The notes under the pieces: model-generated
Databases searched by the model: none
What the model saw: the letters and a program-made list of their open reading frames with translations, nothing else
What the model was told of the DNA's origin: nothing
Part shown: piece after piece, positions 1-64,000 of the stretch
How the letters are laid out: each line of letters opens with the position of its first letter
Position numbering within the stretch: the first letter of the stretch is position 1
Origin: Clostridia bacterium
GTDB lineage: Bacteria; Bacillota; Clostridia; Oscillospirales; QAKW01
Assembly: GCA_017464525.1 (NCBI GenBank)
Contig: JAFTZM010000010.1
Coordinates: forward strand, 1-64,000
Direction of reading: 5' to 3'
Length of the DNA: 64,000 bases
Position numbers and translations under genes: made by a program

Positions 1-102
1 GAATTAAAGAAATATATTTATTACTACAACAACGAAAGAATTTCCTTAAAACTAAAAGGAATGAGTCCAGTACAATACCGAACTCATTCTCTAACAATTT
101 AA
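1..102 (+). CDS. IS3-family transposase OrfB, C-terminal fragment (window edge)
   Basis: The reading frame is open from base 1 and ends with a TAA at 100-102. The 33 visible residues contain the typical end of the DDE (rve) integrase domain of IS3-family OrfB proteins: a YYNNERI stretch followed by LKGMSPVQYR. In this family these residues follow the catalytic glutamate. Only the tail is visible, so the catalytic triad cannot be checked. The base composition is much more AT-rich than that of the neighbours, as is common for an insertion sequence. Confidence 0.75.
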   Translation, partial: ELKKYIYYYNNERISLKLKGMSPVQYRTHSLTI

Positions 103-137
103 TATTTAATTTTGTCTAAACTTTGGGGTTCACTTCA
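1..137 (+). mobile_element. Right end of an IS3-family insertion sequence (partial)
   Basis: The window opens inside an insertion sequence. The 3' end of an IS3-type transposase is followed at about 113-137 by a T/G-rich terminal sequence (TGTCTAAACTTTGGGG then TTCACTTCA) that resembles the right inverted repeat of IS3/IS150-group elements. The left end lies outside the window, so the element's length, its target duplication and its intactness cannot be judged. It lies about 60 bp beyond the stop codon of the broken permease, so it did not interrupt that gene's surviving part. Confidence 0.7.
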
Positions 138-198
138 AAATTTCGTGCTTCTTTTTTGCCGTCCTTAACGGTACGACCCATACGCAAGTCCTTTTTTA

Positions 199-823
199 TT
201 AAATTTCGAATACCAACCAAATGTAGATAAAAGCGGGAATGATGGCGGCCAGGGTGAAGGGGATACCGATGCGGAAGAAATCCTTGTTTTTTACCTCATA
301 GCCGGCCTTCCGCAGGATGCCGATGCCGGCAATGTTGGCCGAGGCGCCGATGGGGGTACAGTTACCGCCCAACGTGGCGTCGGAGAGCAGCCCGAAATAC
401 AATGGGGTGGCCACCAGCGCCGCATCCACCCCTAATTGCTCGCTCAGTTGGGGTGCCAGGGAGGCGATGACCGGGATCATGGTGGCAACATAGGGGATAT
501 TGTCGATAAAGGCGGAGATCACCACCGAAGCCCACCCGATCACCGTATAGAGCAGGAAGAGGTTGCCGCCGCCCAGATCTGCCAGCAGAGAGGGTATTTT
601 GCTTTCGATAAAGAGGGCTACCAGCCCCATGGTGCCGGCGATCATCAGCAGAACATTGAAGTCCAGCTCCCCTAAAACCTTGCCCAGAGGCAGCATCCCG
701 GTCACAATGAAGACCAGACCGGAGGCCAGCGCAATGTAGGGCGGTACTTGCTGAATACCAGCATCAGTATATAGGCACGGCAAATAAGATCAAGGCAGGA
801 ATCATAAAGGTTCTTCCTTTCAT
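199..823 (-). pseudogene. SLC13/ArsB/NhaD-type permease, broken: C-terminal half only
   Basis: The main open frame (783 down to 199) encodes about 194 residues that match the C-terminal half of ion-transporter (CitMHS/ArsB/NhaD) permeases. They include an AFIDNIPYVATMIP segment, a LGGNCTPIGASANIAG substrate-loop motif and a final FFRIGIPFTL helix. Such permeases usually have about 400-430 residues, so the N-terminal half is missing. A short upstream frame begins at ATG 823 (or ATG 805, which has a GGAAG ribosome site) with a hydrophobic MIPALILFAVP segment. It hits a stop at about 764-766, one frame away from the main frame. I infer a deletion and/or frameshift relic. A half-size permease using the TTG at 783 is possible but less likely. 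Confidence 0.65.
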
Positions 824-836
824 TATTGATATTTCT

Positions 837-865
837 ATTATGAATAAAAAGAAGAATTTTGTCAA
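837..865 (-). promoter_or_regulatory. Sigma-A-like promoter in front of the broken permease
   Basis: Read on the minus strand there is TTGACA (865-860), a 17-bp spacer and CATAAT (842-837). It would start transcription a few bases before the relic start codons. The promoter looks intact although the gene is broken. It is divergent from the promoter at 891-919. Confidence 0.55.
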
Positions 866-890
866 TAGAAAACAAGATGAGTAAAATATA

Positions 891-919
891 TTGACACACC
901 TGCTGTTTTTTATTATAAT
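891..919 (+). promoter_or_regulatory. Consensus sigma-A promoter
   Basis: A perfect TTGACA (891-896), a 17-bp spacer and a perfect TATAAT (914-919). Transcription would start at about 926-928, exactly where the palindromic repeat 928-1202 begins, so the repeat would form the 5' leader of the downstream gene at 1226. Confidence 0.75.
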
Positions 920-927
920 AAAAATAT

Positions 928-1202
928 AGGGTAGAGCGAGATATCCGAACCCGCCTCAAAGCGGTATATTTCGGTGCATTTCACTCGCTTTATTCTTGCA
1001 AGGCGCCAGCCTTGCTGCATCTAAATCGAGCAAAAATCCCTCGAAATCTCCTCGCTTTGAGGCCAAAGATTTTAAAAAGAGCGGATTCTTGTTCAGTCAA
1101 GGCAAAAACGGAGCCAATACTGGCGTATTGGCGAGTATTTTAACAAAGAATGAGCGAAAATCCGCCTTTTTAAGACGAGGTTCGCATACCTCGCTCTACC
1201 CT
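928..1202. repeat. MITE-like palindromic repeat element with terminal inverted repeats
   Basis: The element starts with AGGGTAGAGCGAG plus ATATCCGAACC and ends at 1177-1202 with the imperfect reverse complement of that sequence, giving terminal inverted repeats of about 24 bp. The first 76 bp recur in inverted orientation at 41396-41471 with about 71 of 76 identical bases. Inside, CCGC-CTCAAA-GCGG forms a small hairpin nested in TCCGAA/TTCGG and GCGAG/CTCGC arms. A second inverted pair surrounds 1075-1172. The open frame across it shows no domain and looks incidental. It is about 275 bp long with no transposase, which fits a non-autonomous element. Confidence 0.6.
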
Positions 1203-1225
1203 AAAGTAAGAAAGGATTTTAACGA

Positions 1226-1813
1226 ATGGTTCCCTCTCAAAAGGAAAAGCTTTTGCAGTATCAAGGCAAATACCTGAATTTCGGCATCACCGAAGGGGGT
1301 GAGCCCCGGAATGCCATTGGGGTACCTTGGGAGGCTACGGCCCATGCTTTCAATATGCGTACGCCGGATGTGTATCTGGCACCGGAGGATCTGGCAGATG
1401 AAGAATTGATGTCGCAACTTCGGGATTTCCGGATCCTCGGCTGTTATATTTTTACGCCGCTGGAGGATTACTCCTTCCTGGCAGGCTTCCCCACGCTGCA
1501 GGATATCCATATCCGGAGTGGCAGTGCTATCCGTGACCTTTTCTTTTTAAAGGATCTGGAGGATCTGTTCATGTTTTATTTGGAGGACGCCAATTTGAAA
1601 AGCCTGGAGCATCTCTTTACTGCCGGGGGATTTCACAGTTATTGCTTAGGGCTTTGCAATTGTAAAGTGGCGGAGCTGACCCCGCCCCCTCACCGTATTT
1701 CTGAGCTGGTGATCCTCCAGCCGGAGGGCACCGGAGAGCGGGAACGCTGGAAGGCTCTTTCTGCCCTGAAATATTATTATTATGAATATAAAGGAGGAAA
1801 TCACCATGGCTGA
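1226..1813 (+). CDS. Hypothetical protein, possibly leucine-rich-repeat-like
   Basis: A 195-residue protein with no signal peptide or membrane segment. Start ATG 1226 follows a GAAAGGA ribosome site. The middle (about residues 65-130) has a spaced leucine/isoleucine pattern (LRDFRILGCY, LAGFPTLQDIHI, LKDLEDLF, LKSLEHLF) reminiscent of irregular leucine-rich repeats that mediate protein contacts. I do not recognise a named family. Its last codons overlap the start of the next gene at 1806 by 8 bp, so the two are probably translated together. The promoter at 891-919 and the repeat leader lie directly upstream. Confidence 0.7.
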   Translation: MVPSQKEKLLQYQGKYLNFGITEGGEPRNAIGVPWEATAHAFNMRTPDVYLAPEDLADEELMSQLRDFRILGCYIFTPLEDYSFLAGFPTLQDIHIRSGSAIRDLFFLKDLEDLFMFYLEDANLKSLEHLFTAGGFHSYCLGLCNCKVAELTPPPHRISELVILQPEGTGERERWKALSALKYYYYEYKGGNHHG

Positions 1814-2648
1814 GACCTATTGCGGAAAACTCTGTGAGAATTGCAAGCAGAAGGAGCAGTTGAACTGCCCCGGCTGCCGGCTGGGCCCCGGCCGGCAGGT
1901 GACCGGCGATTGCCAAATCGCCCGTTGTTGCCGCAGTAAAAACCACGAAACCTGCCGAAGCTGTTCCTCTCAGGGGTATTGCGACTTGAAGAAAAATAAC
2001 GGCGTGGAGTACCGGTTGCAGCAAAAAGCGGTGCAGGAGGAGCGCCGGGCGGCGCTGGGGGACCATGCGGCAGTAATGGGAAAATGGATGCGGCTGCTGG
2101 TGCTGCTGATCATTCCCGATCTGCTTTCGATGGTACTCACATCCTCTTTGGTAACCTCTGTTTTTCCGGTGCTGCAAACGGTGGGTCAGGTGCTTTCCAT
2201 GGCCGCCGGCCTGGCATATGGTGGTATCCTGCTGCGGCTGGGAAGCCAGAACCGGCATTACCGGATCGCAGGAATTCTTTCTCTTTCCGGGGCGGTAGCG
2301 GCGGTTTTGATCTTCTTCCTGCCTGCGGCCCTCGGAACCGCCATCCTGGCGCTGCTTCTTTCCATGGCATTGTTGGCGGTGGATATGGCTGCTCAGCTTC
2401 AGGAACTGGATGCCCATGCGGAGGCAGTGCGGGAACTTGATCCCGACCTCTGCGCAAAATGGCTGGATCTGCGGAAATGGACGCTGATCGTCTATGTGGG
2501 GCTCCTTGGCTCCTCCCTCTTTGCGCTGGTTCCCCTCCTGGGGCTTCTGGTGCTCCTGATGGCAACGGTGGGTGTGATCGTGATCGCCTGGAGAAAGTTG
2601 GATTGCCTATTTAAAACAGAAAAGCTCTTTGTAAATTATAGGAATTGA
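1806..2648 (+). CDS. Cysteine-rich (DUF3795-like) N-terminus plus multi-pass membrane protein
   Basis: A 280-residue protein. Start ATG 1806 is chosen because AAAGGAGG lies 9 bp upstream. Residues 1-65 hold about a dozen cysteines in CxxLCxxC, CPGC, CxxxRCC and CRSCSSQGYC patterns, resembling small zinc-binding domains of the DUF3795 type. Residues from about 95 to the end form five or six hydrophobic segments (LLVLLIIPDLLSMVL, LFALVPLLGLLVLL and others). The function is unknown; a metal-binding cytoplasmic head on a membrane anchor is what the sequence shows. It overlaps the preceding gene, and the next small membrane protein starts 13 bp downstream, so all three form an operon. Confidence 0.72.
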   Translation: MAETYCGKLCENCKQKEQLNCPGCRLGPGRQVTGDCQIARCCRSKNHETCRSCSSQGYCDLKKNNGVEYRLQQKAVQEERRAALGDHAAVMGKWMRLLVLLIIPDLLSMVLTSSLVTSVFPVLQTVGQVLSMAAGLAYGGILLRLGSQNRHYRIAGILSLSGAVAAVLIFFLPAALGTAILALLLSMALLAVDMAAQLQELDAHAEAVRELDPDLCAKWLDLRKWTLIVYVGLLGSSLFALVPLLGLLVLLMATVGVIVIAWRKLDCLFKTEKLFVNYRN

Positions 2649-2661
2649 AAGGAAAACAAAA

Positions 2662-3033
2662 ATGAAAAGTATCAAACCCGGCAGAGGCCCGTCCTTCATG
2701 GGCGGTGTGATGAGTATCTTTATGGGGCTGTTTGGCCTGCTCTGGACCGTCTTTGTGGCCACCAGCGGCGGGGGTTTCTTCGCCCTTTTCGGGGTGATCT
2801 TCATTTTGATCGCTGTGGTTCAGGCGGTGTATCAATTTAAAAATGCTACCTCTAAAAACCGCCATTCGGCCTTTGATATCACCGATGGCGGCGAGGAGCC
2901 TGATCCCTTGAATGAGCGGTTCGGCGGGGAAGAGCAGCCTTCCCGGCCGGAGAGCGCCTTCTGCCCCTACTGCGGCAAGCCGGTGGAGGAGGATTTTGAG
3001 TTTTGTAATAAGTGCGGAAAAAAACTGCCATAA
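2662..3033 (+). CDS. Small membrane protein with C-terminal zinc ribbon
   Basis: A 123-residue protein with two hydrophobic segments (about residues 10-30 and 34-52), a charged linker, and a C-terminal zinc-ribbon of the form CPYCGKPV-x-FCNKCGKKL at about residues 100-122. This four-cysteine ribbon is widespread at the ends of Firmicute membrane proteins and is assumed to bind one zinc. The ribosome site is AAAGGAAA before ATG 2662. It is the last gene of the small operon starting at 1226, and the promoter and riboswitch-like leader of the sodium-pump genes follow at once. No specific function can be assigned. Confidence 0.75.
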   Translation: MKSIKPGRGPSFMGGVMSIFMGLFGLLWTVFVATSGGGFFALFGVIFILIAVVQAVYQFKNATSKNRHSAFDITDGGEEPDPLNERFGGEEQPSRPESAFCPYCGKPVEEDFEFCNKCGKKLP

Positions 3034-3038
3034 TAGAC

Positions 3039-3067
3039 TTGAAATTCTGCGAAAACTGTGGTATCCT
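3039..3067 (+). promoter_or_regulatory. Promoter of the riboswitch / sodium-pump operon
   Basis: TTGAAA (3039-3044), a 17-bp spacer and TATCCT (3062-3067). Transcription would begin at about 3074, immediately before the structured leader. Confidence 0.55.
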
Positions 3068-3075
3068 TTTAATGC

Positions 3076-3196
3076 TAAAAGGGAGTAGCTTGCAGCAGTT
3101 GCTGTAGGAACGGCGTCAATCCGGCATTTTGCCCGCTGTCACTTTAAAAAGCAAGACTTTTATTGCAGGAACCCTGCGATAAAAGTCTTTTTTATA
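3076..3196 (+). promoter_or_regulatory. yybP-ykoY-type (Mn2+) riboswitch with intrinsic terminator
   Basis: The leader shows the ordered blocks of the yybP-ykoY class: AAAAGGGAGTAGC (3077-3089), GGCGTCAAT (3112-3120), GTCACTT (3138-3144) and GCAAGACTTTT (3151-3161). The first and last pair to close the P1 stem (AAAAG with CTTTT, GCTTGC with GCAAG). The 3' strand of P1 is also the 5' arm of a 16-bp terminator hairpin (3154-3169 with 3173-3188, then a T-run). P1 and terminator are therefore mutually exclusive. In the known class Mn2+ stabilises P1 and turns the gene on. The 3' metal loop is not identical to the textbook version, so the ligand is inferred. Confidence 0.6.
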
Positions 3197-3226
3197 TAGA
3201 TCACATTAAAAATAAGGAGATTAAAA

Positions 3227-4330
3227 ATGGACTTAAGTATTCTCTATGAAAACCTTGGCAAGTTCGAATGGTATCATCTGGTGATGATCCTCATCGGCTG
3301 CCTGCTGATCTACCTGGCCATCAAGAAGGAAATGGAGCCCACTCTGCTCCTGCCCATGGGCTTTGGTACGATTTTAGTCAATATCCCCGGCTCCGAGGCC
3401 CTCACCGGCCCCATCTCCGAGCTGTACCATGCGGGTATTGCCAATGAGCTGTTCCCCTTGCTGCTGTTTATCGGCATCGGCGCCATGATCGATTTCGGCC
3501 CCCTGCTTTCCAACCCTAAGCTGATGCTGTTCGGCGCTGCTGCCCAGTTCGGTATCTTCTTTACCCTCTGCATGGCCGCTATGTTCTTCGGGGATATGGA
3601 TGCGGCCTCCATCGCCATCATCGGCGCTGCAGACGGCCCCACCTCCATCGCTGTGGCCAATGCGCTGAATTCCCAGTATGTGGGCGCCATCACGGTGGCA
3701 GCTTATTCCTATATGGCGCTGGTGCCCATCATCCAGCCCCCTGTGATCAAAGCCCTCACCACCAAGAAGGAGCGGCTGATCCGGATGCCTTATGAGCAGA
3801 AGTCCGTTTCCAAGCTCACCCGCATCCTGTTCCCCATCCTCATCACCATCGTGGTTTCCGCATTTGTGCCGCAGGCTACTGCGCTGATCGGCTTTTTGAT
3901 GTTCGGTAACCTGATTCGGGAGTGCGGTGTGCTGGAGCGCCTTTCCGAAACTGCCCAGAATGCGCTGGCCAACCTGGTCACCATCTTTTTGGGGATCTCC
4001 GTCGCCTTCAATATGACCGGTGAAAAGTTCCTGAAGGTGGATACCCTGCTCATCATGGGTCTGGGCCTCATCGCCTTCATTGTGGATACTGCAGGCGGTG
4101 TGCTCTTTGCCAAGTTCCTCAATCTCTTTATGAAAAAGAAGATCAACCCCATGATCGGTGCTGCCGGCATCTCTGCATTCCCCATGTCCGGCCGTATTGT
4201 CCATAAGATGGGCCTGCAGGAGGATCCTCAGAACTTTCTGCTGATGCACTCCATCGGTGTTAACGTTTCCGGCCAGATCGCCTCTGTTATCGCCGGCGGT
4301 ATTATCCTTAAGATCTTCGGAGGTATGTGA
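3227..4330 (+). CDS. Sodium-ion-translocating decarboxylase beta subunit (OadB/GcdB/MmdB family)
   Basis: A 367-residue, multi-pass membrane protein. In this family the beta subunit decarboxylates carboxybiotin and uses the energy to export Na+. Visible signatures are the ion-path motif GAADGPTSIAVA with Asp136, a second broken-helix segment IVDTAGGVLF, and the C-terminal NVSGQIASVIAGG motif. Length and ends agree with full-length family members. Start ATG 3227 follows an AAGGAGA ribosome site. The alpha (carboxyltransferase) and biotin-carrier genes are not in the window, so the substrate cannot be told. The gene is preceded by a metal-riboswitch-like leader, which is unusual for this family, and is coupled to a small gamma-like gene. 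Confidence 0.88.
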   Translation: MDLSILYENLGKFEWYHLVMILIGCLLIYLAIKKEMEPTLLLPMGFGTILVNIPGSEALTGPISELYHAGIANELFPLLLFIGIGAMIDFGPLLSNPKLMLFGAAAQFGIFFTLCMAAMFFGDMDAASIAIIGAADGPTSIAVANALNSQYVGAITVAAYSYMALVPIIQPPVIKALTTKKERLIRMPYEQKSVSKLTRILFPILITIVVSAFVPQATALIGFLMFGNLIRECGVLERLSETAQNALANLVTIFLGISVAFNMTGEKFLKVDTLLIMGLGLIAFIVDTAGGVLFAKFLNLFMKKKINPMIGAAGISAFPMSGRIVHKMGLQEDPQNFLLMHSIGVNVSGQIASVIAGGIILKIFGGM

Positions 4331-4536
4331 TGATGAAAATGTTCGAACTCTTCAGAGCCGCTTTGACCGCCCAGACTGCTGCCGCCGAGGAAACGGCAAA
4401 AATGTTCTTCGAGCCCGGCAGATTTTTGGAGATGCTCCGGTATATGGGTGTTGGGATGCTGATCATCTTTGTGCTGATCGGGATCATTATCCTGGCAACC
4501 CTGGCCATCAATAAGGTTTTTTCCAAATCCAAATAA
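4330..4536 (+). CDS. Small single-pass membrane subunit, OadG/gamma-like
   Basis: A 68-residue protein with one transmembrane helix (about residues 36-58, GMLIIFVLIGIIILATL) and a short lysine-rich cytoplasmic tail. The gamma subunits of Na+-pumping decarboxylases have this layout and anchor the complex. The ATG at 4330 overlaps the stop of the beta gene (ATGA). ATG 4333 is an alternative with better spacing from GGAGGT. A terminator follows 6 bp after the stop. Identity as a gamma subunit rests mainly on position and topology, since these subunits are poorly conserved. Confidence 0.7.
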   Translation: MMKMFELFRAALTAQTAAAEETAKMFFEPGRFLEMLRYMGVGMLIIFVLIGIIILATLAINKVFSKSK

Positions 4537-4542
4537 GTAAAT

Positions 4543-4570
4543 GCGCCGCCTTTGCGGCGCTTTACTTTTT
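4543..4570 (+). terminator. Intrinsic terminator of the beta/gamma operon
   Basis: GCGCCGC (4543-4549) pairs with GCGGCGC (4554-4560) around a 4-nt loop, followed by a T-rich tract. It isolates the retron from upstream transcription. Confidence 0.85.
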
Positions 4571-4589
4571 TTATATAGTATGCTATAAT
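4561..4589 (+). promoter_or_regulatory. Retron promoter with extended -10
   Basis: An extended -10 TGCTATAAT (4581-4589) with a weak -35 TTTACT (4561-4566) at 17-bp spacing. The predicted start at about 4596 lies directly at the a1 repeat of the retron RNA. Confidence 0.65.
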
Positions 4590-4597
4590 CCTCCTAT

Positions 4598-4790
4598 AGT
4601 CTTTCGCAGCAGCGTACACACCGTTTTTGCGGAAAGGGCAGCGAGTCGCTGCTTTGTTGGTTTGCCCGGGAGCATCGCGTTTGTTTTGAAAAACAAACGC
4701 TGCCTGAAAATGCCTCAACGAGCAAAAAAATCATTCCATGATTGTCTGCTCGCCTCGCCATATTCAGGACTTTTCGTGCTGCGAAAGACT
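4598..4790 (+). ncRNA. Retron msr-msd non-coding RNA
   Basis: A roughly 193-nt RNA gene lies just before a retron reverse transcriptase and has the canonical layout. The a1 (4598-4611) and a2 (4777-4790) repeats are perfect 14-nt reverse complements. AGC at 4611-4613 at the end of a1 supplies the expected branching guanosine (4612). The msr part holds hairpins at 4638-4652 (6-bp stem) and 4677-4700 (perfect 10-bp stem, 4-nt loop). The msd part is one long interrupted hairpin 4703-4768: CCTGAA/TTCAGG, ATG/CAT, CGAGCA/TGCTCG and an apical AATCAT/ATGATT stem. The RT would copy msd into a branched RNA-DNA molecule of roughly 65-75 nt of DNA. The boundaries of the DNA are inferred. Confidence 0.87.
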
Positions 4791-4812
4791 TGATTCAGAA
4801 AGGGTGATCCGG

Positions 4813-5808
4813 ATGCGTATAACCGAAGGAACGGTTCGATTTGATGGCTGCGACCGGCATTTTGCCGAAAAATTCGGTGCCCACCAGGCGGCAGAAATGG
4901 TGCTGGATTTCGCCAGCACCAATACCCACCCGTTTCTTTATGACACCTACCAGCTGGCCGCCCATCTGGGGCTTCGGCGGAAGGCACTCTTTGAACTGGT
5001 GCGGCGGCCCGGCCGCCATTACCGTACCCTGCGGATCCCCAAGCGAAGCGGCGGCAGCCGCACCCTCTCGGTGCCGGATGACAGGCTGAAAACGGTGCAG
5101 CGCACGGTTTTGCATACCATCCTCTGCCATTTTCCTGCCTCGGCATATGCCACCGCCTATCAGCCGGGGGCAACGCTTCGGCAAAATGCCGCTCCCCATT
5201 GCGGAAAAAAATATCTGCTTAAGCTGGATCTGGAGGATTTTTTCGGCAGTATCCGTTTCGATCAGGTCTACGGTGCGGTATTTCATACCCGCCGGTTTCC
5301 CAAGCAGATCGGGGCCATGCTGACCGCCCTTTGCTGCAAGGATGATGCGCTGCCTCAGGGGGCGCCCACCTCCCCGCAACTCTCCAATCTGGTGCTGAAA
5401 TGGTTTGATGATACCATGGGGGCGTGGTGCCAAAGGCGGGGAATTGCCTATACCCGCTATTGCGACGATATTACTTTTTCGGCGGATCGGCCTCTTTATG
5501 ATGCTTATCGGAAGGCGGTAGGGCTGCTGGAGCATCAGGGCTTCAGTATTAACGAAGAAAAGACCCGTTTTGTGACCGCTGCCGGCCGCCAGACCGTCAC
5601 CGGCCTTACGGTGAATGAAAAGGTGGGGGTGCCCGCCGATTTTAAACGCGCGCTGCGGCAGCAGGTCTATTATGCTTTGAAATTCGGGGCAGAGCCGCCG
5701 GAATACCGGCGTCTGCTGGGGAAGGTGCAGTTTGTGCTGCAAACAGCGCCGGAGCATCCTTGGTTTTGCGATGCCCGGGAAGAATTGATCAGGAGGTTGA
5801 AAGGATGA
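4813..5808 (+). CDS. Retron-type reverse transcriptase
   Basis: A 331-residue RT that would prime from the branching G of the upstream RNA to make msDNA. It has the diagnostic retron motif NAxxH (NAAPH, residues 125-129), the first catalytic block LDLEDFF (138-144), QGAPTSPQLSN (182-192), the active site YCDD (216-219) and the VTG motif (262-264) that recognises the cognate RNA. There is no maturase, endonuclease or fused domain, which excludes a group II intron protein. ATG 4813 is chosen because it lies 22 bp beyond a2 with an AGAAAGGGTG site; the open frame extends back to 4738, but that would start inside the msd hairpin. It overlaps the next gene by 4 bp. The likely role is phage defence or another stress response, by analogy. 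Confidence 0.93.
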   Translation: MRITEGTVRFDGCDRHFAEKFGAHQAAEMVLDFASTNTHPFLYDTYQLAAHLGLRRKALFELVRRPGRHYRTLRIPKRSGGSRTLSVPDDRLKTVQRTVLHTILCHFPASAYATAYQPGATLRQNAAPHCGKKYLLKLDLEDFFGSIRFDQVYGAVFHTRRFPKQIGAMLTALCCKDDALPQGAPTSPQLSNLVLKWFDDTMGAWCQRRGIAYTRYCDDITFSADRPLYDAYRKAVGLLEHQGFSINEEKTRFVTAAGRQTVTGLTVNEKVGVPADFKRALRQQVYYALKFGAEPPEYRRLLGKVQFVLQTAPEHPWFCDAREELIRRLKG

Positions 5809-6389
5809 AACTGTATGTGATCCGCCATGGAGAGAGTGAGGCCAATGCGGGGAAATTTTTCTCTGGCTGGGCCCCCGTTGCTCTTACTCCCAAGGGGGAG
5901 GATGATGCCCGTGCCGCAGGGGAGCTGATCCGCCATATTCCTTTTGATAAGGTCTATAGCAGCGATATCCGCCGGGTGATCCAGACTCAGCAGCTGGCGC
6001 TGCCCGATGCCGATTGCGAGCGGACCCCGCTGATCCGGGAATACAACGTGGGCAGCCTGATGGGCAAGAACCTGCAGGATTGTGCCGAGACCATGGGCGA
6101 GGCATTTTTGAAAAACCGTGCCGCCTTTGATTTTACGCCCTATGGCGGCGAAAGCAACGATATGGTAGACGCCCGGGTGGCAGAATTCATGAGGATGCTG
6201 GAGCAGACCGATTATGAAAATGTGGCGGTCTTCAGCCACGCCGGCACCATTCGCAGTATCATTGATTATGTGCTGGGTGTCCGTACTCCCCGGAATGCCA
6301 CGATCCTCCTCAATGGAGCGGTCAGCGTCTTTGAATTCATAGAGGATCATTGGCGGATCCTGATGCTGAATTATACCAAGGAACTATAA
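5805..6389 (+). CDS. Histidine phosphatase (phosphoglycerate-mutase-like), coupled to the retron RT
   Basis: A 194-residue protein of the histidine phosphatase superfamily. It has the phosphohistidine motif RHGE (residues 7-10), an SSDIRRVIQT segment, an acidic YGGES region and the second catalytic histidine in SHAG (about residues 145-148). Members hydrolyse phosphate esters of sugars, nucleotides or proteins; the substrate is unknown here. ATG 5805 overlaps the RT stop codon (ATGA) and has AGGAGG 9 bp upstream, so the two are translated as a unit, and a terminator follows. Known retrons pair RNA and RT with an effector, and this is the only other gene in the unit. It may be the effector, or a housekeeping gene caught by chance. 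Confidence 0.85.
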   Translation: MKLYVIRHGESEANAGKFFSGWAPVALTPKGEDDARAAGELIRHIPFDKVYSSDIRRVIQTQQLALPDADCERTPLIREYNVGSLMGKNLQDCAETMGEAFLKNRAAFDFTPYGGESNDMVDARVAEFMRMLEQTDYENVAVFSHAGTIRSIIDYVLGVRTPRNATILLNGAVSVFEFIEDHWRILMLNYTKEL

Positions 6390-6390
6390 A

Positions 6391-6420
6391 AAATAACGGT
6401 GCTTTGCACCGTTATTTTTT
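6391..6420. terminator. Bidirectional terminator between retron operon and AraC gene
   Basis: AAATAACGGTGC pairs with GCACCGTTATTT around TTT, with an A-run before and a T-run after. It can stop transcription from both converging genes; the minus-strand gene's stop codon lies inside it. Confidence 0.85.
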
Positions 6421-7188
6421 ATAGTTTTTCGGGGATACCCCTACCGTTTTGGTAAAGACTCTGGAAAAATAGAGGGGATCGGAAAATCCGGAAAGGATGG
6501 CAACATTTTTTACCGAGGTAACACCGTTTTCCATCAGTATCACAGCGTGCTTGATCCGCAGAATCCGCAGGTATTCCGCAAAGCCCATGCCGAATTCCTT
6601 TTTGAAAAGGTGGGAGAGGTATTTTGCGTTATAGCCCGCCGCCTCTGCCACGCTGCTGAGGGTCAGCCCCGGCTCGGTGAAGTGCTCCTCCAGATAGCCC
6701 AGCACCATGCCCACCTTATCGTTACTTTTGGCGGCCCTTTTCAGCTTGGAGAAGGTGTAAAGCAGCACGCTTTCGCTGAGCAGATCGATATTTTCTTCAT
6801 CGGCCCGGGCCAGGCTTTCCTGCCAAAAGGGGATCAGCCCTTCATAACCTTCAAAAACGCTGCGTCCGGGGGTGATGCCGAAGCGGCGGAACAGCTCCTC
6901 GGCTCGCCCACCGTTGAAGGTGATATAGTAATATTTTAGCGCTTTGGTGCTCTCGATGCAAAAGGGCACATCCGCCAGGCTGAAAAAGAGCTTTCCGGCA
7001 GTGAGTTTCTGCACCTCGCCGCTGCAGCGGAAAAAGCCCTCTCCGCCAGTGGCAAGATACATTACATGGTCGGAAAGGGTGCGAGTCTCCCCGGAATGGG
7101 TGCCCTGCTGTTCATAGATGAAATTGGCGGCAGTAAGCTGCTCCTTTTCCCGGGGAACGATAAATTTACAGATGTTTTGACTATTCAT
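6412..7188 (-). CDS. AraC-family transcriptional regulator
   Basis: A 258-residue regulator. Residues about 20-110 form a cupin-like sensor region (DHVMYLATGGEG, KLFFSLADVPFCI). Residues about 160-258 carry the two helix-turn-helix motifs of AraC/XylS proteins (LTLSSVAEAAGYNAKYLSHLF; the second near VKNVAILSGFSDPLYFSRVF, ending GVSPKNYKK). Such proteins bind sugars or related ligands and activate nearby genes. It is transcribed divergently from the Gfo/Idh/MocA oxidoreductase gene at 7337, the likely target. ATG 7188 begins the conserved domain without a strong Shine-Dalgarno site. Confidence 0.9.
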   Translation of the reverse strand: MNSQNICKFIVPREKEQLTAANFIYEQQGTHSGETRTLSDHVMYLATGGEGFFRCSGEVQKLTAGKLFFSLADVPFCIESTKALKYYYITFNGGRAEELFRRFGITPGRSVFEGYEGLIPFWQESLARADEENIDLLSESVLLYTFSKLKRAAKSNDKVGMVLGYLEEHFTEPGLTLSSVAEAAGYNAKYLSHLFKKEFGMGFAEYLRILRIKHAVILMENGVTSVKNVAILSGFSDPLYFSRVFTKTVGVSPKNYKK

Positions 7189-7336
7189 AAGGCTATTCTA
7201 CCACAAAAAATAACTTTTTTCCATATTTTGATGGAAAAAAATTATTTTCTTTTGTTTTCTCTCATTGTATAATGTGGGGGCGGTGGCGCTTTCTTTTATC
7301 GGTATTTTATTTTTAATATTTTAAGGAGAAAACAAA

Positions 7337-8572
7337 ATGAAAACCATTAAATTAGGCATTTTCGGTCTGGGCCGGGGCAGCTCCTTTATGGAGAGTGTGC
7401 TGGTCAATAACGGCGAGGTGGTCGCTCTTTGCGACCGGGATGTAAAAAAGATGGAAAAAGCGGCAGAAAACCTGCCGGAAAAGCCTGCTTTTTACACCGA
7501 TTTTGAGGCATTTATCCGGCATGATATGGATGCGGTCTTTTTGGCAAACTGCTTTCATGAGCACGCTTCCTTTGCCATCCGCTGCCTGGAGGCCGGCTTC
7601 CATGTACTGAGTGAGTGCACCTCCAATGCCACCATGGCAGAAGGCGTGGCGCTGGTGCGGGCCGCCGAAAAGAGCAAGGGCTTTTATATGCTGGCGGAAA
7701 ATTATCCCTTTATGCGCTTCAATCAGGAGATGCGCCGCATTTACCGAAGCGGCACGCTGGGCAAGGCTCTTTATGCGGAGGGGGAGTATAATCATCCCTT
7801 CGATATGAACGATGAGGAAACCCATAAGGGGCTGCGCCCCTATCCGGAGCATTGGCGCAATTTCCTACCCCGCAGCTACTATATCACCCACTCTCTGGCA
7901 CCGCTGATGTATATGACCGGCGCTGTTCCCAAAAGAGTGACCGCTATGGCTTGTTTTGCCCCCTTTGATGAGTTTGATATTGTGGGCACCGGCGTTGCTG
8001 ACCGTGCCGCCATTATTACCACCCTCAACGACGATGATTCGGTCTTTAGGGTGACCGGCTGTGCCGCCTTCGGCGGCCATAGCAATTCCTACCGGATCTG
8101 CGGTACCAAGGGCCAGGCGGAAAATCACCGGGGTGTCAAGGACAAGGTGATGCTGCGCTTTAATAAATGGGATATCCCCGAAGGGATGGAGGAGAAAAAC
8201 TACTATATCCCCGAATGGCCCGCAGACCTCAAGGAGCTGATCGAAAAGGCCGGTCACGGCGGCGGAGATTTCTTTGTGATCAAGGAATTCTTCGATTGCA
8301 TCCGGGAAAACCGTCAGCCGGAGTTTGATGCTTATTTTGCCACCACCTGTGCCTCTGTGGCGATCCTGGCCCATCGGAGCCTGCTGGAGCAGGGCGTTCC
8401 CTATGATATTCCCGATTTCCATCGGGAAGAGGATCGCCAAAAGTACGAAAATGATACTCTTCTTCCGCTGCCTCGTGGCGGCGAGGCGCCGAATATGCCC
8501 TGCTGCTCCCGGCCTGATTATCAGCCAGACCCCCAAAAGTATGCCAATTATCTGAAAATGGTAAAACAGTAA
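7337..8572 (+). CDS. Gfo/Idh/MocA-family NAD(P)-dependent oxidoreductase
   Basis: A 411-residue dehydrogenase-like protein. The N-terminus is a Rossmann fold (KLGIFGLGRGSSFME, residues 5-19, in place of the usual GxGxxG). The SECTSNATMAEG and MLAENYPFMRF segments are at the places where the family has its ECP-like and catalytic Lys/His region. The large C-terminal alpha/beta domain is also present. The family oxidises or reduces sugars, inositols and their derivatives. The usual catalytic lysine of the EKP motif is not present as such, so the exact chemistry is open. Strong AAGGAGA site before ATG 7337. It is paired divergently with an AraC regulator. Confidence 0.85.
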   Translation: MKTIKLGIFGLGRGSSFMESVLVNNGEVVALCDRDVKKMEKAAENLPEKPAFYTDFEAFIRHDMDAVFLANCFHEHASFAIRCLEAGFHVLSECTSNATMAEGVALVRAAEKSKGFYMLAENYPFMRFNQEMRRIYRSGTLGKALYAEGEYNHPFDMNDEETHKGLRPYPEHWRNFLPRSYYITHSLAPLMYMTGAVPKRVTAMACFAPFDEFDIVGTGVADRAAIITTLNDDDSVFRVTGCAAFGGHSNSYRICGTKGQAENHRGVKDKVMLRFNKWDIPEGMEEKNYYIPEWPADLKELIEKAGHGGGDFFVIKEFFDCIRENRQPEFDAYFATTCASVAILAHRSLLEQGVPYDIPDFHREEDRQKYENDTLLPLPRGGEAPNMPCCSRPDYQPDPQKYANYLKMVKQ

Positions 8573-8758
8573 AGTGAACGAGGCACCCCAATTCATTTGG
8601 GGTCAAGGCTTCATCGGCCAATTCAATTGGCCGGGGGTGTGTGCTTTCCGCCTCATCACCTGCTGCGCAAGAGGAATCCTTGGAATTAGGAGGCGGGCAG
8701 TTGCCGCCGCAACGTCTTTCTTCTACATCTATCTCTTTCTCTTAATGTGACACATGAT
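8573..8758. other. Structured intergenic stretch without a gene
   Basis: About 190 bp hold several hairpins: CCCCAA/TTGGGG (8587-8603), GGCCAATT/AATTGGCC (near 8618-8633), a wider CCGCCTC/GAGGCGG pair (about 8649-8697) and GTTGC/GCAAC (about 8700-8714). I see no convincing ORF and no riboswitch class I know. It may be a decayed gene or a stack of small dispersed palindromes. Confidence 0.4.
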
Positions 8759-8801
8759 AAAAACCCGAAGTACGGCAGTTGACGTACTTCGGGTTTTCTT
8801 T
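8759..8801. terminator. Bidirectional terminator
   Basis: AAAACCCGAAGTACG pairs with CGTACTTCGGGTTTT around an 8-nt loop, with T-runs on both strands. It serves the plus-strand oxidoreductase side and the minus-strand LCP gene that ends here. Confidence 0.85.
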
Positions 8802-9793
8802 TATTCAGTTTCTTCGCCGTAGAGTTTGCCGTCGTAGACAAAATCCCGCAGATGTTGGTTGCCGGGTTCCTCGTTATAGGTCAGGTACCACACACCCTTG
8901 ATCATCTTGCCGCCGTAGCCGCCCTCCTGGTCCACTGCCAAGGGAAAAACTGCCTGGCGGATCTGGTAGCCGCCCAGCACCACCTTCATTCCCAGGTTGG
9001 TCACGTCTCCGCTGGAGAGGGTGGTTTTTACCAACTCCAGCAGCTCCTTGGCCACAGCGGGATATTCCAGCACATTCTTTTTCTTCAGCTTTTCATAGCA
9101 GGCGGTCAGCACGATCTCATGCATTTCGGAGCGGGCTTCGGTACCGCCCACATTATTGCGAGCCCGCACCATACCCAGCACCTGCATACCTGAAAGGGTC
9201 TGGAGGCCGGTGGTGGGGATCAGGTCGGCGGTAATGCCCCGCTCCCAAGCCAATTGGCCGATATGGATATTGGCCTCTTTGCGGTAGGCGCTGCTCACAT
9301 CCAGCTGGATGCCGCCCAGCACATCGATCACCTTTTCCATATTGGTAAAGTTGATAACGGCGTAATCCTCGATATTCAGACCGAATGTCTGGTTCAGAGT
9401 CTTGACCGCCAGAGCCGGGCCGCCATAGGAATAGGCATGATTCAGCTTGGTCTTGCCGTGGCCTTCGATCTCCACATAAGTGTCCCGCTGGACAGCGGAC
9501 AGGCGGATCTCCTTCATTTCCTCATCGATGGTGACGATGACGATACTGTCGCTGCGGCCCACCATGGAGGAATCGGTGGTATCGATACCGAAGAGGGCGA
9601 TATTGGTAATGTGGGCGTGATGATAATCCTGCTCTTCGATACCGGTCTCCTCCCGGGTGAGGCCTTCTTCCTGCTCCATTCCGCTGAAAAGATAGGCATA
9701 AACGCCCCAAAGCACCCCTCCCAGCACCAGGATGGTGATCAGAAAGGAGGCGATAAATCGGGTCAGGGCATTAAATTTAAACTTCTTCAGCAT
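8801..9793 (-). CDS. LytR-CpsA-Psr (LCP) family cell-wall polymer ligase
   Basis: A 330-residue protein with a short cytoplasmic tail, one transmembrane helix (about residues 13-35) and an extracellular LCP domain. It has the family signatures FGIDTTDSSMVGRSDS, the arginine/aspartate pair in QRDTYVEI, and the KTKLNHAYSYGGP and DVLGGI blocks. LCP enzymes transfer teichoic acids or capsular polymers from undecaprenyl-phosphate carriers to peptidoglycan. The polymer cluster at 17.9-30.8 kb would supply a plausible substrate. The gene lies 3 bp downstream of ackA on the same strand and ends at a strong terminator. No C-terminal accessory domain is present. Confidence 0.9.
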   Translation of the reverse strand: MLKKFKFNALTRFIASFLITILVLGGVLWGVYAYLFSGMEQEEGLTREETGIEEQDYHHAHITNIALFGIDTTDSSMVGRSDSIVIVTIDEEMKEIRLSAVQRDTYVEIEGHGKTKLNHAYSYGGPALAVKTLNQTFGLNIEDYAVINFTNMEKVIDVLGGIQLDVSSAYRKEANIHIGQLAWERGITADLIPTTGLQTLSGMQVLGMVRARNNVGGTEARSEMHEIVLTACYEKLKKKNVLEYPAVAKELLELVKTTLSSGDVTNLGMKVVLGGYQIRQAVFPLAVDQEGGYGGKMIKGVWYLTYNEEPGNQHLRDFVYDGKLYGEETE

Positions 9794-9796
9794 TTT

Positions 9797-10990
9797 TTAC
9801 TTGGAAATAACATCCAGAGTCTGCCGTGCGATAGCCAACTCCTCGTTGGTGGGGATCACGCAGATCTTCACCTTGGATGCATCGGTGCTGACCACCCGGG
9901 CGCCGCCGCGGGTATTGTTCTTTTCTTCGTCCATTTCAGCACCCAGGAAAGCCAGGGGCTTGGTGATGGCATTGCGCATGGCAGGGTTGTTCTCGCCAAT
10001 GCCGGCGGTGAACACGATGGCATCTACGCCGCCCATGGCAGCTGCATAGGAGCCCACATACTTGGTTACCTGATAGGCAAACATATCCAGTGCCAAGCGG
10101 GCACGCTCGTTGCCCTCGGCGGCGGCAGCGTCCAGATCGCGGAAGTCGTTGGAAACGCCGCTCAGGCCCAGCACACCGCTCTTCTTATTCATCAGGTTGC
10201 TCATCTCATCGGGGGTCAGACCCTCTTTATTCATGATATACATAGCAACTGCGGGGTCGATATCACCGCAGCGGGTGCCCATCAGAACACCGGCCAGGGG
10301 GGTGAAGCCCATGGAGGTATCCACACAGCGGCCGCTGTCTACAGCGGTAATGGAGGAGCCGTTGCCCAGATGGCAGGTAACGATCTTCAGCTCCTTGGGA
10401 TCCTTGCCCAGCAGCTTGGCACATTCGCCGGCCACATAGCCGTGGGAGGTGCCATGAGCGCCGAAGCGGCGGATGCCGTACTTCTCGTAATATTCATAGG
10501 GGATGGGGTAGATGGCAGCGGTCTTGGGCATCCCATAGTGGAATGCGGTATCATAAACGGTGACCTGAGGAACATCCTTGCCCATGACCTCCATGCAGGC
10601 GCGCAGACCGGTAACGGCTGCGGGATTGTGCAGGGGAGCAAACTCGGTGAGGCTTTCCAGGGTGTTGACCTTCTCTTCGTCCATCAGAGTGGCTTCCACA
10701 AATACCTCGCCGCCGTTTACCACACGGTGGCCTACTGCGGAGATCTCGGCGACATCCTTGATCACGCCCCACTTTTCGTCGGTCAGGTGCTTCAGAACCA
10801 TCTTGATGCCCTCGGCGTGGTTAGGCATGGGATGCTCCATCTCCAGCTTATCGCCGTTGGCTTCATGCTTAAAGGTGCCGTCCAGACCGATACGGTCGCA
10901 AAGACCCTTTGCCAGCACAGCCTCCTGCTCCATATCGATCAGCTGATATTTCAGAGAGGAGCTGCCTGCGTTAATGACCAGAATTTTCAT
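9797..10990 (-). CDS. ackA: Acetate kinase
   Basis: A 397-residue, full-length acetate kinase, which converts acetyl phosphate and ADP to acetate and ATP, the ATP-yielding last step of acetate fermentation. Diagnostic stretches are the N-terminal VINAGSSSLKYQL, AHGTSHGYV, the phosphate-binding HLGNGSSITAV and the C-terminal FTAGIGENNP. Start ATG 10990 follows AAAGGAGA. No phosphotransacetylase gene is adjacent; instead LCP follows in the same transcription unit and tmcAL is divergent upstream. TmcAL uses acetate for tRNA modification, so the neighbourhood is functionally sensible. Confidence 0.97.
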   Translation of the reverse strand: MKILVINAGSSSLKYQLIDMEQEAVLAKGLCDRIGLDGTFKHEANGDKLEMEHPMPNHAEGIKMVLKHLTDEKWGVIKDVAEISAVGHRVVNGGEVFVEATLMDEEKVNTLESLTEFAPLHNPAAVTGLRACMEVMGKDVPQVTVYDTAFHYGMPKTAAIYPIPYEYYEKYGIRRFGAHGTSHGYVAGECAKLLGKDPKELKIVTCHLGNGSSITAVDSGRCVDTSMGFTPLAGVLMGTRCGDIDPAVAMYIMNKEGLTPDEMSNLMNKKSGVLGLSGVSNDFRDLDAAAAEGNERARLALDMFAYQVTKYVGSYAAAMGGVDAIVFTAGIGENNPAMRNAITKPLAFLGAEMDEEKNNTRGGARVVSTDASKVKICVIPTNEELAIARQTLDVISK

Positions 10991-11096
10991 GGTTTTATTC
11001 TCCTTTATAAAAAATCTCTTTTATTTTGCAATTATTTATTATATAATAAGAAAAAGAAACTTTCAACATTTTTTTAAAGAAAAGGAGGCAGCTCGG

Positions 11097-12218
11097 ATGA
11101 TTTTTGCCGTCATCAGTGAATTCAATCCCTTCCATAACGGCCATCAATGGCTGCTTTCCCAACTGCCAAAACAGGATGGAAATTATACGGTCTGTATTAT
11201 GAGCGGTAGTTTTGTACAAAGAGGAGAGCCTGCCGCCTACGATAAATGGCAGCGGGCCGCTGCTGCGGTGCAGGGCGGGGCAGATCTGGTGCTGGAGTTG
11301 CCGGTTCCCTTTGTACTTTCCGATGGAGACCGTTTTGCCGCCAAAGGGGTGGAACTGGCCGCTGCGCTGGGGCAGCCGGTCACCATGGCCTTCGGCACGG
11401 AATGTGAAAGCTTAGAGGGGCTTGCAAAGTTGGCTGCCCTTCCGGAGGAGGCTCTGCCGATAAAGGAATTTTTGGAGCAGGGGCTTTCCTATGGCGCTGC
11501 CCGCCAGGCGGCATTGGAAAAAGTGTTCCCGCAGGAAGGAAAATTATTATTGCAGCCCAATAATCTGTTGGCCTGCGGGTATATCCGTGCCTGCCGGCAG
11601 TATGGGCTGGGTTATCTGGGCATTCAGCGTAAGGTTGCCCACGACGGTGCGCCGGTGGGCAATGTGGCCTCTGCCTCCTATATTCGGGCGCATCGGGAGT
11701 GCTTTTCCCGGTATTGTGCCTTCCCCCAGGGGGGCGCTTTGGACGTGGCCGTTGCTGAGCGGGGGATGATGACCCTTCTTAAAACCAAGACCGCCCCTCA
11801 GCTGAAAAACACCGCCAACATTACCGAGGGGCTGGAAAACCGGATCCTGGCGGCTCTCTATGAGACCGACGGGCTGCAGGCCCTTTACGATCATATTAAA
11901 ACCAAGCGATATTCCCACGCCAAGCTTCGCCGGGCGGTCTCTGCCGCTGTGCTGGGGATCCCTGCCGGGCTTCCGGAGCAGCCGGCTCCCTATCTGCGGG
12001 TACTGGCCTTCGGAGAGCGGGGGACAACGCTTTTGCGCTCCCTGCGGGAAAGTGCCACACTGCCTCTTTGCCAGAACGGCAAGGAGTGTGAGCGGGCCAA
12101 TGCCGCCTTTTTTGAGGTGGAGCGGCTGGCCACCGATCTGCGCAATTGCTGGTGCGAACGTCCGGTTTCCGGGGGAGAAGATTACCGGAAAGTAGCCAAA
12201 GCATTGAAATTTGAATAA
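11097..12218 (+). CDS. tmcAL: tRNA(Met) cytidine acetate ligase TmcAL
   Basis: A 373-residue protein of the YlbM/TmcAL family. The enzyme activates acetate with ATP and acetylates the wobble cytidine of elongator tRNA(Met). The nucleotidyltransferase motif EFNPFHNGHQW is at residues 7-17, followed by the family blocks SGSFVQRGEPA, LVLELPVPF and ASYIRAH. ATG 11097 is chosen because AAAGGAGG lies 10 bp upstream and the conserved domain starts at once; the frame is open further upstream but without a site. The gene is divergent from ackA, with AT-rich promoter sequence between. Confidence 0.92.
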   Translation: MIFAVISEFNPFHNGHQWLLSQLPKQDGNYTVCIMSGSFVQRGEPAAYDKWQRAAAAVQGGADLVLELPVPFVLSDGDRFAAKGVELAAALGQPVTMAFGTECESLEGLAKLAALPEEALPIKEFLEQGLSYGAARQAALEKVFPQEGKLLLQPNNLLACGYIRACRQYGLGYLGIQRKVAHDGAPVGNVASASYIRAHRECFSRYCAFPQGGALDVAVAERGMMTLLKTKTAPQLKNTANITEGLENRILAALYETDGLQALYDHIKTKRYSHAKLRRAVSAAVLGIPAGLPEQPAPYLRVLAFGERGTTLLRSLRESATLPLCQNGKECERANAAFFEVERLATDLRNCWCERPVSGGEDYRKVAKALKFE

Positions 12219-12363
12219 AAGGTTGTAAAATCGTCCATTATATGGTAAAATAATAAAGATTAAGTTAAAAAAACTGCCGGAACGCCGCGGCGGTTTCATC
12301 ATTCCCGTTTGAAAAACCACTCGTTCAAAGGGGTCTTTATAAAATTGTCAAGAAAGGATATTT

Positions 12364-14331
12364 ATGGAAAAAACGAAAAAACAAACGATGGATCGGGCAG
12401 AAGCGCGTAAGGCAAAGGGCCGCCGCTCTGCCAAGCCTCTGAATTTAGAGGAGCTCATTAACAGCAACGATCTTCTGATCGCTGCGGAAGGAAAGCGGGG
12501 GACTGTGGCAGTAGGGGAGCATATCGCCTCCCAGGAAAAGAAAAAAGCCCCTGCTAAAAAGCCCGCTGCCAAAAAGCCGGCGGCACCGAAAAAGAAGCCT
12601 GCCGCCAAAAAAGCCGAGCCTGCCAAAAAGAGCGAGGCACCCAAGACTCCTGCCAAGCGAGGCAGAAAGCCTTTGGGCAAATTAAAGGTCATCCCTCTGG
12701 GCGGGCTGGATGAGATCGGTAAGAATATGACCGTTTTTGAATATGAAAACGATATCATCATCATCGATTGCGGCCTGGCCTTCCCCAGCACCGATATGCT
12801 GGGGGTGGATCTGGTGATCCCTGATATTACCTATCTGCGCAAAAATATGGAGAAGATCCGGGGCATCTTTCTGACCCACGGTCATGAGGACCATATCGGC
12901 TCTCTGCCCTATGTACTGAAGGAATTCAATGTGCCGGTCTACGGCAATAAGCTGACCCTCGGTCTGGTGCGCCGCAAGCTGGCAGAGCACCGGATGGAAA
13001 AAACCGCCATGCTTATCGAGACCGCTCCCGGCTCCATCATTGAGCGGGGCTGCTTTAAGGTGGAGTTCATCAAGGTGAACCATTCCATCCCCGATGCCGC
13101 CGGCTTTGCCATTCGCACCCCGGTGGGTACGGTGCTCCATACCGGCGACTTTAAGATCGATACCACCCCCATCCACGGCCGCCCCATCGATCTGGCCCGC
13201 ATCGGTGAGCTGGGTAAGGAAGGGGTCTTGCTGTTGATGGCTGATTCCACCAATGCCGGCCGGCCCGGCATGGCCTCCTCTGAAAAGAAGGTGGGCAAGG
13301 CGTTGCTTTCCATCTTTGAGGGGGCGCAGGATAAGCGGATCATTGTGGCATCCTTTGCCTCCAATGTGCATCGGGTGCAGCAGATCATCGATGCTTCGGT
13401 GAAATTCGGCCGCAAGGTGGCTGCCTCCGGCCGCTCCATGGAGGGCGTTATCGCCGTGGCGCATGAACTTGGGTATTTGAAAATACCCAAGGGGACTTTG
13501 ATCCCGCTGGAGCAGGTCTCTAAGTATCCGCCCCATAAGATCACCCTCATCACCACAGGCTCTCAGGGCGAGCCCATGAGTGCTCTTTACCGGATGGCCT
13601 TTTCCGATCACCGTACCATAACAGTGAATCAGAACGATCTGATCATCATCTCTGCATCCCCCATTCCCGGCAATGAGCTGCTGGTCAGCCGTGTCATCAA
13701 TGAATTGGAAAAGTTGGGTGCCACCGTGGTGGATAATAAAATGGCGGATGTTCATGTTTCAGGCCACGCCTGCCAGGAGGAGTTGAAGCTGATCCTGGGG
13801 CTGGTGAAGCCGAAATTCTTTATGCCGGTTCACGGTGAATACCATCACCTTTTCTCCCATGCCAAGTTGGCGATCGAAACAGGAATGGCAGAGGACCATG
13901 TGTTCCTGGGAGCCAACGGCAATGTATTAGAGCTTTCCAAGGATGCGGCCAAGATCACCGGCAGCGTGCCCTCCGGCCAGGTCATGGTGGATGGCATCGG
14001 TGTGGGCGATGTGGGCAATATTGTGCTGCGTGACCGCCGGATCCTTTCCCAGGAGGGGATCATTCTGGTGGTGGCCGCCATCAATAAACAGACCAAGGCG
14101 GTGGTCAGCGGCCCGGATATCGTCTCCCGCGGTTTTATTTATGTGCGGGAAAATGAGGATCTTATGGGCGAAGCTCAGGAGGTAGTGGCTGCCGCCCTGA
14201 AAAAGAGCCTGGCCCGGGGCAATCTGGAGTGGGCTGCCCTCAAGAGCGATATGAAGGATGCGTTGGCGCATTTCATTATGTCTAAAACCAAGCGGGCGCC
14301 GATGATCATTCCTATAATTATGGATGTATAA
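12364..14331 (+). CDS. rnj: Ribonuclease J with Lys/Ala/Pro-rich N-terminal extension
   Basis: A 655-residue ribonuclease J, a 5'-3' exo- and endoribonuclease of mRNA decay and rRNA maturation. From about residue 103 it follows the family: metallo-beta-lactamase core with HGHEDHIG (zinc ligands), HTGDFKID and ADSTNA, a beta-CASP domain (ASFASNVHRVQQ, SGRSMEG, TTGSQGEPMSAL) and HVSGHA, then the C-terminal domain. The first roughly 100 residues are extra: a low-complexity basic tail with repeated KKPAA-like runs at about 60-98, which typical Bacillus RNase J lacks and which may bind RNA. Start ATG 12364 follows AGAAAGGA. A terminator follows the stop. Confidence 0.95.
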   Translation: MEKTKKQTMDRAEARKAKGRRSAKPLNLEELINSNDLLIAAEGKRGTVAVGEHIASQEKKKAPAKKPAAKKPAAPKKKPAAKKAEPAKKSEAPKTPAKRGRKPLGKLKVIPLGGLDEIGKNMTVFEYENDIIIIDCGLAFPSTDMLGVDLVIPDITYLRKNMEKIRGIFLTHGHEDHIGSLPYVLKEFNVPVYGNKLTLGLVRRKLAEHRMEKTAMLIETAPGSIIERGCFKVEFIKVNHSIPDAAGFAIRTPVGTVLHTGDFKIDTTPIHGRPIDLARIGELGKEGVLLLMADSTNAGRPGMASSEKKVGKALLSIFEGAQDKRIIVASFASNVHRVQQIIDASVKFGRKVAASGRSMEGVIAVAHELGYLKIPKGTLIPLEQVSKYPPHKITLITTGSQGEPMSALYRMAFSDHRTITVNQNDLIIISASPIPGNELLVSRVINELEKLGATVVDNKMADVHVSGHACQEELKLILGLVKPKFFMPVHGEYHHLFSHAKLAIETGMAEDHVFLGANGNVLELSKDAAKITGSVPSGQVMVDGIGVGDVGNIVLRDRRILSQEGIILVVAAINKQTKAVVSGPDIVSRGFIYVRENEDLMGEAQEVVAAALKKSLARGNLEWAALKSDMKDALAHFIMSKTKRAPMIIPIIMDV

Positions 14332-14335
14332 AAAC

Positions 14336-14370
14336 AAGAGGAAGAAGACTTGTGCTTCTTCCTCTTTTTA
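14336..14370. terminator. Bidirectional terminator after rnj
   Basis: AAGAGGAAGAAG pairs with CTTCTTCCTCTT around a 7-nt loop, followed by T-runs in both directions. It separates rnj from the converging ceramidase-like gene. Confidence 0.88.
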
Positions 14371-15693
14371 TCATTTGATCTTATTCAGCAACTCCAGCGA
14401 TATCCGGATCATATTAGTGGCAGTATCGGCCCGGTAGTTGGCGGTGGCGGTCTCATAGGAGAATTCCGCAAAGCAATCCTCGGTGGGGAAATAGCCTTCG
14501 TAGCCGTTGGCGCAGCAGGATGCCATGGTCAGGGGGAAGGGAGAGGCTTCCTTGATAGCCGAACCGATCTCGTTGAAGGGCTCACCGGGCAGGCCGGCAA
14601 GTGCGAAATCGCCCACCCGCAAGGCGGTGAGGGGCAGGGTCGTGGTATCAGGCTTTTCCATCAGGGCGACGATCCGTACCGCCTCGGCCACCAGGGTGGT
14701 GGCGCCCATGCCCTTTACGGCGCCCTCGGGGAAGACCTTTTTATCTTCCCCCACCTCCAGGTACCGCTGATGGATGCGCATGGCCTCCTCCAGCTGCTCC
14801 GGGCGGCCCTTATTGTACCAAACGGTCAGGGGCGCCTGGATATAATCAATAGTGTCCCCCTCCAGCTTATCTGCATGGCAGTAGTTGGCGATCACCGAAA
14901 GGGCGATCTTTTCGCCCATGTAGCGGGCTCTGCTGTAGCCCCCCGAGCGCTCTCCCTTGGGCAGACGCACATCGATATGGTTCAGGTTGCCCTGAGCGCC
15001 GTTGAGATAAAGGCAGTAGGAGTTGGGGATCAGCTTTTCATAGGTTCTCCGCACAAATCCGGGATAATCTGCCGAGATCAGGCTGCCGCCGATAACATCC
15101 GGGTGCACCTGGAAATTTACAATGCCGATCTCCGGCTTGCCTTCCCTCTTGAGGATCAGCAGGGAGGAGGTTTCGTCGCAATGGCCGATGGGTGCTATGA
15201 TATCGGGATTCTGCCGCCCGGGATTGGTGCGTACTGAGCCGTCCTTCATCCGGAAACGGCGCAGGAAGGCCACATCCTTGGCCTCGCCCCGGGTGTAAAG
15301 CATTTCAGTGGGGGCAACATCCTTCAGCGCCATAACTGCCAGATCCTGCAGCCGGCGGCGGAGAAATTCACGGTAATCCTCGTTTTCACGGTTTCCCCGG
15401 GCGTCTGCTGTGCCGGGCCCCAGATGGGTATGGGTACAGCAGATAAAGATCGCTTCGGCGGGAAGGCCCACCGCCTCGCCGATGGCTTGCCGCAGCTCGC
15501 CCATCAGGCTCTGGTGGATGCCGATCAGATCCAGGCCGATCAGCACCGCCTTTTTCTCGCCGTTATCAAAGGCGACTGCATGGGCTTGCAGGGGATCCAG
15601 TACCCCTTCCGCATAGCGGGGGTGGAAGTAGCCCTGCAGAGAGGTGCCGAGATAAGGGGTGATATCCGTTCTTGCAAAGCCGGTTTGTAACAT
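14371..15693 (-). CDS. Neutral/alkaline non-lysosomal ceramidase-like hydrolase
   Basis: A 440-residue protein related to the N-terminal domain of neutral ceramidases (amide hydrolases with a zinc centre). It begins with the family-typical GFARTDITP and LQGYFHPR, has the zinc-ligand-like THTHLGPG (about residues 92-99) and a second conserved NFQVHPDVIGG histidine region. The YLNGAQGNLNHIDVR segment corresponds to the usual NGAxGD block. There is no signal peptide and no C-terminal Ig domain, so it is probably cytoplasmic with a non-ceramide substrate. It follows a Gfo/Idh/MocA gene at 1-bp spacing and an AraC regulator, suggesting one catabolic operon. Confidence 0.75.
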   Translation of the reverse strand: MLQTGFARTDITPYLGTSLQGYFHPRYAEGVLDPLQAHAVAFDNGEKKAVLIGLDLIGIHQSLMGELRQAIGEAVGLPAEAIFICCTHTHLGPGTADARGNRENEDYREFLRRRLQDLAVMALKDVAPTEMLYTRGEAKDVAFLRRFRMKDGSVRTNPGRQNPDIIAPIGHCDETSSLLILKREGKPEIGIVNFQVHPDVIGGSLISADYPGFVRRTYEKLIPNSYCLYLNGAQGNLNHIDVRLPKGERSGGYSRARYMGEKIALSVIANYCHADKLEGDTIDYIQAPLTVWYNKGRPEQLEEAMRIHQRYLEVGEDKKVFPEGAVKGMGATTLVAEAVRIVALMEKPDTTTLPLTALRVGDFALAGLPGEPFNEIGSAIKEASPFPLTMASCCANGYEGYFPTEDCFAEFSYETATANYRADTATNMIRISLELLNKIK

Positions 15694-16746
15694 TTATAAT
15701 TCCTCCTTCGGATATTGAATTTCGATCGCTTTCCCCAGTCGGGCAGATTCGGCCGCCGCCACACATACGGCTACGGTACATTCGCCGTCGAAGGAGGTGG
15801 TGGGCACCGGAGCATCCTGCAGGATGCTTTCGGCAAAGTTTTCCAGCTCCCCGAAGGTATTGTGGTTGGAGATGGAAACGGGGTACTGCACCGGGATCGT
15901 GTAGTCCCGTTTGCCGGTAAAGAGGGGATCCTTTTCCTTCAGTCCCTCCTTGAACACGGTGATGTGGGTACCGGTGTTATCGCAGATGATGGTGCCCTTG
16001 GTGCCGTAAAAAACAGAGCGCATGGTATAGTTCCGCTTGCAACCGATGGATACGAACACCTTGCCCAGTACATCCCCGGGGAACCGGAGGATGGAAACGG
16101 TGCAATCGTTCACCGGCCAATCGGTCAGGCATTTATGGTTGGAATAGGCGGTGATCTCATAGGGATCGCCGGCGATCCACCGTAGCAGATCCACCGCATG
16201 GCAGCCGCCGCCGATGTAGGGCTCCCGCCGGGGATCCACCCGCCAATCGTCTGCTCCGCGGGCAATGGAGTAATCGTGGGCATATTCGCTCTCCACATAG
16301 AAAAGCTCCCCGATCTCGCCTCGCTGGATCAGCTCCTTGGTTTTAATAAAGGCGGGGGTGTAGCGGCAGATCTGGCCGATCATCAGCCGCCCGCCGTACT
16401 TTTTCTCGGCTGCCCGCATGGCTTCACATTCCTCTAAGGTCAGGGCCATGGGCTTTTCGCAAAGGACATCCTTGCCCGCCGCCAGGGCTGCTTCAGTCAT
16501 CTCGAGATGCAGGCCGTCCGGGACGCAAAGCACCACGGCCTCTACCTCCGGATTCTTCAAAACATCCCGCCAATCGGTGTAAAAGCTGGGGCATAGCACC
16601 CGCTCCCGGGCGATCTCCAGCCGGGCAGGATCCTTATCGCATACCGCCATCAGCTCCATTTTAGGGCTGCGGGCAATGGCTTCAATATGTAGCAGCCCCA
16701 TGTTGCTGGCGCCGATGGCACCAAATTTTACGCGTTTTTCATTCAT
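15694..16746 (-). CDS. Gfo/Idh/MocA-family oxidoreductase
   Basis: A 350-residue NAD(P)-dependent sugar or inositol dehydrogenase-like enzyme. The Rossmann start is KFGAIGASNMGLLHIEA, and the catalytic-lysine motif CEKPMALTLEEC lies at about residues 93-104. A GGCHAVDLLRWIAG block (about 180-193) carries the usual D/H pair. ATG 16746 is preferred because it follows GGAG and starts the domain. It overlaps the upstream AraC gene by 8 bp and abuts the ceramidase-like gene. The substrate is unknown, but an intact EKP motif argues for a working enzyme, unlike the homologue at 7337. Confidence 0.9.
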   Translation of the reverse strand: MNEKRVKFGAIGASNMGLLHIEAIARSPKMELMAVCDKDPARLEIARERVLCPSFYTDWRDVLKNPEVEAVVLCVPDGLHLEMTEAALAAGKDVLCEKPMALTLEECEAMRAAEKKYGGRLMIGQICRYTPAFIKTKELIQRGEIGELFYVESEYAHDYSIARGADDWRVDPRREPYIGGGCHAVDLLRWIAGDPYEITAYSNHKCLTDWPVNDCTVSILRFPGDVLGKVFVSIGCKRNYTMRSVFYGTKGTIICDNTGTHITVFKEGLKEKDPLFTGKRDYTIPVQYPVSISNHNTFGELENFAESILQDAPVPTTSFDGECTVAVCVAAAESARLGKAIEIQYPKEEL

Positions 16747-17590
16747 TTGATTCACTCCATTCTCGCGGCGTTTTGCCGGTTCTTTTTTTAAAGGTTTTGG
16801 AAAAATGATTGCCCGATTCAAAGGAAAGATAGTCGGCGATCTGGGTGAAATTCAGGTTGGTTTCCCGGATCAGCTCTTTGGCCCGGCTGATCTTCATATC
16901 CAGAAAGGTATCGATGATCCCTCGGCCGTATTTCTTGGAAAATTCCCGCTTAATGTAGGGCACACTTAGGGAGAGGGCCCCGGCGATCTGCTCTAAGGTC
17001 ACCCGGTCGGTCACATGGGCGGTCAGGTAAGTATAGACCCCATCTGCCACTGTGGTGCGGCGGGCCGGGCTTTGATCCGTCAGGCGGGATTCTATCATCT
17101 TGATCAGAAAGATCTCTAATTTATTTTTTAAGGCCTGCAGCCGCCCTCGGGAGATCCCCGGCCGAACCTGATAGCCCAGCTCGTGGCTTTGATCCGGCAT
17201 CAGTTCAAAGCAGCGGGTGCCTTCCTCGGCGATCTCGCTCAGCAGTTCCTGCTCATCCTCCGTCAGGTCAATGACCCTGCCGCAAAGGGGCAGCAGCAGA
17301 CTTCCTTTGCAGATAAAGCCGGAAAGGCTCAGGGTGGTCTCTCCTTCTGTTTCGACAAGATGATGGGCCGTATTTGGCGGAGTCAAAAAGCATTGCCCCG
17401 CCTCGGCGCTGAAAGTGGCATCCCCCGAGCGCATGGTCACCTTTCCCCGGCGAACAAAGTATAATTCGTAGTGCTCATGCTGATCTGCATCGGAGGTGGG
17501 CTGCATCTGCTTTCGGGTAAAAAACAGTACCAGCCGGTCGATCATAAAGAGATTGATGATCTCGGTTGTCTTGAACGGTTTTGTAATCAT
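16739..17590 (-). CDS. AraC-family transcriptional regulator
   Basis: A regulator of about 283 residues with a cupin sensor domain (HEHYELYFVRRG at about 39-50, FLTPPNTAHH) and a C-terminal AraC double helix-turn-helix (VTLEQIAGALSLSVPYIKREF; IADYLSFESGNHFSKTF, ending TGKTPREW). It is first in a three-gene minus-strand operon with the oxidoreductase and the ceramidase-like gene and probably controls that operon. The start is uncertain: ATG 17590 has a TATAAT only a few bases upstream, so it could be leaderless, or translation may begin at ATG 17545 or upstream at 17641. Confidence 0.88.
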   Translation of the reverse strand: MITKPFKTTEIINLFMIDRLVLFFTRKQMQPTSDADQHEHYELYFVRRGKVTMRSGDATFSAEAGQCFLTPPNTAHHLVETEGETTLSLSGFICKGSLLLPLCGRVIDLTEDEQELLSEIAEEGTRCFELMPDQSHELGYQVRPGISRGRLQALKNKLEIFLIKMIESRLTDQSPARRTTVADGVYTYLTAHVTDRVTLEQIAGALSLSVPYIKREFSKKYGRGIIDTFLDMKISRAKELIRETNLNFTQIADYLSFESGNHFSKTFKKRTGKTPREWSESNE

Positions 17591-17748
17591 GGCTATATTA
17601 TAACATCTTTTTGTTGATTTGCATCGTAAAATCAGATACAAAAATAGTATAATCAGATCCTTTTATCCCGCTAAAAGCCAGACTGCCGAAAAAAGTGCAG
17701 ATTTCGCTGATCACATCTCGAAGGCGTATGTGATACGCTGAGCGAAGC

Positions 17749-17844
17749 GGATTTCGATCCATCTATCATTTTTCCAAGGCATTCAAGAAGCAATGGGGGA
17801 TGGCCCCGGCGGATTATCGCAGGACTTGTGCGGTTTACCGTTGA
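17749..17844 (+). pseudogene. Remnant of an AraC-family regulator C-terminus
   Basis: A 31-codon stretch encodes GFRSIYHFSKAFKK followed by QWGMAPADYRR and a stop. This is the hallmark end of the second AraC helix-turn-helix. There is no matching upstream domain in any frame, so it is a relic of a lost plus-strand gene. The promoter of the polymer cluster begins at its stop codon. Confidence 0.7.
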
Positions 17845-17869
17845 CAGGTGCAAGAATATTGAATATAAT
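17841..17869 (+). promoter_or_regulatory. Consensus promoter of the surface-polymer cluster
   Basis: A perfect TTGACA (17841-17846), a 17-bp spacer and a perfect TATAAT (17864-17869), 35 bp before the first start codon. The genes from 17904 to 30755 are all co-directional and closely spaced, so this may drive the entire cluster. Confidence 0.8.
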
Positions 17870-17903
17870 TATTAATATCCATTCTGGAGAGGAGCGTCGA
17901 AAA

Positions 17904-18848
17904 ATGAAATTGTCTTTGATCGTCCCCTGCTTTAATGAGCAGGATAATGTGGCATTATTTTATGAGACTTGCGCGCAGGTGTTCCAAGGCGTGATCCCTT
18001 CCTATGAACTGATCTTTGTGAACGACGGCAGCCGGGATGCCACCTGGCAGCGGCTGAAAATGATCCGGGAGCGCAACCCGGAGGCAAAGCTCAAACTGGT
18101 GAATTTTTCCCGTAATTTCGGCAAGGAGGCAGCCATCTATGCCGGCCTGCAGAAGGCGGCGGGGGATTATGTCACGGTGATCGATGCGGATCTGCAGCAG
18201 CGCCCCGAGGTGGTGCTGGAGATGGTGCGGCTGCTGGATGAAAACGAGGAGGTCGACTGCGTGGCGGCCTATCAGGAGCAGCGGCGGGAAGGGAAATTCA
18301 TTTCCTTCTGCAAAAAAATGTTTTATAAGCTGATCAATAAGGTCTGCGATATTGATTTTCACGATAACGCCAGCGATTTCCGCACCTTCCGCAAGCGGAT
18401 GGCCGAGGCGATCGTGGAGATGCGGGAATACCACCGCTTTTCCAAGGGCATCTTTTCCTGGGTGGGCTTTAATACCCACTTTATTCCCTATACCGCCGAG
18501 GAACGGAATGCCGGGCAGACCTCCTGGTCCTTCTGGAAACTGCTGAAATATGCCTGCGAGGGTTTTTTGTCCTTTACCACCTTTCCCCTGCGGCTGTCCA
18601 CCTATTTGGGGAGCATCGCTTCTCTGGCCGCTATCATCTATCTGATCGTGGTGGTGATCCAGAAGCTTACCAACCATATCGATGTACCGGGCTATGCCAC
18701 TATCGTAGTGCTGATCCTGCTGATGAGCGGCATCCAGCTGATCATGCTGGGCATGATCGGGGAATACCTGGCCCGGGTCTATATCGAAAGCAAGCAGCGG
18801 CCTATCTGCATTGAAAAGGAGTATTTATCCTATGAAGATGCTGAATGA
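17904..18848 (+). CDS. GT2 polyprenyl-phosphate glycosyltransferase (GtrB/DPM1-like)
   Basis: A 314-residue membrane glycosyltransferase. The GT2 domain shows SLIVPCFNEQDN, VNDGSRDAT and the DxD-like VIDADLQQRPE motif, then two C-terminal transmembrane helices (about residues 228-300). This layout is that of enzymes that charge undecaprenyl phosphate with a single sugar for transfer outside the membrane. ATG 17904 follows GGAGAGG. The first gene of the polymer cluster, it overlaps the next gene by 17 bp. Confidence 0.92.
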   Translation: MKLSLIVPCFNEQDNVALFYETCAQVFQGVIPSYELIFVNDGSRDATWQRLKMIRERNPEAKLKLVNFSRNFGKEAAIYAGLQKAAGDYVTVIDADLQQRPEVVLEMVRLLDENEEVDCVAAYQEQRREGKFISFCKKMFYKLINKVCDIDFHDNASDFRTFRKRMAEAIVEMREYHRFSKGIFSWVGFNTHFIPYTAEERNAGQTSWSFWKLLKYACEGFLSFTTFPLRLSTYLGSIASLAAIIYLIVVVIQKLTNHIDVPGYATIVVLILLMSGIQLIMLGMIGEYLARVYIESKQRPICIEKEYLSYEDAE

Positions 18849-20136
18849 AAATAAATGGATCGCTGCCGGCATCCTTTGTTTCATCTTTCTGGTGATGCTG
18901 TTCTGTAATTTTCAAACTCCGTACATCGCCGATGATTACAGTTATCACTACAGCTGGGCCACCGGGGAGCGGATCACCAATGTATGGCAGATCTTTGCTT
19001 CCATGAAGGTACATTATACCGCTACCAACGGCCGGCTGGTGACCCATTTTCTGGTGCAGATCTTCGAAATGCTGCCGAAATGGGTCTTCAACTTCTGCAA
19101 TGCGGCGCTCTTTACCGCTATGATCGGAATGCTTTATAAACTTTCTGCCGGCCAAAAGCGCAGCAACCTGCTGCTCCTTTGCCTATTTGGGGCGGTGTGG
19201 CTCTTTACCCCCGCCTTCGGCCAGGTCTTTCTCTGGCTGGATGGCTCCTGCAACTACCTCTGGAGTATCCTCATGGGGCTGTTTTATCTGCTGCCCTTCG
19301 CTGCCGATCTGCTCTTTGATAAGCCCATGAAAAAACTCTGGCAGCAGTTTCTGTTTCTGCCCTTTTCGGTATTGATGGGGGCTTATTCCGAAAATGTTTC
19401 TGCCGCTTTTATGGGGATGGCGGTGCTGCTGCAGCTGATACTGATGCTGATGCAGCATAAAAAATGTACCTGGTGGGAGCCTCTCAGCGTGGTGGCGGCC
19501 CTGGCAGGCTATCTCCCCATGATCTCCGCAGAAGGGACTGCAAAATTCAACGGGATCGAATATACGGCGGAAAACTTACGTTTAGGCTTTATAAATGCCC
19601 TGAAAAACTATCAAAAACTGGAGGTTTTGCTGGCAGTTTTTTGCGTTTTTTTGGTGCTGGCCTGCCTGGAAAGGGCGGAAAAAAAGAAGCTTGCCATGGC
19701 GCTGATCCTTTTTGCCGGCTCTCTGGCAGCCTGCTTTTTGATGATGTTTTCGGCCAATTTTGATGACCGCCGCCTTCTTGGCAGCGCGGTCCTGCTGATC
19801 GCTGCCTGCGGCGTTTTATTTCAACCTCTCTTCGAAGGGCGGCACCGGGCGGCAGCCTCTGCTCTGGCCTCGGTGCTGATGCTTTATACCTCCCTTCATC
19901 TGCTGCTGGGCGTTCATGATGTCTATGCCTCCGGCAGGGAATACCGCAATAATGTGCAGTATATCTACGATTGCAAGGTCCAAGGGATCACCGAGATCCG
20001 GCTGCCCATCATCCAGCCGGAGACCAAATACTCTGCCGGCCACGGCTTGTACTACCTTTCCACCGAGACGGCCGACCTTTGGCCCAACGATGCCATGGCC
20101 AAGTACTACGGGGTGGATTCCATCTTGGGCTATTGA
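18832..20136 (+). CDS. Multi-pass membrane protein, DUF6056-type glycosyltransferase-like
   Basis: A 434-residue protein with about ten hydrophobic segments. The first external loop contains TPYIADDYSYHYSW, where GT-C fold enzymes and DUF6056 proteins carry acidic residues. A plausible role is to use the lipid-linked sugar made by the preceding GtrB-like enzyme, as in GtrB/GtrC pairs. This is inferred from topology, the acidic loop and the overlapping gene arrangement. The C-terminal ~80 residues (after HLLLGVHDVY) are extracytoplasmic and lack recognised motifs. Confidence 0.7.
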   Translation: MKMLNENKWIAAGILCFIFLVMLFCNFQTPYIADDYSYHYSWATGERITNVWQIFASMKVHYTATNGRLVTHFLVQIFEMLPKWVFNFCNAALFTAMIGMLYKLSAGQKRSNLLLLCLFGAVWLFTPAFGQVFLWLDGSCNYLWSILMGLFYLLPFAADLLFDKPMKKLWQQFLFLPFSVLMGAYSENVSAAFMGMAVLLQLILMLMQHKKCTWWEPLSVVAALAGYLPMISAEGTAKFNGIEYTAENLRLGFINALKNYQKLEVLLAVFCVFLVLACLERAEKKKLAMALILFAGSLAACFLMMFSANFDDRRLLGSAVLLIAACGVLFQPLFEGRHRAAASALASVLMLYTSLHLLLGVHDVYASGREYRNNVQYIYDCKVQGITEIRLPIIQPETKYSAGHGLYYLSTETADLWPNDAMAKYYGVDSILGY

Positions 20137-20200
20137 CTTCAACCAGGAGATTTGGTATACTAAAGAATAATGGTATTTTTGAATAAGGAGGGATGCTCCG

Positions 20201-21334
20201 TTGAAAAAAATAGCGTTTTTGGTTCTTCATCTCGGCTACGGCGGGACAGAGCGGGCTGTGGTGTCTGAAGCGAATTTATTATCGGATTTTTGTGATGTAG
20301 AGATATTCTGTTTATATCAGCTTTTAGAGAAACCCGCTTTTGAGCTGGATCCAAGGGTAAAGGTGACCTATCTGGCGAAGGGGCTGAAGCCCAATAGAGA
20401 GGGGCTTCACGATGCCTTCCGGCGTAAAAATCCCTTTAAAATTCTTGAGGAGTGCACCAAAAGTGCGAGGATCCTTTACCTCCGCCGCCATTTAATGAAG
20501 AAGGCTATCAAAAAGTGCGATGCGGATGTGATCATTTCCTCCCGCTATATGTATCATCAGTTGTTAACAAAATATGCCAAAAAGGGCACCGTCTGCATTG
20601 CGCAGGAGCATAATCATCATAACGGAAACGAGGAATATATCCAGCAGCAGGTGGATGCGGTGCGGGATATGGACTATTTTATGCCGGTATCCCGGGAGCT
20701 TACCGAGTTTTATTCCGGGCGGGTCCATCCGGGGGTGAAATGTAAATATATCCCCCACCATCTGGATGATTTTCCCAAGGAAACCTCTCCTTTAACTGAA
20801 AAGAACCTGATCGCCGTGGGGCGCCTTTCCCCGGAAAAGGGGATGGACGAGCTGGTGCTGGTCTATCAGGAACTGGCAGAAAAATACCCCGGTTGGAAGC
20901 TGCATATTGTGGGCGACGGAGAGGAGCGGGAAGCGCTGGAGGCGCAGATCGCGGAGCTGGGGCTGAACGATCAGATCGTGATGCACGGCTTTAAGAATAA
21001 AAAAGAGATCAATGCCCTGTTGATGCAATCTTCTATTTATGTGATGACATCTCATACCGAATCCTTCGGGCTGGTGCTCATCGAGGCGCAGGCTTTGGGC
21101 GTTCCTTGTGTCGCTTACGACAGTGCGCAGGGTGCCCGTGAGATTATTCAGTCCGGGGTGAACGGGCTGCTGATCCCCAACCGTGACCGGGCAGAGATGG
21201 TTGCTGCCTTGGGGCGGTTGATTGAGGATGAATCCTATCGCAAAGCCATCGGTCGGGCCGGCAAAGAATCTGCTTATGAATATTCTGCCGAGCAGGTTCG
21301 ATCCAAGTGGCTGGAATTTATTAATACACTTTGA
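20201..21334 (+). CDS. GT4-family glycosyltransferase
   Basis: A 377-residue GT-B-fold enzyme. The N-terminal domain has VLHLGYGGTERAV, the glycine-rich acceptor-side loop. The C-terminal domain has VGRLSPEKGMDELV, IVGDGEEREALE, and the donor-binding ESFGLVLIEAQALGVP (EX7E motif). It would transfer a nucleotide-sugar residue to the growing polymer on the cytoplasmic face. The start is TTG 20201, chosen because AAGGAGGG lies 9 bp upstream and the domain begins at once; there is no in-frame ATG nearby. Confidence 0.92.
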   Translation: MKKIAFLVLHLGYGGTERAVVSEANLLSDFCDVEIFCLYQLLEKPAFELDPRVKVTYLAKGLKPNREGLHDAFRRKNPFKILEECTKSARILYLRRHLMKKAIKKCDADVIISSRYMYHQLLTKYAKKGTVCIAQEHNHHNGNEEYIQQQVDAVRDMDYFMPVSRELTEFYSGRVHPGVKCKYIPHHLDDFPKETSPLTEKNLIAVGRLSPEKGMDELVLVYQELAEKYPGWKLHIVGDGEEREALEAQIAELGLNDQIVMHGFKNKKEINALLMQSSIYVMTSHTESFGLVLIEAQALGVPCVAYDSAQGAREIIQSGVNGLLIPNRDRAEMVAALGRLIEDESYRKAIGRAGKESAYEYSAEQVRSKWLEFINTL

Positions 21335-21346
21335 GGTATATCAAAA

Positions 21347-22063
21347 ATGAGAGTTTATTTTGAAAAACTTTTCAAAGGAAGCCGGGATAACTACCTGCTT
21401 CAACTGAAGGAAAAATTAGCCGAAGAAACCAAAACCTTTATTGTGACCGCAAATCCCGAGGCTTTCATGTTCGGGGAGCAGGATCCGGAGATGAACGCTC
21501 TGTTGCTGGACGAGGAGACCTCTGTGGTGGCAGACGGAATCGGGATCGTCAAGGCCGCCGCCATGCTGGATATTGAGGTGGCGGAGCGGATCCCCGGGGT
21601 GGATATCGCCGAGCAGCTGATGATCTACGGAAACGAGCTGGGAAAATCCATCTTTTTGCTGGGTTCCAAGCAGGAGGTCATCGATGCGATGTGCAAGGTG
21701 ATGGCGGAAAAATACCCCAACCTGAAGGTGGCCGGTGCCATCAACGGTTATGTACCGGACAAGGATGCCGCCTTTGAGGAGATCAAAAAGGCCGCTCCCG
21801 ATATCGTGCTGGTGGCGCTGGGGATCCCGGCTCAGGAAAAGCTGATCTATAAGCATCTCAAGGATTTCAATAAGGGAATTTTTGTGGGTGTGGGCGGCAG
21901 CCTGGATGTGCTCAGCGGCAGCAAAGAACGTGCCCCCGAATTTTTTATCAATCATAACCTGGAATGGGCTTACCGGATCGCTAAGGAGCCCAAACGGCTG
22001 AAACGGTTTTATAACAGCCATGTGAAATTTATCTTTAAGGTTCAGAAAGAGAAACGGGGATAA
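21347..22063 (+). CDS. tagA: WecG/TagA/CpsF-family (GT26) N-acetylmannosaminyltransferase-like
   Basis: A 238-residue GT26 enzyme. In wall teichoic acid synthesis TagA/TarA adds N-acetylmannosamine to undecaprenyl-PP-GlcNAc to form the linkage unit. Family blocks seen are TANPEAFMF, VADGIGIVKAA (with the catalytic-type Asp), RIPGVDIAEQL, FLLGSKQEV, VALGIPAQEK and VGVGGSLDVLSG. The MnaA/WecB-type epimerase encoded at 26254 could make the UDP-ManNAc donor. Length and order are complete. ATG 21347 is 13 bp after the preceding stop. Confidence 0.9.
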   Translation: MRVYFEKLFKGSRDNYLLQLKEKLAEETKTFIVTANPEAFMFGEQDPEMNALLLDEETSVVADGIGIVKAAAMLDIEVAERIPGVDIAEQLMIYGNELGKSIFLLGSKQEVIDAMCKVMAEKYPNLKVAGAINGYVPDKDAAFEEIKKAAPDIVLVALGIPAQEKLIYKHLKDFNKGIFVGVGGSLDVLSGSKERAPEFFINHNLEWAYRIAKEPKRLKRFYNSHVKFIFKVQKEKRG

Positions 22064-22074
22064 CGTTAAATTTT

Positions 22075-23421
22075 ATGGTTAAAAATAAAGAAGTTCTAAC
22101 AAAGATTATAGAATGGTTCATCGTGCTGCAGCCGGTGATCGATTTTCTCACCTCTCTGAGCGTGCGCTTTTCAGACTCCTCCCTTACCTTCGGTATTGTG
22201 GTGCGGGTCTTGTTCACGGGGTTGATCTGCTTTTATCTGGTGTTCCTTTATAAGGGAAGGATGAAAAAAGCGATGATCGGCTATCTGCTCGCCGTCATTG
22301 CATACGGAATAATATTTATAGGAATAAATATCTGGACAGGCGGCCTGTGGACCGTAGTGGAAAACGCAAAGATGTTCTTTAAGATTTTCTACTTTCTGTT
22401 TGTTCTGTTCTTTTTCTATGCTCGGTATCTGGAAAATGGGCACCTGATCGGAGATAAGCTGCTGGTAGTTATCTTTGCGGAGTATGCGGTCAGTATTTTT
22501 GTATCTGCTGTTACAAATACCAGTTTTGTGGCATACGAATTTGCAGAAGGCTATGTAGGCTGGTTCTATGCGGCCAATGAGATCGGTGCGGTGATCGCTA
22601 TTCTGGCTCCGGTAGCACTTCTTTTTGCTTTTGAGACCAAGAAACTATGGATCAAGATCGCGGTTGGTTTTCTGGCTTGCTTTGCGGCGGTCTATATCGG
22701 TACCAAGGTGCCGTTCTATGCGGTGATCGGTGCCATTTTGATGCTGATCGTCTTTTATGTCTTTAAAACGGTCAGTACCAAAAAGGGGATGGAGACCTTG
22801 GCTCAGGGGGTTGCCATGGTGGTCATGCTCACCCTTCTTTATCAGATCAATTCCCCCATGAAGCAAAACAGTGCGGTTTTCTCCGGAGAACACTTTGAGT
22901 CTCATGTGATAGAAAAATTAGAGCCGGAGGATCCTGATGACCCGGGGACCGAGGAGCCGTCCGATATTACGGAAAGCAAGTTCTTTCTGGTGGCAAACTG
23001 GTTCCTGAGCGATCGGCTTTATTATGCGGAAAATGCCATCGTGGCGTACGGTGAAGCTGATCTGCTGCATAAGGCCGTTGGATTGGGCCATCATTTCCAA
23101 TTGAAGGACGGCAGAACCCTGATCGAAATGGACTTTTTGGCCTTGGTGATCAATCACGGTATTGTTGGTTTTCTGCTCTATATGCTGCCGATCATTTATT
23201 TTGCCATTCTTTGCATTTCGATGCTTTTCAAAAATATCAAGTATTTTTTCAAGATGCGATATGAGCTGACTTATACATATGCGGTGCTGATCGGCATGGG
23301 CTGCGCCTTTCTGGCGGGGCACGTTTTGGTGGCGCCGGCAGTCAGTGTATATGTTGCCATTATGATCATAAAATTATATGCATCCTTTAAAGCTGAAAAA
23401 TTTAAGGAGGTTACGGAATGA
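22075..23421 (+). CDS. O-antigen ligase/polymerase-like membrane protein
   Basis: A 448-residue protein with about 12 transmembrane segments and one large extracytoplasmic loop (about residues 275-345) rich in Glu/Asp/Pro (EPEDPDDPGTEEP). That is the general layout of Wzy polymerases and O-antigen ligases. After the loop comes GLGHHFQLKDGR and LVINHGIVGFLLY, resembling the conserved histidine segment of the ligase family. It is more AT-rich than the neighbours. It would polymerise or ligate repeat units outside the membrane. It overlaps tagD by 4 bp. Confidence 0.72.
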   Translation: MVKNKEVLTKIIEWFIVLQPVIDFLTSLSVRFSDSSLTFGIVVRVLFTGLICFYLVFLYKGRMKKAMIGYLLAVIAYGIIFIGINIWTGGLWTVVENAKMFFKIFYFLFVLFFFYARYLENGHLIGDKLLVVIFAEYAVSIFVSAVTNTSFVAYEFAEGYVGWFYAANEIGAVIAILAPVALLFAFETKKLWIKIAVGFLACFAAVYIGTKVPFYAVIGAILMLIVFYVFKTVSTKKGMETLAQGVAMVVMLTLLYQINSPMKQNSAVFSGEHFESHVIEKLEPEDPDDPGTEEPSDITESKFFLVANWFLSDRLYYAENAIVAYGEADLLHKAVGLGHHFQLKDGRTLIEMDFLALVINHGIVGFLLYMLPIIYFAILCISMLFKNIKYFFKMRYELTYTYAVLIGMGCAFLAGHVLVAPAVSVYVAIMIIKLYASFKAEKFKEVTE

Positions 23422-23813
23422 AGACTGTTCTTACCTACGGCACCTTTGATCTTTTGCACAAAGGGCACATCAACATTCTGCGCCGGGCAAAGGAGCTGGG
23501 CGATTATCTGATCGTGGCAGTTTCTACCGATGAATTTAATGCCATCAAGGGCAAAAAGGCCTATTATTCCTATGAGGATCGGAAAATGATCGTGGAAGCC
23601 ATCCGCTATGTGGACAAGGTCATTCCCGAGGAGACCTGGGAGCAGAAGCTGGATGATGTAAAAAAATATAACGTCGATATCGTTGCCATGGGCAGCGATT
23701 GGGCGGATTCCGATGAATTCAAGGTGCTGCAGGAGGCCTGCGAATTGGTTTTCCTGCCCCGCACGGAAAATATCTCTACTACACAGATCAAAACCGATCT
23801 GAAATCAAAATAA
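23418..23813 (+). CDS. tagD: Glycerol-3-phosphate cytidylyltransferase
   Basis: A 131-residue enzyme that makes CDP-glycerol from CTP and glycerol 3-phosphate, the activated precursor of poly(glycerol phosphate) teichoic acid. The nucleotide-binding HxGH motif is LLHKGHINIL (residues 12-21), and the ISTTQIK end matches the RTEGISTT block of TagD/TarD. It overlaps the preceding stop (ATGA) and lies in the same operon as a TagB/F-like glycerophosphotransferase at 29619. Length is exactly that of TagD. Confidence 0.95.
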   Translation: MKTVLTYGTFDLLHKGHINILRRAKELGDYLIVAVSTDEFNAIKGKKAYYSYEDRKMIVEAIRYVDKVIPEETWEQKLDDVKKYNVDIVAMGSDWADSDEFKVLQEACELVFLPRTENISTTQIKTDLKSK

Positions 23814-23826
23814 AGGGCATGGGAGA

Positions 23827-24570
23827 ATGAAAAAAGTTTTGTTGATACTACCCGCCTATAATGAAGAGGGTAATATCCTGAATACCGTAAAGCAGATTCT
23901 GGAATTTCGGGGGATCGAAGATGTTCAGGTGGATTATGTGGTCATCAATGATGGCTCTACAGACTCTACCGAGGCGATCTGCAAAAAGAACGGGCTGAAC
24001 TGCCTGACTCTGGTGCAGAATCTGGGAATCGGCGGCGCTGTGCAGACTGGCTATATCTATGCAGTTAAGGGGGGCTATGATATTGCTGTGCAGTTTGACG
24101 GAGACGGTCAGCATGATATCAATTCCTTACCCCAACTTATTGCGCCGATTTTAGCAGGAAAGGCAGATTTTACGGTGGGCTCCCGTTTTTTGGAAAAGAA
24201 AGATACTTTTCGTTCCACCTTGATGCGCAGAATAGGGATCAAATGGCTTTCTTGCCTGATCCGGCTGGTCTCAGCTTTGCACTTAGCGGATGTCACTTCC
24301 GGATATCGGGCTGCCAATAAAGCGGCGATCGCATTTCTTGCTCGTAATTACCCAATGGATTATCCCGAGCCTGAATCTGCTGTTGCATTGAAAAAAGCCG
24401 GCTTTCGTATCAAAGAAGTGCAGGTGAATATGTTTGAGCGGGCTACGGGAAAATCTTCTATCAATTTCGGCAAATCCATTTATTATATGATCAAAGTCTC
24501 GCTGGCTATTGTTTGCGCCGGGATCCAGAGAAAGGAGAAAGTGATCCATGCCGATACTGCTTCGGATTGA
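23827..24570 (+). CDS. GT2 dolichol-phosphate-mannose-synthase-like glycosyltransferase
   Basis: A 247-residue GT2 enzyme without C-terminal membrane helices. Motifs are LILPAYNEEGNI, VINDGSTDSTE and the QFDGDGQHD metal-binding triad, followed by GSRFLEKK. It would transfer a sugar to a polyprenyl phosphate. It overlaps a DUF2304 gene, a pairing often seen in Firmicute polymer clusters where the small protein may serve as the membrane partner. The ATG at 23827 follows a weak GGGA site. Confidence 0.92.
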   Translation: MKKVLLILPAYNEEGNILNTVKQILEFRGIEDVQVDYVVINDGSTDSTEAICKKNGLNCLTLVQNLGIGGAVQTGYIYAVKGGYDIAVQFDGDGQHDINSLPQLIAPILAGKADFTVGSRFLEKKDTFRSTLMRRIGIKWLSCLIRLVSALHLADVTSGYRAANKAAIAFLARNYPMDYPEPESAVALKKAGFRIKEVQVNMFERATGKSSINFGKSIYYMIKVSLAIVCAGIQRKEKVIHADTASD

Positions 24571-24910
24571 AATGATCGTTTTGGCACTGATCATCGCCGT
24601 TGTGGTGATCGTGTCGATCAATAGGAAAAAGTTGATGATTCAGTATTCTTTAGTTTGGCTGGTATTGGTAGTAGCGCTGGTCGTTGTGGCCGGCTTTCCC
24701 CAGATCATTTTTGCGCTGTGCACTATTTTTGGGATCCAAACACCCTCCAACCTGATCTATCTGCTGGGCCTCATTGCCCTTTTGCTGATCACCTTCAGCC
24801 AATCACGGATCCTTTCTAAGCAGACTGAACGGATCAAATTCTTAACACAATCTGTTTCTATTGAAAAATATCAGGCGGAGAAGAAAGAAAATGAAGATCA
24901 TGATGAATAA
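24548..24910 (+). CDS. DUF2304 small membrane protein
   Basis: A 120-residue protein with three hydrophobic helices (about 5-22, 33-55, 64-85) and a charged coiled tail (TERIKFLTQ and after). DUF2304 proteins typically sit next to DPM1-like GT2 genes and probably help anchor them. It overlaps the GT2 gene upstream by 23 bp and the GT39-like gene downstream by 20 bp, so expression is tightly coupled. Confidence 0.82.
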   Translation: MPILLRIEMIVLALIIAVVVIVSINRKKLMIQYSLVWLVLVVALVVVAGFPQIIFALCTIFGIQTPSNLIYLLGLIALLLITFSQSRILSKQTERIKFLTQSVSIEKYQAEKKENEDHDE

Positions 24911-26261
24911 GGTCTATTCCTTTATAAAAGAGCACAAAGGTATTCTGATCCTGATGATTTTGCTGTTTTTGGAAAGAGTGGTCGCCATGTATGAATTTGG
25001 GATCATGTATTCCTTAAAAAATGATGACCTGTCTTATGTGAATAGCGGTATTACCTTTGCCAAAACCGGCATGATCACGATGCACGATACCGTTCCCAGC
25101 GCACAGATCATGCCCGGGATGACCGTGCTGATCGGTTTTCTTTCGCTGATTTTCGGCGAAGGAAAGCTGTTTTGGCTTGTGATGAAATTGTTGTGGTTTT
25201 TTATGGCGTCCATGACAGCGTGGTTTACCTATAGGAGCGTTAGCCTTTTTACACCGAAATGGTGCGGGATCCTTGCGGCTGTTTTTTATTTTCGTCCGGA
25301 TTACGTTTGGATGGATAACGTTATTTTGACAGAAACGCCCTTTTTGCTTGCGCTGACTGCAATGATATATTTCACCTTTAAAATGGCGAAAGAGCCAGGC
25401 TATAAAAACTTTTGGCTTTGTGCAATCGCCTATTTTTGCGGGCTGATGCTGAAGGCAAACATAGCGCCGTATCCGCTGTTTGTACTGGTCTATCTGCTCA
25501 TTGTGAAGTATGATAAGAAGTTGTTGATCAAGCAGTGCGCTCTTCTGATCGGATGTGTGCTTTGCTTTTTGATACCGTGGAGCATCCGAAACTATACCCA
25601 CTTTAATGCGTTTATTCCTTTGACCTATGGTTCCGGGAATCCCACCTTGCTGGGAACCTACCAGGGCGTAAGATATCCCGCAGATGAAAAACTGGATTAT
25701 GAGACGAATGTAGAGGAGGTCGCCCGGGAAAAATACGCAGAGTATTACGGTGAGGACGGAGAGGTGCTTCCTCAATACAGAAGATATGTCTCGTTAGGGA
25801 AAGACGCCATCAAGGCAAGGTATCGGCAGAAGTACTGGGCACAGACCGATTGGAAGAGTATGGTCTATTCTTATTTTGTGCGGAAGCCGCAGGATATGCT
25901 CAATAGTATATTTTATTGGAAAATGACCTTCAATATCAAAGGGGAGCTTTTGAAGGAGTTTCCCATTTGGGAAAATCTCTTCTGTATTCTTACGGTGCTT
26001 GCGGCGCTGATTCTGAAAAAATACAGGTATGCCGTTTTTTATGCCGCAGCTGTTTATTTGGGAAATATCTATATATACGCAATGACCTATTCTTATAGCC
26101 GGTATAATGCCTCACTGATCAGTGCGAAGTATATTTTGATAGGAATTGGTATCAGCCTTGTACTGCAACTGTTCATGAAAGGAATAAGGGCAATCAATAC
26201 CTTTGAAACAACGCAGCTTGCAGAAAAAAATGCGGAGGAAGGAAATAAAAGTTATGATTAA
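24891..26261 (+). CDS. GT39/ArnT-like membrane glycosyltransferase
   Basis: A 456-residue protein with about ten membrane segments. The first external loop has SLKNDDLSYVNSG, a DD-containing motif at the position of the catalytic aspartates in GT39/ArnT and PMT-type enzymes, and RPDYVWMDN and NVILTETPFLLAL follow as in ArnT homologues. It likely uses the lipid-linked sugar made by the GT2 enzyme two genes upstream. ATG 24891 is chosen for position behind GGAGAAGAAAG; its start lies within the DUF2304 gene. This stretch is AT-richer than the cluster average. Confidence 0.8.
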   Translation: MKIMMNKVYSFIKEHKGILILMILLFLERVVAMYEFGIMYSLKNDDLSYVNSGITFAKTGMITMHDTVPSAQIMPGMTVLIGFLSLIFGEGKLFWLVMKLLWFFMASMTAWFTYRSVSLFTPKWCGILAAVFYFRPDYVWMDNVILTETPFLLALTAMIYFTFKMAKEPGYKNFWLCAIAYFCGLMLKANIAPYPLFVLVYLLIVKYDKKLLIKQCALLIGCVLCFLIPWSIRNYTHFNAFIPLTYGSGNPTLLGTYQGVRYPADEKLDYETNVEEVAREKYAEYYGEDGEVLPQYRRYVSLGKDAIKARYRQKYWAQTDWKSMVYSYFVRKPQDMLNSIFYWKMTFNIKGELLKEFPIWENLFCILTVLAALILKKYRYAVFYAAAVYLGNIYIYAMTYSYSRYNASLISAKYILIGIGISLVLQLFMKGIRAINTFETTQLAEKNAEEGNKSYD

Positions 26262-27360
26262 AGTAATGAGTATCTTCGGCACCCGCCCCGAAGCCATCAA
26301 GATGGCGCCTTTGGTAAAGGAGCTGGAGCGCCGCCCCGAGATCCAGAGCATCGTTTGCGTCACCGCCCAGCATCGGGAAATGCTGGATCAGGTGCTGGAG
26401 ACCTTTGAGATTACCCCCGATTACGATCTGAATATCATGAAGCAGGGCCAGACCCTTGCCGATATCACCACCCGTGCCCTGCAGGGCGTCAGCGAGGTGA
26501 TCCAGCAGGCCAAGCCCGATATCGTGCTGGTTCACGGCGATACCACCACCACCTTTGCCGGCGGCCTGGCCGCCTTCTATAATCAGGTGGCCATCGGCCA
26601 TGTGGAAGCGGGGCTGCGCACTTATAATAAGTATTCTCCCTATCCGGAGGAGATGAACCGCCAGATGGTGGATTGCATGACCGATATGTATTTTGCCCCT
26701 ACGGCCCTCAGCCGGCAAAATCTGCTGAAGGAAAATATTGATGACAGTAAGATCTACGTCACCGGCAATACGGCCATTGATGCCATGAGTACCACCGTGG
26801 AAAAGGATTATCACCATGAGGTGCTGGATTGGGTGGGGGAGGATAAAATGATCCTGCTCACCGCCCATCGCCGGGAAAATCTGGGTGAGCCCATGAAGAA
26901 TATCTTCCGGGGCATTCGCCGGGTGTTGGATGAAGTGCCCGGATTGAAGGTGGTTTATCCCATCCATAAGAATCCCATCGTCCGTGCGGCGGCTGATGAG
27001 GTGCTGAAGGATTGCGATCGGGTGAAGCTCATTGAGCCTTTGGAGGTGTTTGATTTCCATAACTTCCAGAATATGGCCCACCTAATCCTGACCGATAGCG
27101 GCGGTATTCAGGAGGAGGCGCCTTCTTTGGGCAAGCCGGTGCTGGTGTTGCGGGATACCACCGAGCGGCCCGAGGGTATTGATGCCGGTACGCTCAAGCT
27201 GGTGGGAACCGATGCGGATACTATTTATCGGGAGACCATGCGGCTGCTGACCGATCCTGCTGAGTATGAGCGGATGAGCCGGGCCTCCAATCCTTATGGT
27301 GATGGGCACGCCAGCGAGCGGATCGCTGATGCCATCATTGCGAAATTTTCGGAGAAGTGA
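26254..27360 (+). CDS. wecB: UDP-N-acetylglucosamine 2-epimerase (non-hydrolysing)
   Basis: A 368-residue MnaA/WecB enzyme that interconverts UDP-GlcNAc and UDP-ManNAc, the donor needed by the TagA-type transferase of this cluster. Family signatures are FGTRPEAIKMAPL, TAQHREML, LVHGDTTTTFA, GHVEAGLRT, PEEMNRQM, TAHRRENLG and the C-terminal LTDSGGIQEEAPSLGKPVLVLRDTTERPE. It is full length. ATG 26254 is the likely start; ATG 26266 is an alternative. It returns to the higher GC and codon use of the rest of the window after the AT-rich preceding genes. Confidence 0.96.
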   Translation: MIKVMSIFGTRPEAIKMAPLVKELERRPEIQSIVCVTAQHREMLDQVLETFEITPDYDLNIMKQGQTLADITTRALQGVSEVIQQAKPDIVLVHGDTTTTFAGGLAAFYNQVAIGHVEAGLRTYNKYSPYPEEMNRQMVDCMTDMYFAPTALSRQNLLKENIDDSKIYVTGNTAIDAMSTTVEKDYHHEVLDWVGEDKMILLTAHRRENLGEPMKNIFRGIRRVLDEVPGLKVVYPIHKNPIVRAAADEVLKDCDRVKLIEPLEVFDFHNFQNMAHLILTDSGGIQEEAPSLGKPVLVLRDTTERPEGIDAGTLKLVGTDADTIYRETMRLLTDPAEYERMSRASNPYGDGHASERIADAIIAKFSEK

Positions 27361-27361
27361 T

Positions 27362-28333
27362 ATGCTGATTAGTATTATTATTCCGGTTTATAACACCAAG
27401 GATTACCTTGAAAAATGCGTAAGCTCTGTGCTGGCCTGCGATTACAGCGATTGCGAGATTCTGCTCATCGATGATGGCTCCACCGATGGGGAGACCCCCG
27501 CTCTCTGCGATGCCATTGCTGAAAGAGATCCTGCGATCCGCGTGATCCACCAGCAGAATAAGGGGCTGGGCGGTGCCCGGAATACCGGTATTGAAGAAGC
27601 GACGGGTGAGTATCTTTTTTTCATTGATAGCGATGATACCATCGTTCCCCAAGCTCTGGAGCTGCTGAAAAAGGAGATCAGCCGTACCCATGCGGAGATC
27701 TATTCCTTTAATATGACCTCGAAAGATGATAACGAAAACCGTTCTTTGTTAATAACGAATTATTATGAGTCTGAAACATCGTTTTCATTGGCCGAGCATC
27801 CGGAATATATGCAATCTGTTCCCAGCGCTTGCTGCCGGATCTGGAAAAAAAGCCTTTATACTGAAAATGAGATCTATTTTCCGGAAAGGGTGTGGTATGA
27901 GGATATCCGTACCACAGTAAAGCTGTTTGCGCTGGCATCTTCTATTGTTACATTAAAATCCCCGTTGTATATTTATTATATGCGGGAAGGCTCTATCATG
28001 CATTCTGCAAACCTGGACCGCAGCAGGGAGATCATCGATGCTTTCGAGGATCTTTTGGGCTGGTACCGGGAAAAGGGATTATTCGAGCAATATAAAGAGG
28101 TGCTCTGCCGCCTTTGTATAGAGCACGTTTATCTTACCGCCTCTGTTCGGGTGCTCCGTGGGGATCGGAAGCATCCTCTACTGAAGGAATTTGCAGATTA
28201 TCTTAAAAGGAATTTTCCGGATTATAAAAAGGCCGATCTGTCCTTCTTGCCGGCTGCCCGTAGGTTGGTATTCCGGCTGCTGGAATGGAAACAGTATGCA
28301 TTGATCATGCTGCTCTTTAAAATTAAATCATAG
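27362..28333 (+). CDS. GT2 glycosyltransferase (EpsJ/CpsJ-like)
   Basis: A 323-residue GT2 enzyme. The GT-A fold shows SIIIPVYNTKDYLEKC, LIDDGSTD, NKGLGGARNTGIEEA and FIDSDDTI (the metal-binding DxD). The C-terminal half (about 160-323) resembles capsular/exopolysaccharide transferases and has no membrane helix. It probably adds a sugar to the polymer repeat unit. ATG 27362 lies one base after the epimerase stop, in the same operon. Confidence 0.9.
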   Translation: MLISIIIPVYNTKDYLEKCVSSVLACDYSDCEILLIDDGSTDGETPALCDAIAERDPAIRVIHQQNKGLGGARNTGIEEATGEYLFFIDSDDTIVPQALELLKKEISRTHAEIYSFNMTSKDDNENRSLLITNYYESETSFSLAEHPEYMQSVPSACCRIWKKSLYTENEIYFPERVWYEDIRTTVKLFALASSIVTLKSPLYIYYMREGSIMHSANLDRSREIIDAFEDLLGWYREKGLFEQYKEVLCRLCIEHVYLTASVRVLRGDRKHPLLKEFADYLKRNFPDYKKADLSFLPAARRLVFRLLEWKQYALIMLLFKIKS

Positions 28334-28348
28334 AAACGAGGCGTTTTT

Positions 28349-29617
28349 TTGAAGAAACTCGATTTCAGTAATAATAAGCGGGGCGTGTTGTTTAAAAACA
28401 CGCTCATGCTCTATATTCTGCAGGCCTCTACTGCGTTGCTGGCGGTGGCGGTGGCACCCTATCAAAGCCGTGTTCTGGGCCCCGAGGTGTTCGGCGGGAT
28501 CTTTAAGGCATCTGCGGCGATCATCGTTTATTTCCAGCTGATCATTGATTTTGGCTTTATGCTTTCTGCTACCGAGGAGGTTTCTTTGGAGCGGGAAAAT
28601 AAAGGCCGGCTGCAGGAGATCTTTACCTCTGTCACCCTTTCCAAGCTGGGGCTGGCGGTGATCTCCTTTGCGCTGCTGATGATCCTCAGCAGCGTGATCC
28701 CTGCTTGGGAGCATAAGAAAACGGTGCTGATCCTCACCTTCTTTGCCACCCTTTTGAATTCCATGATTCCCGATTATTTGTATCGGGGCTTGGAAAAGAT
28801 GACTGCCATTACCATCCGTACGGTGCTGATCAAGGTGTTCTTTACAGTGGCGACCTTCCTGTTTTTGAAGGGGCCGGAGGATGTGTGGGTGATCCCCACT
28901 TTGAATATCATTGGCAACGGTGTGGCGCTGATCGCGGCGTATGTTCATGTTTATAAGGCGTTGGGGATCGGCTTTGTGAAGCCCCGCCTTGCTGCTATCT
29001 GGAGAGAATTTAAAAAATCCTCCGTGTTCTTTTACTCCCGGATCGCCACCACCGCCTATACGGCCTTGAATACGGTAATTCTGGATATCATTACCGGCAG
29101 CGGCAGCGATACCGGCTTTTATACCTCGGCCAATCAGCTGATCGAAACCGGCAAAACGGCAGTTTCGCCGATCTCGGATAGCTTTTATCCTTATATGACC
29201 AAAAATAAGGACTTTAAACTGCTGAAAAAGGTTCTGCTGTTGATCGAACCGGTGATCTTTGTGTTCTGCGCCGTCGTTTTTGTCTTTGCAAAGGAATTCT
29301 GCGTGCTGTTTTTTGGGCCGGAATATGCAGCGGCCGGGGATGTGCTGCGGGCGATGCTGCCGGTGGGCGTGGTGATCCTGCCCAGCTATCTTCTGGGTTT
29401 CCCCACCCTTACGGCAATGGGCAAAACCAAGCACGCAAACTATTCCACCATCTTTGGATCTGTGCTGCAGTTTTTGATGCTGGGTCTGATGTTCCTGACC
29501 GATCATGTCAATATGATCACCTTGGCGCTTACGGTATCCATTACCGAAACCGCCATCCTTGCATATCGCATTGTGATTGTGGTGAAAAACCGCCATCTCA
29601 TGAAGAAGGAGAATTGA
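28349..29617 (+). CDS. Polysaccharide flippase (Wzx/RfbX, MOP superfamily)
   Basis: A 422-residue protein with about 12 transmembrane helices that aligns in layout with oligosaccharide flippases. The N-terminus has KNTLMLYILQASTALLAVAVAP and VLGPEVFGGIF, as in RfbX-type proteins. It would move lipid-linked repeat units to the outer face. The start is TTG 28349, placed after GAAACGAGG. Together with the ligase-like protein at 22075, it implies a Wzx/Wzy-type pathway rather than the TagGH ABC exporter usual for teichoic acids. Confidence 0.9.
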   Translation: MKKLDFSNNKRGVLFKNTLMLYILQASTALLAVAVAPYQSRVLGPEVFGGIFKASAAIIVYFQLIIDFGFMLSATEEVSLERENKGRLQEIFTSVTLSKLGLAVISFALLMILSSVIPAWEHKKTVLILTFFATLLNSMIPDYLYRGLEKMTAITIRTVLIKVFFTVATFLFLKGPEDVWVIPTLNIIGNGVALIAAYVHVYKALGIGFVKPRLAAIWREFKKSSVFFYSRIATTAYTALNTVILDIITGSGSDTGFYTSANQLIETGKTAVSPISDSFYPYMTKNKDFKLLKKVLLLIEPVIFVFCAVVFVFAKEFCVLFFGPEYAAAGDVLRAMLPVGVVILPSYLLGFPTLTAMGKTKHANYSTIFGSVLQFLMLGLMFLTDHVNMITLALTVSITETAILAYRIVIVVKNRHLMKKEN

Positions 29618-29618
29618 A

Positions 29619-30755
29619 ATGGGGATTGTGAATAAATTGTATATCGCCGGCTGCTGGGTGCTGAGTCTGGCCCTTCCGGTGAATAAAAAGAAGGTCGTGT
29701 TCAGCAGCTACTACGGTCGGGGCTATTCCGATAATCCCAAGGCCATCTGTGAAGCCCTGCGGGCGGCGGATTCCGATGCGGAATTGGTCTGGCTGGTAAA
29801 GAACGAAAAGGAAGCCGCCTCCCTGCCGGAGGGGGTTAAGCCATGCCCTTACGGTTCTGCCAGACGGGTCTTTGCTCTGGCTACCGCCGGGGTTTGGGTG
29901 GATAACTGCCGGAAATATGACCGTTTTAAAAAGAAAAATCAGTATTATCTCCAAACCTGGCATGGTTTTCCCCTGAAACGGATCGAAAAGGATGCCTATG
30001 ATGCGTTGGGGCCTGAATACGAAAAGGGAGCCAAGCGGGATTCCGCCAAGATCGATCTGCTGCTGTCCAACAGCGGCTTTTGCACCGAGACGCTTCGCCG
30101 CTGCTTTTGGTATGACGGAGAGATCGCTGAGTACGGCAGCCCCCGCAATGATGTGTTCTTCAAGCCGGATCCTCATACCGATCGGAAGGTGCGGGAGGCG
30201 TTCTCGCTGCCTGCCGATCGGAAGCTGGTACTTTATGCCCCCACCTTCCGGGCCGATCATTCCATGGACGCCTATGAGTTGGATGCCAAAAAATTGGGAG
30301 AGGCCTGCGAAAAACGCTTTGGCGGAAAGTGGACAGTTCTCATCCGGCTGCATCCGAATGTGGCCTTCCAGTCTGAAAAACTCTTTGCGTACGACGGCGA
30401 AACGGTGGTAGATGCCACTATGTATCCCGATATGCAGGAACTGCTTTGCGGTTGTGATATGCTGATCACCGATTATTCTTCCTCTATGTTTGATTTTGCC
30501 CTGAGCGGCAAGCCATGCCTGCGTTTTGCGCTGGATATTGAGGATTATAAGAAGGATCGGAACTTTTATTTCACCCAGGAGGAAATGCCCTTCCCCTTGG
30601 CAGATTCTAATGAGGCACTGGCCGAATGTGTACTGCAATTTAATGAAGCAAGCTATCAGGCGGTGTGGAAGGCCTTTACCGAAAAGAATACATTCTGTGA
30701 GGATGGCAACGCCGCCAAGCGGTGCGCTGATTGGATTCTGGAAAAAATCAAATAA
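29619..30755 (+). CDS. CDP-glycerol glycerophosphotransferase (TagB/TagF-like)
   Basis: A 378-residue enzyme of the CDP-glycerol:poly(glycerophosphate) glycerophosphotransferase family. Signatures are VVFSSYYGRGYSDNPKAI, LQTWHGFPLKRI, a GSPRNDVFF block, YAPTFRAD and the donor-binding LITDYSSSMFDFAL, then CLRFALDIEDY. It lacks the N-terminal sugar-transferase module of some homologues. With TagD making CDP-glycerol upstream, the polymer likely carries glycerol phosphate. It is the last gene of the cluster; a terminator follows immediately. Confidence 0.92.
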   Translation: MGIVNKLYIAGCWVLSLALPVNKKKVVFSSYYGRGYSDNPKAICEALRAADSDAELVWLVKNEKEAASLPEGVKPCPYGSARRVFALATAGVWVDNCRKYDRFKKKNQYYLQTWHGFPLKRIEKDAYDALGPEYEKGAKRDSAKIDLLLSNSGFCTETLRRCFWYDGEIAEYGSPRNDVFFKPDPHTDRKVREAFSLPADRKLVLYAPTFRADHSMDAYELDAKKLGEACEKRFGGKWTVLIRLHPNVAFQSEKLFAYDGETVVDATMYPDMQELLCGCDMLITDYSSSMFDFALSGKPCLRFALDIEDYKKDRNFYFTQEEMPFPLADSNEALAECVLQFNEASYQAVWKAFTEKNTFCEDGNAAKRCADWILEKIK

Positions 30756-30759
30756 AAAG

Positions 30760-30782
30760 CGTGCCTTCTGGCACGTTTTTTA
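30760..30782 (+). terminator. Terminator of the surface-polymer cluster
   Basis: CGTGCC pairs with GGCACG around TTCT, followed by TTTTTT. It closes the cluster that began at 17841. Confidence 0.85.
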
Positions 30783-30842
30783 TTGCATTTTCAAAAAGAA
30801 AAGTCTATAATAACAATGAAAAAAACAAGGAAGGTCTCCATT

Positions 30843-32198
30843 ATGCGCTGGATCACAAGAGATAAGCATTTTTATAAAACCATCGTTACGCTGGCGGTGC
30901 CTATTTCCATGCAGGCGCTGGTGACTTTTTTGGTGGGCTTTGCCGATAATGTGATGATCAGTTCTTTTGGAGATGCTGCCGTTTCCGGCGTGCTCTTTGG
31001 CGGGCAGATCCAATTTTTGCTGCAGCAGCTGGTATTTGGCTTGGGCAGCGCCTTGATGATCATGACCGCCCAATATTGGGGCAGGGGAGATCTGGAACCC
31101 ATCCGCCGGCTGCTGGGTCTGGTGCTGCGGATCGGCGGGGCGGCCGCCCTGGTGATGACGGCCCTTTCCTTTTTGATGCCCCGTCAGCTGCTGGGGCTGT
31201 TCACCGACCAGGCTGTTTCCCTGGATCAGGGGGTCGCTTATCTCAGGATCCTTTGTTGGAGCTTTTTGTTCTATGTGGTCTCCCAGATTCTGGCCTTTGC
31301 CATGCGCAGCGTAGAGACTGCCTTTATCGGTGCGGTGGCGTCTGTTGCTGCGCTGGTGGTCAATGTGTTGCTGAATTGGGTGCTGATCTTCGGCGTGGGC
31401 CCTTGCCCGGCTTTAGGGGTGCGGGGCGCCGCTCTTGCAACGCTGATTGCCCGCGGGGTGGAGTGCGCGGTGATGGTGTTCTATGTTTTTGGGAAGGATC
31501 AGAAGTTGCAGATGCGGCTTCGGGATATCTTCCGTTCCTCCGGGGAGCTTTTGAAGCAATATCTGCACTATGGCATTCCGGTGGTGGCCGGCGATCTGGT
31601 ATGGGCGGTGAATGTGCTTTGCCAGAACGCCCTGCTGGGCCATTATACCGAGGATGTTTCTGCTGCCGCCAGCATCACCAACACCCTGAACAGCCTGATC
31701 TATGTAGTGCTGAACGGACTTTGGGGCGGTGTTTCGGTGCTGATCGGCAAAACCATCGGGGAAGGCCGGCGGGAAAAGGTAAAGGAATATGCCCGCACCT
31801 GCCAGATCCTCTTTTTAGGGGTGGGGCTGGTTTCCGGCGGCTTTGTGTTCAGCTGTAAGGGGCTGTTTCTGGCTATGTATGCCGGTATCAGTGCCGGTGC
31901 CCGGGAGGTTGCCCTTCAATTCATGACCGTTCTTTCTGTGACCATCATCGGTTCCTGCTATGAGGCCTGCTGCCTTGGCTCTCTGGTCAAGGCCGGCGGC
32001 GATACCTCCTTTGTGTTTAAAAACGATTCCATCTTCGTGTTTTTAGTGGTGCTTCCTTCGGCATTTCTTGCCCGCTGGTTGGGCGCGCCCCTTTGGGTGG
32101 TATTCCTCTGCCTGAAAAGCGATCAGCTGCTCAAATGTATCGTGGCGGTGATCAAGGTCAACCGCTTCCGCTGGATCCGGGAAATTGCAAAGACCTAA
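30843..32198 (+). CDS. MATE-family multidrug/organic-cation exporter
   Basis: A 451-residue protein with 12 predicted helices in two related halves. It contains the family stretch PISMQALVTFLVGFADNVMISSFG near the N-terminus and repeats it loosely in the second half (ASITNTLNSLIYVVLNGLWGGVSVLIG). MATE proteins export drugs or metabolites using Na+ or H+ gradients. ATG 30843 is favoured because AAGGAAGG precedes it; an upstream ATG at 30816 sits next to a TATAAT and is less likely. It overlaps the converging ylmC gene by 4 bp. Confidence 0.93.
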   Translation: MRWITRDKHFYKTIVTLAVPISMQALVTFLVGFADNVMISSFGDAAVSGVLFGGQIQFLLQQLVFGLGSALMIMTAQYWGRGDLEPIRRLLGLVLRIGGAAALVMTALSFLMPRQLLGLFTDQAVSLDQGVAYLRILCWSFLFYVVSQILAFAMRSVETAFIGAVASVAALVVNVLLNWVLIFGVGPCPALGVRGAALATLIARGVECAVMVFYVFGKDQKLQMRLRDIFRSSGELLKQYLHYGIPVVAGDLVWAVNVLCQNALLGHYTEDVSAAASITNTLNSLIYVVLNGLWGGVSVLIGKTIGEGRREKVKEYARTCQILFLGVGLVSGGFVFSCKGLFLAMYAGISAGAREVALQFMTVLSVTIIGSCYEACCLGSLVKAGGDTSFVFKNDSIFVFLVVLPSAFLARWLGAPLWVVFLCLKSDQLLKCIVAVIKVNRFRWIREIAKT

Positions 32199-32428
32199 CG
32201 GCAGACGGGTTCCTTGCAGATCCAGATCACATCCTCCCCGATCCGCTCTACATCGCACCAGGGGATCCGCATCTCCTCCCGGCGGAAAAAGCCCTTTCCG
32301 CATAGGATAATGGCCTCGATCTTGCCGCAATCGCAGCTGATGATGAAATCAGTGGGAAACCCCAATTTCCGGCCGCTGCAGGCAACGATCACTTCCTTTT
32401 GTTTTAAACTGTCGATGGACATTTCCAT
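32195..32428 (-). CDS. YlmC/YmxH-family sporulation-associated PRC-barrel protein
   Basis: A 77-residue protein matching the small YlmC/YmxH family of spore-forming Firmicutes: SIDSLKQKEVI, GRKLGFPTDFI, CGKGFFRREEMRIPWCDVERIGEDVI. The fold is expected to be a PRC-barrel; the role in sporulation is not precisely known. AGGTGA precedes ATG 32428. Its presence suggests that the host belongs to an endospore-forming lineage, though some non-sporulating relatives retain it. Confidence 0.85.
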   Translation of the reverse strand: MEMSIDSLKQKEVIVACSGRKLGFPTDFIISCDCGKIEAIILCGKGFFRREEMRIPWCDVERIGEDVIWICKEPVCR

Positions 32429-32465
32429 AAAATCACCTCAATCTAACATATGAAAGGCGAAAAAA

Positions 32466-33011
32466 ATGAATACAAATTTTAAAAATCAAGCGTATACTGC
32501 CGCCAGAGAATTGGCGGAAAATTTAAAGCCCGGCGACCTGCTGGTGGTGGGCTGCTCCTCCAGCGAGATCGCCGGGGAAAAGATCGGCACCCATTCTGCC
32601 CCGGAGACTGGGAAAGAAGTAGCCGAAGGGATCCTGCAGGCCTGCGGCGAGGCGGGGGTCTTTCTGGCCGCCCAGTGCTGCGAGCATCTGAATCGGGCGT
32701 TGATCCTGGAGCGAGAGGTAGCCGAAAAGCGGGGGTATCCCATCGTGAATGCGGTGCCTCAGCCTAAGGCCGGCGGCTCCTTTGCCACCGCTGCCTATCA
32801 GCTGATGAAGGATCCGGTGGCGGTGGAGCATATCGCCGCGGAAGCCGGCCTGGATATCGGCGGCACCCTGATCGGGATGCACCTCAGGGAGGTGGCGGTT
32901 CCCTGCCGCCTGAGCCTCCGGAAGATCGGTGATGCCATCCTCCTTGCCGCCCGCACCCGCCCCAAATTCATCGGCGGCGACCGGGCCCATTATGATGAAA
33001 AGTTAAAATAA
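32466..33011 (+). CDS. YwlG-family (TIGR01440/DUF436) protein
   Basis: A 181-residue protein of the conserved Firmicute YwlG family (UPF0340). Typical stretches are LLVVGCSSSEIAGEKIG, QCCEHLNRALI, VPQPKAGGSFATAAY and GLDIGGTLIGMHLREVAVP, ending RTRPKFIGGDRAHYDE. The fold suggests a nucleotide or thiamine-binding-like enzyme; no activity is established. The conserved cysteines near residues 30 and 68-69 could be functional. A terminator follows the stop by 2 bp. Confidence 0.9.
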   Translation: MNTNFKNQAYTAARELAENLKPGDLLVVGCSSSEIAGEKIGTHSAPETGKEVAEGILQACGEAGVFLAAQCCEHLNRALILEREVAEKRGYPIVNAVPQPKAGGSFATAAYQLMKDPVAVEHIAAEAGLDIGGTLIGMHLREVAVPCRLSLRKIGDAILLAARTRPKFIGGDRAHYDEKLK

Positions 33012-33012
33012 T

Positions 33013-33043
33013 AACCAAAAGCCCCAGTCGGGGCTTTTGGTTA
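33013..33043. terminator. Bidirectional terminator (ywlG-like gene / pilus operon)
   Basis: AACCAAAAGCCCC pairs with GGGGCTTTTGGTT around a short loop. The pilus operon ends here on the minus strand and the ywlG-like gene on the plus strand. Confidence 0.85.
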
Positions 33044-33616
33044 TTTCAGGCTGCAGCGGATGACGGTGTAGTCCAGATTATAGGTGTTTCTGGCGAAGAG
33101 GGTCAGGTCTGCATCCCGGCTCAGGTTTTCGGCAGAAACATCTTTTGTTTTTTCAATGGCGGTCACGGTGAAGCGATACCGACCGCCGGTCGTGTCGGTC
33201 ACATAGACGGTATCGCCGTTGGTGACGGTTTTGGTAAAGTCCAATTGTCCCGGGGCGTCGCTGCCGCCGATGATCAGGCTGTTATCGTAAAGGCTTCCCG
33301 TGTATCGGCAAGGGTATCTGGCCACCGCGGCTGGATTCCAATGGGCGTAGAGGGGTAGTGTTGTTCCGTAGGCAGGGAGCTCCATCACCCCGGCAAAATC
33401 GGTGCCCTCCACCTCCAGCAGGGGCATGGCGGGATCGGTGCGGCCGTCGGGGGCGGTATCCTGCACCTCCGGCATCAGGGCAAGCAGCTGGGTGTAAAGG
33501 GCATCGGCCTTTTCGGCTGCCTGCTTTTGAAAGACTTGGGTGCCAAAAACCGCAAGAACGGCAAGAAGGATCAGCAGGATTCCAAGTATCAGCGGGATCC
33601 GGGTTCGTTTTCTCAT
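33041..33616 (-). CDS. Sortase-fold protein lacking the catalytic triad (pseudo-sortase)
   Basis: A 192-residue protein with one N-terminal membrane helix (about 8-28) and a sortase-like beta-barrel. The places of the active site are recognisable but changed. The SLIIGGSDAPG segment (113-123) replaces the usual AGHRG-type histidine motif. LTLFARNTYN (171-180) replaces the TLxTCTPYG motif, so the catalytic Cys is lost, and the downstream Arg is also absent. A sole Cys near the C-terminus (188) is not at the catalytic site. It starts by ATGA overlap with the minor pilin gene and ends the pilus operon, which includes an intact sortase C. A structural or scaffold role in pilus assembly is inferred. 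Confidence 0.78.
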   Translation of the reverse strand: MRKRTRIPLILGILLILLAVLAVFGTQVFQKQAAEKADALYTQLLALMPEVQDTAPDGRTDPAMPLLEVEGTDFAGVMELPAYGTTLPLYAHWNPAAVARYPCRYTGSLYDNSLIIGGSDAPGQLDFTKTVTNGDTVYVTDTTGGRYRFTVTAIEKTKDVSAENLSRDADLTLFARNTYNLDYTVIRCSLK

Positions 33617-34521
33617 ACTTCTTTTCTCCTGTTCCAAAGGGCGAGGAGCACCAGCAGACCGCCGGAGAGGCACATAGCCAGCAGATAAGGCCAGAGCACA
33701 AAGGTATCACCTGTATTGGGTGGGGGACTCTCTTCTCCGGGCGTTTCACTTTGATAGGCGTTGGTAATGGTGATGGTGGTACTGCTTTCGGTAACGGTCA
33801 CGGTGTAATCGCCTGGGATCTCCCGCTCCACCGCTTGCCATTTGCTGCCGTCGTCCTCTGCCGACCAGCTGTAGCACCAGTTATTGGCCGCCGAAAGGGT
33901 TTGAGTAGATTGCAGAACACCGTCCTTCAGGATCTCGATCTGAACGCTTTCCGGGCGTTTTTCGGGGTATTCGCTATCCTTCCATTGCTTGACCACCTTG
34001 TAGTTCAAAAGCTCCGGCCGCAGGCTGAAGCTCCGGCTTTTGGGATAGGCTGTTACACTGTATAGCGGCTCTTCGTTTTCATTGGTTTGGGGGATGACGG
34101 TGAGAACATCCTCGAAAACCACCGTTTCGGTTCGGACCGATTGGGTCAGGTACATTCCCGGCCGGATGCCGGAAAAGAAGACTCCGCCGGTCTCATCGGT
34201 GGCAGCCTTGAAGGTGGGGGCCAGTTGATCGGCGGTGGCGTAGGCCGAAAGGGTGGAGGCAATGTTTTTCCACTCCTCCCGGGTGGTGATGCCGTAGATA
34301 TTGACCGGATATTTTTTGAACTCTCCGGTGAGAGCAAAGGTACCGTCTGCAAAGACCTCGGCCACCCGAAAGGTTTTTACAGTAAGTCCCGGAAAGACCT
34401 GCTCTCCCCGGCGGTATTGCAGGGTCAGGGAGGCTTCCCGCTGGGGATCGATGGGCGCACCATGGGCGGTGGCGGTGAAAAACAGCAGAAAAATACAAAG
34501 AAAAGCAATGATTTTTTTCAT
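33613..34521 (-). CDS. Minor pilin / cell-wall-anchored pilus subunit
   Basis: A 302-residue surface protein: signal peptide (1-21), an N-terminal domain (about 22-160), a pilin motif VTAYPKSRS (about 155-163) whose lysine is the usual sortase cross-linking residue, a Cna_B-like domain (about 165-255, ending TVTVTESSTTITITNAY), and a C-terminal sorting signal PPNTGDT followed by a hydrophobic helix and NRRKEV. This matches the basal/minor pilins of sortase-built pili. It overlaps the sortase C gene upstream and the pseudo-sortase downstream by 4 bp each. Confidence 0.88.
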   Translation of the reverse strand: MKKIIAFLCIFLLFFTATAHGAPIDPQREASLTLQYRRGEQVFPGLTVKTFRVAEVFADGTFALTGEFKKYPVNIYGITTREEWKNIASTLSAYATADQLAPTFKAATDETGGVFFSGIRPGMYLTQSVRTETVVFEDVLTVIPQTNENEEPLYSVTAYPKSRSFSLRPELLNYKVVKQWKDSEYPEKRPESVQIEILKDGVLQSTQTLSAANNWCYSWSAEDDGSKWQAVEREIPGDYTVTVTESSTTITITNAYQSETPGEESPPPNTGDTFVLWPYLLAMCLSGGLLVLLALWNRRKEV

Positions 34522-35378
34522 GATAATAAATCTTTACCTGCGCTTTCTTTCTTGATGGGTTTAAAAAGGACGATCAGCATCAGCACCAGCAGCATGGGCA
34601 GCGCAACGATGGGGGTGACGATCAGAACATCGATCTGGTAAGCGTCGGAGGTCAAATGGATGTGCTTTTGCTCCACGGTCTCGATCCGCTTGCCCCGTAC
34701 CAGCAGCCGGTCGGTGTTGATGCCGTAAGGGGTGCAGGTGAGCAGGGTGCAGAGATCCTCCCCCGGTACGATGGAAAGCTCCTCCATTTTGTTGGGGGCT
34801 ACGATCCGGATCTGATCCACTTGATAGGTCAGGGTCCGATCCAGAATGGTGACCTGAAAGGTGTCGCCCACCTCCATCCGGTCCAGATCGGTGAAAAGCT
34901 TGGCGGAGGGTAAGCCCCGGTGGGCAGAGACCACCGCATGGGTGCTCTCGCCGCCGATCGGTAGGCTGGAGCCCTCCAAATGGCCGATGGCCACATTCAG
35001 GATGGAATCATCGGTGCCGTGGTAAAGGGGCAGCTCCACCCCGATCTTACCGATGGTCACATAGCCCATCATGCCGTTGCCGTTCAGGTTCAGGGTCTCG
35101 TGATAACCGGCCACATTGGTATATTCCACCAAAGGAAAATCCTTGGCGTAAAGGCTTTTGTTATATTGTTCTGCAGCGGCAAAAAGCGCGGTGTAATCCG
35201 CCTCCGGAATGTATTCCAGCATGGTTTCGTAGTCTACGATGGCCTCCGATTGGGTACGCTGGTTCCAGAAGTTGCTGAGGGATGGGTATAACATTACGGA
35301 GAGGCCCACAAAAAATATCAAAAGCAATAAAAATGTGGACCATTTATTATTTTTTTTCTTTTTTTCAGGTGTGTTCAT
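34518..35378 (-). CDS. Class C sortase (pilin polymerase)
   Basis: A 286-residue membrane transpeptidase that links pilins through the sorting signal threonine and pilin-motif lysine. It has an N-terminal membrane helix (about 14-31), the catalytic His153 in SAHRGLP, Cys215 in TLLTCTPYG and Arg225 in DRLLVRG, and a second C-terminal membrane helix (about 250-272) typical of class C. The residues before the core (about 40-60) may hold the lid. It follows the major pilin by 81 bp with a strong hairpin between, and overlaps the minor pilin gene. Confidence 0.95.
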   Translation of the reverse strand: MNTPEKKKKNNKWSTFLLLLIFFVGLSVMLYPSLSNFWNQRTQSEAIVDYETMLEYIPEADYTALFAAAEQYNKSLYAKDFPLVEYTNVAGYHETLNLNGNGMMGYVTIGKIGVELPLYHGTDDSILNVAIGHLEGSSLPIGGESTHAVVSAHRGLPSAKLFTDLDRMEVGDTFQVTILDRTLTYQVDQIRIVAPNKMEELSIVPGEDLCTLLTCTPYGINTDRLLVRGKRIETVEQKHIHLTSDAYQIDVLIVTPIVALPMLLVLMLIVLFKPIKKESAGKDLLS

Positions 35379-35395
35379 GGGTCTCTCCCTAATTC

Positions 35396-35438
35396 CGCCC
35401 CGGGAAGGGAGGAATGAAATAGTTCTTCCCGGGGCGGG
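35396..35438 (-). other. Strong hairpin between major pilin and sortase C
   Basis: CCGCCCCGGGAA and TTCCCGGGGCGG form a 12-bp GC-rich stem on the mRNA, in the 81-bp gap. No T-run follows on the minus strand, so it is not a plain terminator. It could stabilise the pilin message or lower sortase expression relative to pilin. Confidence 0.6.
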
Positions 35439-35459
35439 TTGCGAAGTGTGCGGGGTTAA

Positions 35460-36872
35460 TTATGCCATTTTGGACATTCTTTTCTTCGCGATCAGAAGAA
35501 TGCCGGCGCCGATGACCAAAATGCTGCCGATGACAGTGAACAGCACGGTACCGATACCGCCGGTCTCGGGCAGGATGGAACCGGTCTTGTTTACGATCTG
35601 AACGCCGGTGCCAGCCTTATAAGCGCTGTTTTCCTCGGTGGCCTTCAGGTTGGAGGATTCAATTTTGAAATCTTTCCGGGCGGTCAGCTTGTTGTAGCCT
35701 TCGGGAGCAACGGTCTCTTCCAGATAGTAAGTAGTGCCGCCGTCCAGACCGGTAATGGTCGCTTTGCCGCCGGTAACTTCGATGGCTACGCCGGGTTCGA
35801 CGTCTTTGGCTACACGGTAGGTGCCGTCTGCTTCCTTCACAACTGCGATCTCTTCACCGCCAGTAGCTGCAGTATAAAGTCTGAATTCAGCACCGTCCAG
35901 CAGCTTGTTGTCTGCATCGGTCTTAACAAGATCGAACTCGTAGACGTAGGTATAGGTGAAATCGTGGGTGGTTTCGTTATTATCGCCGTATTTCAACCAG
36001 GTCTCGTTGTAATTGCCATCACCGGCAATATCTGCATCATCGTTGAGATAAGCAGTGTATTCTACAACGATTTCCTTTCCTACTGCCAGAGATGCAATAT
36101 AAGTATTATCAAAAGCAATCTCAAAAGCACACCCATCAGTGGTGCCGGAGGCAGTCACAGTATAGCTGGCTTCGGGAACAGTAGTACCATCAACTGTTAT
36201 GGCGGTGATAGCGGTATAGGTCAGGCCCTTCTCCATCTTATCGTGCAGAACATAGTTTTGGGCACCCTTCTGAACGGTGATGGTGGTTTTGAAGTTTACA
36301 GTCTGATAAAAATCAGCGTCGTTGGTCTCGCCCCATTCTTGGGTAGAGTCCTCCTGGACTTCCTTCTTTACTTCGGGCTTCGCATTCTTCTCCTGAACGG
36401 AAGCGTTGGGATCGGTCGTGGTCAAACCGCAGAACGCACCGAGGGAAGAATCAACCAGATAGTAGCCAAGGCCCAGCTCGCTGAAAACGATCTCTTCATC
36501 ATCAGCTGCGGCGGTTTTGGCTTCGCCCGTCACAGCGATCTTGTTGTTCTTAGCATAAGCCAGGGCGTCCTTGGCCAGCTGAGCGGAGGCATTCGCATCC
36601 AGCGTTACGCCGTCCTTCAGGGATACATACCCGTCAACGATCTGGAAGTACTCGCTTTTGCCGGTGAAGAAATTCACCCATGCCGTTACAGGCTTATAGG
36701 AATAAGCACTGTCTTCAACATAGCTTTCCAGGGTTGCCATCTGGTATACAGAGTAGGCTTGGTCTTTCACGGTATTAGTGATCGTAATAGTACCGGTGGT
36801 GTCTGCAAAGGTGGGGGCGCACAGGGCGCAAACCATCAATACAGCGCAAAGAATTGCTAAAAATCTTTTCAT
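35460..36872 (-). CDS. SpaA-type major pilin with LPETG anchor
   Basis: A 470-residue pilus shaft protein. Signal peptide about 1-23 (cut near TFA-D). An N-terminal domain about 24-165 leads to a lysine-rich NAKPEVKKEV stretch, the likely place of the pilin-motif lysine. An isopeptide-type middle domain follows (about 175-310), then a SpaA/Cna_B domain (about 315-435) with the E-box YYLEETVAPEGYNKL. The end is LPETGGIG plus a membrane helix and a basic tail. It lies between the tip adhesin and sortase C in a minus-strand operon and would be polymerised by that sortase. Confidence 0.93.
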   Translation of the reverse strand: MKRFLAILCAVLMVCALCAPTFADTTGTITITNTVKDQAYSVYQMATLESYVEDSAYSYKPVTAWVNFFTGKSEYFQIVDGYVSLKDGVTLDANASAQLAKDALAYAKNNKIAVTGEAKTAAADDEEIVFSELGLGYYLVDSSLGAFCGLTTTDPNASVQEKNAKPEVKKEVQEDSTQEWGETNDADFYQTVNFKTTITVQKGAQNYVLHDKMEKGLTYTAITAITVDGTTVPEASYTVTASGTTDGCAFEIAFDNTYIASLAVGKEIVVEYTAYLNDDADIAGDGNYNETWLKYGDNNETTHDFTYTYVYEFDLVKTDADNKLLDGAEFRLYTAATGGEEIAVVKEADGTYRVAKDVEPGVAIEVTGGKATITGLDGGTTYYLEETVAPEGYNKLTARKDFKIESSNLKATEENSAYKAGTGVQIVNKTGSILPETGGIGTVLFTVIGSILVIGAGILLIAKKRMSKMA

Positions 36873-36942
36873 GTTTCCTTTTTCCTTTCGTTAATTTGTT
36901 TTTATTTCCGGAAGTGTTCTTGGCACAAGCAATTTGCCGCGA

Positions 36943-39900
36943 TCAGAGGCTTTTTTTCAACCTCCTTTCGCGCTTGTGCCTCAACACACATCCGCATATC
37001 AGGGAGAGGACCACGATCAACGCTCCCCCGAATATGAACACTTGACTGGCATAGCTGCCGGTTGACGGCATTTCAGCGCCGCCGATGTTTACAAACGATG
37101 CGGTGGCATCGTTTTCCAAGGTACCTTCCACGGTGTTGCTCGGCTGCGGAGCAGCGCCATCGCTGCTGCATTCGGTGAAGAATCCATCGGTTTTTTGTTC
37201 CTTCACCGACCACACGGTGCCGTAAGGCAGGCCGTATACGGTCATGGAGTCTGCATCCTGCAGGTAGAAGGTGGCGATGCCCTCGGCAAACAGGATCTCT
37301 GTCTGCCCGTTAGGGCCGTCGCAAGCAAACCGTCCGTTGAGTGGCGTGCCATCGTGGGAGGCAACAACATCAAAACGGAAATGCTGGTTGGTTTCGGTGC
37401 GCTCCACCGTTTTGGTAACGGTCAGGTTGCGCACATTCCGGTTGGTAAAGGCCAGCGCATCGGCGGGCTCGGTACCGTTTTTCAGAATTGCGGTCACGGC
37501 GGGGCTTACAGTACCGTTTTCTTCGGTTACCGTAACCGCAAGGATGTAGAAGTCGGTGTCTATCCCGTTTTTTCCGGTGGCTCCTTCCTCTGCCACTATG
37601 TAGTAGTGGTCTCCGGCAGGCGTATCCTCCGGGAAATTTAAGGTCAGATTTGCGGCGGCGGCGCCCTCAGCCATGGTCACAGAAGTTTTCAAATATTTGC
37701 CGCCCTCTGCAAAGCTATGGTCCGTGAGGGAGACGATCTCCCGCAGATAGAAGGTAAATTCATATTCCCGGCCGTCGGGGTAAAGGAGGGTCTTTTCCAC
37801 CGGGATGTTGGTCTTAACGCCTGTTTTATCGTTGGTCACTCGGATGGTAGAGGTAAGTCCGGCGCCGATGGCTCCGGCTGCCCAGCCATCGGCCTCGCTC
37901 AGCACCAGCTCCTCGCTGGTGTAGGTCACGGTGTAGCCTGCAGCGGAGGAGGGATCTTCCTGCAGCGCCACCACCGAGCCGGCCAGAATGTTTTCCAGCC
38001 GCACCGTCTGCCCGGCGGCAAAGGTGAGCTTGCCCTCTTCCGTTACCGTGCCGGGGATCTCGGTGCCGTCGGCCAGGATCAGGGTGTAGGCGGTGCCGGC
38101 GGCCAGGGGCTGCTCATCCAGCGTGATGTTAAAGGTCACTTCCTTCGCCGCTTGATCTGCGGTATAATCCAGAAACTCTTTGGTCAGCTCCAGAGCGCCG
38201 TACTGCTTGGTATCGATGCTGTTGGTAAAATGGAAGTCGGTGTTGCCGAGGACGGTGTTCCGCAGATCACTTTCTGCGCCCTTGAAGGTGCCGGAGCTGA
38301 TCACAATATCGGAATAGACATCCCGGGTGACACTTTTTCCGTCGATGGTCACCTCCCCGTATTGGGAGGAGATGTTGGTGGGAAATACCTCCCGCACAAA
38401 GAAATCATCTGCATCTGCCGGCACATGATGGAAGATGGCAGTTTGATTGGCTTTAAGCTTGAAAATACTGTTTTCATCGGTATATTCTGTGGCGATCTCA
38501 TTGCCGTGGGCATCCAGAACGGAATAGGGTTCTCCGGGACCGAAGAGCAGATCCACACCGTTTTCCCGGTAGACCTGGAAATAGAAGTCCGGATCTCCCA
38601 ATACCTCCGGGGCCAGATCCCCGCTGAATTCCTTGGTGACCGAAACATAGTGCTTGCGGATCATGGGAATGTTGAAATTCATTTCGCAGACACCGGAACC
38701 GGCACCGCGCTCCATGTAGTAAAAATTCAGCGTGTGATGGGAATAGTCTTCGAAGGCTCCTATTTCGTTCAGCCCCTCTGTGCTGCCCAGAATCTCCGCA
38801 AAGGTCACCACCATGGAGGGGGTTTCGGAAATGTGACCGGTGGAAACATCCAGGTCGTAGTAAAAGACTTCGCCGGTGGTAAAGTCGATGGTGCCGCCCA
38901 CATGGCGATGAATGCCGGAAAGATCCAGGAAAAGCTGGCCGTCCACATAGATCCACACATCATCGTCGCCGATAAAATTAAAGATCATCTCCTGCTGGCC
39001 GTCCAGACCGGTCAGGCCGTCCTTGGGCTGCATGAAATCCAGATGCATATCCATGCCGAAGAAGAAATCGGTGGCTTCATCGTAATCGATGGAATAGATC
39101 AGATCCAGATAATCGTCGGTCTGGTTAAATTCAATGCCATTCAGGTCAAAATACACCTGTAGGGCTTCATTGTAGTCCCAGTTGGCAGCGCCGAATTTAT
39201 TGTCCATCAGGCTGATATAGGCGGTGATGGAATTATAGAGAGTCAGGTATTTGCTGCCCTCGCCGTTGTTATAACGAAAGAGCGCATTGGCGGCCACCTT
39301 CTGGAACCAGGCCCGGTCGATGGTGGTGGTCTGGGTGGTCTGGGCTTCAATGTCGTTGAAGGGTAGGAAGTTCCCAAAGGGATACATCAGGAAGTTAGAG
39401 GAGATCAGTTGCTTATACAGCACAAAGGTATCGGTCTCCGGATCAAATTGCGCATGATTGTTCCGGGAATTGAAGTGGTAGGCTCCGGTCTCCATATCCC
39501 GCCAGAAAAGCCCGTTGATATTGGTTTCGTTCTGTTTTTCGGCATAAATATTATCGCTGAAAAGGTACGCCAGGCTGGTGCCGTCGGCTAGGGCGGGGTA
39601 GCCGTCCTGCAGGGTAGAGAGCATGGCATCGCTGATGGGACTGTTGGCTCCGTTGGTCGTTTTGTTGATGGCCGAAGGATTGTTGGTGGTCACATTCCCG
39701 ATCTGGGTGGCCAGATCTACGGTGATGTTATTGCCGAAGTTCATGCCGAACCGGCTCAGGGAGGAGACGCTTTTGGTACCGCCGTCCTGCTGGAAGCCGG
39801 GGTATTTGGAATTGCTCAGGTACGGCTCGTTGATATTGGAGCCGTAGTTATAGAGGTTGATGTCGATCAGCTCGGAGGTGTCGGCGCTTTCTACAATGGT

Positions 39901-41376
39901 CAGCTTGTCCTTGTTGATCTCTGTATTGTCCTCCCCGGAGGTGGGGCCGGTGGTAAAGGTGACGGTCCCGATGGGCGAGGTGGAGGCCTTTGTGGTTTTA
40001 TAAAAATTTGCCGGGTTGACTGAAACAGAGTGGCCGGCCTCTACATCAGCAATGTTCAGGCGGTCGGTATCCCCGTGCCATACCAGCAGAATGAAGCCAT
40101 CGGCGGTGGCGGGCTCAAGGCTTAATTTGGAGCCCACCGAGCGGTATACGGCGCTGACATACAGGCCGGTCTCGTTTTTATCGATCACGATGGCATCCCA
40201 ATAGGAATAGTCCAGATAGGAGGTCATGACCTCCCGGACGGAGCCGCCATAGGAAACGGTAGTGAGGGCGTTGCTGTATTTATTGGCCTGAAAAACATTG
40301 ATGGAGCTTACTGTATCGTTGCTCATGGTGGCCGCCTGCCATAGCCAGCTGAGCGCATCCAGCTTGGAGGTGTCCTCAATGAGGATCTGCAGCCGGGGCC
40401 CCAGATCTTCGTAGTAAACATAGGCGGTGGTGGCCCGGAGGGAAAGGTTTTGATACCAGGCCTCGAACTCCGGAGAATCCATGTCGAAGCTCTCCATCTC
40501 CGCGAACACCTCATCCTCTGTGGGCAGAGCGGCAATCTCGGCTTTCACATTTTCCAGCTTGCCCTTTTCCCACTCGGTCAAGGAGCGCTCAATGGCAGAA
40601 TAGATGCTGCCGTAGCACAGGATGCGGGGATCTGAAAGCTCATAAATAAGCATTTCCACCTGATCGTTGCTGTTGCCTTGAATGACGGTGATGGCAGAAT
40701 CAATGGCGGTGATGATGCCGATATCGGTGCAGCTGCCCTTTCCGGCAGGATCCAGAAAAACAAGATCGCCGATCCGGGGGGAATAGCCGGCAGCCTCTGC
40801 CGCCAGCCCCTCTGCCTGCCAGGCGGTCAGCATGGCGTTGGCACCGGAATTATAAGGGACGATATCTCCGGTGATGCCGCCGTAATGGAGGCAGAAGGAG
40901 GCAAACATTGCCGACCAATCGCCGTAAGGATTGCCGTACCATTCGCCGTAACGGGTATACCCCCGGCGGCTGCCGTCCTCATTCAGCATATAATTGAGGG
41001 TACTTTCTCGGTATCCCAGCTGGCTTTCGGCAATGGCGGCAATATCTTGCCCCGCCTCGCCGGTCAGGGAGATCTCTGCAAAGGTGGCCTCCCAATCGGA
41101 GGCGGTCTCCAGATCCGCCGTATAGTTGGAATAGCAGGTGGCGATGTGGATATGCTCTTCCTTGCCCTCGGAGCAGGTCAGCCCATCGGCCATGCAGGCT
41201 TCGCTGTGGGTGTGCTCGCTGAGGCCGCAGAAGGCCTCGCCGGCCATGGTGATACCGACGATCTTCAGCCACCAGAACACGCCAACGATCACCACCAGCG
41301 AAAGCAGTAACAAAAGCGGTGTGCGACTGCGGAATGCTCTTTTATTCAGTTGTAAGGATTCCTTCACCGCTTGCAA
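36943..41376 (-). CDS. Giant pilus tip adhesin: degenerate CHAP domain, fibro-slime domain, Cna_B-like repeats, MPSTG anchor
   Basis: A 1477-residue surface protein. The start is TTG 41376 behind AAGGAGAAG. A membrane/signal helix lies at 19-40, then a Cys/His motif (HTHSEAC, HIHIATC; about 54-81). Residues about 108-235 look like a CHAP amidase, but the catalytic Cys is Ser155 (DWSAMF) and the His of the HVGI motif is Asp218 (DIGI). A fibro-slime/PA14-like domain around 740-900 carries FIGDDDVWIYVDGQLFLDLSG. Several Cna_B-like domains follow (about 920-1420), then MPSTG, a membrane helix and a basic tail. It probably caps the pilus and binds host or food glycans. Confidence 0.88.
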   Translation of the reverse strand: MQAVKESLQLNKRAFRSRTPLLLLLSLVVIVGVFWWLKIVGITMAGEAFCGLSEHTHSEACMADGLTCSEGKEEHIHIATCYSNYTADLETASDWEATFAEISLTGEAGQDIAAIAESQLGYRESTLNYMLNEDGSRRGYTRYGEWYGNPYGDWSAMFASFCLHYGGITGDIVPYNSGANAMLTAWQAEGLAAEAAGYSPRIGDLVFLDPAGKGSCTDIGIITAIDSAITVIQGNSNDQVEMLIYELSDPRILCYGSIYSAIERSLTEWEKGKLENVKAEIAALPTEDEVFAEMESFDMDSPEFEAWYQNLSLRATTAYVYYEDLGPRLQILIEDTSKLDALSWLWQAATMSNDTVSSINVFQANKYSNALTTVSYGGSVREVMTSYLDYSYWDAIVIDKNETGLYVSAVYRSVGSKLSLEPATADGFILLVWHGDTDRLNIADVEAGHSVSVNPANFYKTTKASTSPIGTVTFTTGPTSGEDNTEINKDKLTIVESADTSELIDINLYNYGSNINEPYLSNSKYPGFQQDGGTKSVSSLSRFGMNFGNNITVDLATQIGNVTTNNPSAINKTTNGANSPISDAMLSTLQDGYPALADGTSLAYLFSDNIYAEKQNETNINGLFWRDMETGAYHFNSRNNHAQFDPETDTFVLYKQLISSNFLMYPFGNFLPFNDIEAQTTQTTTIDRAWFQKVAANALFRYNNGEGSKYLTLYNSITAYISLMDNKFGAANWDYNEALQVYFDLNGIEFNQTDDYLDLIYSIDYDEATDFFFGMDMHLDFMQPKDGLTGLDGQQEMIFNFIGDDDVWIYVDGQLFLDLSGIHRHVGGTIDFTTGEVFYYDLDVSTGHISETPSMVVTFAEILGSTEGLNEIGAFEDYSHHTLNFYYMERGAGSGVCEMNFNIPMIRKHYVSVTKEFSGDLAPEVLGDPDFYFQVYRENGVDLLFGPGEPYSVLDAHGNEIATEYTDENSIFKLKANQTAIFHHVPADADDFFVREVFPTNISSQYGEVTIDGKSVTRDVYSDIVISSGTFKGAESDLRNTVLGNTDFHFTNSIDTKQYGALELTKEFLDYTADQAAKEVTFNITLDEQPLAAGTAYTLILADGTEIPGTVTEEGKLTFAAGQTVRLENILAGSVVALQEDPSSAAGYTVTYTSEELVLSEADGWAAGAIGAGLTSTIRVTNDKTGVKTNIPVEKTLLYPDGREYEFTFYLREIVSLTDHSFAEGGKYLKTSVTMAEGAAAANLTLNFPEDTPAGDHYYIVAEEGATGKNGIDTDFYILAVTVTEENGTVSPAVTAILKNGTEPADALAFTNRNVRNLTVTKTVERTETNQHFRFDVVASHDGTPLNGRFACDGPNGQTEILFAEGIATFYLQDADSMTVYGLPYGTVWSVKEQKTDGFFTECSSDGAAPQPSNTVEGTLENDATASFVNIGGAEMPSTGSYASQVFIFGGALIVVLSLICGCVLRHKRERRLKKSL

Positions 41377-41395
41377 TTACTTCTCCTTGTTATTG

Positions 41396-41471
41396 CCTTG
41401 CAAGGATAAAGCGAGTGAAAATACCCGAAATATACCGCTTTGAGGCGGGTTCGGATATCTCGCTCTACCCT
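41396..41471 (-). repeat. Second copy of the palindromic repeat (left 76 bp), inside the pilus operon
   Basis: Reverse complement of 928-1003 with about five mismatches. It occupies the gap between the signal peptidase stop codon, which it touches, and the ribosome site of the adhesin. In the pilus mRNA it would fold as CCGC-CTCAAA-GCGG nested in further arms. Confidence 0.75.
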
Positions 41472-42051
41472 ACTTTACAAACGAAAGCTTTGATAAGGGC
41501 CAGACCCGGAAAAGGATCTTGCCGATCATCTGATCATCGGTCACACATCCGATCACCGAATTTCGGCTGTCGATGGAGGTGTCTCGCTGATCTCCCATAA
41601 GAAAATACTGATTTTCGGGGACCTGATAGGGAAAGTCTATATCACAGTCTCCCAAGGCCTTAGTGATCAGATAGGGCTCTTCGATGGCGGCGCCGTTCAC
41701 ATAGACCGTGCCGTCGCTTTTGATGTCGATGTAATCGCCGGGGGTGCCGATGACCCGCTTGATCAGCGTTTTGTTGGAATAGGAAAATGCGCAGAGGTCG
41801 CCCCGTTTCAGACGGTCGGTCTTGATCAGCACCACGATATCCCCTTCCACCAGGGAAGGCTCCATGCTGGTACCGGTGATCTGCACTACCGGCAGCACCA
41901 GGGTGGCGATCAGCACCGCAATGGCGGCCACGATGATCAGGGCATAAACGGTGCTTTTGATCACCTGCTTATATCGCAGTTTGTAATTTTCCCGTTTCAG
42001 TTCTGCCCGGATGGCATCGGTGGTGGGCATCTGTTTTTTATTGATCGCCAT
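41470..42051 (-). CDS. lepB: Signal peptidase I of the pilus operon
   Basis: A 193-residue type I signal peptidase. One membrane helix (about 35-60) precedes the catalytic serine in ITGTSMEPSL, the general-base lysine in LIKRVIGTPGD, and the conserved GDQRDTSIDSR box. The enzyme removes signal peptides of exported proteins; in this place it is probably devoted to the pilins, like SipA-type peptidases of streptococcal pilus islands, which are sometimes inactive, whereas here Ser and Lys are both present. ATG 42051 follows AAGGAGAAGAAG and overlaps the upstream gene by 14 bp. Confidence 0.92.
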   Translation of the reverse strand: MAINKKQMPTTDAIRAELKRENYKLRYKQVIKSTVYALIIVAAIAVLIATLVLPVVQITGTSMEPSLVEGDIVVLIKTDRLKRGDLCAFSYSNKTLIKRVIGTPGDYIDIKSDGTVYVNGAAIEEPYLITKALGDCDIDFPYQVPENQYFLMGDQRDTSIDSRNSVIGCVTDDQMIGKILFRVWPLSKLSFVK

Positions 42052-42433
42052 CTTCTTCTCCTTGATCAAAAAACTCATTGAGCTTGGCATCGATCCGGGC
42101 CATCATCTCCGGGGAAAGAGGGGATGGCCGGGGAGTATCCTCCCAAACCGGCTCCTGCCGGTTCACAGGAACGGGAGCGCCCTGCTTCTCGCTCATCCGC
42201 TTGACATTCACAATGTATTGGGAAGCAGCGGCTTCGGCGGCTTCGAATACTCCGTTGAGCTTTAAAGCTGCTTCTGCAATGGAACCGGCCTCACTGGCGG
42301 TGATGGATCGGTTCGCCAGCTGCCTTTCCGCTGCTGCCAGCTTTTCCTGCAGATAGTTGACGCGCCTGGTCTGCTCCAGCAGCAGTTCCAGCAGCTCTTT
42401 GCGGCTTAATTTTTTTAAGTCCTTTTCTGTCAT
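42038..42433 (-). CDS. Coiled-coil protein opening the pilus operon
   Basis: A 131-residue cytoplasmic protein. Residues about 3-50 form a coiled coil (LSRKELLELLLEQTRRVNYLQEKLAAAERQL), followed by a conserved-looking AGSIAEAALKLNGVFEAAEAAASQYI helix, then a Pro-rich linker and a short acidic C-terminal helix. Similar small proteins accompany sortase-pilus operons in other Clostridia; the function is not known. It is the first gene after the promoter and its stop overlaps the signal peptidase start. ATG 42433 is chosen as start. Confidence 0.72.
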   Translation of the reverse strand: MTEKDLKKLSRKELLELLLEQTRRVNYLQEKLAAAERQLANRSITASEAGSIAEAALKLNGVFEAAEAAASQYIVNVKRMSEKQGAPVPVNRQEPVWEDTPRPSPLSPEMMARIDAKLNEFFDQGEEDGDQ

Positions 42434-42506
42434 GAACAAAACCTCTGCTATGCCGTGCCCGGAATAGCCGGTCGGCACCTATATTTATAGATACTTATAC
42501 ACTTTA

Positions 42507-42536
42507 ATTATATAAATTGCTATAATAAAAAGTCAA
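42507..42536 (-). promoter_or_regulatory. Promoter of the pilus operon
   Basis: On the minus strand: TTGACT (42536-42531), an 18-bp spacer and a perfect TATAAT (42512-42507). The leader to the first start codon is about 65 nt and AT-rich at first. All pilus genes lie downstream on this strand. Confidence 0.7.
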
Positions 42537-42589
42537 TATAAAACAAATTGTTGGAAAAAATTACAAAAAATAACAAATTTTAGAATACA

Positions 42590-42619
42590 AAAAAGAGTAG
42601 AACGTAAAAAAATGTTCTA
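42590..42619 (-). terminator. Terminator of the SGNH-rqcH-nif3-trmK operon
   Basis: AAGAGTAGAAC and GTTCTACTCTT form an 11-bp stem followed on the minus strand by a T-run. It separates this operon from the pilus operon. Confidence 0.8.
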
Positions 42620-42631
42620 CTCTTTCGGTTT

Positions 42632-43354
42632 TTATTTCATCATGGTCTCCAGCAGGGAAACGGCGAAGAGCTTGTTCATCTCTCGGGTGGGGTGGTTGAT
42701 GTAGTTGGCCAGCAGGCGGGTCACATTGACGCCGTTGGCATCCATCTGCTTCCATTTGGCGTAGCAATCGCAGATGGCGGCGCCCCGGGCGGCGGCGATC
42801 TCCTTAGCGGCCGCTACATACAGATCTAAGATGCCCTCGTTCTGCCGCTTGGCGCACTTTTCGGCGACCTCCTTGAAGAGAGGATCGGTCACCATGCAGC
42901 TCACATGGGTACACATCATGTTGGGGGTCAGCAGAATGGCCTCTATGCCCTCCTGCTGCAGCCGGGCGAAGATGCCGTCCATGGCTTCCTTGTATCGGTC
43001 TAATTTTTCGGCCCCGCCGCCACAGTCGTTGAGCCCAAAGTTGACTACCACCAGATCCGGTTTGGCGGAAAGTACATCCCGCTCCAGCCGCTCCAGCCCA
43101 TGGGGGGCGCTGCCGCCGCTGACTCCGGCGTTGATGATGTTCACCGGAACGTTGGGGTAGAGGGTAGCCAGCATATTGCGGAGATGCTGGTGATAGCCGT
43201 TGTTCTGATCAAAAACGGTATCCAGCCCGGTCTCGGAGGTCTTATAGATCTCGAAGCAGCCTTGGGTCACGCTGTCCCCTATAAAAGCGAGCTTCACACC
43301 GGGTTCGTTCCAGTTGCTTTTGACCTTGGCGGCAAATTTTTCCATGATTTTCAT
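42632..43354 (-). CDS. SGNH/GDSL-family hydrolase
   Basis: A 240-residue esterase-like protein without signal peptide. The four SGNH blocks are visible: FIGDSVTQG with the catalytic Ser (about residue 27), NAGVSGG, NFGLNDCGG, and an NYINHPTREMN block with the catalytic His near the C-terminus. Such enzymes remove acyl groups from lipids, sugars or cell-wall polymers; the substrate is unknown. It overlaps the rqcH stop by 4 bp and is the last gene of its operon. Confidence 0.9.
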   Translation of the reverse strand: MKIMEKFAAKVKSNWNEPGVKLAFIGDSVTQGCFEIYKTSETGLDTVFDQNNGYHQHLRNMLATLYPNVPVNIINAGVSGGSAPHGLERLERDVLSAKPDLVVVNFGLNDCGGGAEKLDRYKEAMDGIFARLQQEGIEAILLTPNMMCTHVSCMVTDPLFKEVAEKCAKRQNEGILDLYVAAAKEIAAARGAAICDCYAKWKQMDANGVNVTRLLANYINHPTREMNKLFAVSLLETMMK

Positions 43355-45090
43355 TGGTTTTCCTCCTTCGGGAGCTTGGGCTCCACCAAAACAGAATAAT
43401 AATTTTCGTAAACCACCATGCCCGGCCGGGCTCCGTTGGGTTTGCGAACATGGGAAACAGGGCAGTAATCCACCTCTACCTTGGGGGCATTTTTGCCCTT
43501 GCTGTAGTAGGCACAGATGGAGGCGGCCTCTAAGATGGTCTCATCGTCAATCTCCCGGCCGCCGCTCTGGATCAGCACATGGGAGCTGTGGATGTTCTTG
43601 GCGTGGAGCCAGAGATCGTCCTTGCGGGAGAGCTTTACCGTCAGCTGATCGTTCTGCACATTGTTCCGCCCCACCAGAATGGTAAAGCCGGTGGAAGAGA
43701 TGAATTTCCGGGGCTTGGAGGGGGCGGCAGCACGGCCGTTGTTTTTACGGCGGTTTTTGCTGAAGCCGGTGCGGATCAGCTCCTCCCGAATCTGGTCTAC
43801 ATCTGCCGAGGTCTCGCAATCGCAGAGGCTCATGAACACGCTGTCCAGATAAGAAAGATCCTCTTTGTCCTGCCGGATCAGATCCGCTACCACTCGGGCA
43901 GAGGTCTTAGCTTTGTTGTATTTTTTGAAATAAAGCTGGGCGTTCTGCTGGGGCGTTTTGTCCGGCCGCAGAGGGATGGTGAAGGGCTTGCAGTTATCGT
44001 AGTAGTTCTCCACCGTTACCTCGGTCATGCCGGTCTTGGCCCGATGGAGATTGGCCTGCAGCAGCTCCCCGCAGATGCGGTAGTGATCGGCTTTTTTCCC
44101 TTCCTCCAGTTCCTTTTCCCGCACCCGCATGGTGCGTTCGATCCGGGCGGAGGTGCGAGTGAGCAGCTGCTCCACATCCCGGGTCTTTTGCTTCAGCCGC
44201 ACATCCTCGGCGCTCTTTTCGAAATAATCCTCGATCAGCGCCACCGGGGAGGGATAGGAGAGTTCTTCGGCGCTTTCACCGTACTGCCCGATGGGCATAA
44301 AGGAAAAATCCAACCATCGGCCGGTCTCCTTTTCCCGCAGGGCGGTGGGGGTGCAACGGTTCTCTGCAAGAGCTTCTCCGGCTTCGGTCAAAGCGGCTTC
44401 CAAATTGGCTTTCTGGTTGGGGGTCAGACCATTGGCGGGGGCATCGATCCGCCCGGCGCTCCGAAAGGCCAGTTCCCGGGCCACAATGGGGGAGATACCG
44501 CTGTAGGTATCCATCACCGCCTTCCAGAGGGGCTTATCCGTTTCGGTAAGCAAAGGAAGATCCTCCGGGGAGACCTCCGAAAAGGGCTTTTTATCCTGAG
44601 GCACCACCGGCTCGTATTTCAGCCCCGGCAGCATCTGCCGCCCGGCAGTGATATCTACATGGCGGATACATTCGATGATCCGCTGCTCCTCATCCATCAG
44701 CACTAAATTGCTGGTTCTTCCTAAAATTTCCAGCACTAAATACTTCTTTACCGGCTCAAAAAAGTCATTTTTGCCGGTAAATTCCACGAAAATTGCGCGC
44801 TCAAAAGCGGGCATATACACCCGCTCCACCTTAGCACCGGTCAGGTGCTTCCGCAAGACCATGCAGAATAAGGGGGGCTGCGCCGGATTTTCCGCATCCT
44901 TTCCGGTGAGGGTGATGCGGGCACAGTTGGGGGTGCAGCAAAAGAGTAATTTGGTTCGTACATTGGGAGCCCGTAAATTCAGGATGATCTCATCCTTCCC
45001 GGGCTGATAGACCTTTTCCACCCGGGCATCGGTGATGATACTGTTGATCTCCCGGGTCAGGTAGGTCATAAAACAAGCGTCAAGTGCCAT
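43351..45090 (-). CDS. rqcH: RqcH / NFACT-family ribosome quality-control protein
   Basis: A 579-residue NFACT protein (older name FbpA, fibronectin-binding). RqcH binds stalled 50S subunits and recruits tRNA-Ala to add alanine tails to nascent chains. The NFACT-N domain starts with DACFMTYLTREINSII, a coiled-coil middle runs at about 290-430, and the C-terminal NFACT-R domain has GRNNVQNDQLTVK, DLWLHAKNIHSSHVLI and AAYYS-like CAYYSKGKNAPKVEVDY. It is full length and overlaps both neighbours closely. The location is cytoplasmic. Confidence 0.95.
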   Translation of the reverse strand: MALDACFMTYLTREINSIITDARVEKVYQPGKDEIILNLRAPNVRTKLLFCCTPNCARITLTGKDAENPAQPPLFCMVLRKHLTGAKVERVYMPAFERAIFVEFTGKNDFFEPVKKYLVLEILGRTSNLVLMDEEQRIIECIRHVDITAGRQMLPGLKYEPVVPQDKKPFSEVSPEDLPLLTETDKPLWKAVMDTYSGISPIVARELAFRSAGRIDAPANGLTPNQKANLEAALTEAGEALAENRCTPTALREKETGRWLDFSFMPIGQYGESAEELSYPSPVALIEDYFEKSAEDVRLKQKTRDVEQLLTRTSARIERTMRVREKELEEGKKADHYRICGELLQANLHRAKTGMTEVTVENYYDNCKPFTIPLRPDKTPQQNAQLYFKKYNKAKTSARVVADLIRQDKEDLSYLDSVFMSLCDCETSADVDQIREELIRTGFSKNRRKNNGRAAAPSKPRKFISSTGFTILVGRNNVQNDQLTVKLSRKDDLWLHAKNIHSSHVLIQSGGREIDDETILEAASICAYYSKGKNAPKVEVDYCPVSHVRKPNGARPGMVVYENYYSVLVEPKLPKEENQ

Positions 45091-45834
45091 TTATAAACTC
45101 TCCATGGGTGATTGATAGGGTAAAACACAAACTTCCAGGGCGGGGAACTGCTTTTTCAGTGCCGCAGCCAGAGGCGGTAGGGCAATATATTCGGTCTCGT
45201 AATGGCCCAGCACCAAAAGGTTGATGCCCAGCTCCTTGGCCAGCAGATAGTGGCTGTATTTGGCTTCGCCGGTCACAAAGGTATCACAGCCCAGCCTGGC
45301 GGCATCCTCTAAAAGACTGCCGCCGCTGCCTCCCACCACAGCTACGGTGTGCACCGCCTCATGGGCCTTCACTCCTAAGCAAATTTGGGCGGGCAATTCC
45401 TTTTTCAGCCGCTCTGCCAGGGCGGTGAGGGTGGTTTCCACCGCCCCCATCCGGCCAATGCCGCAGAACAGCTCTGCCTGCTCCATGCCGCAGCAGGCTG
45501 CCAGGCAGGTGTTGACACCACCCTCTGCCGCATCCAGATTAGTGTGGCAGGCGATATGGGCGATTCCCCGCTCCGCCAGCGATAAAATGTGCCGCCCGGT
45601 GGCGGTTTCGCTGTTGACCTGCTTTTCCGGGCTGAAGATCAGGGGATGATGGGTGATCAGAAGCTGGCACCCTTCGGCCGCCTTGATGGCGCCTTCGGTG
45701 GCGTCCATGGCCAACAGCACCTTGGTGACCTCCCGGTCAAAATGGCCCACATTCAGCCCTGGATTATCCCAATCCGCCGCCAGCTCATAGGGGCAGTAGG
45801 TGTTTAAAAAATCATAAATATCTCGAACTGTCAT
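45091..45834 (-). CDS. Nif3-like dinuclear metal-centre protein
   Basis: A 247-residue member of the Nif3/YqfO (DUF34) family, hexameric proteins with a two-metal site. The metal ligands are suggested by LLITHHPLIF (about residues 58-67), ACHTNLD (about 95-101), and the C-terminal VLGHYETEY pair of His and Glu. The family has been linked to GTP cyclohydrolase or metal handling, without firm proof. This member lacks the PII-like insert of the longer YqfO proteins. It overlaps trmK by 4 bp and abuts rqcH. Confidence 0.92.
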   Translation of the reverse strand: MTVRDIYDFLNTYCPYELAADWDNPGLNVGHFDREVTKVLLAMDATEGAIKAAEGCQLLITHHPLIFSPEKQVNSETATGRHILSLAERGIAHIACHTNLDAAEGGVNTCLAACCGMEQAELFCGIGRMGAVETTLTALAERLKKELPAQICLGVKAHEAVHTVAVVGGSGGSLLEDAARLGCDTFVTGEAKYSHYLLAKELGINLLVLGHYETEYIALPPLAAALKKQFPALEVCVLPYQSPMESL

Positions 45835-46496
45835 TGCATTGCCTTTCTGATCTGATCCAATAATTTTTCTGCTTCGGCGATCCGTCCTTCATCGGGGGCT
45901 TTGGCAGAGCACAGCCCCGCCAGAGCCGTCTCCACCCGCCGCTGTTCTTTCTCTAAAAAGGGGAAGTAAAGGGGATCCTGCCGGATCATGCCGAAATAGT
46001 CTGCTTTATAGGGGATGCCGGTCTTTTGAACTGCAAAGACCCGGTAAAACTTTTCGCCGTCCCGGGCGAGGGCTCCGGCGGTAACGGCGTAGCCCTTTTG
46101 CGCCAGAGCGTCCAGCAATTCATAAACGGCGCTCATGGGCTGCAGCACCCAGAGGGGCGGCTCTGCCGGAGCGGTGTCCAAGATCACCTCGATGATCTCG
46201 CCTCCCATCCCCGCCACCGCCACGGCGGTGACCTGCTTCAGCGTTTCCGGAGGGATCTCCTTCAGGCCGTCGGAAAGATATAGGGGGATCTTGCCGGACA
46301 AGCCCAGCGCAGCCAATTGCTTTTTCGCCGCCTGTAGCGGACCTTCCTTAATGTCTGCCGCATAGGCTCCCGCCAGCCTGCCGCTGCGGAGCCCTTCGGC
46401 GGGCAGCTTGCAGTGATCGGTGCCGATATCCAGCAGGATACTGCCGGCGGGGATCAGGGAAAGGACCGTTTGTAATCGGCTGTCAAGTAAACTCAT
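45831..46496 (-). CDS. trmK: tRNA (adenine(22)-N1)-methyltransferase TrmK
   Basis: A 221-residue class I SAM-dependent methyltransferase of the TrmK (YqfN) family, which makes m1A22 in bacterial tRNA-Ser and others. The SAM-binding motif is LLDIGTDHCKLP (residues 22-33), followed by AYAADIKEGPLQAAK, LYLSDGL and VAVAGMGGEII, all characteristic of the family. The arrangement next to the Nif3-like gene is conserved in Firmicutes (yqfN-yqfO), which supports the assignment. Confidence 0.93.
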   Translation of the reverse strand: MSLLDSRLQTVLSLIPAGSILLDIGTDHCKLPAEGLRSGRLAGAYAADIKEGPLQAAKKQLAALGLSGKIPLYLSDGLKEIPPETLKQVTAVAVAGMGGEIIEVILDTAPAEPPLWVLQPMSAVYELLDALAQKGYAVTAGALARDGEKFYRVFAVQKTGIPYKADYFGMIRQDPLYFPFLEKEQRRVETALAGLCSAKAPDEGRIAEAEKLLDQIRKAMQ

Positions 46497-47401
46497 TGTA
46501 TATTATTCTCCAAAATATCCAGCATGTATTTGATTACATCGGTTTTTTTCTCTTCCAGAAGGATCTCATGCCGCATGGCGGGGAAGAGCTTATGGCTCAC
46601 ATTGTAGCCCTTCTTCCGAACGATTTCAACCGCTTTCATAAAATTCTTTTCGCCGGTGTGGCAGGGATCATCCTGACCGGAGATAAAATGCACCGGCAGG
46701 GCGGTGTTTTTGCATCCCCAGTTTGCAGGGGAATAGGTCTCTGCCATCAGCGCCATCAGCCCTTGAAAGCCGCTTAAGGTAAAGCAAAAGCCGCAAAGAG
46801 GGTCGGCATCGTAGACCGCCACATTGGCCGCATCATAGCTGATCCATTGATTGGGAGAGGAGGCGTTTTTGATCCCCCGGTTAAAGGCTCCGGTCACCAG
46901 GGCATTGACGGTGGTGGAGCGGTGCTGATCCCCGTTGAGCTTGATCTTCAGAGCAATATAAGCCCGAGCGATGCGGATGGCCGCCGGCGGGGCATAGGGG
47001 GTGCCGCAGATGAAAAGCCTATTCAACTCCTCATCATACCGCTTCAGGTAACACCGGGCTACCAGACTGCCCATGCTGTGACCAAAAAGGGTGAGCGGCA
47101 GGCTAGGAAATTTTTCCTTGGCCAAGCAGGACACCGCGTGGGTATCGGCGATCATCCCCTCGGCACCGCCCCGGCCGAAGTGGCCTAAAAGGGCGCAGCT
47201 GCCGTGGCCCCGGTGGTTGTGGATCACCGTGGCATAGCCGGCCTCGGCCAGCGCCGTCATGGTGCCGAAATAGCGGGCCTTATGCTCTGCCATGCCGTGC
47301 ACAAACTGAATGATTCCCTTGGGGTCTTCCGGATAGATATAGGTTCCCTCCAGCGGCGTTCCGTCCGCGGGGGAAGCAAACGTGAAGTCTTGCTGAATCA
47401 T
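46493..47401 (-). CDS. Alpha/beta hydrolase (monoglyceride lipase/lysophospholipase-like)
   Basis: A 302-residue serine hydrolase. The oxyanion HG motif is IIQFVHGMAEH, the nucleophile elbow is GHSMGSLVAR (Ser about residue 108), the Asp is in SGQDDPCH and the His in FPAMRHEILLE. The cap domain (about 130-220) resembles monoacylglycerol lipase-like enzymes. It probably hydrolyses lipid esters in the cytoplasm. ATG 47401 is chosen because GAGGTG is 6-7 bp upstream. It overlaps trmK by 4 bp. Confidence 0.9.
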   Translation of the reverse strand: MIQQDFTFASPADGTPLEGTYIYPEDPKGIIQFVHGMAEHKARYFGTMTALAEAGYATVIHNHRGHGSCALLGHFGRGGAEGMIADTHAVSCLAKEKFPSLPLTLFGHSMGSLVARCYLKRYDEELNRLFICGTPYAPPAAIRIARAYIALKIKLNGDQHRSTTVNALVTGAFNRGIKNASSPNQWISYDAANVAVYDADPLCGFCFTLSGFQGLMALMAETYSPANWGCKNTALPVHFISGQDDPCHTGEKNFMKAVEIVRKKGYNVSHKLFPAMRHEILLEEKKTDVIKYMLDILENNIQ

Positions 47402-47520
47402 TATGATCACCTCTTCTTTATTCTATCAAAATATCCTGTAAAGTTCAAGTTTTTAGTTGAAATCAATTAAAACTATGTTATACTTATTTAGAACGATTGA
47501 ATATCAGGAGAGAGAAGAAA

Positions 47521-48258
47521 ATGGGAGAAGCAAAGTTGCAGGTCCGGCTGCTCAGCCATACGCCGGACGGAGAAAAGATCATTGCCGCCGCGGCCAAGCT
47601 GTGCTATGCCCGTGCCGATATCGATACGGTGCTGGAGGGCCTTACCCCCGAAAAGGTGGAAAGCTTTTTGGATATGCTGGCCTCTTTGGGCCATGAAAGC
47701 CCCATTGAGCATATCAATTTTACTTTTGGAATCGAAAATGTGTCCCGAGCGCTGCTGGCCCAGATCACCCGCCACCGCCATGCCTCCTTCAGTGTGCAGA
47801 GCCAGCGGTATGTGGCAGAGGATCACTTTGAATTTGTGCTGCCCCCGGCCATTGCCGCCAATGAGGAGGCGAAGGCGCTGTATCTGGATACCATGGACGA
47901 GCTGGCATCCCGCTATGCCCGCCTGACCGACCTGCTGATGGAAGGCACCGAAGGGACCACCGCCGATAAAAAGAGGGCCATCGAGGACGCCCGGTTTGTG
48001 CTGCCCAATGGCTGTACCACCAAAATGATGGTCACCATGAACGCCCGCAGCCTGATGAACTTCTTCCGCCTGCGCTGCTGCAACCGGGCGCAATGGGAGA
48101 TCCGGGAGCTGGCCACTCAGATGCTGATGCTGGTGCGGGAGGTCTGCCCCACCCTCTTTAAGTTGGCGGGCCCGCCCTGCGTGGCCGGGAAGTGCCCCGA
48201 GGGAAAGATGTCCTGCGGGAAGGCAAAAGAAATGAAAGAAAAGTTTTTGGGAGCGTAA
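47521..48258 (+). CDS. thyX: Flavin-dependent thymidylate synthase ThyX
   Basis: A 245-residue ThyX, which makes dTMP from dUMP using methylene-THF, FAD and NADPH. The ThyX signature RHRHASFSVQSQR (RHRxxSxxxxSxR form) is at about residues 83-95, preceded by LASLGHESPIEHINFTF. The C-terminal tail adds several cysteines (CPTLFKLAGPPC, GKCPEGKMSC), which is common in Firmicute ThyX. ATG 47521 follows AGGAGAG. Thymidylate kinase starts 2 bp later, so the two successive dTTP-pathway steps are co-expressed. Confidence 0.96.
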   Translation: MGEAKLQVRLLSHTPDGEKIIAAAAKLCYARADIDTVLEGLTPEKVESFLDMLASLGHESPIEHINFTFGIENVSRALLAQITRHRHASFSVQSQRYVAEDHFEFVLPPAIAANEEAKALYLDTMDELASRYARLTDLLMEGTEGTTADKKRAIEDARFVLPNGCTTKMMVTMNARSLMNFFRLRCCNRAQWEIRELATQMLMLVREVCPTLFKLAGPPCVAGKCPEGKMSCGKAKEMKEKFLGA

Positions 48259-48260
48259 AA

Positions 48261-48941
48261 ATGGGTAGACTATTGGTAATCGACGGATTGGACGGCAGCG
48301 GAAAGGGAACGCACTCCAAGCTGGTCACCGCCAAACTGAATGAAATGGGGATCCCCGCCATGCGGATCTCCTTTCCGGATTATGACTCTCCCTCCAGCGC
48401 TCTGCTGCAGATGTATCTGCACGGCGAATTCGGCTCCCATGCGGAAGATGTGAATGCCTATGCGGCCTCGGTGTTTTTTGCCGCCGACCGTTTCGCCGGC
48501 TTCCGTACCAAATACCAGAAACTCTATGATGAGGGCGTGATCCTGGTGGCCGACCGTTATACCACCTCCAATATCGTTCATCAGATGAGTAAGCTGCCCG
48601 AGGCGGAATGGGATGCCTTTATCGAGTGGCTTTCGGATTTTGAATACGGTAAGCTGGAGCTTCCCCGCCCCGATGCAGTGATCTATCTGGATATGAAGCC
48701 GGAGATCTCTCAGCGGCTGATCGAGCGCCGCTACCGGGGGGATCTGACTAAAAAGGATATCCATGAGGTGGATGTAAGCTATCTGGAAAACAGCCGCCGG
48801 TGCGCCCTTTATGTGGGGGAGCAGCTGGGCTGGCATATGACCCCTATGTACGATGAAGCGGGGGAGCCCCGTAGCAAAGAGGAAAATTTTTCCATTATTT
48901 TTGAAAAGGTGAAAGAGGTATATCATGACCTTGAACTTTGA
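48261..48941 (+). CDS. tmk: Thymidylate kinase
   Basis: A 226-residue kinase that phosphorylates dTMP to dTDP. The P-loop is DGLDGSGKGTHSK (about residues 8-20), the DRY/DR motif is VADRYTTSN, and a lid-like ERRYRGDLTKKD segment follows. It is somewhat longer than the typical 205-215 residues because of a C-terminal extension. It follows thyX by 2 bp, and its 3' end overlaps the DUF2156 gene by 17 bp. Confidence 0.93.
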   Translation: MGRLLVIDGLDGSGKGTHSKLVTAKLNEMGIPAMRISFPDYDSPSSALLQMYLHGEFGSHAEDVNAYAASVFFAADRFAGFRTKYQKLYDEGVILVADRYTTSNIVHQMSKLPEAEWDAFIEWLSDFEYGKLELPRPDAVIYLDMKPEISQRLIERRYRGDLTKKDIHEVDVSYLENSRRCALYVGEQLGWHMTPMYDEAGEPRSKEENFSIIFEKVKEVYHDLEL

Positions 48942-49788
48942 AACCCCTTCTTTCGCAATGAAAGAAGTTGTGGATCAGGCGGTGCGGAATGCCGATGTGC
49001 AGGTCTGCGATCAGACCTTCGGTAATCTGTACTGCTGGGCCGCCGCCTTTGAGGTGGCCCTCGCCATCTATGAGGATAGCTTTGTTGCCCGCTGGGGGAG
49101 CCGGTATGCGGTTCCGGTGGGCCCTCAGCGGCAGAAACTGCTGGAGGAGCTGCTGGCCCGAGGGGTGGATGGCTTTGTGGGGGCGGACGGCTGCTATAAA
49201 GCCTGGCTGGAGGAGACCTTCCCCGGCCGGTTCACCTTTACCGAACGCCGCAGCAGCGCTGATTATATCTACGACCGCCAGAAATTAGAATTGCTTACCG
49301 GCAAAAAGCTGGCGGCCAAACGGAACCATATCAATTATTTTGAGCAGAATTTTCAATGGCAGATCCGCCCTCTGGACGATTCCACTCTGGAGGATGCTAT
49401 CGCTTTTAATGAGCGCTGGTGCGAGCAGAACCATTGCCTGCAAGAGCCGTCCCTGGCCCGGGAGGGCTGTGCAGTTCGCCGGGGGCTCCGGCATTTTAAA
49501 GAGCTGGGCTATACCGGCATGGTGCTGTATGCCAACGGCACCCCTTGCGCCTTTACCTACGGAGAGCCTATAGGGAAGGCGGGCTTTTGTGTTCATGTGG
49601 AAAAGGCTGATGCGGCGCTGCGGGGCGCGTATCCGATGATCAATCGGGAATTTGTCCGCAGCCTGCCGCCGGAGATCCAATGGATCAACCGGGAGGATGA
49701 TACAGGGGATGAGGGCCTGCGGAAGGCAAAGCTCAGCTATCAACCCAAAGAACTTTTGATGAAATATACTGCGGAGGTAGTAAAATGA
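48925..49788 (+). CDS. DUF2156 (phosphatidylglycerol-lysyltransferase-like GNAT) protein
   Basis: A 287-residue protein of the DUF2156 family, built from two GNAT-like domains. Family blocks are FGNLYCWAAAF, KLAAKRNHINYFEQ (about 125-138), GMVLYANGTPCAFTYGE and the C-terminal INREDDTGDEGLRKAKLSYQP. Related proteins transfer amino acids to lipids or other acceptors, but the stand-alone members have no proven reaction. ATG 48925 follows GAAAGAGG. It overlaps tmk by 17 bp and the DJ-1 gene by 4 bp. Confidence 0.88.
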   Translation: MTLNFETPSFAMKEVVDQAVRNADVQVCDQTFGNLYCWAAAFEVALAIYEDSFVARWGSRYAVPVGPQRQKLLEELLARGVDGFVGADGCYKAWLEETFPGRFTFTERRSSADYIYDRQKLELLTGKKLAAKRNHINYFEQNFQWQIRPLDDSTLEDAIAFNERWCEQNHCLQEPSLAREGCAVRRGLRHFKELGYTGMVLYANGTPCAFTYGEPIGKAGFCVHVEKADAALRGAYPMINREFVRSLPPEIQWINREDDTGDEGLRKAKLSYQPKELLMKYTAEVVK

Positions 49789-50327
49789 TCTATGTATTAC
49801 TGGCCGACGGCTTTGAGGAGCTGGAGGCAATGGCCCCTGTGGATCTGCTGCGGCGGGCAGGTGCAGAGGTGCGCACCGTTTCTATTGAAAAAGAACAGAT
49901 CGTGACCGGTGCCCGGGGGATCCCTGTGGCAGCGGATATTTCGATGGATCAGTTGGATTTTGACGCTATGGAAATGCTGGTACTGCCCGGCGGCTATCCC
50001 GGCTATGAAAATTTGGCCAATAGTCTGCAGGTGACCGAGCTGCTGAAAAAAGCCGATGGAGCCGGCAAGATCATCGCCGCCATCTGCGGCGCCCCCTCTG
50101 TCCCCGGTCAGCTGGGGCTGCTGAAGGGGCAGAAGGCCACCTGCTATCCCGGCATGGAGGATACGCTGGGCTGTGAATGGGCCCCCGGTAAGGTGGTGGA
50201 AAGCGGCCGTTTTATTACCTCCCGCGGTGCGGGTACAGCGGTGGATTTTGCGCTGGCGCTGGTGGCCCGGGCCGTTTCCCTCGAAAAGGCTGCCGAGATC
50301 GCAAAGGGAATCGTTTATGAGCAGTAA
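49785..50327 (+). CDS. DJ-1/PfpI-family protein (YajL/ThiJ-like)
   Basis: A 180-residue DJ-1 superfamily protein. The reactive cysteine lies in the nucleophile elbow AAICGAPSV (Cys101), the acidic partner in GFEELEA (Glu near 11-13), and the LPGGYPGYENL block at 67-77 is typical. Family members act as deglycases, chaperones or redox sensors. It is coupled by ATGA overlap to the upstream gene, and its own 3' end overlaps the CPBP protease gene by 11 bp. Confidence 0.92.
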   Translation: MIYVLLADGFEELEAMAPVDLLRRAGAEVRTVSIEKEQIVTGARGIPVAADISMDQLDFDAMEMLVLPGGYPGYENLANSLQVTELLKKADGAGKIIAAICGAPSVPGQLGLLKGQKATCYPGMEDTLGCEWAPGKVVESGRFITSRGAGTAVDFALALVARAVSLEKAAEIAKGIVYEQ

Positions 50328-51213
50328 AAAAAGAGATGTTTCCAAGGAGATCTCCGGGCTGCTGCTGATCGTGCTGGCCCTGCTGCTGGCCCTCAGCCTC
50401 TGCCGCCAATGGCTCCCCGCCTTTGGCCCGGGGCTGACAGCCTTGATCTACGGGGTCATTTATCTGATCCCCATGCTGGTCTACATAAAGAGCCACCGCT
50501 ATAAAAGCCGCAATGCCTTCCGCCTGAAGATGGTAAGCCCTAAATACTGGCTGTTCGTGCTGCTCTTCGGCCTTTCGGTCTGCCTGATCTGTACCCTGAT
50601 CAATGTAGGCTGTACGGCCCTTTTCCGGGCGGTGTTCAAGGTGGATTTCCAGAATTCCATCGTGGATCTCACCGGCACCGATACCGGCACCCTCATCCTC
50701 ACCTCCGTGTTGCTCCCTGCCTTCGCAGAGGAGCTGCTGCTGCGGGGGCTGGTGCAGGGGGAATATGAAAAGTACGGCATTACGATCGGCGTGCTGCTCA
50801 CCTCCCTGATCTTTGCGCTTTTTCACACCAATCCCATGCATATTCCCTCCCTTTTTGTGGCAGGGGTCTGCTACGGCGTGCTGACGGTGATGTTTCGCAG
50901 CGTCTGGCCGGCTATTCTGGCCCATGCCATCAATAACGGCGTGGCGGTGTTTGTGGCAAAACAGAGTGCCTTTATCCGCTATCTGCTGCAGGATAAGCTG
51001 TTTGTTATTATTGCGGTGCTGGTCTGCTTCCTGATCCTGATCTTTACCCTTAAAATGCTGGAAACTGCCATCAGCGAGCAGCTGGGTAAATTCAGCAAGG
51101 CCAAAAGAAGCACCCGCTCTCTGGCCTACGGCGACCCCCTTCTGAGCCCCTGGCTTTGGATCTTTGCGGTGCTGTGTATAGGAAAAATGGTCTACAATGG
51201 ATTTTTTAAATAA
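50317..51213 (+). CDS. CPBP-family intramembrane protease (CAAX protease-like)
   Basis: A 298-residue protein with about eight membrane helices. The CPBP/Abi motifs are EELLLRGLVQGEYE (EExxxR, about 135-148), FALFHTNPMH (FxxxH) and the later AHAINNGVA with conserved His/Asn. Bacterial members are metalloproteases involved in processing, self-immunity or surface display; the target is unknown. ATG 50317 lies inside the DJ-1 gene and is preceded by AAAGGGA. It is the last gene of the thyX operon. Confidence 0.9.
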   Translation: MSSKKRDVSKEISGLLLIVLALLLALSLCRQWLPAFGPGLTALIYGVIYLIPMLVYIKSHRYKSRNAFRLKMVSPKYWLFVLLFGLSVCLICTLINVGCTALFRAVFKVDFQNSIVDLTGTDTGTLILTSVLLPAFAEELLLRGLVQGEYEKYGITIGVLLTSLIFALFHTNPMHIPSLFVAGVCYGVLTVMFRSVWPAILAHAINNGVAVFVAKQSAFIRYLLQDKLFVIIAVLVCFLILIFTLKMLETAISEQLGKFSKAKRSTRSLAYGDPLLSPWLWIFAVLCIGKMVYNGFFK

Positions 51214-51280
51214 TATTGATCAGACTGCCGTATGCGATACGCCGAGCGGTGGGAGCGGCGGAAAGCTGAAAAATTTAATT

Positions 51281-51309
51281 AAATTCCGCATTTTTATGCG
51301 GAATTTTTC
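51281..51309 (+). terminator. Terminator of the thyX operon
   Basis: AAATTCCGCAT pairs with ATGCGGAATTT around TTT, then TTCC. It lies about 70 bp after the CPBP protease stop. Confidence 0.75.
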
Positions 51310-51416
51310 CTTATATGAACAAAGAGAAAGAGCAGAACTCTTTCCCTATATCGATTTTTCAAAATTGGCTACCACCACTATTATTTATTCTGCGGTCGGT
51401 GCCTTTTTTGACAGTC

Positions 51417-51449
51417 TGAACCCCCGGAGAATAATTCTCCGGGGGTTCA
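51417..51449. repeat. Perfect 33-nt palindrome
   Basis: TGAACCCCCGGAGAAT and its exact reverse complement meet around a single A. There is no T-run on either side, so it is not a classic terminator. On the minus strand it follows the orphan ribozyme by about 40 nt and could cap the 3' end of that RNA. Confidence 0.7.
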
Positions 51450-51486
51450 TTGTTGATTGTGTGCATATTATTAAATTTAGATGGAA

Positions 51487-51625
51487 GCTGAGCCTCTGTT
51501 GCGCAGTTGCCTGCGTTTTTTGCTCTCAGCCTAACGACTCCCGCCGAAGGGACTTCCGCCGAGTCTTTCGATGATCCCTTTCCTCGTCACCTGCTCTGAA
51601 TCGGTTAAATTGCAGGCCGGGCGCT
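51487..51625 (-). ncRNA. glmS ribozyme (glucosamine-6-phosphate-activated), without glmS
   Basis: Read on the minus strand, the sequence follows the glmS ribozyme core: cleavage site A|GCGCCCGG (between 51625 and 51624), GTGACGAGG (51590-51582) with the catalytic guanosine (51588), ATCGA, CTCGGCGGA, the P3 partner TCCC, then GTCGTTAGGCTGAG and the P4/P4.1 end GCAGGCAACTGCGCAACAGAGG. The known RNA self-cleaves with glucosamine 6-phosphate and so lowers glmS expression. Here no glmS or other ORF lies downstream on this strand; the next item is a palindrome and then the 3' end of the converging thyX operon. All core elements look intact. Confidence 0.9.
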
Positions 51626-51661
51626 TGTTTTTTATGCTTATTTTACCTCCAAGTGACCAAA

Positions 51662-51690
51662 AGTATAACATTTTGAACCAAAAATGTCAA
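51662..51690 (-). promoter_or_regulatory. Promoter of the orphan glmS ribozyme
   Basis: TTGACA (51690-51685), a 17-bp spacer and TATACT (51667-51662). Transcription would start at about 51655, some 30 nt before the ribozyme cleavage site. The promoter sequence is near consensus and shows no decay. Confidence 0.8.
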
Positions 51691-51702
51691 TAGGTAATTT
51701 AA

Positions 51703-51736
51703 AAAGAGTGCTTTTCTTTCGAAAAGCACTCTTTTA
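51703..51736. terminator. Bidirectional terminator (malQ side / ribozyme side)
   Basis: AAAGAGTGCTTTTC pairs with GAAAAGCACTCTTT around TTTC, with T-runs on both strands. It stops malQ transcription before the ribozyme promoter. Confidence 0.85.
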
Positions 51737-51760
51737 GTCTGCCGAAAAAACGCTACACTT

Positions 51761-51810
51761 GCCTCCTCTTGTCAGGGGAGGTGGATTTTTCGCAAAGCAA
51801 AAAAGACGGA
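51761..51810. repeat. Dispersed palindromic repeat downstream of malQ
   Basis: GCCTCCTCTTGTC and CAGGGGAGG form an imperfect hairpin, followed by TTTTTCGCAAAGC and AAAAAAGACGG. From general familiarity this resembles a short repeat scattered through many Oscillospirales genomes. Only one copy is in this window. Confidence 0.45.
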
Positions 51811-51820
51811 AAACTTTAGT

Positions 51821-53314
51821 TCATCTGTTATACAATATTGAAAGCCGCCGATAGGTATCGGCATGAAGCTGGGCAAAGGCCTCTTCGGTGAGCCGATAGC
51901 TCCAATTGCCCTCGGCAATGCCGGGGCGGTTCATCTTGGTGTCGCCGCCGTAGCCCAGAAGATCCTGAATGGGTACCACGATCAGCTTGGCGGGGGAGGC
52001 CCAGAGGGTGCGCAGGATGGCGCGGATGGCCGGGTTCTGGGCGCCGCCGTCCTTCCAGGTGGTGCCCTCAAAGCCGCAGTAATCCAGGCAGTACCGCCGG
52101 TTCTCCGGCGTCAGCTCCCAAAGATAGCCCAAAAGGGTGTTGTTATCGTGGGTGCCGGTGTAGGCCACAGTATTGGGCAGATAATTGTGGGGCAGATGCA
52201 TCCCGTCATCCTGGCCGATGAAGGCAAACTGCATCACCCGCATCCCCGGCAGCCCGGTGTCCTCCAGCAGCTGCTCCAGCCCTTCATCCCGGATGCCCAG
52301 ATCCTCGGCGATGAGAGCCTCCCGGTCTATATATTTAAATAGAATATTGAAGAAATCCATTCCCGGCCCCTGCCGCCAGGCCCCTTCCTTGGCGGTCTCG
52401 GCGGTGGTGGGCACCGCCCAGTAAGCGCTGAAGCCCCGGAAATGATCGATGCGGATCTTATCAAAAAGGGCATGGGCGTGGGTGATGCGGCTGATCCACC
52501 AGCAGTAGCCGTCCTTTTTCATGGCATCCCAATCATAAAGAGGATTACCCCAGCGCTGGCCGTCTGCACTGAAATAATCGGGGGGAACCCCCGCCTCTGC
52601 AGCGGGAAAGCCCTTTTCGTCCAGATCAAATAATTGCTGATTGCTCCATACATCTACACTGTCCAGCGCCACATAGATGGGCATATCGCCGATGATCTTC
52701 ACCCCTCGCTCATTGGCATAGCGCCGCACCGCCTGCCATTGGGTAAAGAAAAGATATTGCAGAAAGAGCTCCTTTTCAATGGCGGGCTTCAGCCGTGCCC
52801 TGGCTTCCTCCAAGGCCTGCGGCTCCCGGCGGCGGAGAGGCTCCGGCCATTCGGTCCAGCTTTTGCCGGTTTCCTCCTGCAGGGCGGTATATAGGGCGTG
52901 ATCTGCTGCCCAGCTTTGGGCGGCACACCATTTTTCCACCTTTTCCCGTAAGGCCGGGGTGATCCGCTCAAAGGCCTTGGCGAATAAGGCGCTGCGCTGC
53001 GCCTTTAAGGCAATGAAATCCACCGAATAGGGGCTGGAAGCCTTGCAACTCTCCAATTCCTCTCCGGTGATCAGCCCCTCTTCGAAAAGCTGCTCCGGAT
53101 CAATGAAATAAGGGTTTCCCGCGAAGGCACTCACACTCTTATAGGGAGAATTACATTCGTCCGGAATGGTAAAGGGCAGTACCTGCCAGGCCCGAAATCC
53201 GGCTTCCTTTAAAAAATCAATAAATCTGAGGGTATCCTTTCCGAACACTCCGATGCCGTAAGGCCCCATCAGGGATGAAACGTGCAATAAAATGCCGCTG
53301 CTGCGTGTCTGCAT
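51821..53314 (-). CDS. malQ: 4-alpha-glucanotransferase (amylomaltase)
   Basis: A 497-residue GH77 enzyme that transfers alpha-1,4-glucan segments in maltodextrin or glycogen metabolism. Typical blocks are SGILLHVSSLMGPYGIG at the N-terminus, IIGDMPIYVALDSVDVW, RIDHFRGFSAYW (catalytic Asp nucleophile), AEDLG (acid/base Glu), and AYTGTHDNNTLLG. It is full length and has no extra N-terminal domain, like other Firmicute MalQ. No other starch genes are adjacent. AAAGGAGG precedes ATG 53314. A terminator and a dispersed repeat follow it. Confidence 0.96.
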   Translation of the reverse strand: MQTRSSGILLHVSSLMGPYGIGVFGKDTLRFIDFLKEAGFRAWQVLPFTIPDECNSPYKSVSAFAGNPYFIDPEQLFEEGLITGEELESCKASSPYSVDFIALKAQRSALFAKAFERITPALREKVEKWCAAQSWAADHALYTALQEETGKSWTEWPEPLRRREPQALEEARARLKPAIEKELFLQYLFFTQWQAVRRYANERGVKIIGDMPIYVALDSVDVWSNQQLFDLDEKGFPAAEAGVPPDYFSADGQRWGNPLYDWDAMKKDGYCWWISRITHAHALFDKIRIDHFRGFSAYWAVPTTAETAKEGAWRQGPGMDFFNILFKYIDREALIAEDLGIRDEGLEQLLEDTGLPGMRVMQFAFIGQDDGMHLPHNYLPNTVAYTGTHDNNTLLGYLWELTPENRRYCLDYCGFEGTTWKDGGAQNPAIRAILRTLWASPAKLIVVPIQDLLGYGGDTKMNRPGIAEGNWSYRLTEEAFAQLHADTYRRLSILYNR

Positions 53315-53537
53315 GTTCCGACCTCCTTTTCTAATAAGTATTATAGCAGACGTTCATGAACTATTCAATGAAAATCTTCGCTATTTGTAATAAAAAATAG
53401 ACAATCCGACTAAAATTAACCACATAGTGTTAAATAAAAACAACATCATGTTATCCAATCGTGGACGGTTTGATGTTATAATACTAATATCTAAAATTAT
53501 CGCAATGATTCTGCCGCAAAGGCGGAAGGAGGCAACC

Positions 53538-54833
53538 ATGAATAAGAAATGGACAAAATTGATCGCATTGGCCACCGTCATCCTCGTATCGGTGATGATG
53601 CTGGCATCCTGCCAGACCGGCAAGACCTATGTGGATGAACCGGGCAACGCGGATGTGGTTTCCGTAAAGCAAAAGAACCAGATCCAGGAAGTGGAGTATA
53701 CCGGCGATCCCAAGCCCAATATTGAGTATACCGACGATCCTGCTTATGCGGATACCAGTACCAACGGCGGCAGCACCGGCGATGATACTACCGGCGGCGA
53801 TACTACCGGCGGCGATACCACCGGCGGTGATACTACCGGCGGCGATACCACCGGGGGAGACACCACCGGCGGTGATAACTCCGGCAGCTCTGGCGCAGAT
53901 GGTGATGAATATGCCGCTCTGGTTGCTGATACCAGTGGTACTGCCATTCGTTTCATGAGCCAGAATATCCGTACCGGCAGTTCCCTGACCGGCACCGGCG
54001 ACGGCGAGAACAACCAGATCGGTTACCGCCGCTATCGCTTCAAGGCTCTGGTGGAGAAGTATGATCCCGATGTGATCTGTACCCAGGAGGTTACCCCCCT
54101 CTGGATCGAGCAGTTCAACAATCTGCTGGGCAGTACTTATAGCATGGAATATAAGATGCGTTCCGATAAGAGTAAAGAGGCCACCCCTGTTCATTGGAAG
54201 ACCTCTAAGTATGATATGGTGAGCGTTGAGCACTTCTGGCTCTCCTCCACCCCCAATGTGGAAAGCTCCTGCTACGGCGAGACCGGTATCCCCGGCCGTA
54301 TCACCACCTCTGTTACCCTGAAGGATAAGGCCACCGGCTCCAAGTTCACCGTTCTCTCCACCCACTTCGGTCTGGGCGGCGGCGCAGTTGTAATTGGTTC
54401 CGGTAACCAGATAGCCGATATGTTTGCTAAAATGCCCAAGGGCACCTATGCCTTCGTTCTGGGCGATTTCAACGATAAGTATCAGAGTACCGAGTACTTC
54501 ACCTACTGCGATATGGAGCGTCTGGTAGACCTGCGGGATATCTGCTCCGATATGGCTGATGTGGGCATCGGTAAGATGGGTGATCTGAGAAACGGCTCGT
54601 TCAACGGCTTTAATGTGGCCGCCGCAGACGGTGGCAGCTACATCGATCATGTTATGGCAAAACCCAATGCCAAGATGGCGGTAGAATACTATAGCGTTCT
54701 TTACGATCAGCTGGGCGATGATGCCAATGGCGCACCTGTGGGCTATATCTCCGACCACTTTGCTGTGATCTGTGATGTGCGGATCGATACTACCCCGTCC
54801 TATAAGGCCTTCTATGGCGACAATGTTGTTTAA
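53538..54833 (+). CDS. DNase I-like (EEP family) lipoprotein with GGDTT repeats
   Basis: A 431-residue lipoprotein. The signal peptide ends with the lipobox LASC (about residues 21-24). A Gly/Asp/Thr-rich linker with five GGDTT units (86-110) leads to an endonuclease/exonuclease/phosphatase domain (about 130-420). The domain motifs are MSQNIR, TQEV (metal Glu), STHF, GDFN, a YIDHV segment and the final SDHF catalytic histidine. Members cleave phosphodiesters or phosphomonoesters in nucleic acids or lipids; as a surface lipoprotein it may degrade external DNA or inositol lipids. ATG 53538 follows GGAAGGAGG. A paralogue follows after a terminator. Confidence 0.88.
   Translation: MNKKWTKLIALATVILVSVMMLASCQTGKTYVDEPGNADVVSVKQKNQIQEVEYTGDPKPNIEYTDDPAYADTSTNGGSTGDDTTGGDTTGGDTTGGDTTGGDTTGGDTTGGDNSGSSGADGDEYAALVADTSGTAIRFMSQNIRTGSSLTGTGDGENNQIGYRRYRFKALVEKYDPDVICTQEVTPLWIEQFNNLLGSTYSMEYKMRSDKSKEATPVHWKTSKYDMVSVEHFWLSSTPNVESSCYGETGIPGRITTSVTLKDKATGSKFTVLSTHFGLGGGAVVIGSGNQIADMFAKMPKGTYAFVLGDFNDKYQSTEYFTYCDMERLVDLRDICSDMADVGIGKMGDLRNGSFNGFNVAAADGGSYIDHVMAKPNAKMAVEYYSVLYDQLGDDANGAPVGYISDHFAVICDVRIDTTPSYKAFYGDNVV
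53793..53867 (+). repeat. Five tandem 15-bp units (GGDTT) in the EEP lipoprotein
   Basis: Five near-identical 15-bp units encode GGDTT, with a diverged unit on either side. The units are multiples of three, so slippage would change only linker length. They form the spacer between lipid anchor and enzyme. Confidence 0.85.
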
Positions 54834-54843
54834 TTAAAATTTC

Positions 54844-54876
54844 AAAACGGCCCGACCTCCGTCGGGCCGTTTTTTG
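54844..54876 (+). terminator. Terminator between the two EEP lipoprotein genes
   Basis: AAAACGGCCCGAC pairs with GTCGGGCCGTTTT around CTCC, then a T-run. The second gene begins 11 bp later, so read-through is probably needed unless it has its own promoter. Confidence 0.85.
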
Positions 54877-54887
54877 CGAGGTAACCT

Positions 54888-55736
54888 ATGAAAAAGTTTT
54901 TTGCCCTTTTGCTGATGCTTGCCCTGCTGCTTTCCACGGGCGGCTGTAACCGCCCTCAGGAGATGGAACTCACTATGTTGAGCCAGAACCTGCGGATCGC
55001 CGCCGATGGTGGGGATAACGATGTTTTCCTGCGGGTGGATCGATTTGCCTGGCTGCTGGAAAAATACCGGCCGGATGTGGCCGGCCTGCAGGAATATGAT
55101 CCCTCCTGGGATGTGCTGCTGGAGGAATATCTAGCGGAATTAAATTATGGGATCGTTTTCAAGTACCGGGGGGATCATGAAGCAACTCCTATTATTTATA
55201 ATAAGGATAAACTGGAGCTGGTCTCGGAAAATTTCTTCTGGCTCTCCGAAACGCCCGAGGTGGAATCCCCCTCCTGGGATGATGCCAATGGCACCCGTAA
55301 CCGGATCGTGACAGAGTGTGTCTTTAAGGATAAGGAGACCGGCATCAAATTTGCTCATCTGAATACCCATTTCGGCCTGACCGCCTATTGCCAGGATGAA
55401 TCCGGCAGCCTGATCAACCGCTATGTGAAGGAGCACTATACAGATATGGCGGTATTCGTCACCGGCGATTTCAATACCACCGAAAATAGCCAGGCCTATG
55501 ATAATATCGTGGCGGATGAGGTGCTGATCAATGCCTACTACCTGGCCGAGGAATTCGGGGATGTGGGGGGCACCTTCAATGGCTTCAATGAGGGGCAGAC
55601 CGGCTCCACCATTGATTTTACCTTTATCAATCATAAGGTGAATACCGTCTACTATAGCGTTCTTTACGATCAGCCGGAAGGGAAATTTGTTTCCGATCAC
55701 TTCGGCGTGCTTACTAAAAACATCATTTCCCGGTAA
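54888..55736 (+). CDS. DNase I-like (EEP family) lipoprotein, paralogue
   Basis: A 282-residue lipoprotein: signal peptide with lipobox STGGC (Cys about 20), then the EEP domain directly, without the repeat linker of its neighbour. Motifs are MLSQNLRIA, LQEYDPSW (metal Glu), LNTHFGL, TGDFNTTE, an STIDFTFIN segment in place of YIDHV, and the final SDHFGVL. The His to Phe change in the IDH/IDF segment is notable, but the closing SDH histidine is intact. A hairpin without a clear T-run follows (55743-55772). The shared YYSVLYDQ and FNGFN stretches show a tandem duplication. Confidence 0.88.
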   Translation: MKKFFALLLMLALLLSTGGCNRPQEMELTMLSQNLRIAADGGDNDVFLRVDRFAWLLEKYRPDVAGLQEYDPSWDVLLEEYLAELNYGIVFKYRGDHEATPIIYNKDKLELVSENFFWLSETPEVESPSWDDANGTRNRIVTECVFKDKETGIKFAHLNTHFGLTAYCQDESGSLINRYVKEHYTDMAVFVTGDFNTTENSQAYDNIVADEVLINAYYLAEEFGDVGGTFNGFNEGQTGSTIDFTFINHKVNTVYYSVLYDQPEGKFVSDHFGVLTKNIISR

Positions 55737-55835
55737 AAAACAGCCCTGCAACCAAAGGTTGCGGGGCTGTAATGTAAAATAGGTGGCTTGCCACCGGTAC
55801 TTTTGTTAAGCTAACGGCAAAAGGAGGATAAAATC

Positions 55836-55970
55836 ATGACATTAGAACTTGCTGACCGCCTGGCCGCTTTGCGGAAGGAAAAGGGCTATTCCCAGGAGGA
55901 ACTGGCGGAAAAATTAGGGGTCTCCCGCCAGGCTGTATCCAAATGGGAGCGGGGAGTTTTACATAGTTAA
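55836..55970 (+). pseudogene. Truncated XRE-family regulator (N-terminal HTH only)
   Basis: A 44-codon frame with a strong AAAGGAGG site encodes a complete XRE helix-turn-helix (LADRLAALRKEKGYSQEEL, then GVSRQAVSKWERG) and stops at once after VLHS. Intact homologues continue with a dimerisation or membrane domain. The break is at the same place as the junction to a different, more AT-rich region carrying the TetR gene. It is a relic or a minimal DNA-binding peptide; the relic is more likely. Confidence 0.7.
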
Positions 55971-56031
55971 GGAAACAGTGGGCTAAATCAATCCGAGTGA
56001 TACACTGCTTACTAATCTAACATATTTATTC

Positions 56032-56084
56032 GCAGCCGTGACGGTGATCCGTTGCGGCTGTATGTATTTTGTTTGATTTTTTTT
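56032..56084 (+). terminator. Putative terminator upstream of the TetR gene
   Basis: CGCAGCCG and CGGCTG arms around a loop containing GGTGATCC, followed about 17 bp later by a run of eight T. The spacing to the T-run is longer than usual, so confidence is moderate. Confidence 0.45.
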
Positions 56085-56114
56085 GGAACTGCTCCGCTAA
56101 TTTGAAAAAACCTA

Positions 56115-56174
56115 TTGACAAATTCAAAACTATTCCATATAATAAATGCAGTTATATAATGCGTTATAAAATGA
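56115..56174 (+). promoter_or_regulatory. Promoter and candidate autoregulatory operator of the TetR gene
   Basis: A perfect TTGACA (56115-56120), a 17-bp spacer and a perfect TATAAT (56138-56143). Just downstream, GTTATATAATGC (56151-56162) and GTTATAAAATGA (56163-56174) form a direct repeat in the initial transcribed region, a possible binding place for the TetR protein itself. Confidence 0.6.
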
Positions 56175-56206
56175 CGCTTTAGCTTTAGATAGAAGGAGGT
56201 AGTTGG

Positions 56207-56902
56207 ATGGCAACGGAAACAGTAAAACGCCGAGCACGTGGAGATATGGAAGCAATGCGAAAGCAGGCGTTATATATATCTGCTAAAACTTTTCTAAACA
56301 AGGGTTATACCGCTACAACTCTACGAGAAATCGCAAAGGAAGCTGATATCAATATCGGTTCACTGATGAACCTGTTTGGGAGCAAAGAAGAGATACTGGC
56401 AGAGCTGGTAAAATACGTGTTGGAAGGACAGTTTAAGGCAACCGCCAATCTTCTTAAGGAGAAAGCAAAAGATAAAATCCTGTTCTATGCTGCGGAAACC
56501 ACCTTGCAGCTGCATATGGCAGAGTCCAGTGAGCATATTCGGGATATTTACAATTCAGCGTATTCTCTGCCGAAAACGACAGCCATGATTCAGCATACGA
56601 TCACCGGCAAGCTGGAGGAAATATTCAAGCCGACCTTACCGCACCTTGAAACCAAGGACTTCTTTGAATTGGAGATCGCATCCGGCGGTATTATGCGAGG
56701 GTTTATGACCATACCCTGTGATATGTATTTCACGATGGATCGTAAGGTCAAACGGTTCTTGGAAACCACCTTTAAGCTCTACGATGTGCCAATGGAAAAG
56801 ATACAGGAAACCATTGAATTTGTTTCCGGTTTTGATTTTGAGGCCATCGCAAAGCAGACAATAGAAGCTATGTTGGCATTTCTGGATGAAAAGGTCGCAT
56901 AG
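56207..56902 (+). CDS. TetR-family transcriptional regulator
   Basis: A 231-residue repressor-type protein. The N-terminal helix-turn-helix is clear (ALYISAKTFLNKGYTATTLREIAKEADINIGSLMNLFGSKEEILAEL, about residues 22-67). The ligand-binding C-terminal half (about 75-225) is alpha-helical without close recognition. It resembles regulators with an extended N-terminus. Composition is more AT-rich than in the genes to the left. GAAGGAGG precedes ATG 56207. It lies 70 bp upstream of the giant surface protein gene on the same strand and may control it. Confidence 0.92.
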   Translation: MATETVKRRARGDMEAMRKQALYISAKTFLNKGYTATTLREIAKEADINIGSLMNLFGSKEEILAELVKYVLEGQFKATANLLKEKAKDKILFYAAETTLQLHMAESSEHIRDIYNSAYSLPKTTAMIQHTITGKLEEIFKPTLPHLETKDFFELEIASGGIMRGFMTIPCDMYFTMDRKVKRFLETTFKLYDVPMEKIQETIEFVSGFDFEAIAKQTIEAMLAFLDEKVA

Positions 56903-56972
56903 AAACCCCATTTAGTAGACTATTACTCTACAAGAAAGCCGATTCCTATAATCCAAATACGGAGGAAACGAT

Positions 56973-59900
56973 ATGAAAACGAAAACACAAATTACAAAGC
57001 AAATACTGAGCATATTCTTATGCTTTGTTATGCTGTTGACCTATGTGCCGATGACGGCATTTACAGCGGTTTCTTCTGCTCCACCCGTCAAGGGTGACGC
57101 GGCACCTCGCATTGAGGCTCGAGGTACGCCGATTACCATTGAGGCCGGAACAGAAAGCGGAAAAACGGTCATTTGGTATGGCAGCAGCAGTAACAAAACC
57201 TATGTTACGGACAATGGTGCAGCAGGTGAGGATCTGTCCGACTATGTCATTTACGCCGGCTATTATAATCTTAGAGATTCGGATGATGCTGCCTCAACCG
57301 GCTCCATTACCATGACGGGGGGATCTGTCAAAGAGATCGTAGCCGCTAATCTGAATGGTATACAGCCTATGACTGCAGAATTGTGTATTATCGGTGGTCA
57401 GGTGCAGGATATTTATTTTTCCTCCCCGACTGGTGTGTCTTCAGGAAAGGTTTGTGGCCTTATTACCGTACCGGCAGAATTATATTTTTTGAAGTATTTT
57501 ACCCAAGGCATTTACAAATCAGCAGAAGATGGGTGGGTTTTAATCGGTTCGGCGCAGGTGCCCGCCGGAGAAAACATCACTATTGCCGAAGGAGAAACCC
57601 TGACGGTAGACCGGGGCGAAGTGCTGACCAACAACGGCACGATTCGAAACAGCGGAAGTTTAATCATCAACGGTTCATTTGCGAATAACGGAACCGTGGA
57701 AAACACTGGTACCATCACCCGAAATGCAGCTTATATCGTAACCGATGCTGAGGGGACGGTCACTGTTTTGGCAGATGGGAAGTCTGTGTTTCCCATTACG
57801 GAGCGTGTGGACGGAAAGCTGTATCTTTACGACATAAGAGGGAGAATCAAAGCTACCTTAAACGGAACGGACTATTGTGGCATCCAAACGGACGGCAGTT
57901 CTACCCAACTGACAGAGGGCTATGGCATGGTCACCGACATCAGCGGAATACCTCAGGAGCTCAATGCCAACCATCCTACCACATTGGCGGCAGTGCTCTT
58001 CCCGGCGGCTACCACTTTTGACACAGAGATCAGCTATACACTGACCGATGTAGGAACCACGCAAGCGGTTCTTTCGGGAAATGTGCTCACTGCCTATAAC
58101 AGCGGTACGGTAGAGCTTCTTGCCGTTGCGACGGATGGGGTGGAAAGCTATTCTGAGACCTTTATGATCCCTGTGACCTATACGGCTGTCACCGGGCTAT
58201 CTCCTGCCTTGCCTGCCAGCGTCATTGTAGGAAGCAAGATCCTCTTGCCGAAAGTTACTCCCACGAATTCCAGCTATCAGGAGATCCAGTGGAGCATCCT
58301 CTCCGGACAAGAGGAAACCGGGGCCACCATTGCAGATGGCTACCTGGTTCTCACTAAGGAAGGAACTGCCACGGTGCAAGCCACGGTGAAAAACGGTAAG
58401 GCCTACGGCGTGGATTATACCCAGACCTTCACTGTTACTGCCGCTGGTATTACAGGTGCCATTGACATTGGCCAAGGGTCTGTGACCATTGATGAAAATA
58501 CGGATGGCTCCCTCCGGGTCACCTATTCCGCCTTTTCCGGAGGCTATAAGGATTATGGAAAGAACGAGTGGATCGTGATTACCGGCTCCTCAGATACGAA
58601 CAAAATATATGTCTGTAGCGGCAATCCTAATATTGCACTGTCTGACTGTTCCATCACTCAGGCGGATGGTAATGCGCTTGCCTTAGATGCTGGAACAGAT
58701 GCAGCGCTGACGCTGGTTGGGGAAAATGTGCTGAATGGTTATAATTACCCTGGAATCTATGTTCCTGTAGGTGCTGCTATCACCATCGGTGGAGAGGGAA
58801 GTCTGATCGCCACCGGAGGAGGCGACAGTGCCGGTATCGGAGGCAGGTTTGCGAGTAAAATAGGAGAGAGGGATATCGCGGGAAGTGGAACCATCACCAT
58901 TAACAGCGGTACCGTTACAGCCAAGGGCGGCACCAATGCTGCAGGCATTGGCGCTGGTTCATATGGTTCCAACGGTACGGTCATTATCAACGGCGGTGTG
59001 GTGACAGCTACCGGCGGCATAGGGGCTGCAGGTATAGGCGGTGGTGAAATCAACAGCAATACTGTATATACCACTGGCGGAACAGTTATAATCAACGGCG
59101 GCTTTGTTACTGCAACCGGCGGTAACGCTGGTGCGGGTATTGGCGGTGGCTACAAAGGCAGTGGCGGTAATGTGACCATTACCGGCGGTACAGTCATTGC
59201 AAACGGCGGTTACCATGCTGCAGGTATTGGTGGAGGCCGTGGTGGTTCCGGTGGAACGGTAGTGATTTCCGGTGGCAATGTTTTTGCTAGCAAAGGAGAT
59301 CGTGCCAATGATATTGGAGCTGGTTATGATGCCTCCGGCATCACGCTGAAGGATGCCAATGGAAATAGTATTTCCAAGAATACCATTACTTTGGACGGGG
59401 CAGCCGCAGATACAGCCGTCACTGCGGCTGTGGGGCTTTCCTATGGTTTGAAAGATGTTAAGACCCTGAACACCAATCAGCTTTATTTCTACCTTCCTTC
59501 CGATGCGGCAGCCAGTTCTATCACCGCAAGTGGCACATTATACGATTGCACAAACGATAATCAGACCTATTATGCAAGCCATGATTGGTCAAATGGTAAT
59601 GGTGTTTGTGTCCGTTGCGGAGAAACCTGCGAACACGAAAATCAAACAGGCAGCACCTGTGAGATTTGCGGAAAATCCTTGCATACCCACAGTTGGACAT
59701 ATACCCAAGACGGTAACAAGCTCACGGCGACTTGTAACGCCGCCGGATGCCCCAATGAAGACGGCGGCAGCGTAACCATCAGCGCAACCGGCAAGACCTA
59801 TGATGGAACGGCTGTTGTGGTATCTGTAGTAAAAACCGGGATTTTGGAAAACACAGACATTCCTGTAACACTTACCAAGGACAGCACAGCCTTTACCGGT

Positions 59901-62900
59901 GATCCTGTGAACGCAGGTGCTTACACCGCTTCCATCACTTTGGGTGATGCGACAGTTAGTGTCAATTTCACAATCGCTCCCGTAACGATCACCGCTGATA
60001 TGATTACGGTAGCTGAAGAGATCTACAACGGCGAGACGCAGATTCCCGACGAGACTGTTACCGTCGGCGGCGTGACACTTGTTCGCAATGTGGATTATTC
60101 GGTTCAGGTCTGGCCTGATGATAATTACTACCGCGACGCAGGCGAGTGGGAGTTCTTCATCCATATGGATATGAACCCCAATTACACGGGCGAGACGATC
60201 AGAATGGTGCAGATCATCAACAAGGCAACCCCTACAGTAACCGCACCTACCGCAAAAATCAATTTGATTTATGACGGTTCGGAACAGGCGCTTATAAACG
60301 AAGGCAGTACCACAGGCGGCACACTTCAGTACAGCCTGGACAACGCTACTTGGAGCGCTGAAATCCCCACTGCTATCAAGGCCGGTACTTACACCGTTTA
60401 TTACAAGGTTGTTGGCGGTGACAACTACGAGGATGTGGCAGCACAGAGTATTACTGTCACCATCGCAGATAAAACCCTGCCTACCGGAACCATTCTGATC
60501 AAGGAGAACGGCTGGAGCAAGTTCTGGAATACCATTACCTTTGGTATCTTCTTCAAGGACTATGTGGATGTAACCATTACCGCTGACGGCACTGGCTCCG
60601 GTGTGGCGAAGGTAGAATACCTGCTCTCTGGTACAGTCTTGGACGAGAACAACATCCCCGACGATGGCTGGACCACGCTGAATGCCGATAATGGCAGTTA
60701 CAGCTTCTCCATTCAGCCGCAGAGCAAGGTTGCGGTTTATGTCCGCATTACCGATGAAGGCGGCAATGTAACCGTCATCAACTCCGACGGCATCGTGGTT
60801 TATGAGGATAGTGAAGCTGTAACCACTTTGGTAAATTACACATATAAGGAAAATAGCGACAGAGACATTACTGTTACCCTCAACGGCAACACTGTGAAGT
60901 CTGTGGCCTATGAAAATGAGGCACTTGACACAGATACGGACTACACCGTAGCAGCGGATGGCACCATCACTCTGAAAGCGGACTATCTGGATAGGCTGGA
61001 TCGTGGCAGTTATACCTTCACTATTTCCTATAACCCGATGGGCGTAGAAAACTTCGGTGTGACCGATTTAACTACCACCTTTATCGTAACGGTGGATCAG
61101 GCAACGATTACGGGAGCAGATGTGAAAGTGAATGGTTCCTACACCTACACTGGCAGCGCCTATACTCCCAAACCTGTTGTTACGCTCAATGGAAGAACCT
61201 TGATTGAGGGGTTGGACTATACAGTTTCCTACTCCAATAATGTCAATGCGGGAACGGCCACGGTCACTGTTACCGGAATATACAATTATAAGGATTCTGC
61301 AAGCACGAACTTTACCATCGGCAAGGGTACTCCCACCAAGGAACTGTTCAATGTACAGTGGTTTGAAAATCCAATTTATGACGGTACCACCACTTTCCCA
61401 GTAATCGTTACCACCACCGCTTCCGGTATGGGCGAGTTCACCGTCAAGTATAACGGCGGCACCGATGTCCCCATCAACGCAGGTTATTACGCGGTTACGC
61501 TGGATGTGGCAAAGGGCGAGAACTTCAATGCCGCGACCATTGAACTGGGTGCCTTCGGCGTTTTCCCGGCGAGTGGGTGGATCGAAATACCTGCAGGCCA
61601 AAGTGTCACCTATGACGGCGAAGCCATTACCGCTGGCGCTTCCCATGCGGACATTCTGTACACCTACAACGGCGACGCCAAAGTGACCGTGAAGTGGTAT
61701 GCAGACAACAATGGAGAAAAGGGCGACGTGATCAGCGCACCCACCAATGCAGGCACCTACTGGATCGGCGTTTCCGCCGCAGAAAGCAACAATTACACTG
61801 AGGTGGAGGAAGTGACCGCTTCCATCACCATTGCGAAAGCCGACTACGATATGTCCGGCGCAAGATTGGATTATAACGGCGCCTTTGATTATGACGGAAA
61901 ATCTCACACTGTTTGGTTTGATGAAGCTTCTTTGCCTGACGGTGTAACCGTAAGTAACTATACCGGAAATACCGCTTCCACTGTGGGCAAGCATACTGCA
62001 AATGTTTCGCTTTCTTATGCGGATTTGGACAACTATAATTATCCAAACTTTAACACGATTCTCGAATGGGAGATCAAAAACGATTGGACACCTTCTGAGT
62101 ATGTTGTTTCTGCTCCGAATGCAAATGGTTGGCTGAACGAACAGTTCACGATTACTCCGGCAAGTGGCTACTATATATCTACCACCAATACCGCAGACGG
62201 TGTATGGAGCGATAGGCTGACCTATTCTGTTGAGACCGACAATGGCAGTGTTACTTTCTATTTGAAAAACACCACCGACGGCACAATCTCTCTCGGAAAA
62301 ACCGTTACCTACAAAATCGACAAGACTCCGGCAACCGGCAAGGTTGAGTTTGTGGAGAGAACGGGCTGGGAGGAGTTTGTCAACAATATCACCTTTGGTC
62401 TGTTCTACAAGGACGAAGTTACCGTTAAGATTACCGCTAACGATACTCTCTCCGGCGTTGCAAGCATCGAATACTATGCAACCAACAAGAAAATGACTTT
62501 GGATGAGGTTAAGGCAATCACAAACTGGACTGCCTATAACGGCAGCTTCGGCGTGAACGTAGAAGATACCAAGCAGTTCGTGTACTTTGTCCGCATTACC
62601 GACAAATCAGGCAACGTGACCTACCTCTCTACCGATGGTGCAGAGTATGACATAACGGCTCCTGTTATCAGCGGTGTGGAAAACGGTAAGACCTACTACA
62701 CTACACAGAAGGTTACCGTTACCGAAAAGAATATTGCAAGCATTACGCTGAACGGTGAAACCGTAGGCAACGAGATTACTCTGGATGGTAACAAGGATGC
62801 CGCCTATACCATCGTCGTGACTGACAAGGCGGGCAACTCCGCCTCCGTTACCGTGATGATGAAGTCGATCAGGGACCTCTCTGCACCGATTGATACCTTG

Positions 62901-64000
62901 AATAAGAATAATGTCAACAGCAGCAATGAAGGCGTTGTGGACAGCGTGAAGGCGGCTGTGGCAGCGGTGGATACCACCAATGCTACCGAAACTGAAAAGC
63001 AGGCACTCAAGGACATTGCGGATAAGGCGGCTGAGCTTGAAAAGGTTATCGAAGATACCAAGGCTGAAATTGCCCGTATCAATGGAGAACTGAACAAGTA
63101 CGACGGCGACACCGTTAATTCCGATGATGCGGCAGCACTTGAACAGCTCGGCAAGGACATTAAGGAACTTACCGATGGCGGCAACCTCACCGATGCGGAA
63201 AGAACCGCACTGACCGAGGATGCAGCCGAGGTTGCGGATATGCTGAAAACCATTGAGGACACCGCAGCCGAAAACAAGCGCATCAGCGATGCCGTTGATG
63301 GCTACGATCTGACTACCGTTACTTCCGACGATAAGGAAGATCTGGAGCAGTTGCTGGCTGATATCGAAGAGCAGCTTGAGTCCACCAATCTGACCGAGGA
63401 AGAAATCTCCGAGCTGAACGGTGACAAGAAGGCTGTGGAGGATCTGTTGACCAAGATCAAGGGTACTGACGAGCTGATCGACAAGCTGACCGGAGATGTG
63501 GACGGCTACAGCGATGATACCGTTAAGTCCACCGATAAGGATGCCATTGAGCGGATTATCGAGGACATCGACGCTCTGCTTGAAACCGAGAATCTGACAG
63601 AGGACGAGGAAAAGGCTCTGGAAGATGCCAAGGCAAAGGCAGAAGGCTTGCTGGATACCATCGAGGATGCAGCAAAGGCTCCTAATACCGAGAATACCGA
63701 AAAGGTCAAGGATGTTACCGCAGAGAACGTAACACCCGAAGATAAGACCGATTTGGAAAAGGCGAAGGATGATCTCGAAAAGGCTCTTGACGAGTACGGT
63801 GATAACTACACCGAGGACGAAAAGAAAGCCATCGAGGACGAAATCAAGTGTATCGACGAGGCTCTTGAAGTTATCGGCAATGTTGAAGAAGTCGAGGAAC
63901 TGATTGGCAAACTGCCGGAGAACATCACCAAGAGCGGTGAAGATGCTATCAAGGCGGCTGACGATGCCTACAATGCACTTTCCGATTACGAGAAATCTCT
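56973..64000 (+). CDS. Giant secreted repeat protein (beta-helix, MBG/Ig-like, helical repeats), 3' end beyond window
   Basis: An open frame of at least 2342 codons begins at ATG 56973 behind CGGAGGAAACG and has no stop by the window end. Residues 1-35 are a signal peptide. About 36-600 hold beta-rich domains including a Big_2-like VTYTAVTGLSPALP segment. At 610-776, NAAGIGGG-type repeats suggest a right-handed beta-helix. A Cys/His cluster (CVRCGE, CEICGK; about 879-905) is followed by MBG-like domains. Two related modules (NTITFGIFFKDYV near 1182; NNITFGLFYKDEV near 1800) occur. From about 1969 on, acidic helical repeats (FIVAR-like) run to the edge. A surface adhesin or stalk is inferred; the anchor is not visible. 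Confidence 0.85.
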   Translation, partial: MKTKTQITKQILSIFLCFVMLLTYVPMTAFTAVSSAPPVKGDAAPRIEARGTPITIEAGTESGKTVIWYGSSSNKTYVTDNGAAGEDLSDYVIYAGYYNLRDSDDAASTGSITMTGGSVKEIVAANLNGIQPMTAELCIIGGQVQDIYFSSPTGVSSGKVCGLITVPAELYFLKYFTQGIYKSAEDGWVLIGSAQVPAGENITIAEGETLTVDRGEVLTNNGTIRNSGSLIINGSFANNGTVENTGTITRNAAYIVTDAEGTVTVLADGKSVFPITERVDGKLYLYDIRGRIKATLNGTDYCGIQTDGSSTQLTEGYGMVTDISGIPQELNANHPTTLAAVLFPAATTFDTEISYTLTDVGTTQAVLSGNVLTAYNSGTVELLAVATDGVESYSETFMIPVTYTAVTGLSPALPASVIVGSKILLPKVTPTNSSYQEIQWSILSGQEETGATIADGYLVLTKEGTATVQATVKNGKAYGVDYTQTFTVTAAGITGAIDIGQGSVTIDENTDGSLRVTYSAFSGGYKDYGKNEWIVITGSSDTNKIYVCSGNPNIALSDCSITQADGNALALDAGTDAALTLVGENVLNGYNYPGIYVPVGAAITIGGEGSLIATGGGDSAGIGGRFASKIGERDIAGSGTITINSGTVTAKGGTNAAGIGAGSYGSNGTVIINGGVVTATGGIGAAGIGGGEINSNTVYTTGGTVIINGGFVTATGGNAGAGIGGGYKGSGGNVTITGGTVIANGGYHAAGIGGGRGGSGGTVVISGGNVFASKGDRANDIGAGYDASGITLKDANGNSISKNTITLDGAAADTAVTAAVGLSYGLKDVKTLNTNQLYFYLPSDAAASSITASGTLYDCTNDNQTYYASHDWSNGNGVCVRCGETCEHENQTGSTCEICGKSLHTHSWTYTQDGNKLTATCNAAGCPNEDGGSVTISATGKTYDGTAVVVSVVKTGILENTDIPVTLTKDSTAFTGDPVNAGAYTASITLGDATVSVNFTIAPVTITADMITVAEEIYNGETQIPDETVTVGGVTLVRNVDYSVQVWPDDNYYRDAGEWEFFIHMDMNPNYTGETIRMVQIINKATPTVTAPTAKINLIYDGSEQALINEGSTTGGTLQYSLDNATWSAEIPTAIKAGTYTVYYKVVGGDNYEDVAAQSITVTIADKTLPTGTILIKENGWSKFWNTITFGIFFKDYVDVTITADGTGSGVAKVEYLLSGTVLDENNIPDDGWTTLNADNGSYSFSIQPQSKVAVYVRITDEGGNVTVINSDGIVVYEDSEAVTTLVNYTYKENSDRDITVTLNGNTVKSVAYENEALDTDTDYTVAADGTITLKADYLDRLDRGSYTFTISYNPMGVENFGVTDLTTTFIVTVDQATITGADVKVNGSYTYTGSAYTPKPVVTLNGRTLIEGLDYTVSYSNNVNAGTATVTVTGIYNYKDSASTNFTIGKGTPTKELFNVQWFENPIYDGTTTFPVIVTTTASGMGEFTVKYNGGTDVPINAGYYAVTLDVAKGENFNAATIELGAFGVFPASGWIEIPAGQSVTYDGEAITAGASHADILYTYNGDAKVTVKWYADNNGEKGDVISAPTNAGTYWIGVSAAESNNYTEVEEVTASITIAKADYDMSGARLDYNGAFDYDGKSHTVWFDEASLPDGVTVSNYTGNTASTVGKHTANVSLSYADLDNYNYPNFNTILEWEIKNDWTPSEYVVSAPNANGWLNEQFTITPASGYYISTTNTADGVWSDRLTYSVETDNGSVTFYLKNTTDGTISLGKTVTYKIDKTPATGKVEFVERTGWEEFVNNITFGLFYKDEVTVKITANDTLSGVASIEYYATNKKMTLDEVKAITNWTAYNGSFGVNVEDTKQFVYFVRITDKSGNVTYLSTDGAEYDITAPVISGVENGKTYYTTQKVTVTEKNIASITLNGETVGNEITLDGNKDAAYTIVVTDKAGNSASVTVMMKSIRDLSAPIDTLNKNNVNSSNEGVVDSVKAAVAAVDTTNATETEKQALKDIADKAAELEKVIEDTKAEIARINGELNKYDGDTVNSDDAAALEQLGKDIKELTDGGNLTDAERTALTEDAAEVADMLKTIEDTAAENKRISDAVDGYDLTTVTSDDKEDLEQLLADIEEQLESTNLTEEEISELNGDKKAVEDLLTKIKGTDELIDKLTGDVDGYSDDTVKSTDKDAIERIIEDIDALLETENLTEDEEKALEDAKAKAEGLLDTIEDAAKAPNTENTEKVKDVTAENVTPEDKTDLEKAKDDLEKALDEYGDNYTEDEKKAIEDEIKCIDEALEVIGNVEEVEELIGKLPENITKSGEDAIKAADDAYNALSDYEKS

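What the first reader, a model, noticed from the sequence alone, without database searches (positions are those of the whole stretch)
4561..5808. A complete, apparently undescribed retron with a foldable msr-msd RNA
Seen: perfect 14-nt a1/a2 repeats (4598-4611, 4777-4790), an AGC with the branching G at the end of a1, two msr hairpins, one long msd hairpin with a 6-bp apical stem, an extended -10 promoter just before, and an RT with NAxxH, YCDD and VTG starting 22 bp after a2. Known: this order (a1-msr-msd-a2-RT) is that of experimental retrons such as Ec86. Inference: the host makes a branched msDNA of about 65-75 nt DNA. I do not recognise this RNA as a published retron, but I could not search.
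Basis: partly seen in the sequence, partly recalled or inferred. Interest (0 to 1): 0.93.

Follow-up and report, generated by a model that had tools for sequence, protein, structure and literature searches.

The report
Effector-less Ec107-type retron in Clostridia
This is a retron, a small bacterial cassette of one folded RNA and one reverse transcriptase, of the same type as the E. coli retron Ec107; it is predicted to make a branched RNA-DNA molecule, and no partner (effector) gene is shared by it and the relatives examined, so what such a retron does would be worth testing.

Summary
In detail: a perfect 14-bp a1/a2 repeat, a CAGC with the presumed branching G (4612), folded hairpins, a promoter-like site 8 nt before a1 and an intact retron reverse transcriptase (RT, 4813-5808). 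In relatives at 43-56% RT identity the RNA helices are kept by compensating changes: on 15 loci, 35 of 47 pairs change on both sides and 93.7% of cells pair, against 36-44% when partners are slid. A covariance model of these 15, none from an Enterobacterales genome, finds the RNA of the E. coli retron taken here for Ec107 (Retron-Eco5) at E 1.3e-7 and 8.4e-9; the RT tree puts both in one clade of 62 (100/98). So this is an unreported member of a catalogued type (PADLOC RT_Ec107-like), not a new type. Of note is what is missing: the 62 clade loci share no partner gene at a consistent place, while the same test finds one in 7 of 14 loci of the sister clade. RTs are under purifying selection (dN/dS 0.08-0.27, six pairs). 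The window's branch of 19 has an N-terminal RT module of about 45 residues found in none of the other 89 RTs compared. msDNA synthesis, its length (74 or about 114 nt) and function are untested.

The parts
4561..4589 (+). promoter-like site with extended -10 (TTTACT-17-TATAAT), 8 nt before a1
   Evidence: 1 found, 1.9 expected in shuffles; a TATAAT-like hexamer (at most 1 mismatch) lies within 25 nt before a1 in 17 of 19 core loci, background 12%
4598..4611 (+). a1 (5' half of the a1/a2 stem)
   Evidence: covarying stem
4612..4612 (+). presumed branching guanosine (in CAGC, 4610-4613)
   Evidence: sequence; A and G at this place invariant in the 15 aligned RNAs; CAGC is among the published contexts (PMC6868368 section 6)
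4621..4632 (+). msr hairpin 1
   Evidence: fold; all 5 aligned pairs of this helix have changes on both sides among the 15 loci; the window fills 3 of the 5 (CCG/CGG) and has gaps at the other two
4635..4655 (+). msr hairpin 2, 9-bp stem with a 3-nt AGT loop (GCGAGTCGC core 4641-4649); presumed RT recognition element
   Evidence: an 8-9 bp stem with 3-nt loop is needed for binding by the Eco1 and Eco3 RTs (PMC6868368 section 6)
4677..4700 (+). hairpin 3, between msr and msd hairpin
   Evidence: fold; this stretch does not align well between loci, so no pair count was made
4703..4776 (+). msd hairpin (base stem 4703-4708/4763-4768, apical 6-bp stem) and template up to a2; 74-nt reading of the msDNA
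   Evidence: (helices 4-6)
4663..4776 (+). alternative msd extent (114 nt) if the stop lies as far from hairpin 2 as in Ec107
   Evidence: uses the recalled meaning of the name Ec107 (107-nt DNA)
4777..4790 (+). a2
4813..5808 (+). retron reverse transcriptase, 331 aa, NAAPH, YCDD, VTG; residues 1 to about 45 are an N-terminal module of its own branch

Best explanation
This is a retron of the Ec107 (Retron-Eco5) type: a self-contained RNA-reverse transcriptase cassette that is predicted to make a branched RNA-DNA molecule (msDNA) and whose sampled clade shares no partner gene in cis. Predicted working: the RNA likely starts a few nt before a1; a1 pairs with a2; the RT likely docks on the GCGAGTCGC hairpin, would use the 2'-OH of G4612 as primer and copy the template from 4776 backwards; host RNase H would remove the copied RNA, leaving a DNA of 74 or about 114 nt joined to the msr RNA. 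Because no effector is shared in cis and the RT is nevertheless kept by selection, the RT-msDNA complex most likely acts on a protein encoded elsewhere in the host (as sensor, decoy or inhibitor), perhaps in phage defence. Shown by calls: anatomy, covariation, kinship with the E. coli retron, absence of a shared partner in the sample, purifying selection. Inferred: msDNA synthesis, its ends, and the function in trans.
Against: No msDNA has been seen. In the window the RT overlaps the next gene, a histidine phosphatase, by 4 bp (ATGA), which could mean a working pair. 9 of the 62 clade rows lack both the exact motif and a model hit at E up to 0.01 near the RT: L011 and L026 begin near the RT; L018 and L023 show a changed motif; L027 has its RNA 1.7 kb upstream; for L016, L025, L040 and L045 no RNA was found. 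In L027 a GH25 gene lies between RNA and RT. The neighbour test misses proteins under 60 aa and partners that differ from locus to locus; an ABC-transporter protein lies about 300 bp upstream of three clade RTs (L040, L045, L078).
Confidence: 0.85

Rival explanations
1. A tripartite retron in which the overlapping histidine phosphatase (5805-6389) is the effector held in check by RT and msDNA.
For: 4-bp ATGA overlap and a Shine-Dalgarno-like AGGAGG inside the RT end; PF00300 at E 2e-39.
Against: It matches no neighbour ORF of any other locus among the 108 compared or the 62 clade loci; PADLOC has no match for it; relatives at 38-42% occur in 2 of the 11 other genomes of the family, and none of the 11 has the RT at E up to 1e-60.
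Confidence: 0.05
2. An effector-less retron kept as a selfish or merely tolerated element: msDNA is made but serves only the element.
For: Single copy, unrelated neighbours in most loci; in E. coli it stands in place of a 36-bp palindromic spacer; sparse presence (373 of 5426 E. coli; 7 of 394 genomes of the order, own included, at E up to 1e-75).
Against: dN/dS 0.08-0.27 and intact catalytic residues argue for a use, though a selfish element also needs its RT; 373 E. coli genomes have the RT and 373 match the whole pyrE-RT-slmA stretch, so no sign of movement there.
Confidence: 0.25
3. A decayed retron that has lost its effector.
For: RTs of the sister clade have shared partners.
Against: a1/a2 repeat and open RT frame in all 19 core loci; 62 of 62 RTs keep YxDD; purifying selection; the RNA model reaches from Clostridia to E. 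coli.
Confidence: 0.03
4. The inverted repeat is an ordinary riboregulator or attenuator of the RT gene, with no reverse transcription of it.
For: A structured 5' leader could regulate.
Against: The layout is that of a published msDNA producer, and model R1 recovers that RNA; retron-type NAxxH and VTG in the RT.
Confidence: 0.01

Closest known systems
Retron-Eco5 (Ec107), E. coli; the copy compared is the RT locus between pyrE and slmA of strain UK_Dog_Liverpool, taken for Ec107 from its site, YCDD and replaced palindrome
   Same: YCDD RT (44% identity over 290 columns), 17-bp a1/a2, branching G in TAGC, GCGAGTCGC 9-bp hairpin, RNA of 194 nt against 193 nt here, no partner gene
   Different: The window RT has about 45 extra N-terminal residues; a third hairpin before the msd hairpin; Clostridia host; another site
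PADLOC class RT_Ec107-like (PDLC03739)
   Same: Best-scoring PADLOC model for the window RT (358 bits) and for the E. coli, Yokenella and two other RTs tested
   Different: The window matches the model only from residue 49, after the N-terminal module
Type III-A retron RTs (PADLOC RT_III-A)
   Same: Next best RT models (279 bits); one locus (L050) of a partner-bearing RT group also has GCGAGTCGC
   Different: In the sister RT clade (not typed by a call; recalled as type III-like) 7 of 14 loci share a ~290-aa partner upstream; the window has none
Retron-Eco1 (Ec86)
   Different: RT scores far lower (136 bits) and Eco1 has a cis accessory protein (PMC8989520 passages)
Retron-Bth1 (PMC12548924 section 10)
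   Same: Described there as lacking an apparent effector gene, yet producing RT-DNA
   Different: On an extrachromosomal element, RT split by a group II intron; its RT was not compared here

Membership tests
Retron (general) | RNA with inverted a1/a2 ends directly 5' of the RT | tested here: met
Retron (general) | branching G just after a1 in NAGC context | tested here: met
   CAGC 4610-4613; AG invariant in 15 aligned RNAs; that this G is the branch point is inferred
Retron (general) | RT with NAxxH, YxDD, VTG and retron RT fold | tested here: met
Retron (general) | production of 2'-5' branched msDNA | not testable with these tools
   needs expression and gel; RT-DNA of the relative Eco5 (Ec107) is reported in PMC8989520 (passages)
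Ec107-like retron | RT in one clade with Ec107 and best match to its model | tested here: met
Ec107-like retron | RNA homologous to that of Ec107 | tested here: met
   full model length, E 1.3e-7 and 8.4e-9
Ec107-like retron | no accessory gene in the cassette | tested here: met
   exception in a relative, L027
Ec107-like retron | replacement of an intergenic palindrome at the insertion site | tested here: inconclusive
   seen for E. coli; for the window, sister genomes are collinear only to about 4541, so no empty site was found
Type III retron | conserved partner genes beside the RT | tested here: not met
Tripartite toxin-antitoxin type retron | toxic effector encoded in cis | tested here: inconclusive
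   no shared partner found, but a phosphatase overlaps the RT in the window; toxicity not testable

The most novel reading that the evidence does not exclude
Ec107-type retrons are a whole class of effector-less retrons, spread over Clostridia, Mycoplasmatota and Enterobacterales, in which RT and msDNA alone, or together with a host protein encoded elsewhere, do the work; in the window's branch the N-terminal RT module, absent from Ec107, would be the contact to that partner. This would break the rule that a retron defence needs its own toxin in cis.
Probability: 0.3. Interest if true: 0.75.

Novelty: new member of a known kind. Interest (0 to 1): 0.45.

Why it matters
Recent work describes retrons mainly as three-part phage defences: RT, msDNA and toxin. 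A clade with intact, selected RTs and covarying RNAs, but no shared toxin in cis, leaves the role of msDNA open and makes it testable with the E. coli copy. The clostridial RNAs also supply diverse templates and a covariance model for finding the class, and compact RT-RNA pairs that might serve for in-cell DNA production in Clostridia.

Tried and rejected
Histidine phosphatase as effector: not supported as a clade feature. Rfam: no family at gathering for this RNA; three sub-threshold minus-strand hits at E 0.73-0.92 look like chance. Mobile-element context: viral contigs held RTs of at most 37% identity, plasmids at most 39% (E limit 1e-40), phages 34-35% in three records and 48% in one 4.7-kb unannotated faecal 'Bacteriophage sp.' contig (L115; its flanks were not examined for phage genes). 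Empty site: sister genomes share OAD-beta and, in several, the small ORF, but not the downstream side; genus mates of G126 share only the right flank with it. Structure: in the VIA-align rows residues 1-24 of the model are covered by few chains; this does not show a new fold. Literature: Mestre 2020, recalled as the source of the 13-type scheme, is not held, so I cannot say whether the lack of a partner in Ec107-like retrons is in print. The listings (titles and abstract starts) show no paper that says so; but the 2019 review calls RNA-plus-RT cassettes 'standard' and says about a third of annotated retrons have accessory ORFs (PMC6868368 section 8), and Retron-Bth1 is reported without apparent effector (PMC12548924 section 10). 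So partnerless retrons as such are not new.

Rows left out or chosen: A1 used 26 of 120 listed proteins. A3 and model R1 used 15 of 19 core loci; L006 and L140 (shorter RNAs), L142 (near copy of L141) and L151 (divergent) were left out and were found by the model afterwards. Alignment A2 held a reversed L144 and was discarded. The tree used 106 of 109 loci (L054, a 67-aa fragment, L100 and L104 were left out). In one search, 2 of 62 loci had too little upstream DNA. In one search the second control group of 10 loci was picked after one search had shown the partner in 7 of them; the unbiased figures are 7 of 14 in the sister clade and 13 of 54 non-Ec107-like loci. The rna+ label includes L050, which lies outside the clade. 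The two L010 pairs are not independent, and L046/L051 is near saturation (dS 1.86).

Papers: PMC6868368 passages and sections 6 and 8; PMC12548924 passages and section 10; PMC9252829, PMC8989520 and PMC13405049 passages; all others listings only.

Full report
Observation. The 14-bp a1/a2 repeat (4598-4611, 4777-4790) is exact; a repeat of 14 bp or more arose in 1 of 1000 dinucleotide shuffles of the region. A promoter-like site with extended -10 at 4561-4589 ends 8 nt before a1; the scan alone is not significant (1 found, 1.9 in shuffles). It follows the terminator-like hairpin 4543-4560, downstream of a sodium-pumping decarboxylase beta gene (3227-4330) and a small ORF. The RT (4813-5808, 331 aa) starts 22 nt after a2. 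The fold gives msr hairpins at 4621-4632 and 4635-4655, a third hairpin at 4677-4700, and the msd hairpin from 4703.

The RNA is real and old. I compared 19 loci: the window, 13 from genomes given by handle, 4 from genome contigs and 1 from a phage record; RT identity to the window is 43.0-55.6%. All 19 have an a1/a2 repeat of 10-20 bp ending 17-43 nt before the RT. On 15 of them 47 pairs were counted: 93.7% of cells pair (77.3% in shuffles, 35.9-44.3% when slid) and 35 pairs have changes on both sides. By helix: a1/a2 14 of 15 pairs, hairpin 1 5 of 5, hairpin 2 3 of 9 with its inner three pairs invariant, msd base stem 5 of 7 (only 79.6% of its cells pair), inner msd stems 8 of 11. The structure was derived from the same alignment, which favours it in the slide control. 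A -10-like hexamer lies before a1 in 17 of 19 (background 12%).

Kinship with Ec107. In E. coli, 373 of 5426 complete genomes carry a related RT, and 373 of 5426 cover at least 80% of the 2-kb query pyrE-RT-slmA, so the site looks constant. K-12 has a 36-bp palindromic spacer there. This fits the published account that Retron-Eco5 (Ec107) replaces a palindromic 34 bp and has YCDD (PMC6868368 passages); on this ground I take the locus for Ec107. Model R1, built from 15 loci of which none is from an Enterobacterales genome (one is a faecal contig of unknown host), finds the E. coli RNA over its whole length at E 1.3e-7 and 8.4e-9, Yokenella at 7.2e-7 and Leminorella at 6.6e-4. By my count 29 loci outside the training set and its copies match at full length with E under 1e-3; of the 24 loci of the two control groups only L050, L038 and L052 show partial hits (E 0.012, 0.012, 0.27) (92 sources, 58 rows). 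The tree of 106 RTs has a clade of 62 with window and Ec107 (100/98) and a 19-row clade with the window (100/100). GCGAGTCGC stands near the RT start in 46 of 60 loci. It forms a 9-bp stem with a 3-nt loop, like the stems that the Eco1 and Eco3 RTs need (PMC6868368 section 6); that it is the docking site here is an inference.

No shared partner. The flanks of the 19 loci look unrelated, apart from the near copies L141 and L142. Blastp clustering of all ORFs of 60 aa or more, from 1.5 kb left to 1.2 kb right of the RT, gives seven groups of three or more loci among the 62 clade loci (52 with full flanks): an ABC protein in 6 (-1121 to +1077; three of them near -300, two of these collinear), and six groups of 3 (an AraC-like regulator, a sigma-factor-like ORF, an HTH-like ORF, one ORF near L036, L141 and L142, and two genes of one ychF-like site; names by eye). 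Apart from the collinear sites none has a consistent place and strand. The same clustering on the 14 loci of the sister clade returns a ~290-aa protein in 7 and a ~104-aa protein in 6, upstream on the same strand; in 10 further loci, picked, the ~290-aa protein is in 7. Over all 54 non-Ec107-like loci it is in 13. One exception in the clade: L027 has a GH25 gene between RNA and RT, absent in its sister L024.

Kept by selection. YxDD is intact in 62 of 62 (YCDD 56, YSDD 5, YGDD 1); a simple pattern finds NAxxH in 55 (4 hit another place first, 3 none) and VTG in 57. Six pairs give dN/dS 0.080, 0.105, 0.125, 0.154, 0.198 and 0.274; only the last (L141/L142) is from the window's own branch. A relic is therefore unlikely.

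The N-terminal module. The 26 aligned homologues share F10, D14, F17, G22, P40 and F41 before the RT core. The model shows a beta hairpin and two helices (2-36) at high confidence. Residues 1-48 match 18 of the 19 core loci at E up to 0.01 and none of the 42 other clade and 47 outside RT frames tested (best E 2.8); some outside RTs align from residue 3-11 only as part of a long alignment. The E. coli RT aligns from residue 59 of the window and residue 28 of its own.

How it likely works. RNA and RT probably come from one promoter; the RT would prime from G4612 and stop inside the RNA. Counting 107 nt (the recalled meaning of the name) back from a2 in E. coli puts the stop 14 nt after the hairpin-2 core. 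The same spacing here gives 114 nt, the msd hairpin alone 74 nt. An RNase H1 effect on RT-DNA length is reported for Eco5 (PMC8989520 passages). With no shared cis effector, I think action on a host protein in trans is most likely, at about 45%; a selfish or tolerated element about 25%. Neither was tested.

Verdict. An unreported, intact member of the Ec107 type, as far as the searches named here show. The type is known; the lack of a shared cis effector across the sampled clade and the N-terminal module are the points of interest. Whether the former is already in print I could not settle, because the key classification paper is not held; partnerless retrons as such are in print.

Noticed in passing
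5805-6389: Histidine phosphatase gene whose ATG overlaps the RT stop by 4 bp; no relative beside the other retron RTs compared. Closest equivalog name is alpha-ribazole phosphatase, below cut-off.
   Followed up: partly
L027:4050-5786: Ec107-like RNA separated from its RT by a further ORF and a GH25 (lysozyme-family) gene that overlaps the RT frame; absent in the sister locus L024. Possibly a captured gene.
   Followed up: partly
L154:3281-4582 against L156:592-627: The E. coli retron stands in place of the palindromic spacer between pyrE and slmA and has its own terminator-like hairpin after the RT (by eye).
   Followed up: partly
L030, L031, L033: Three loci titled Tenericutes, Mycoplasma and Bacilli carry the retron beside the same ychF-like gene (name by eye), a site kept in common.
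   Followed up: no
L050:5712-5751: GCGAGTCGC hairpin (partial hit of model R1, E 0.012) also before an RT of a partner-bearing group, so the hairpin may be older than the Ec107-like clade.
   Followed up: no
51477-51636: glmS ribozyme on the minus strand, 86.8 bits.
   Followed up: no
33613-42090: Minus-strand cluster with a 1477-aa ORF and smaller secreted- or membrane-looking proteins, by eye like a pilus/sortase cluster.
   Followed up: no
53774-53885: Tandem repeat of a 15-bp unit, 7.5 copies, within the ORF 53427-54833.
   Followed up: no
3227-4330 and G000:C26:1719-2672: Two oxaloacetate-decarboxylase beta-like genes in the genome, 54% alike.
   Followed up: no
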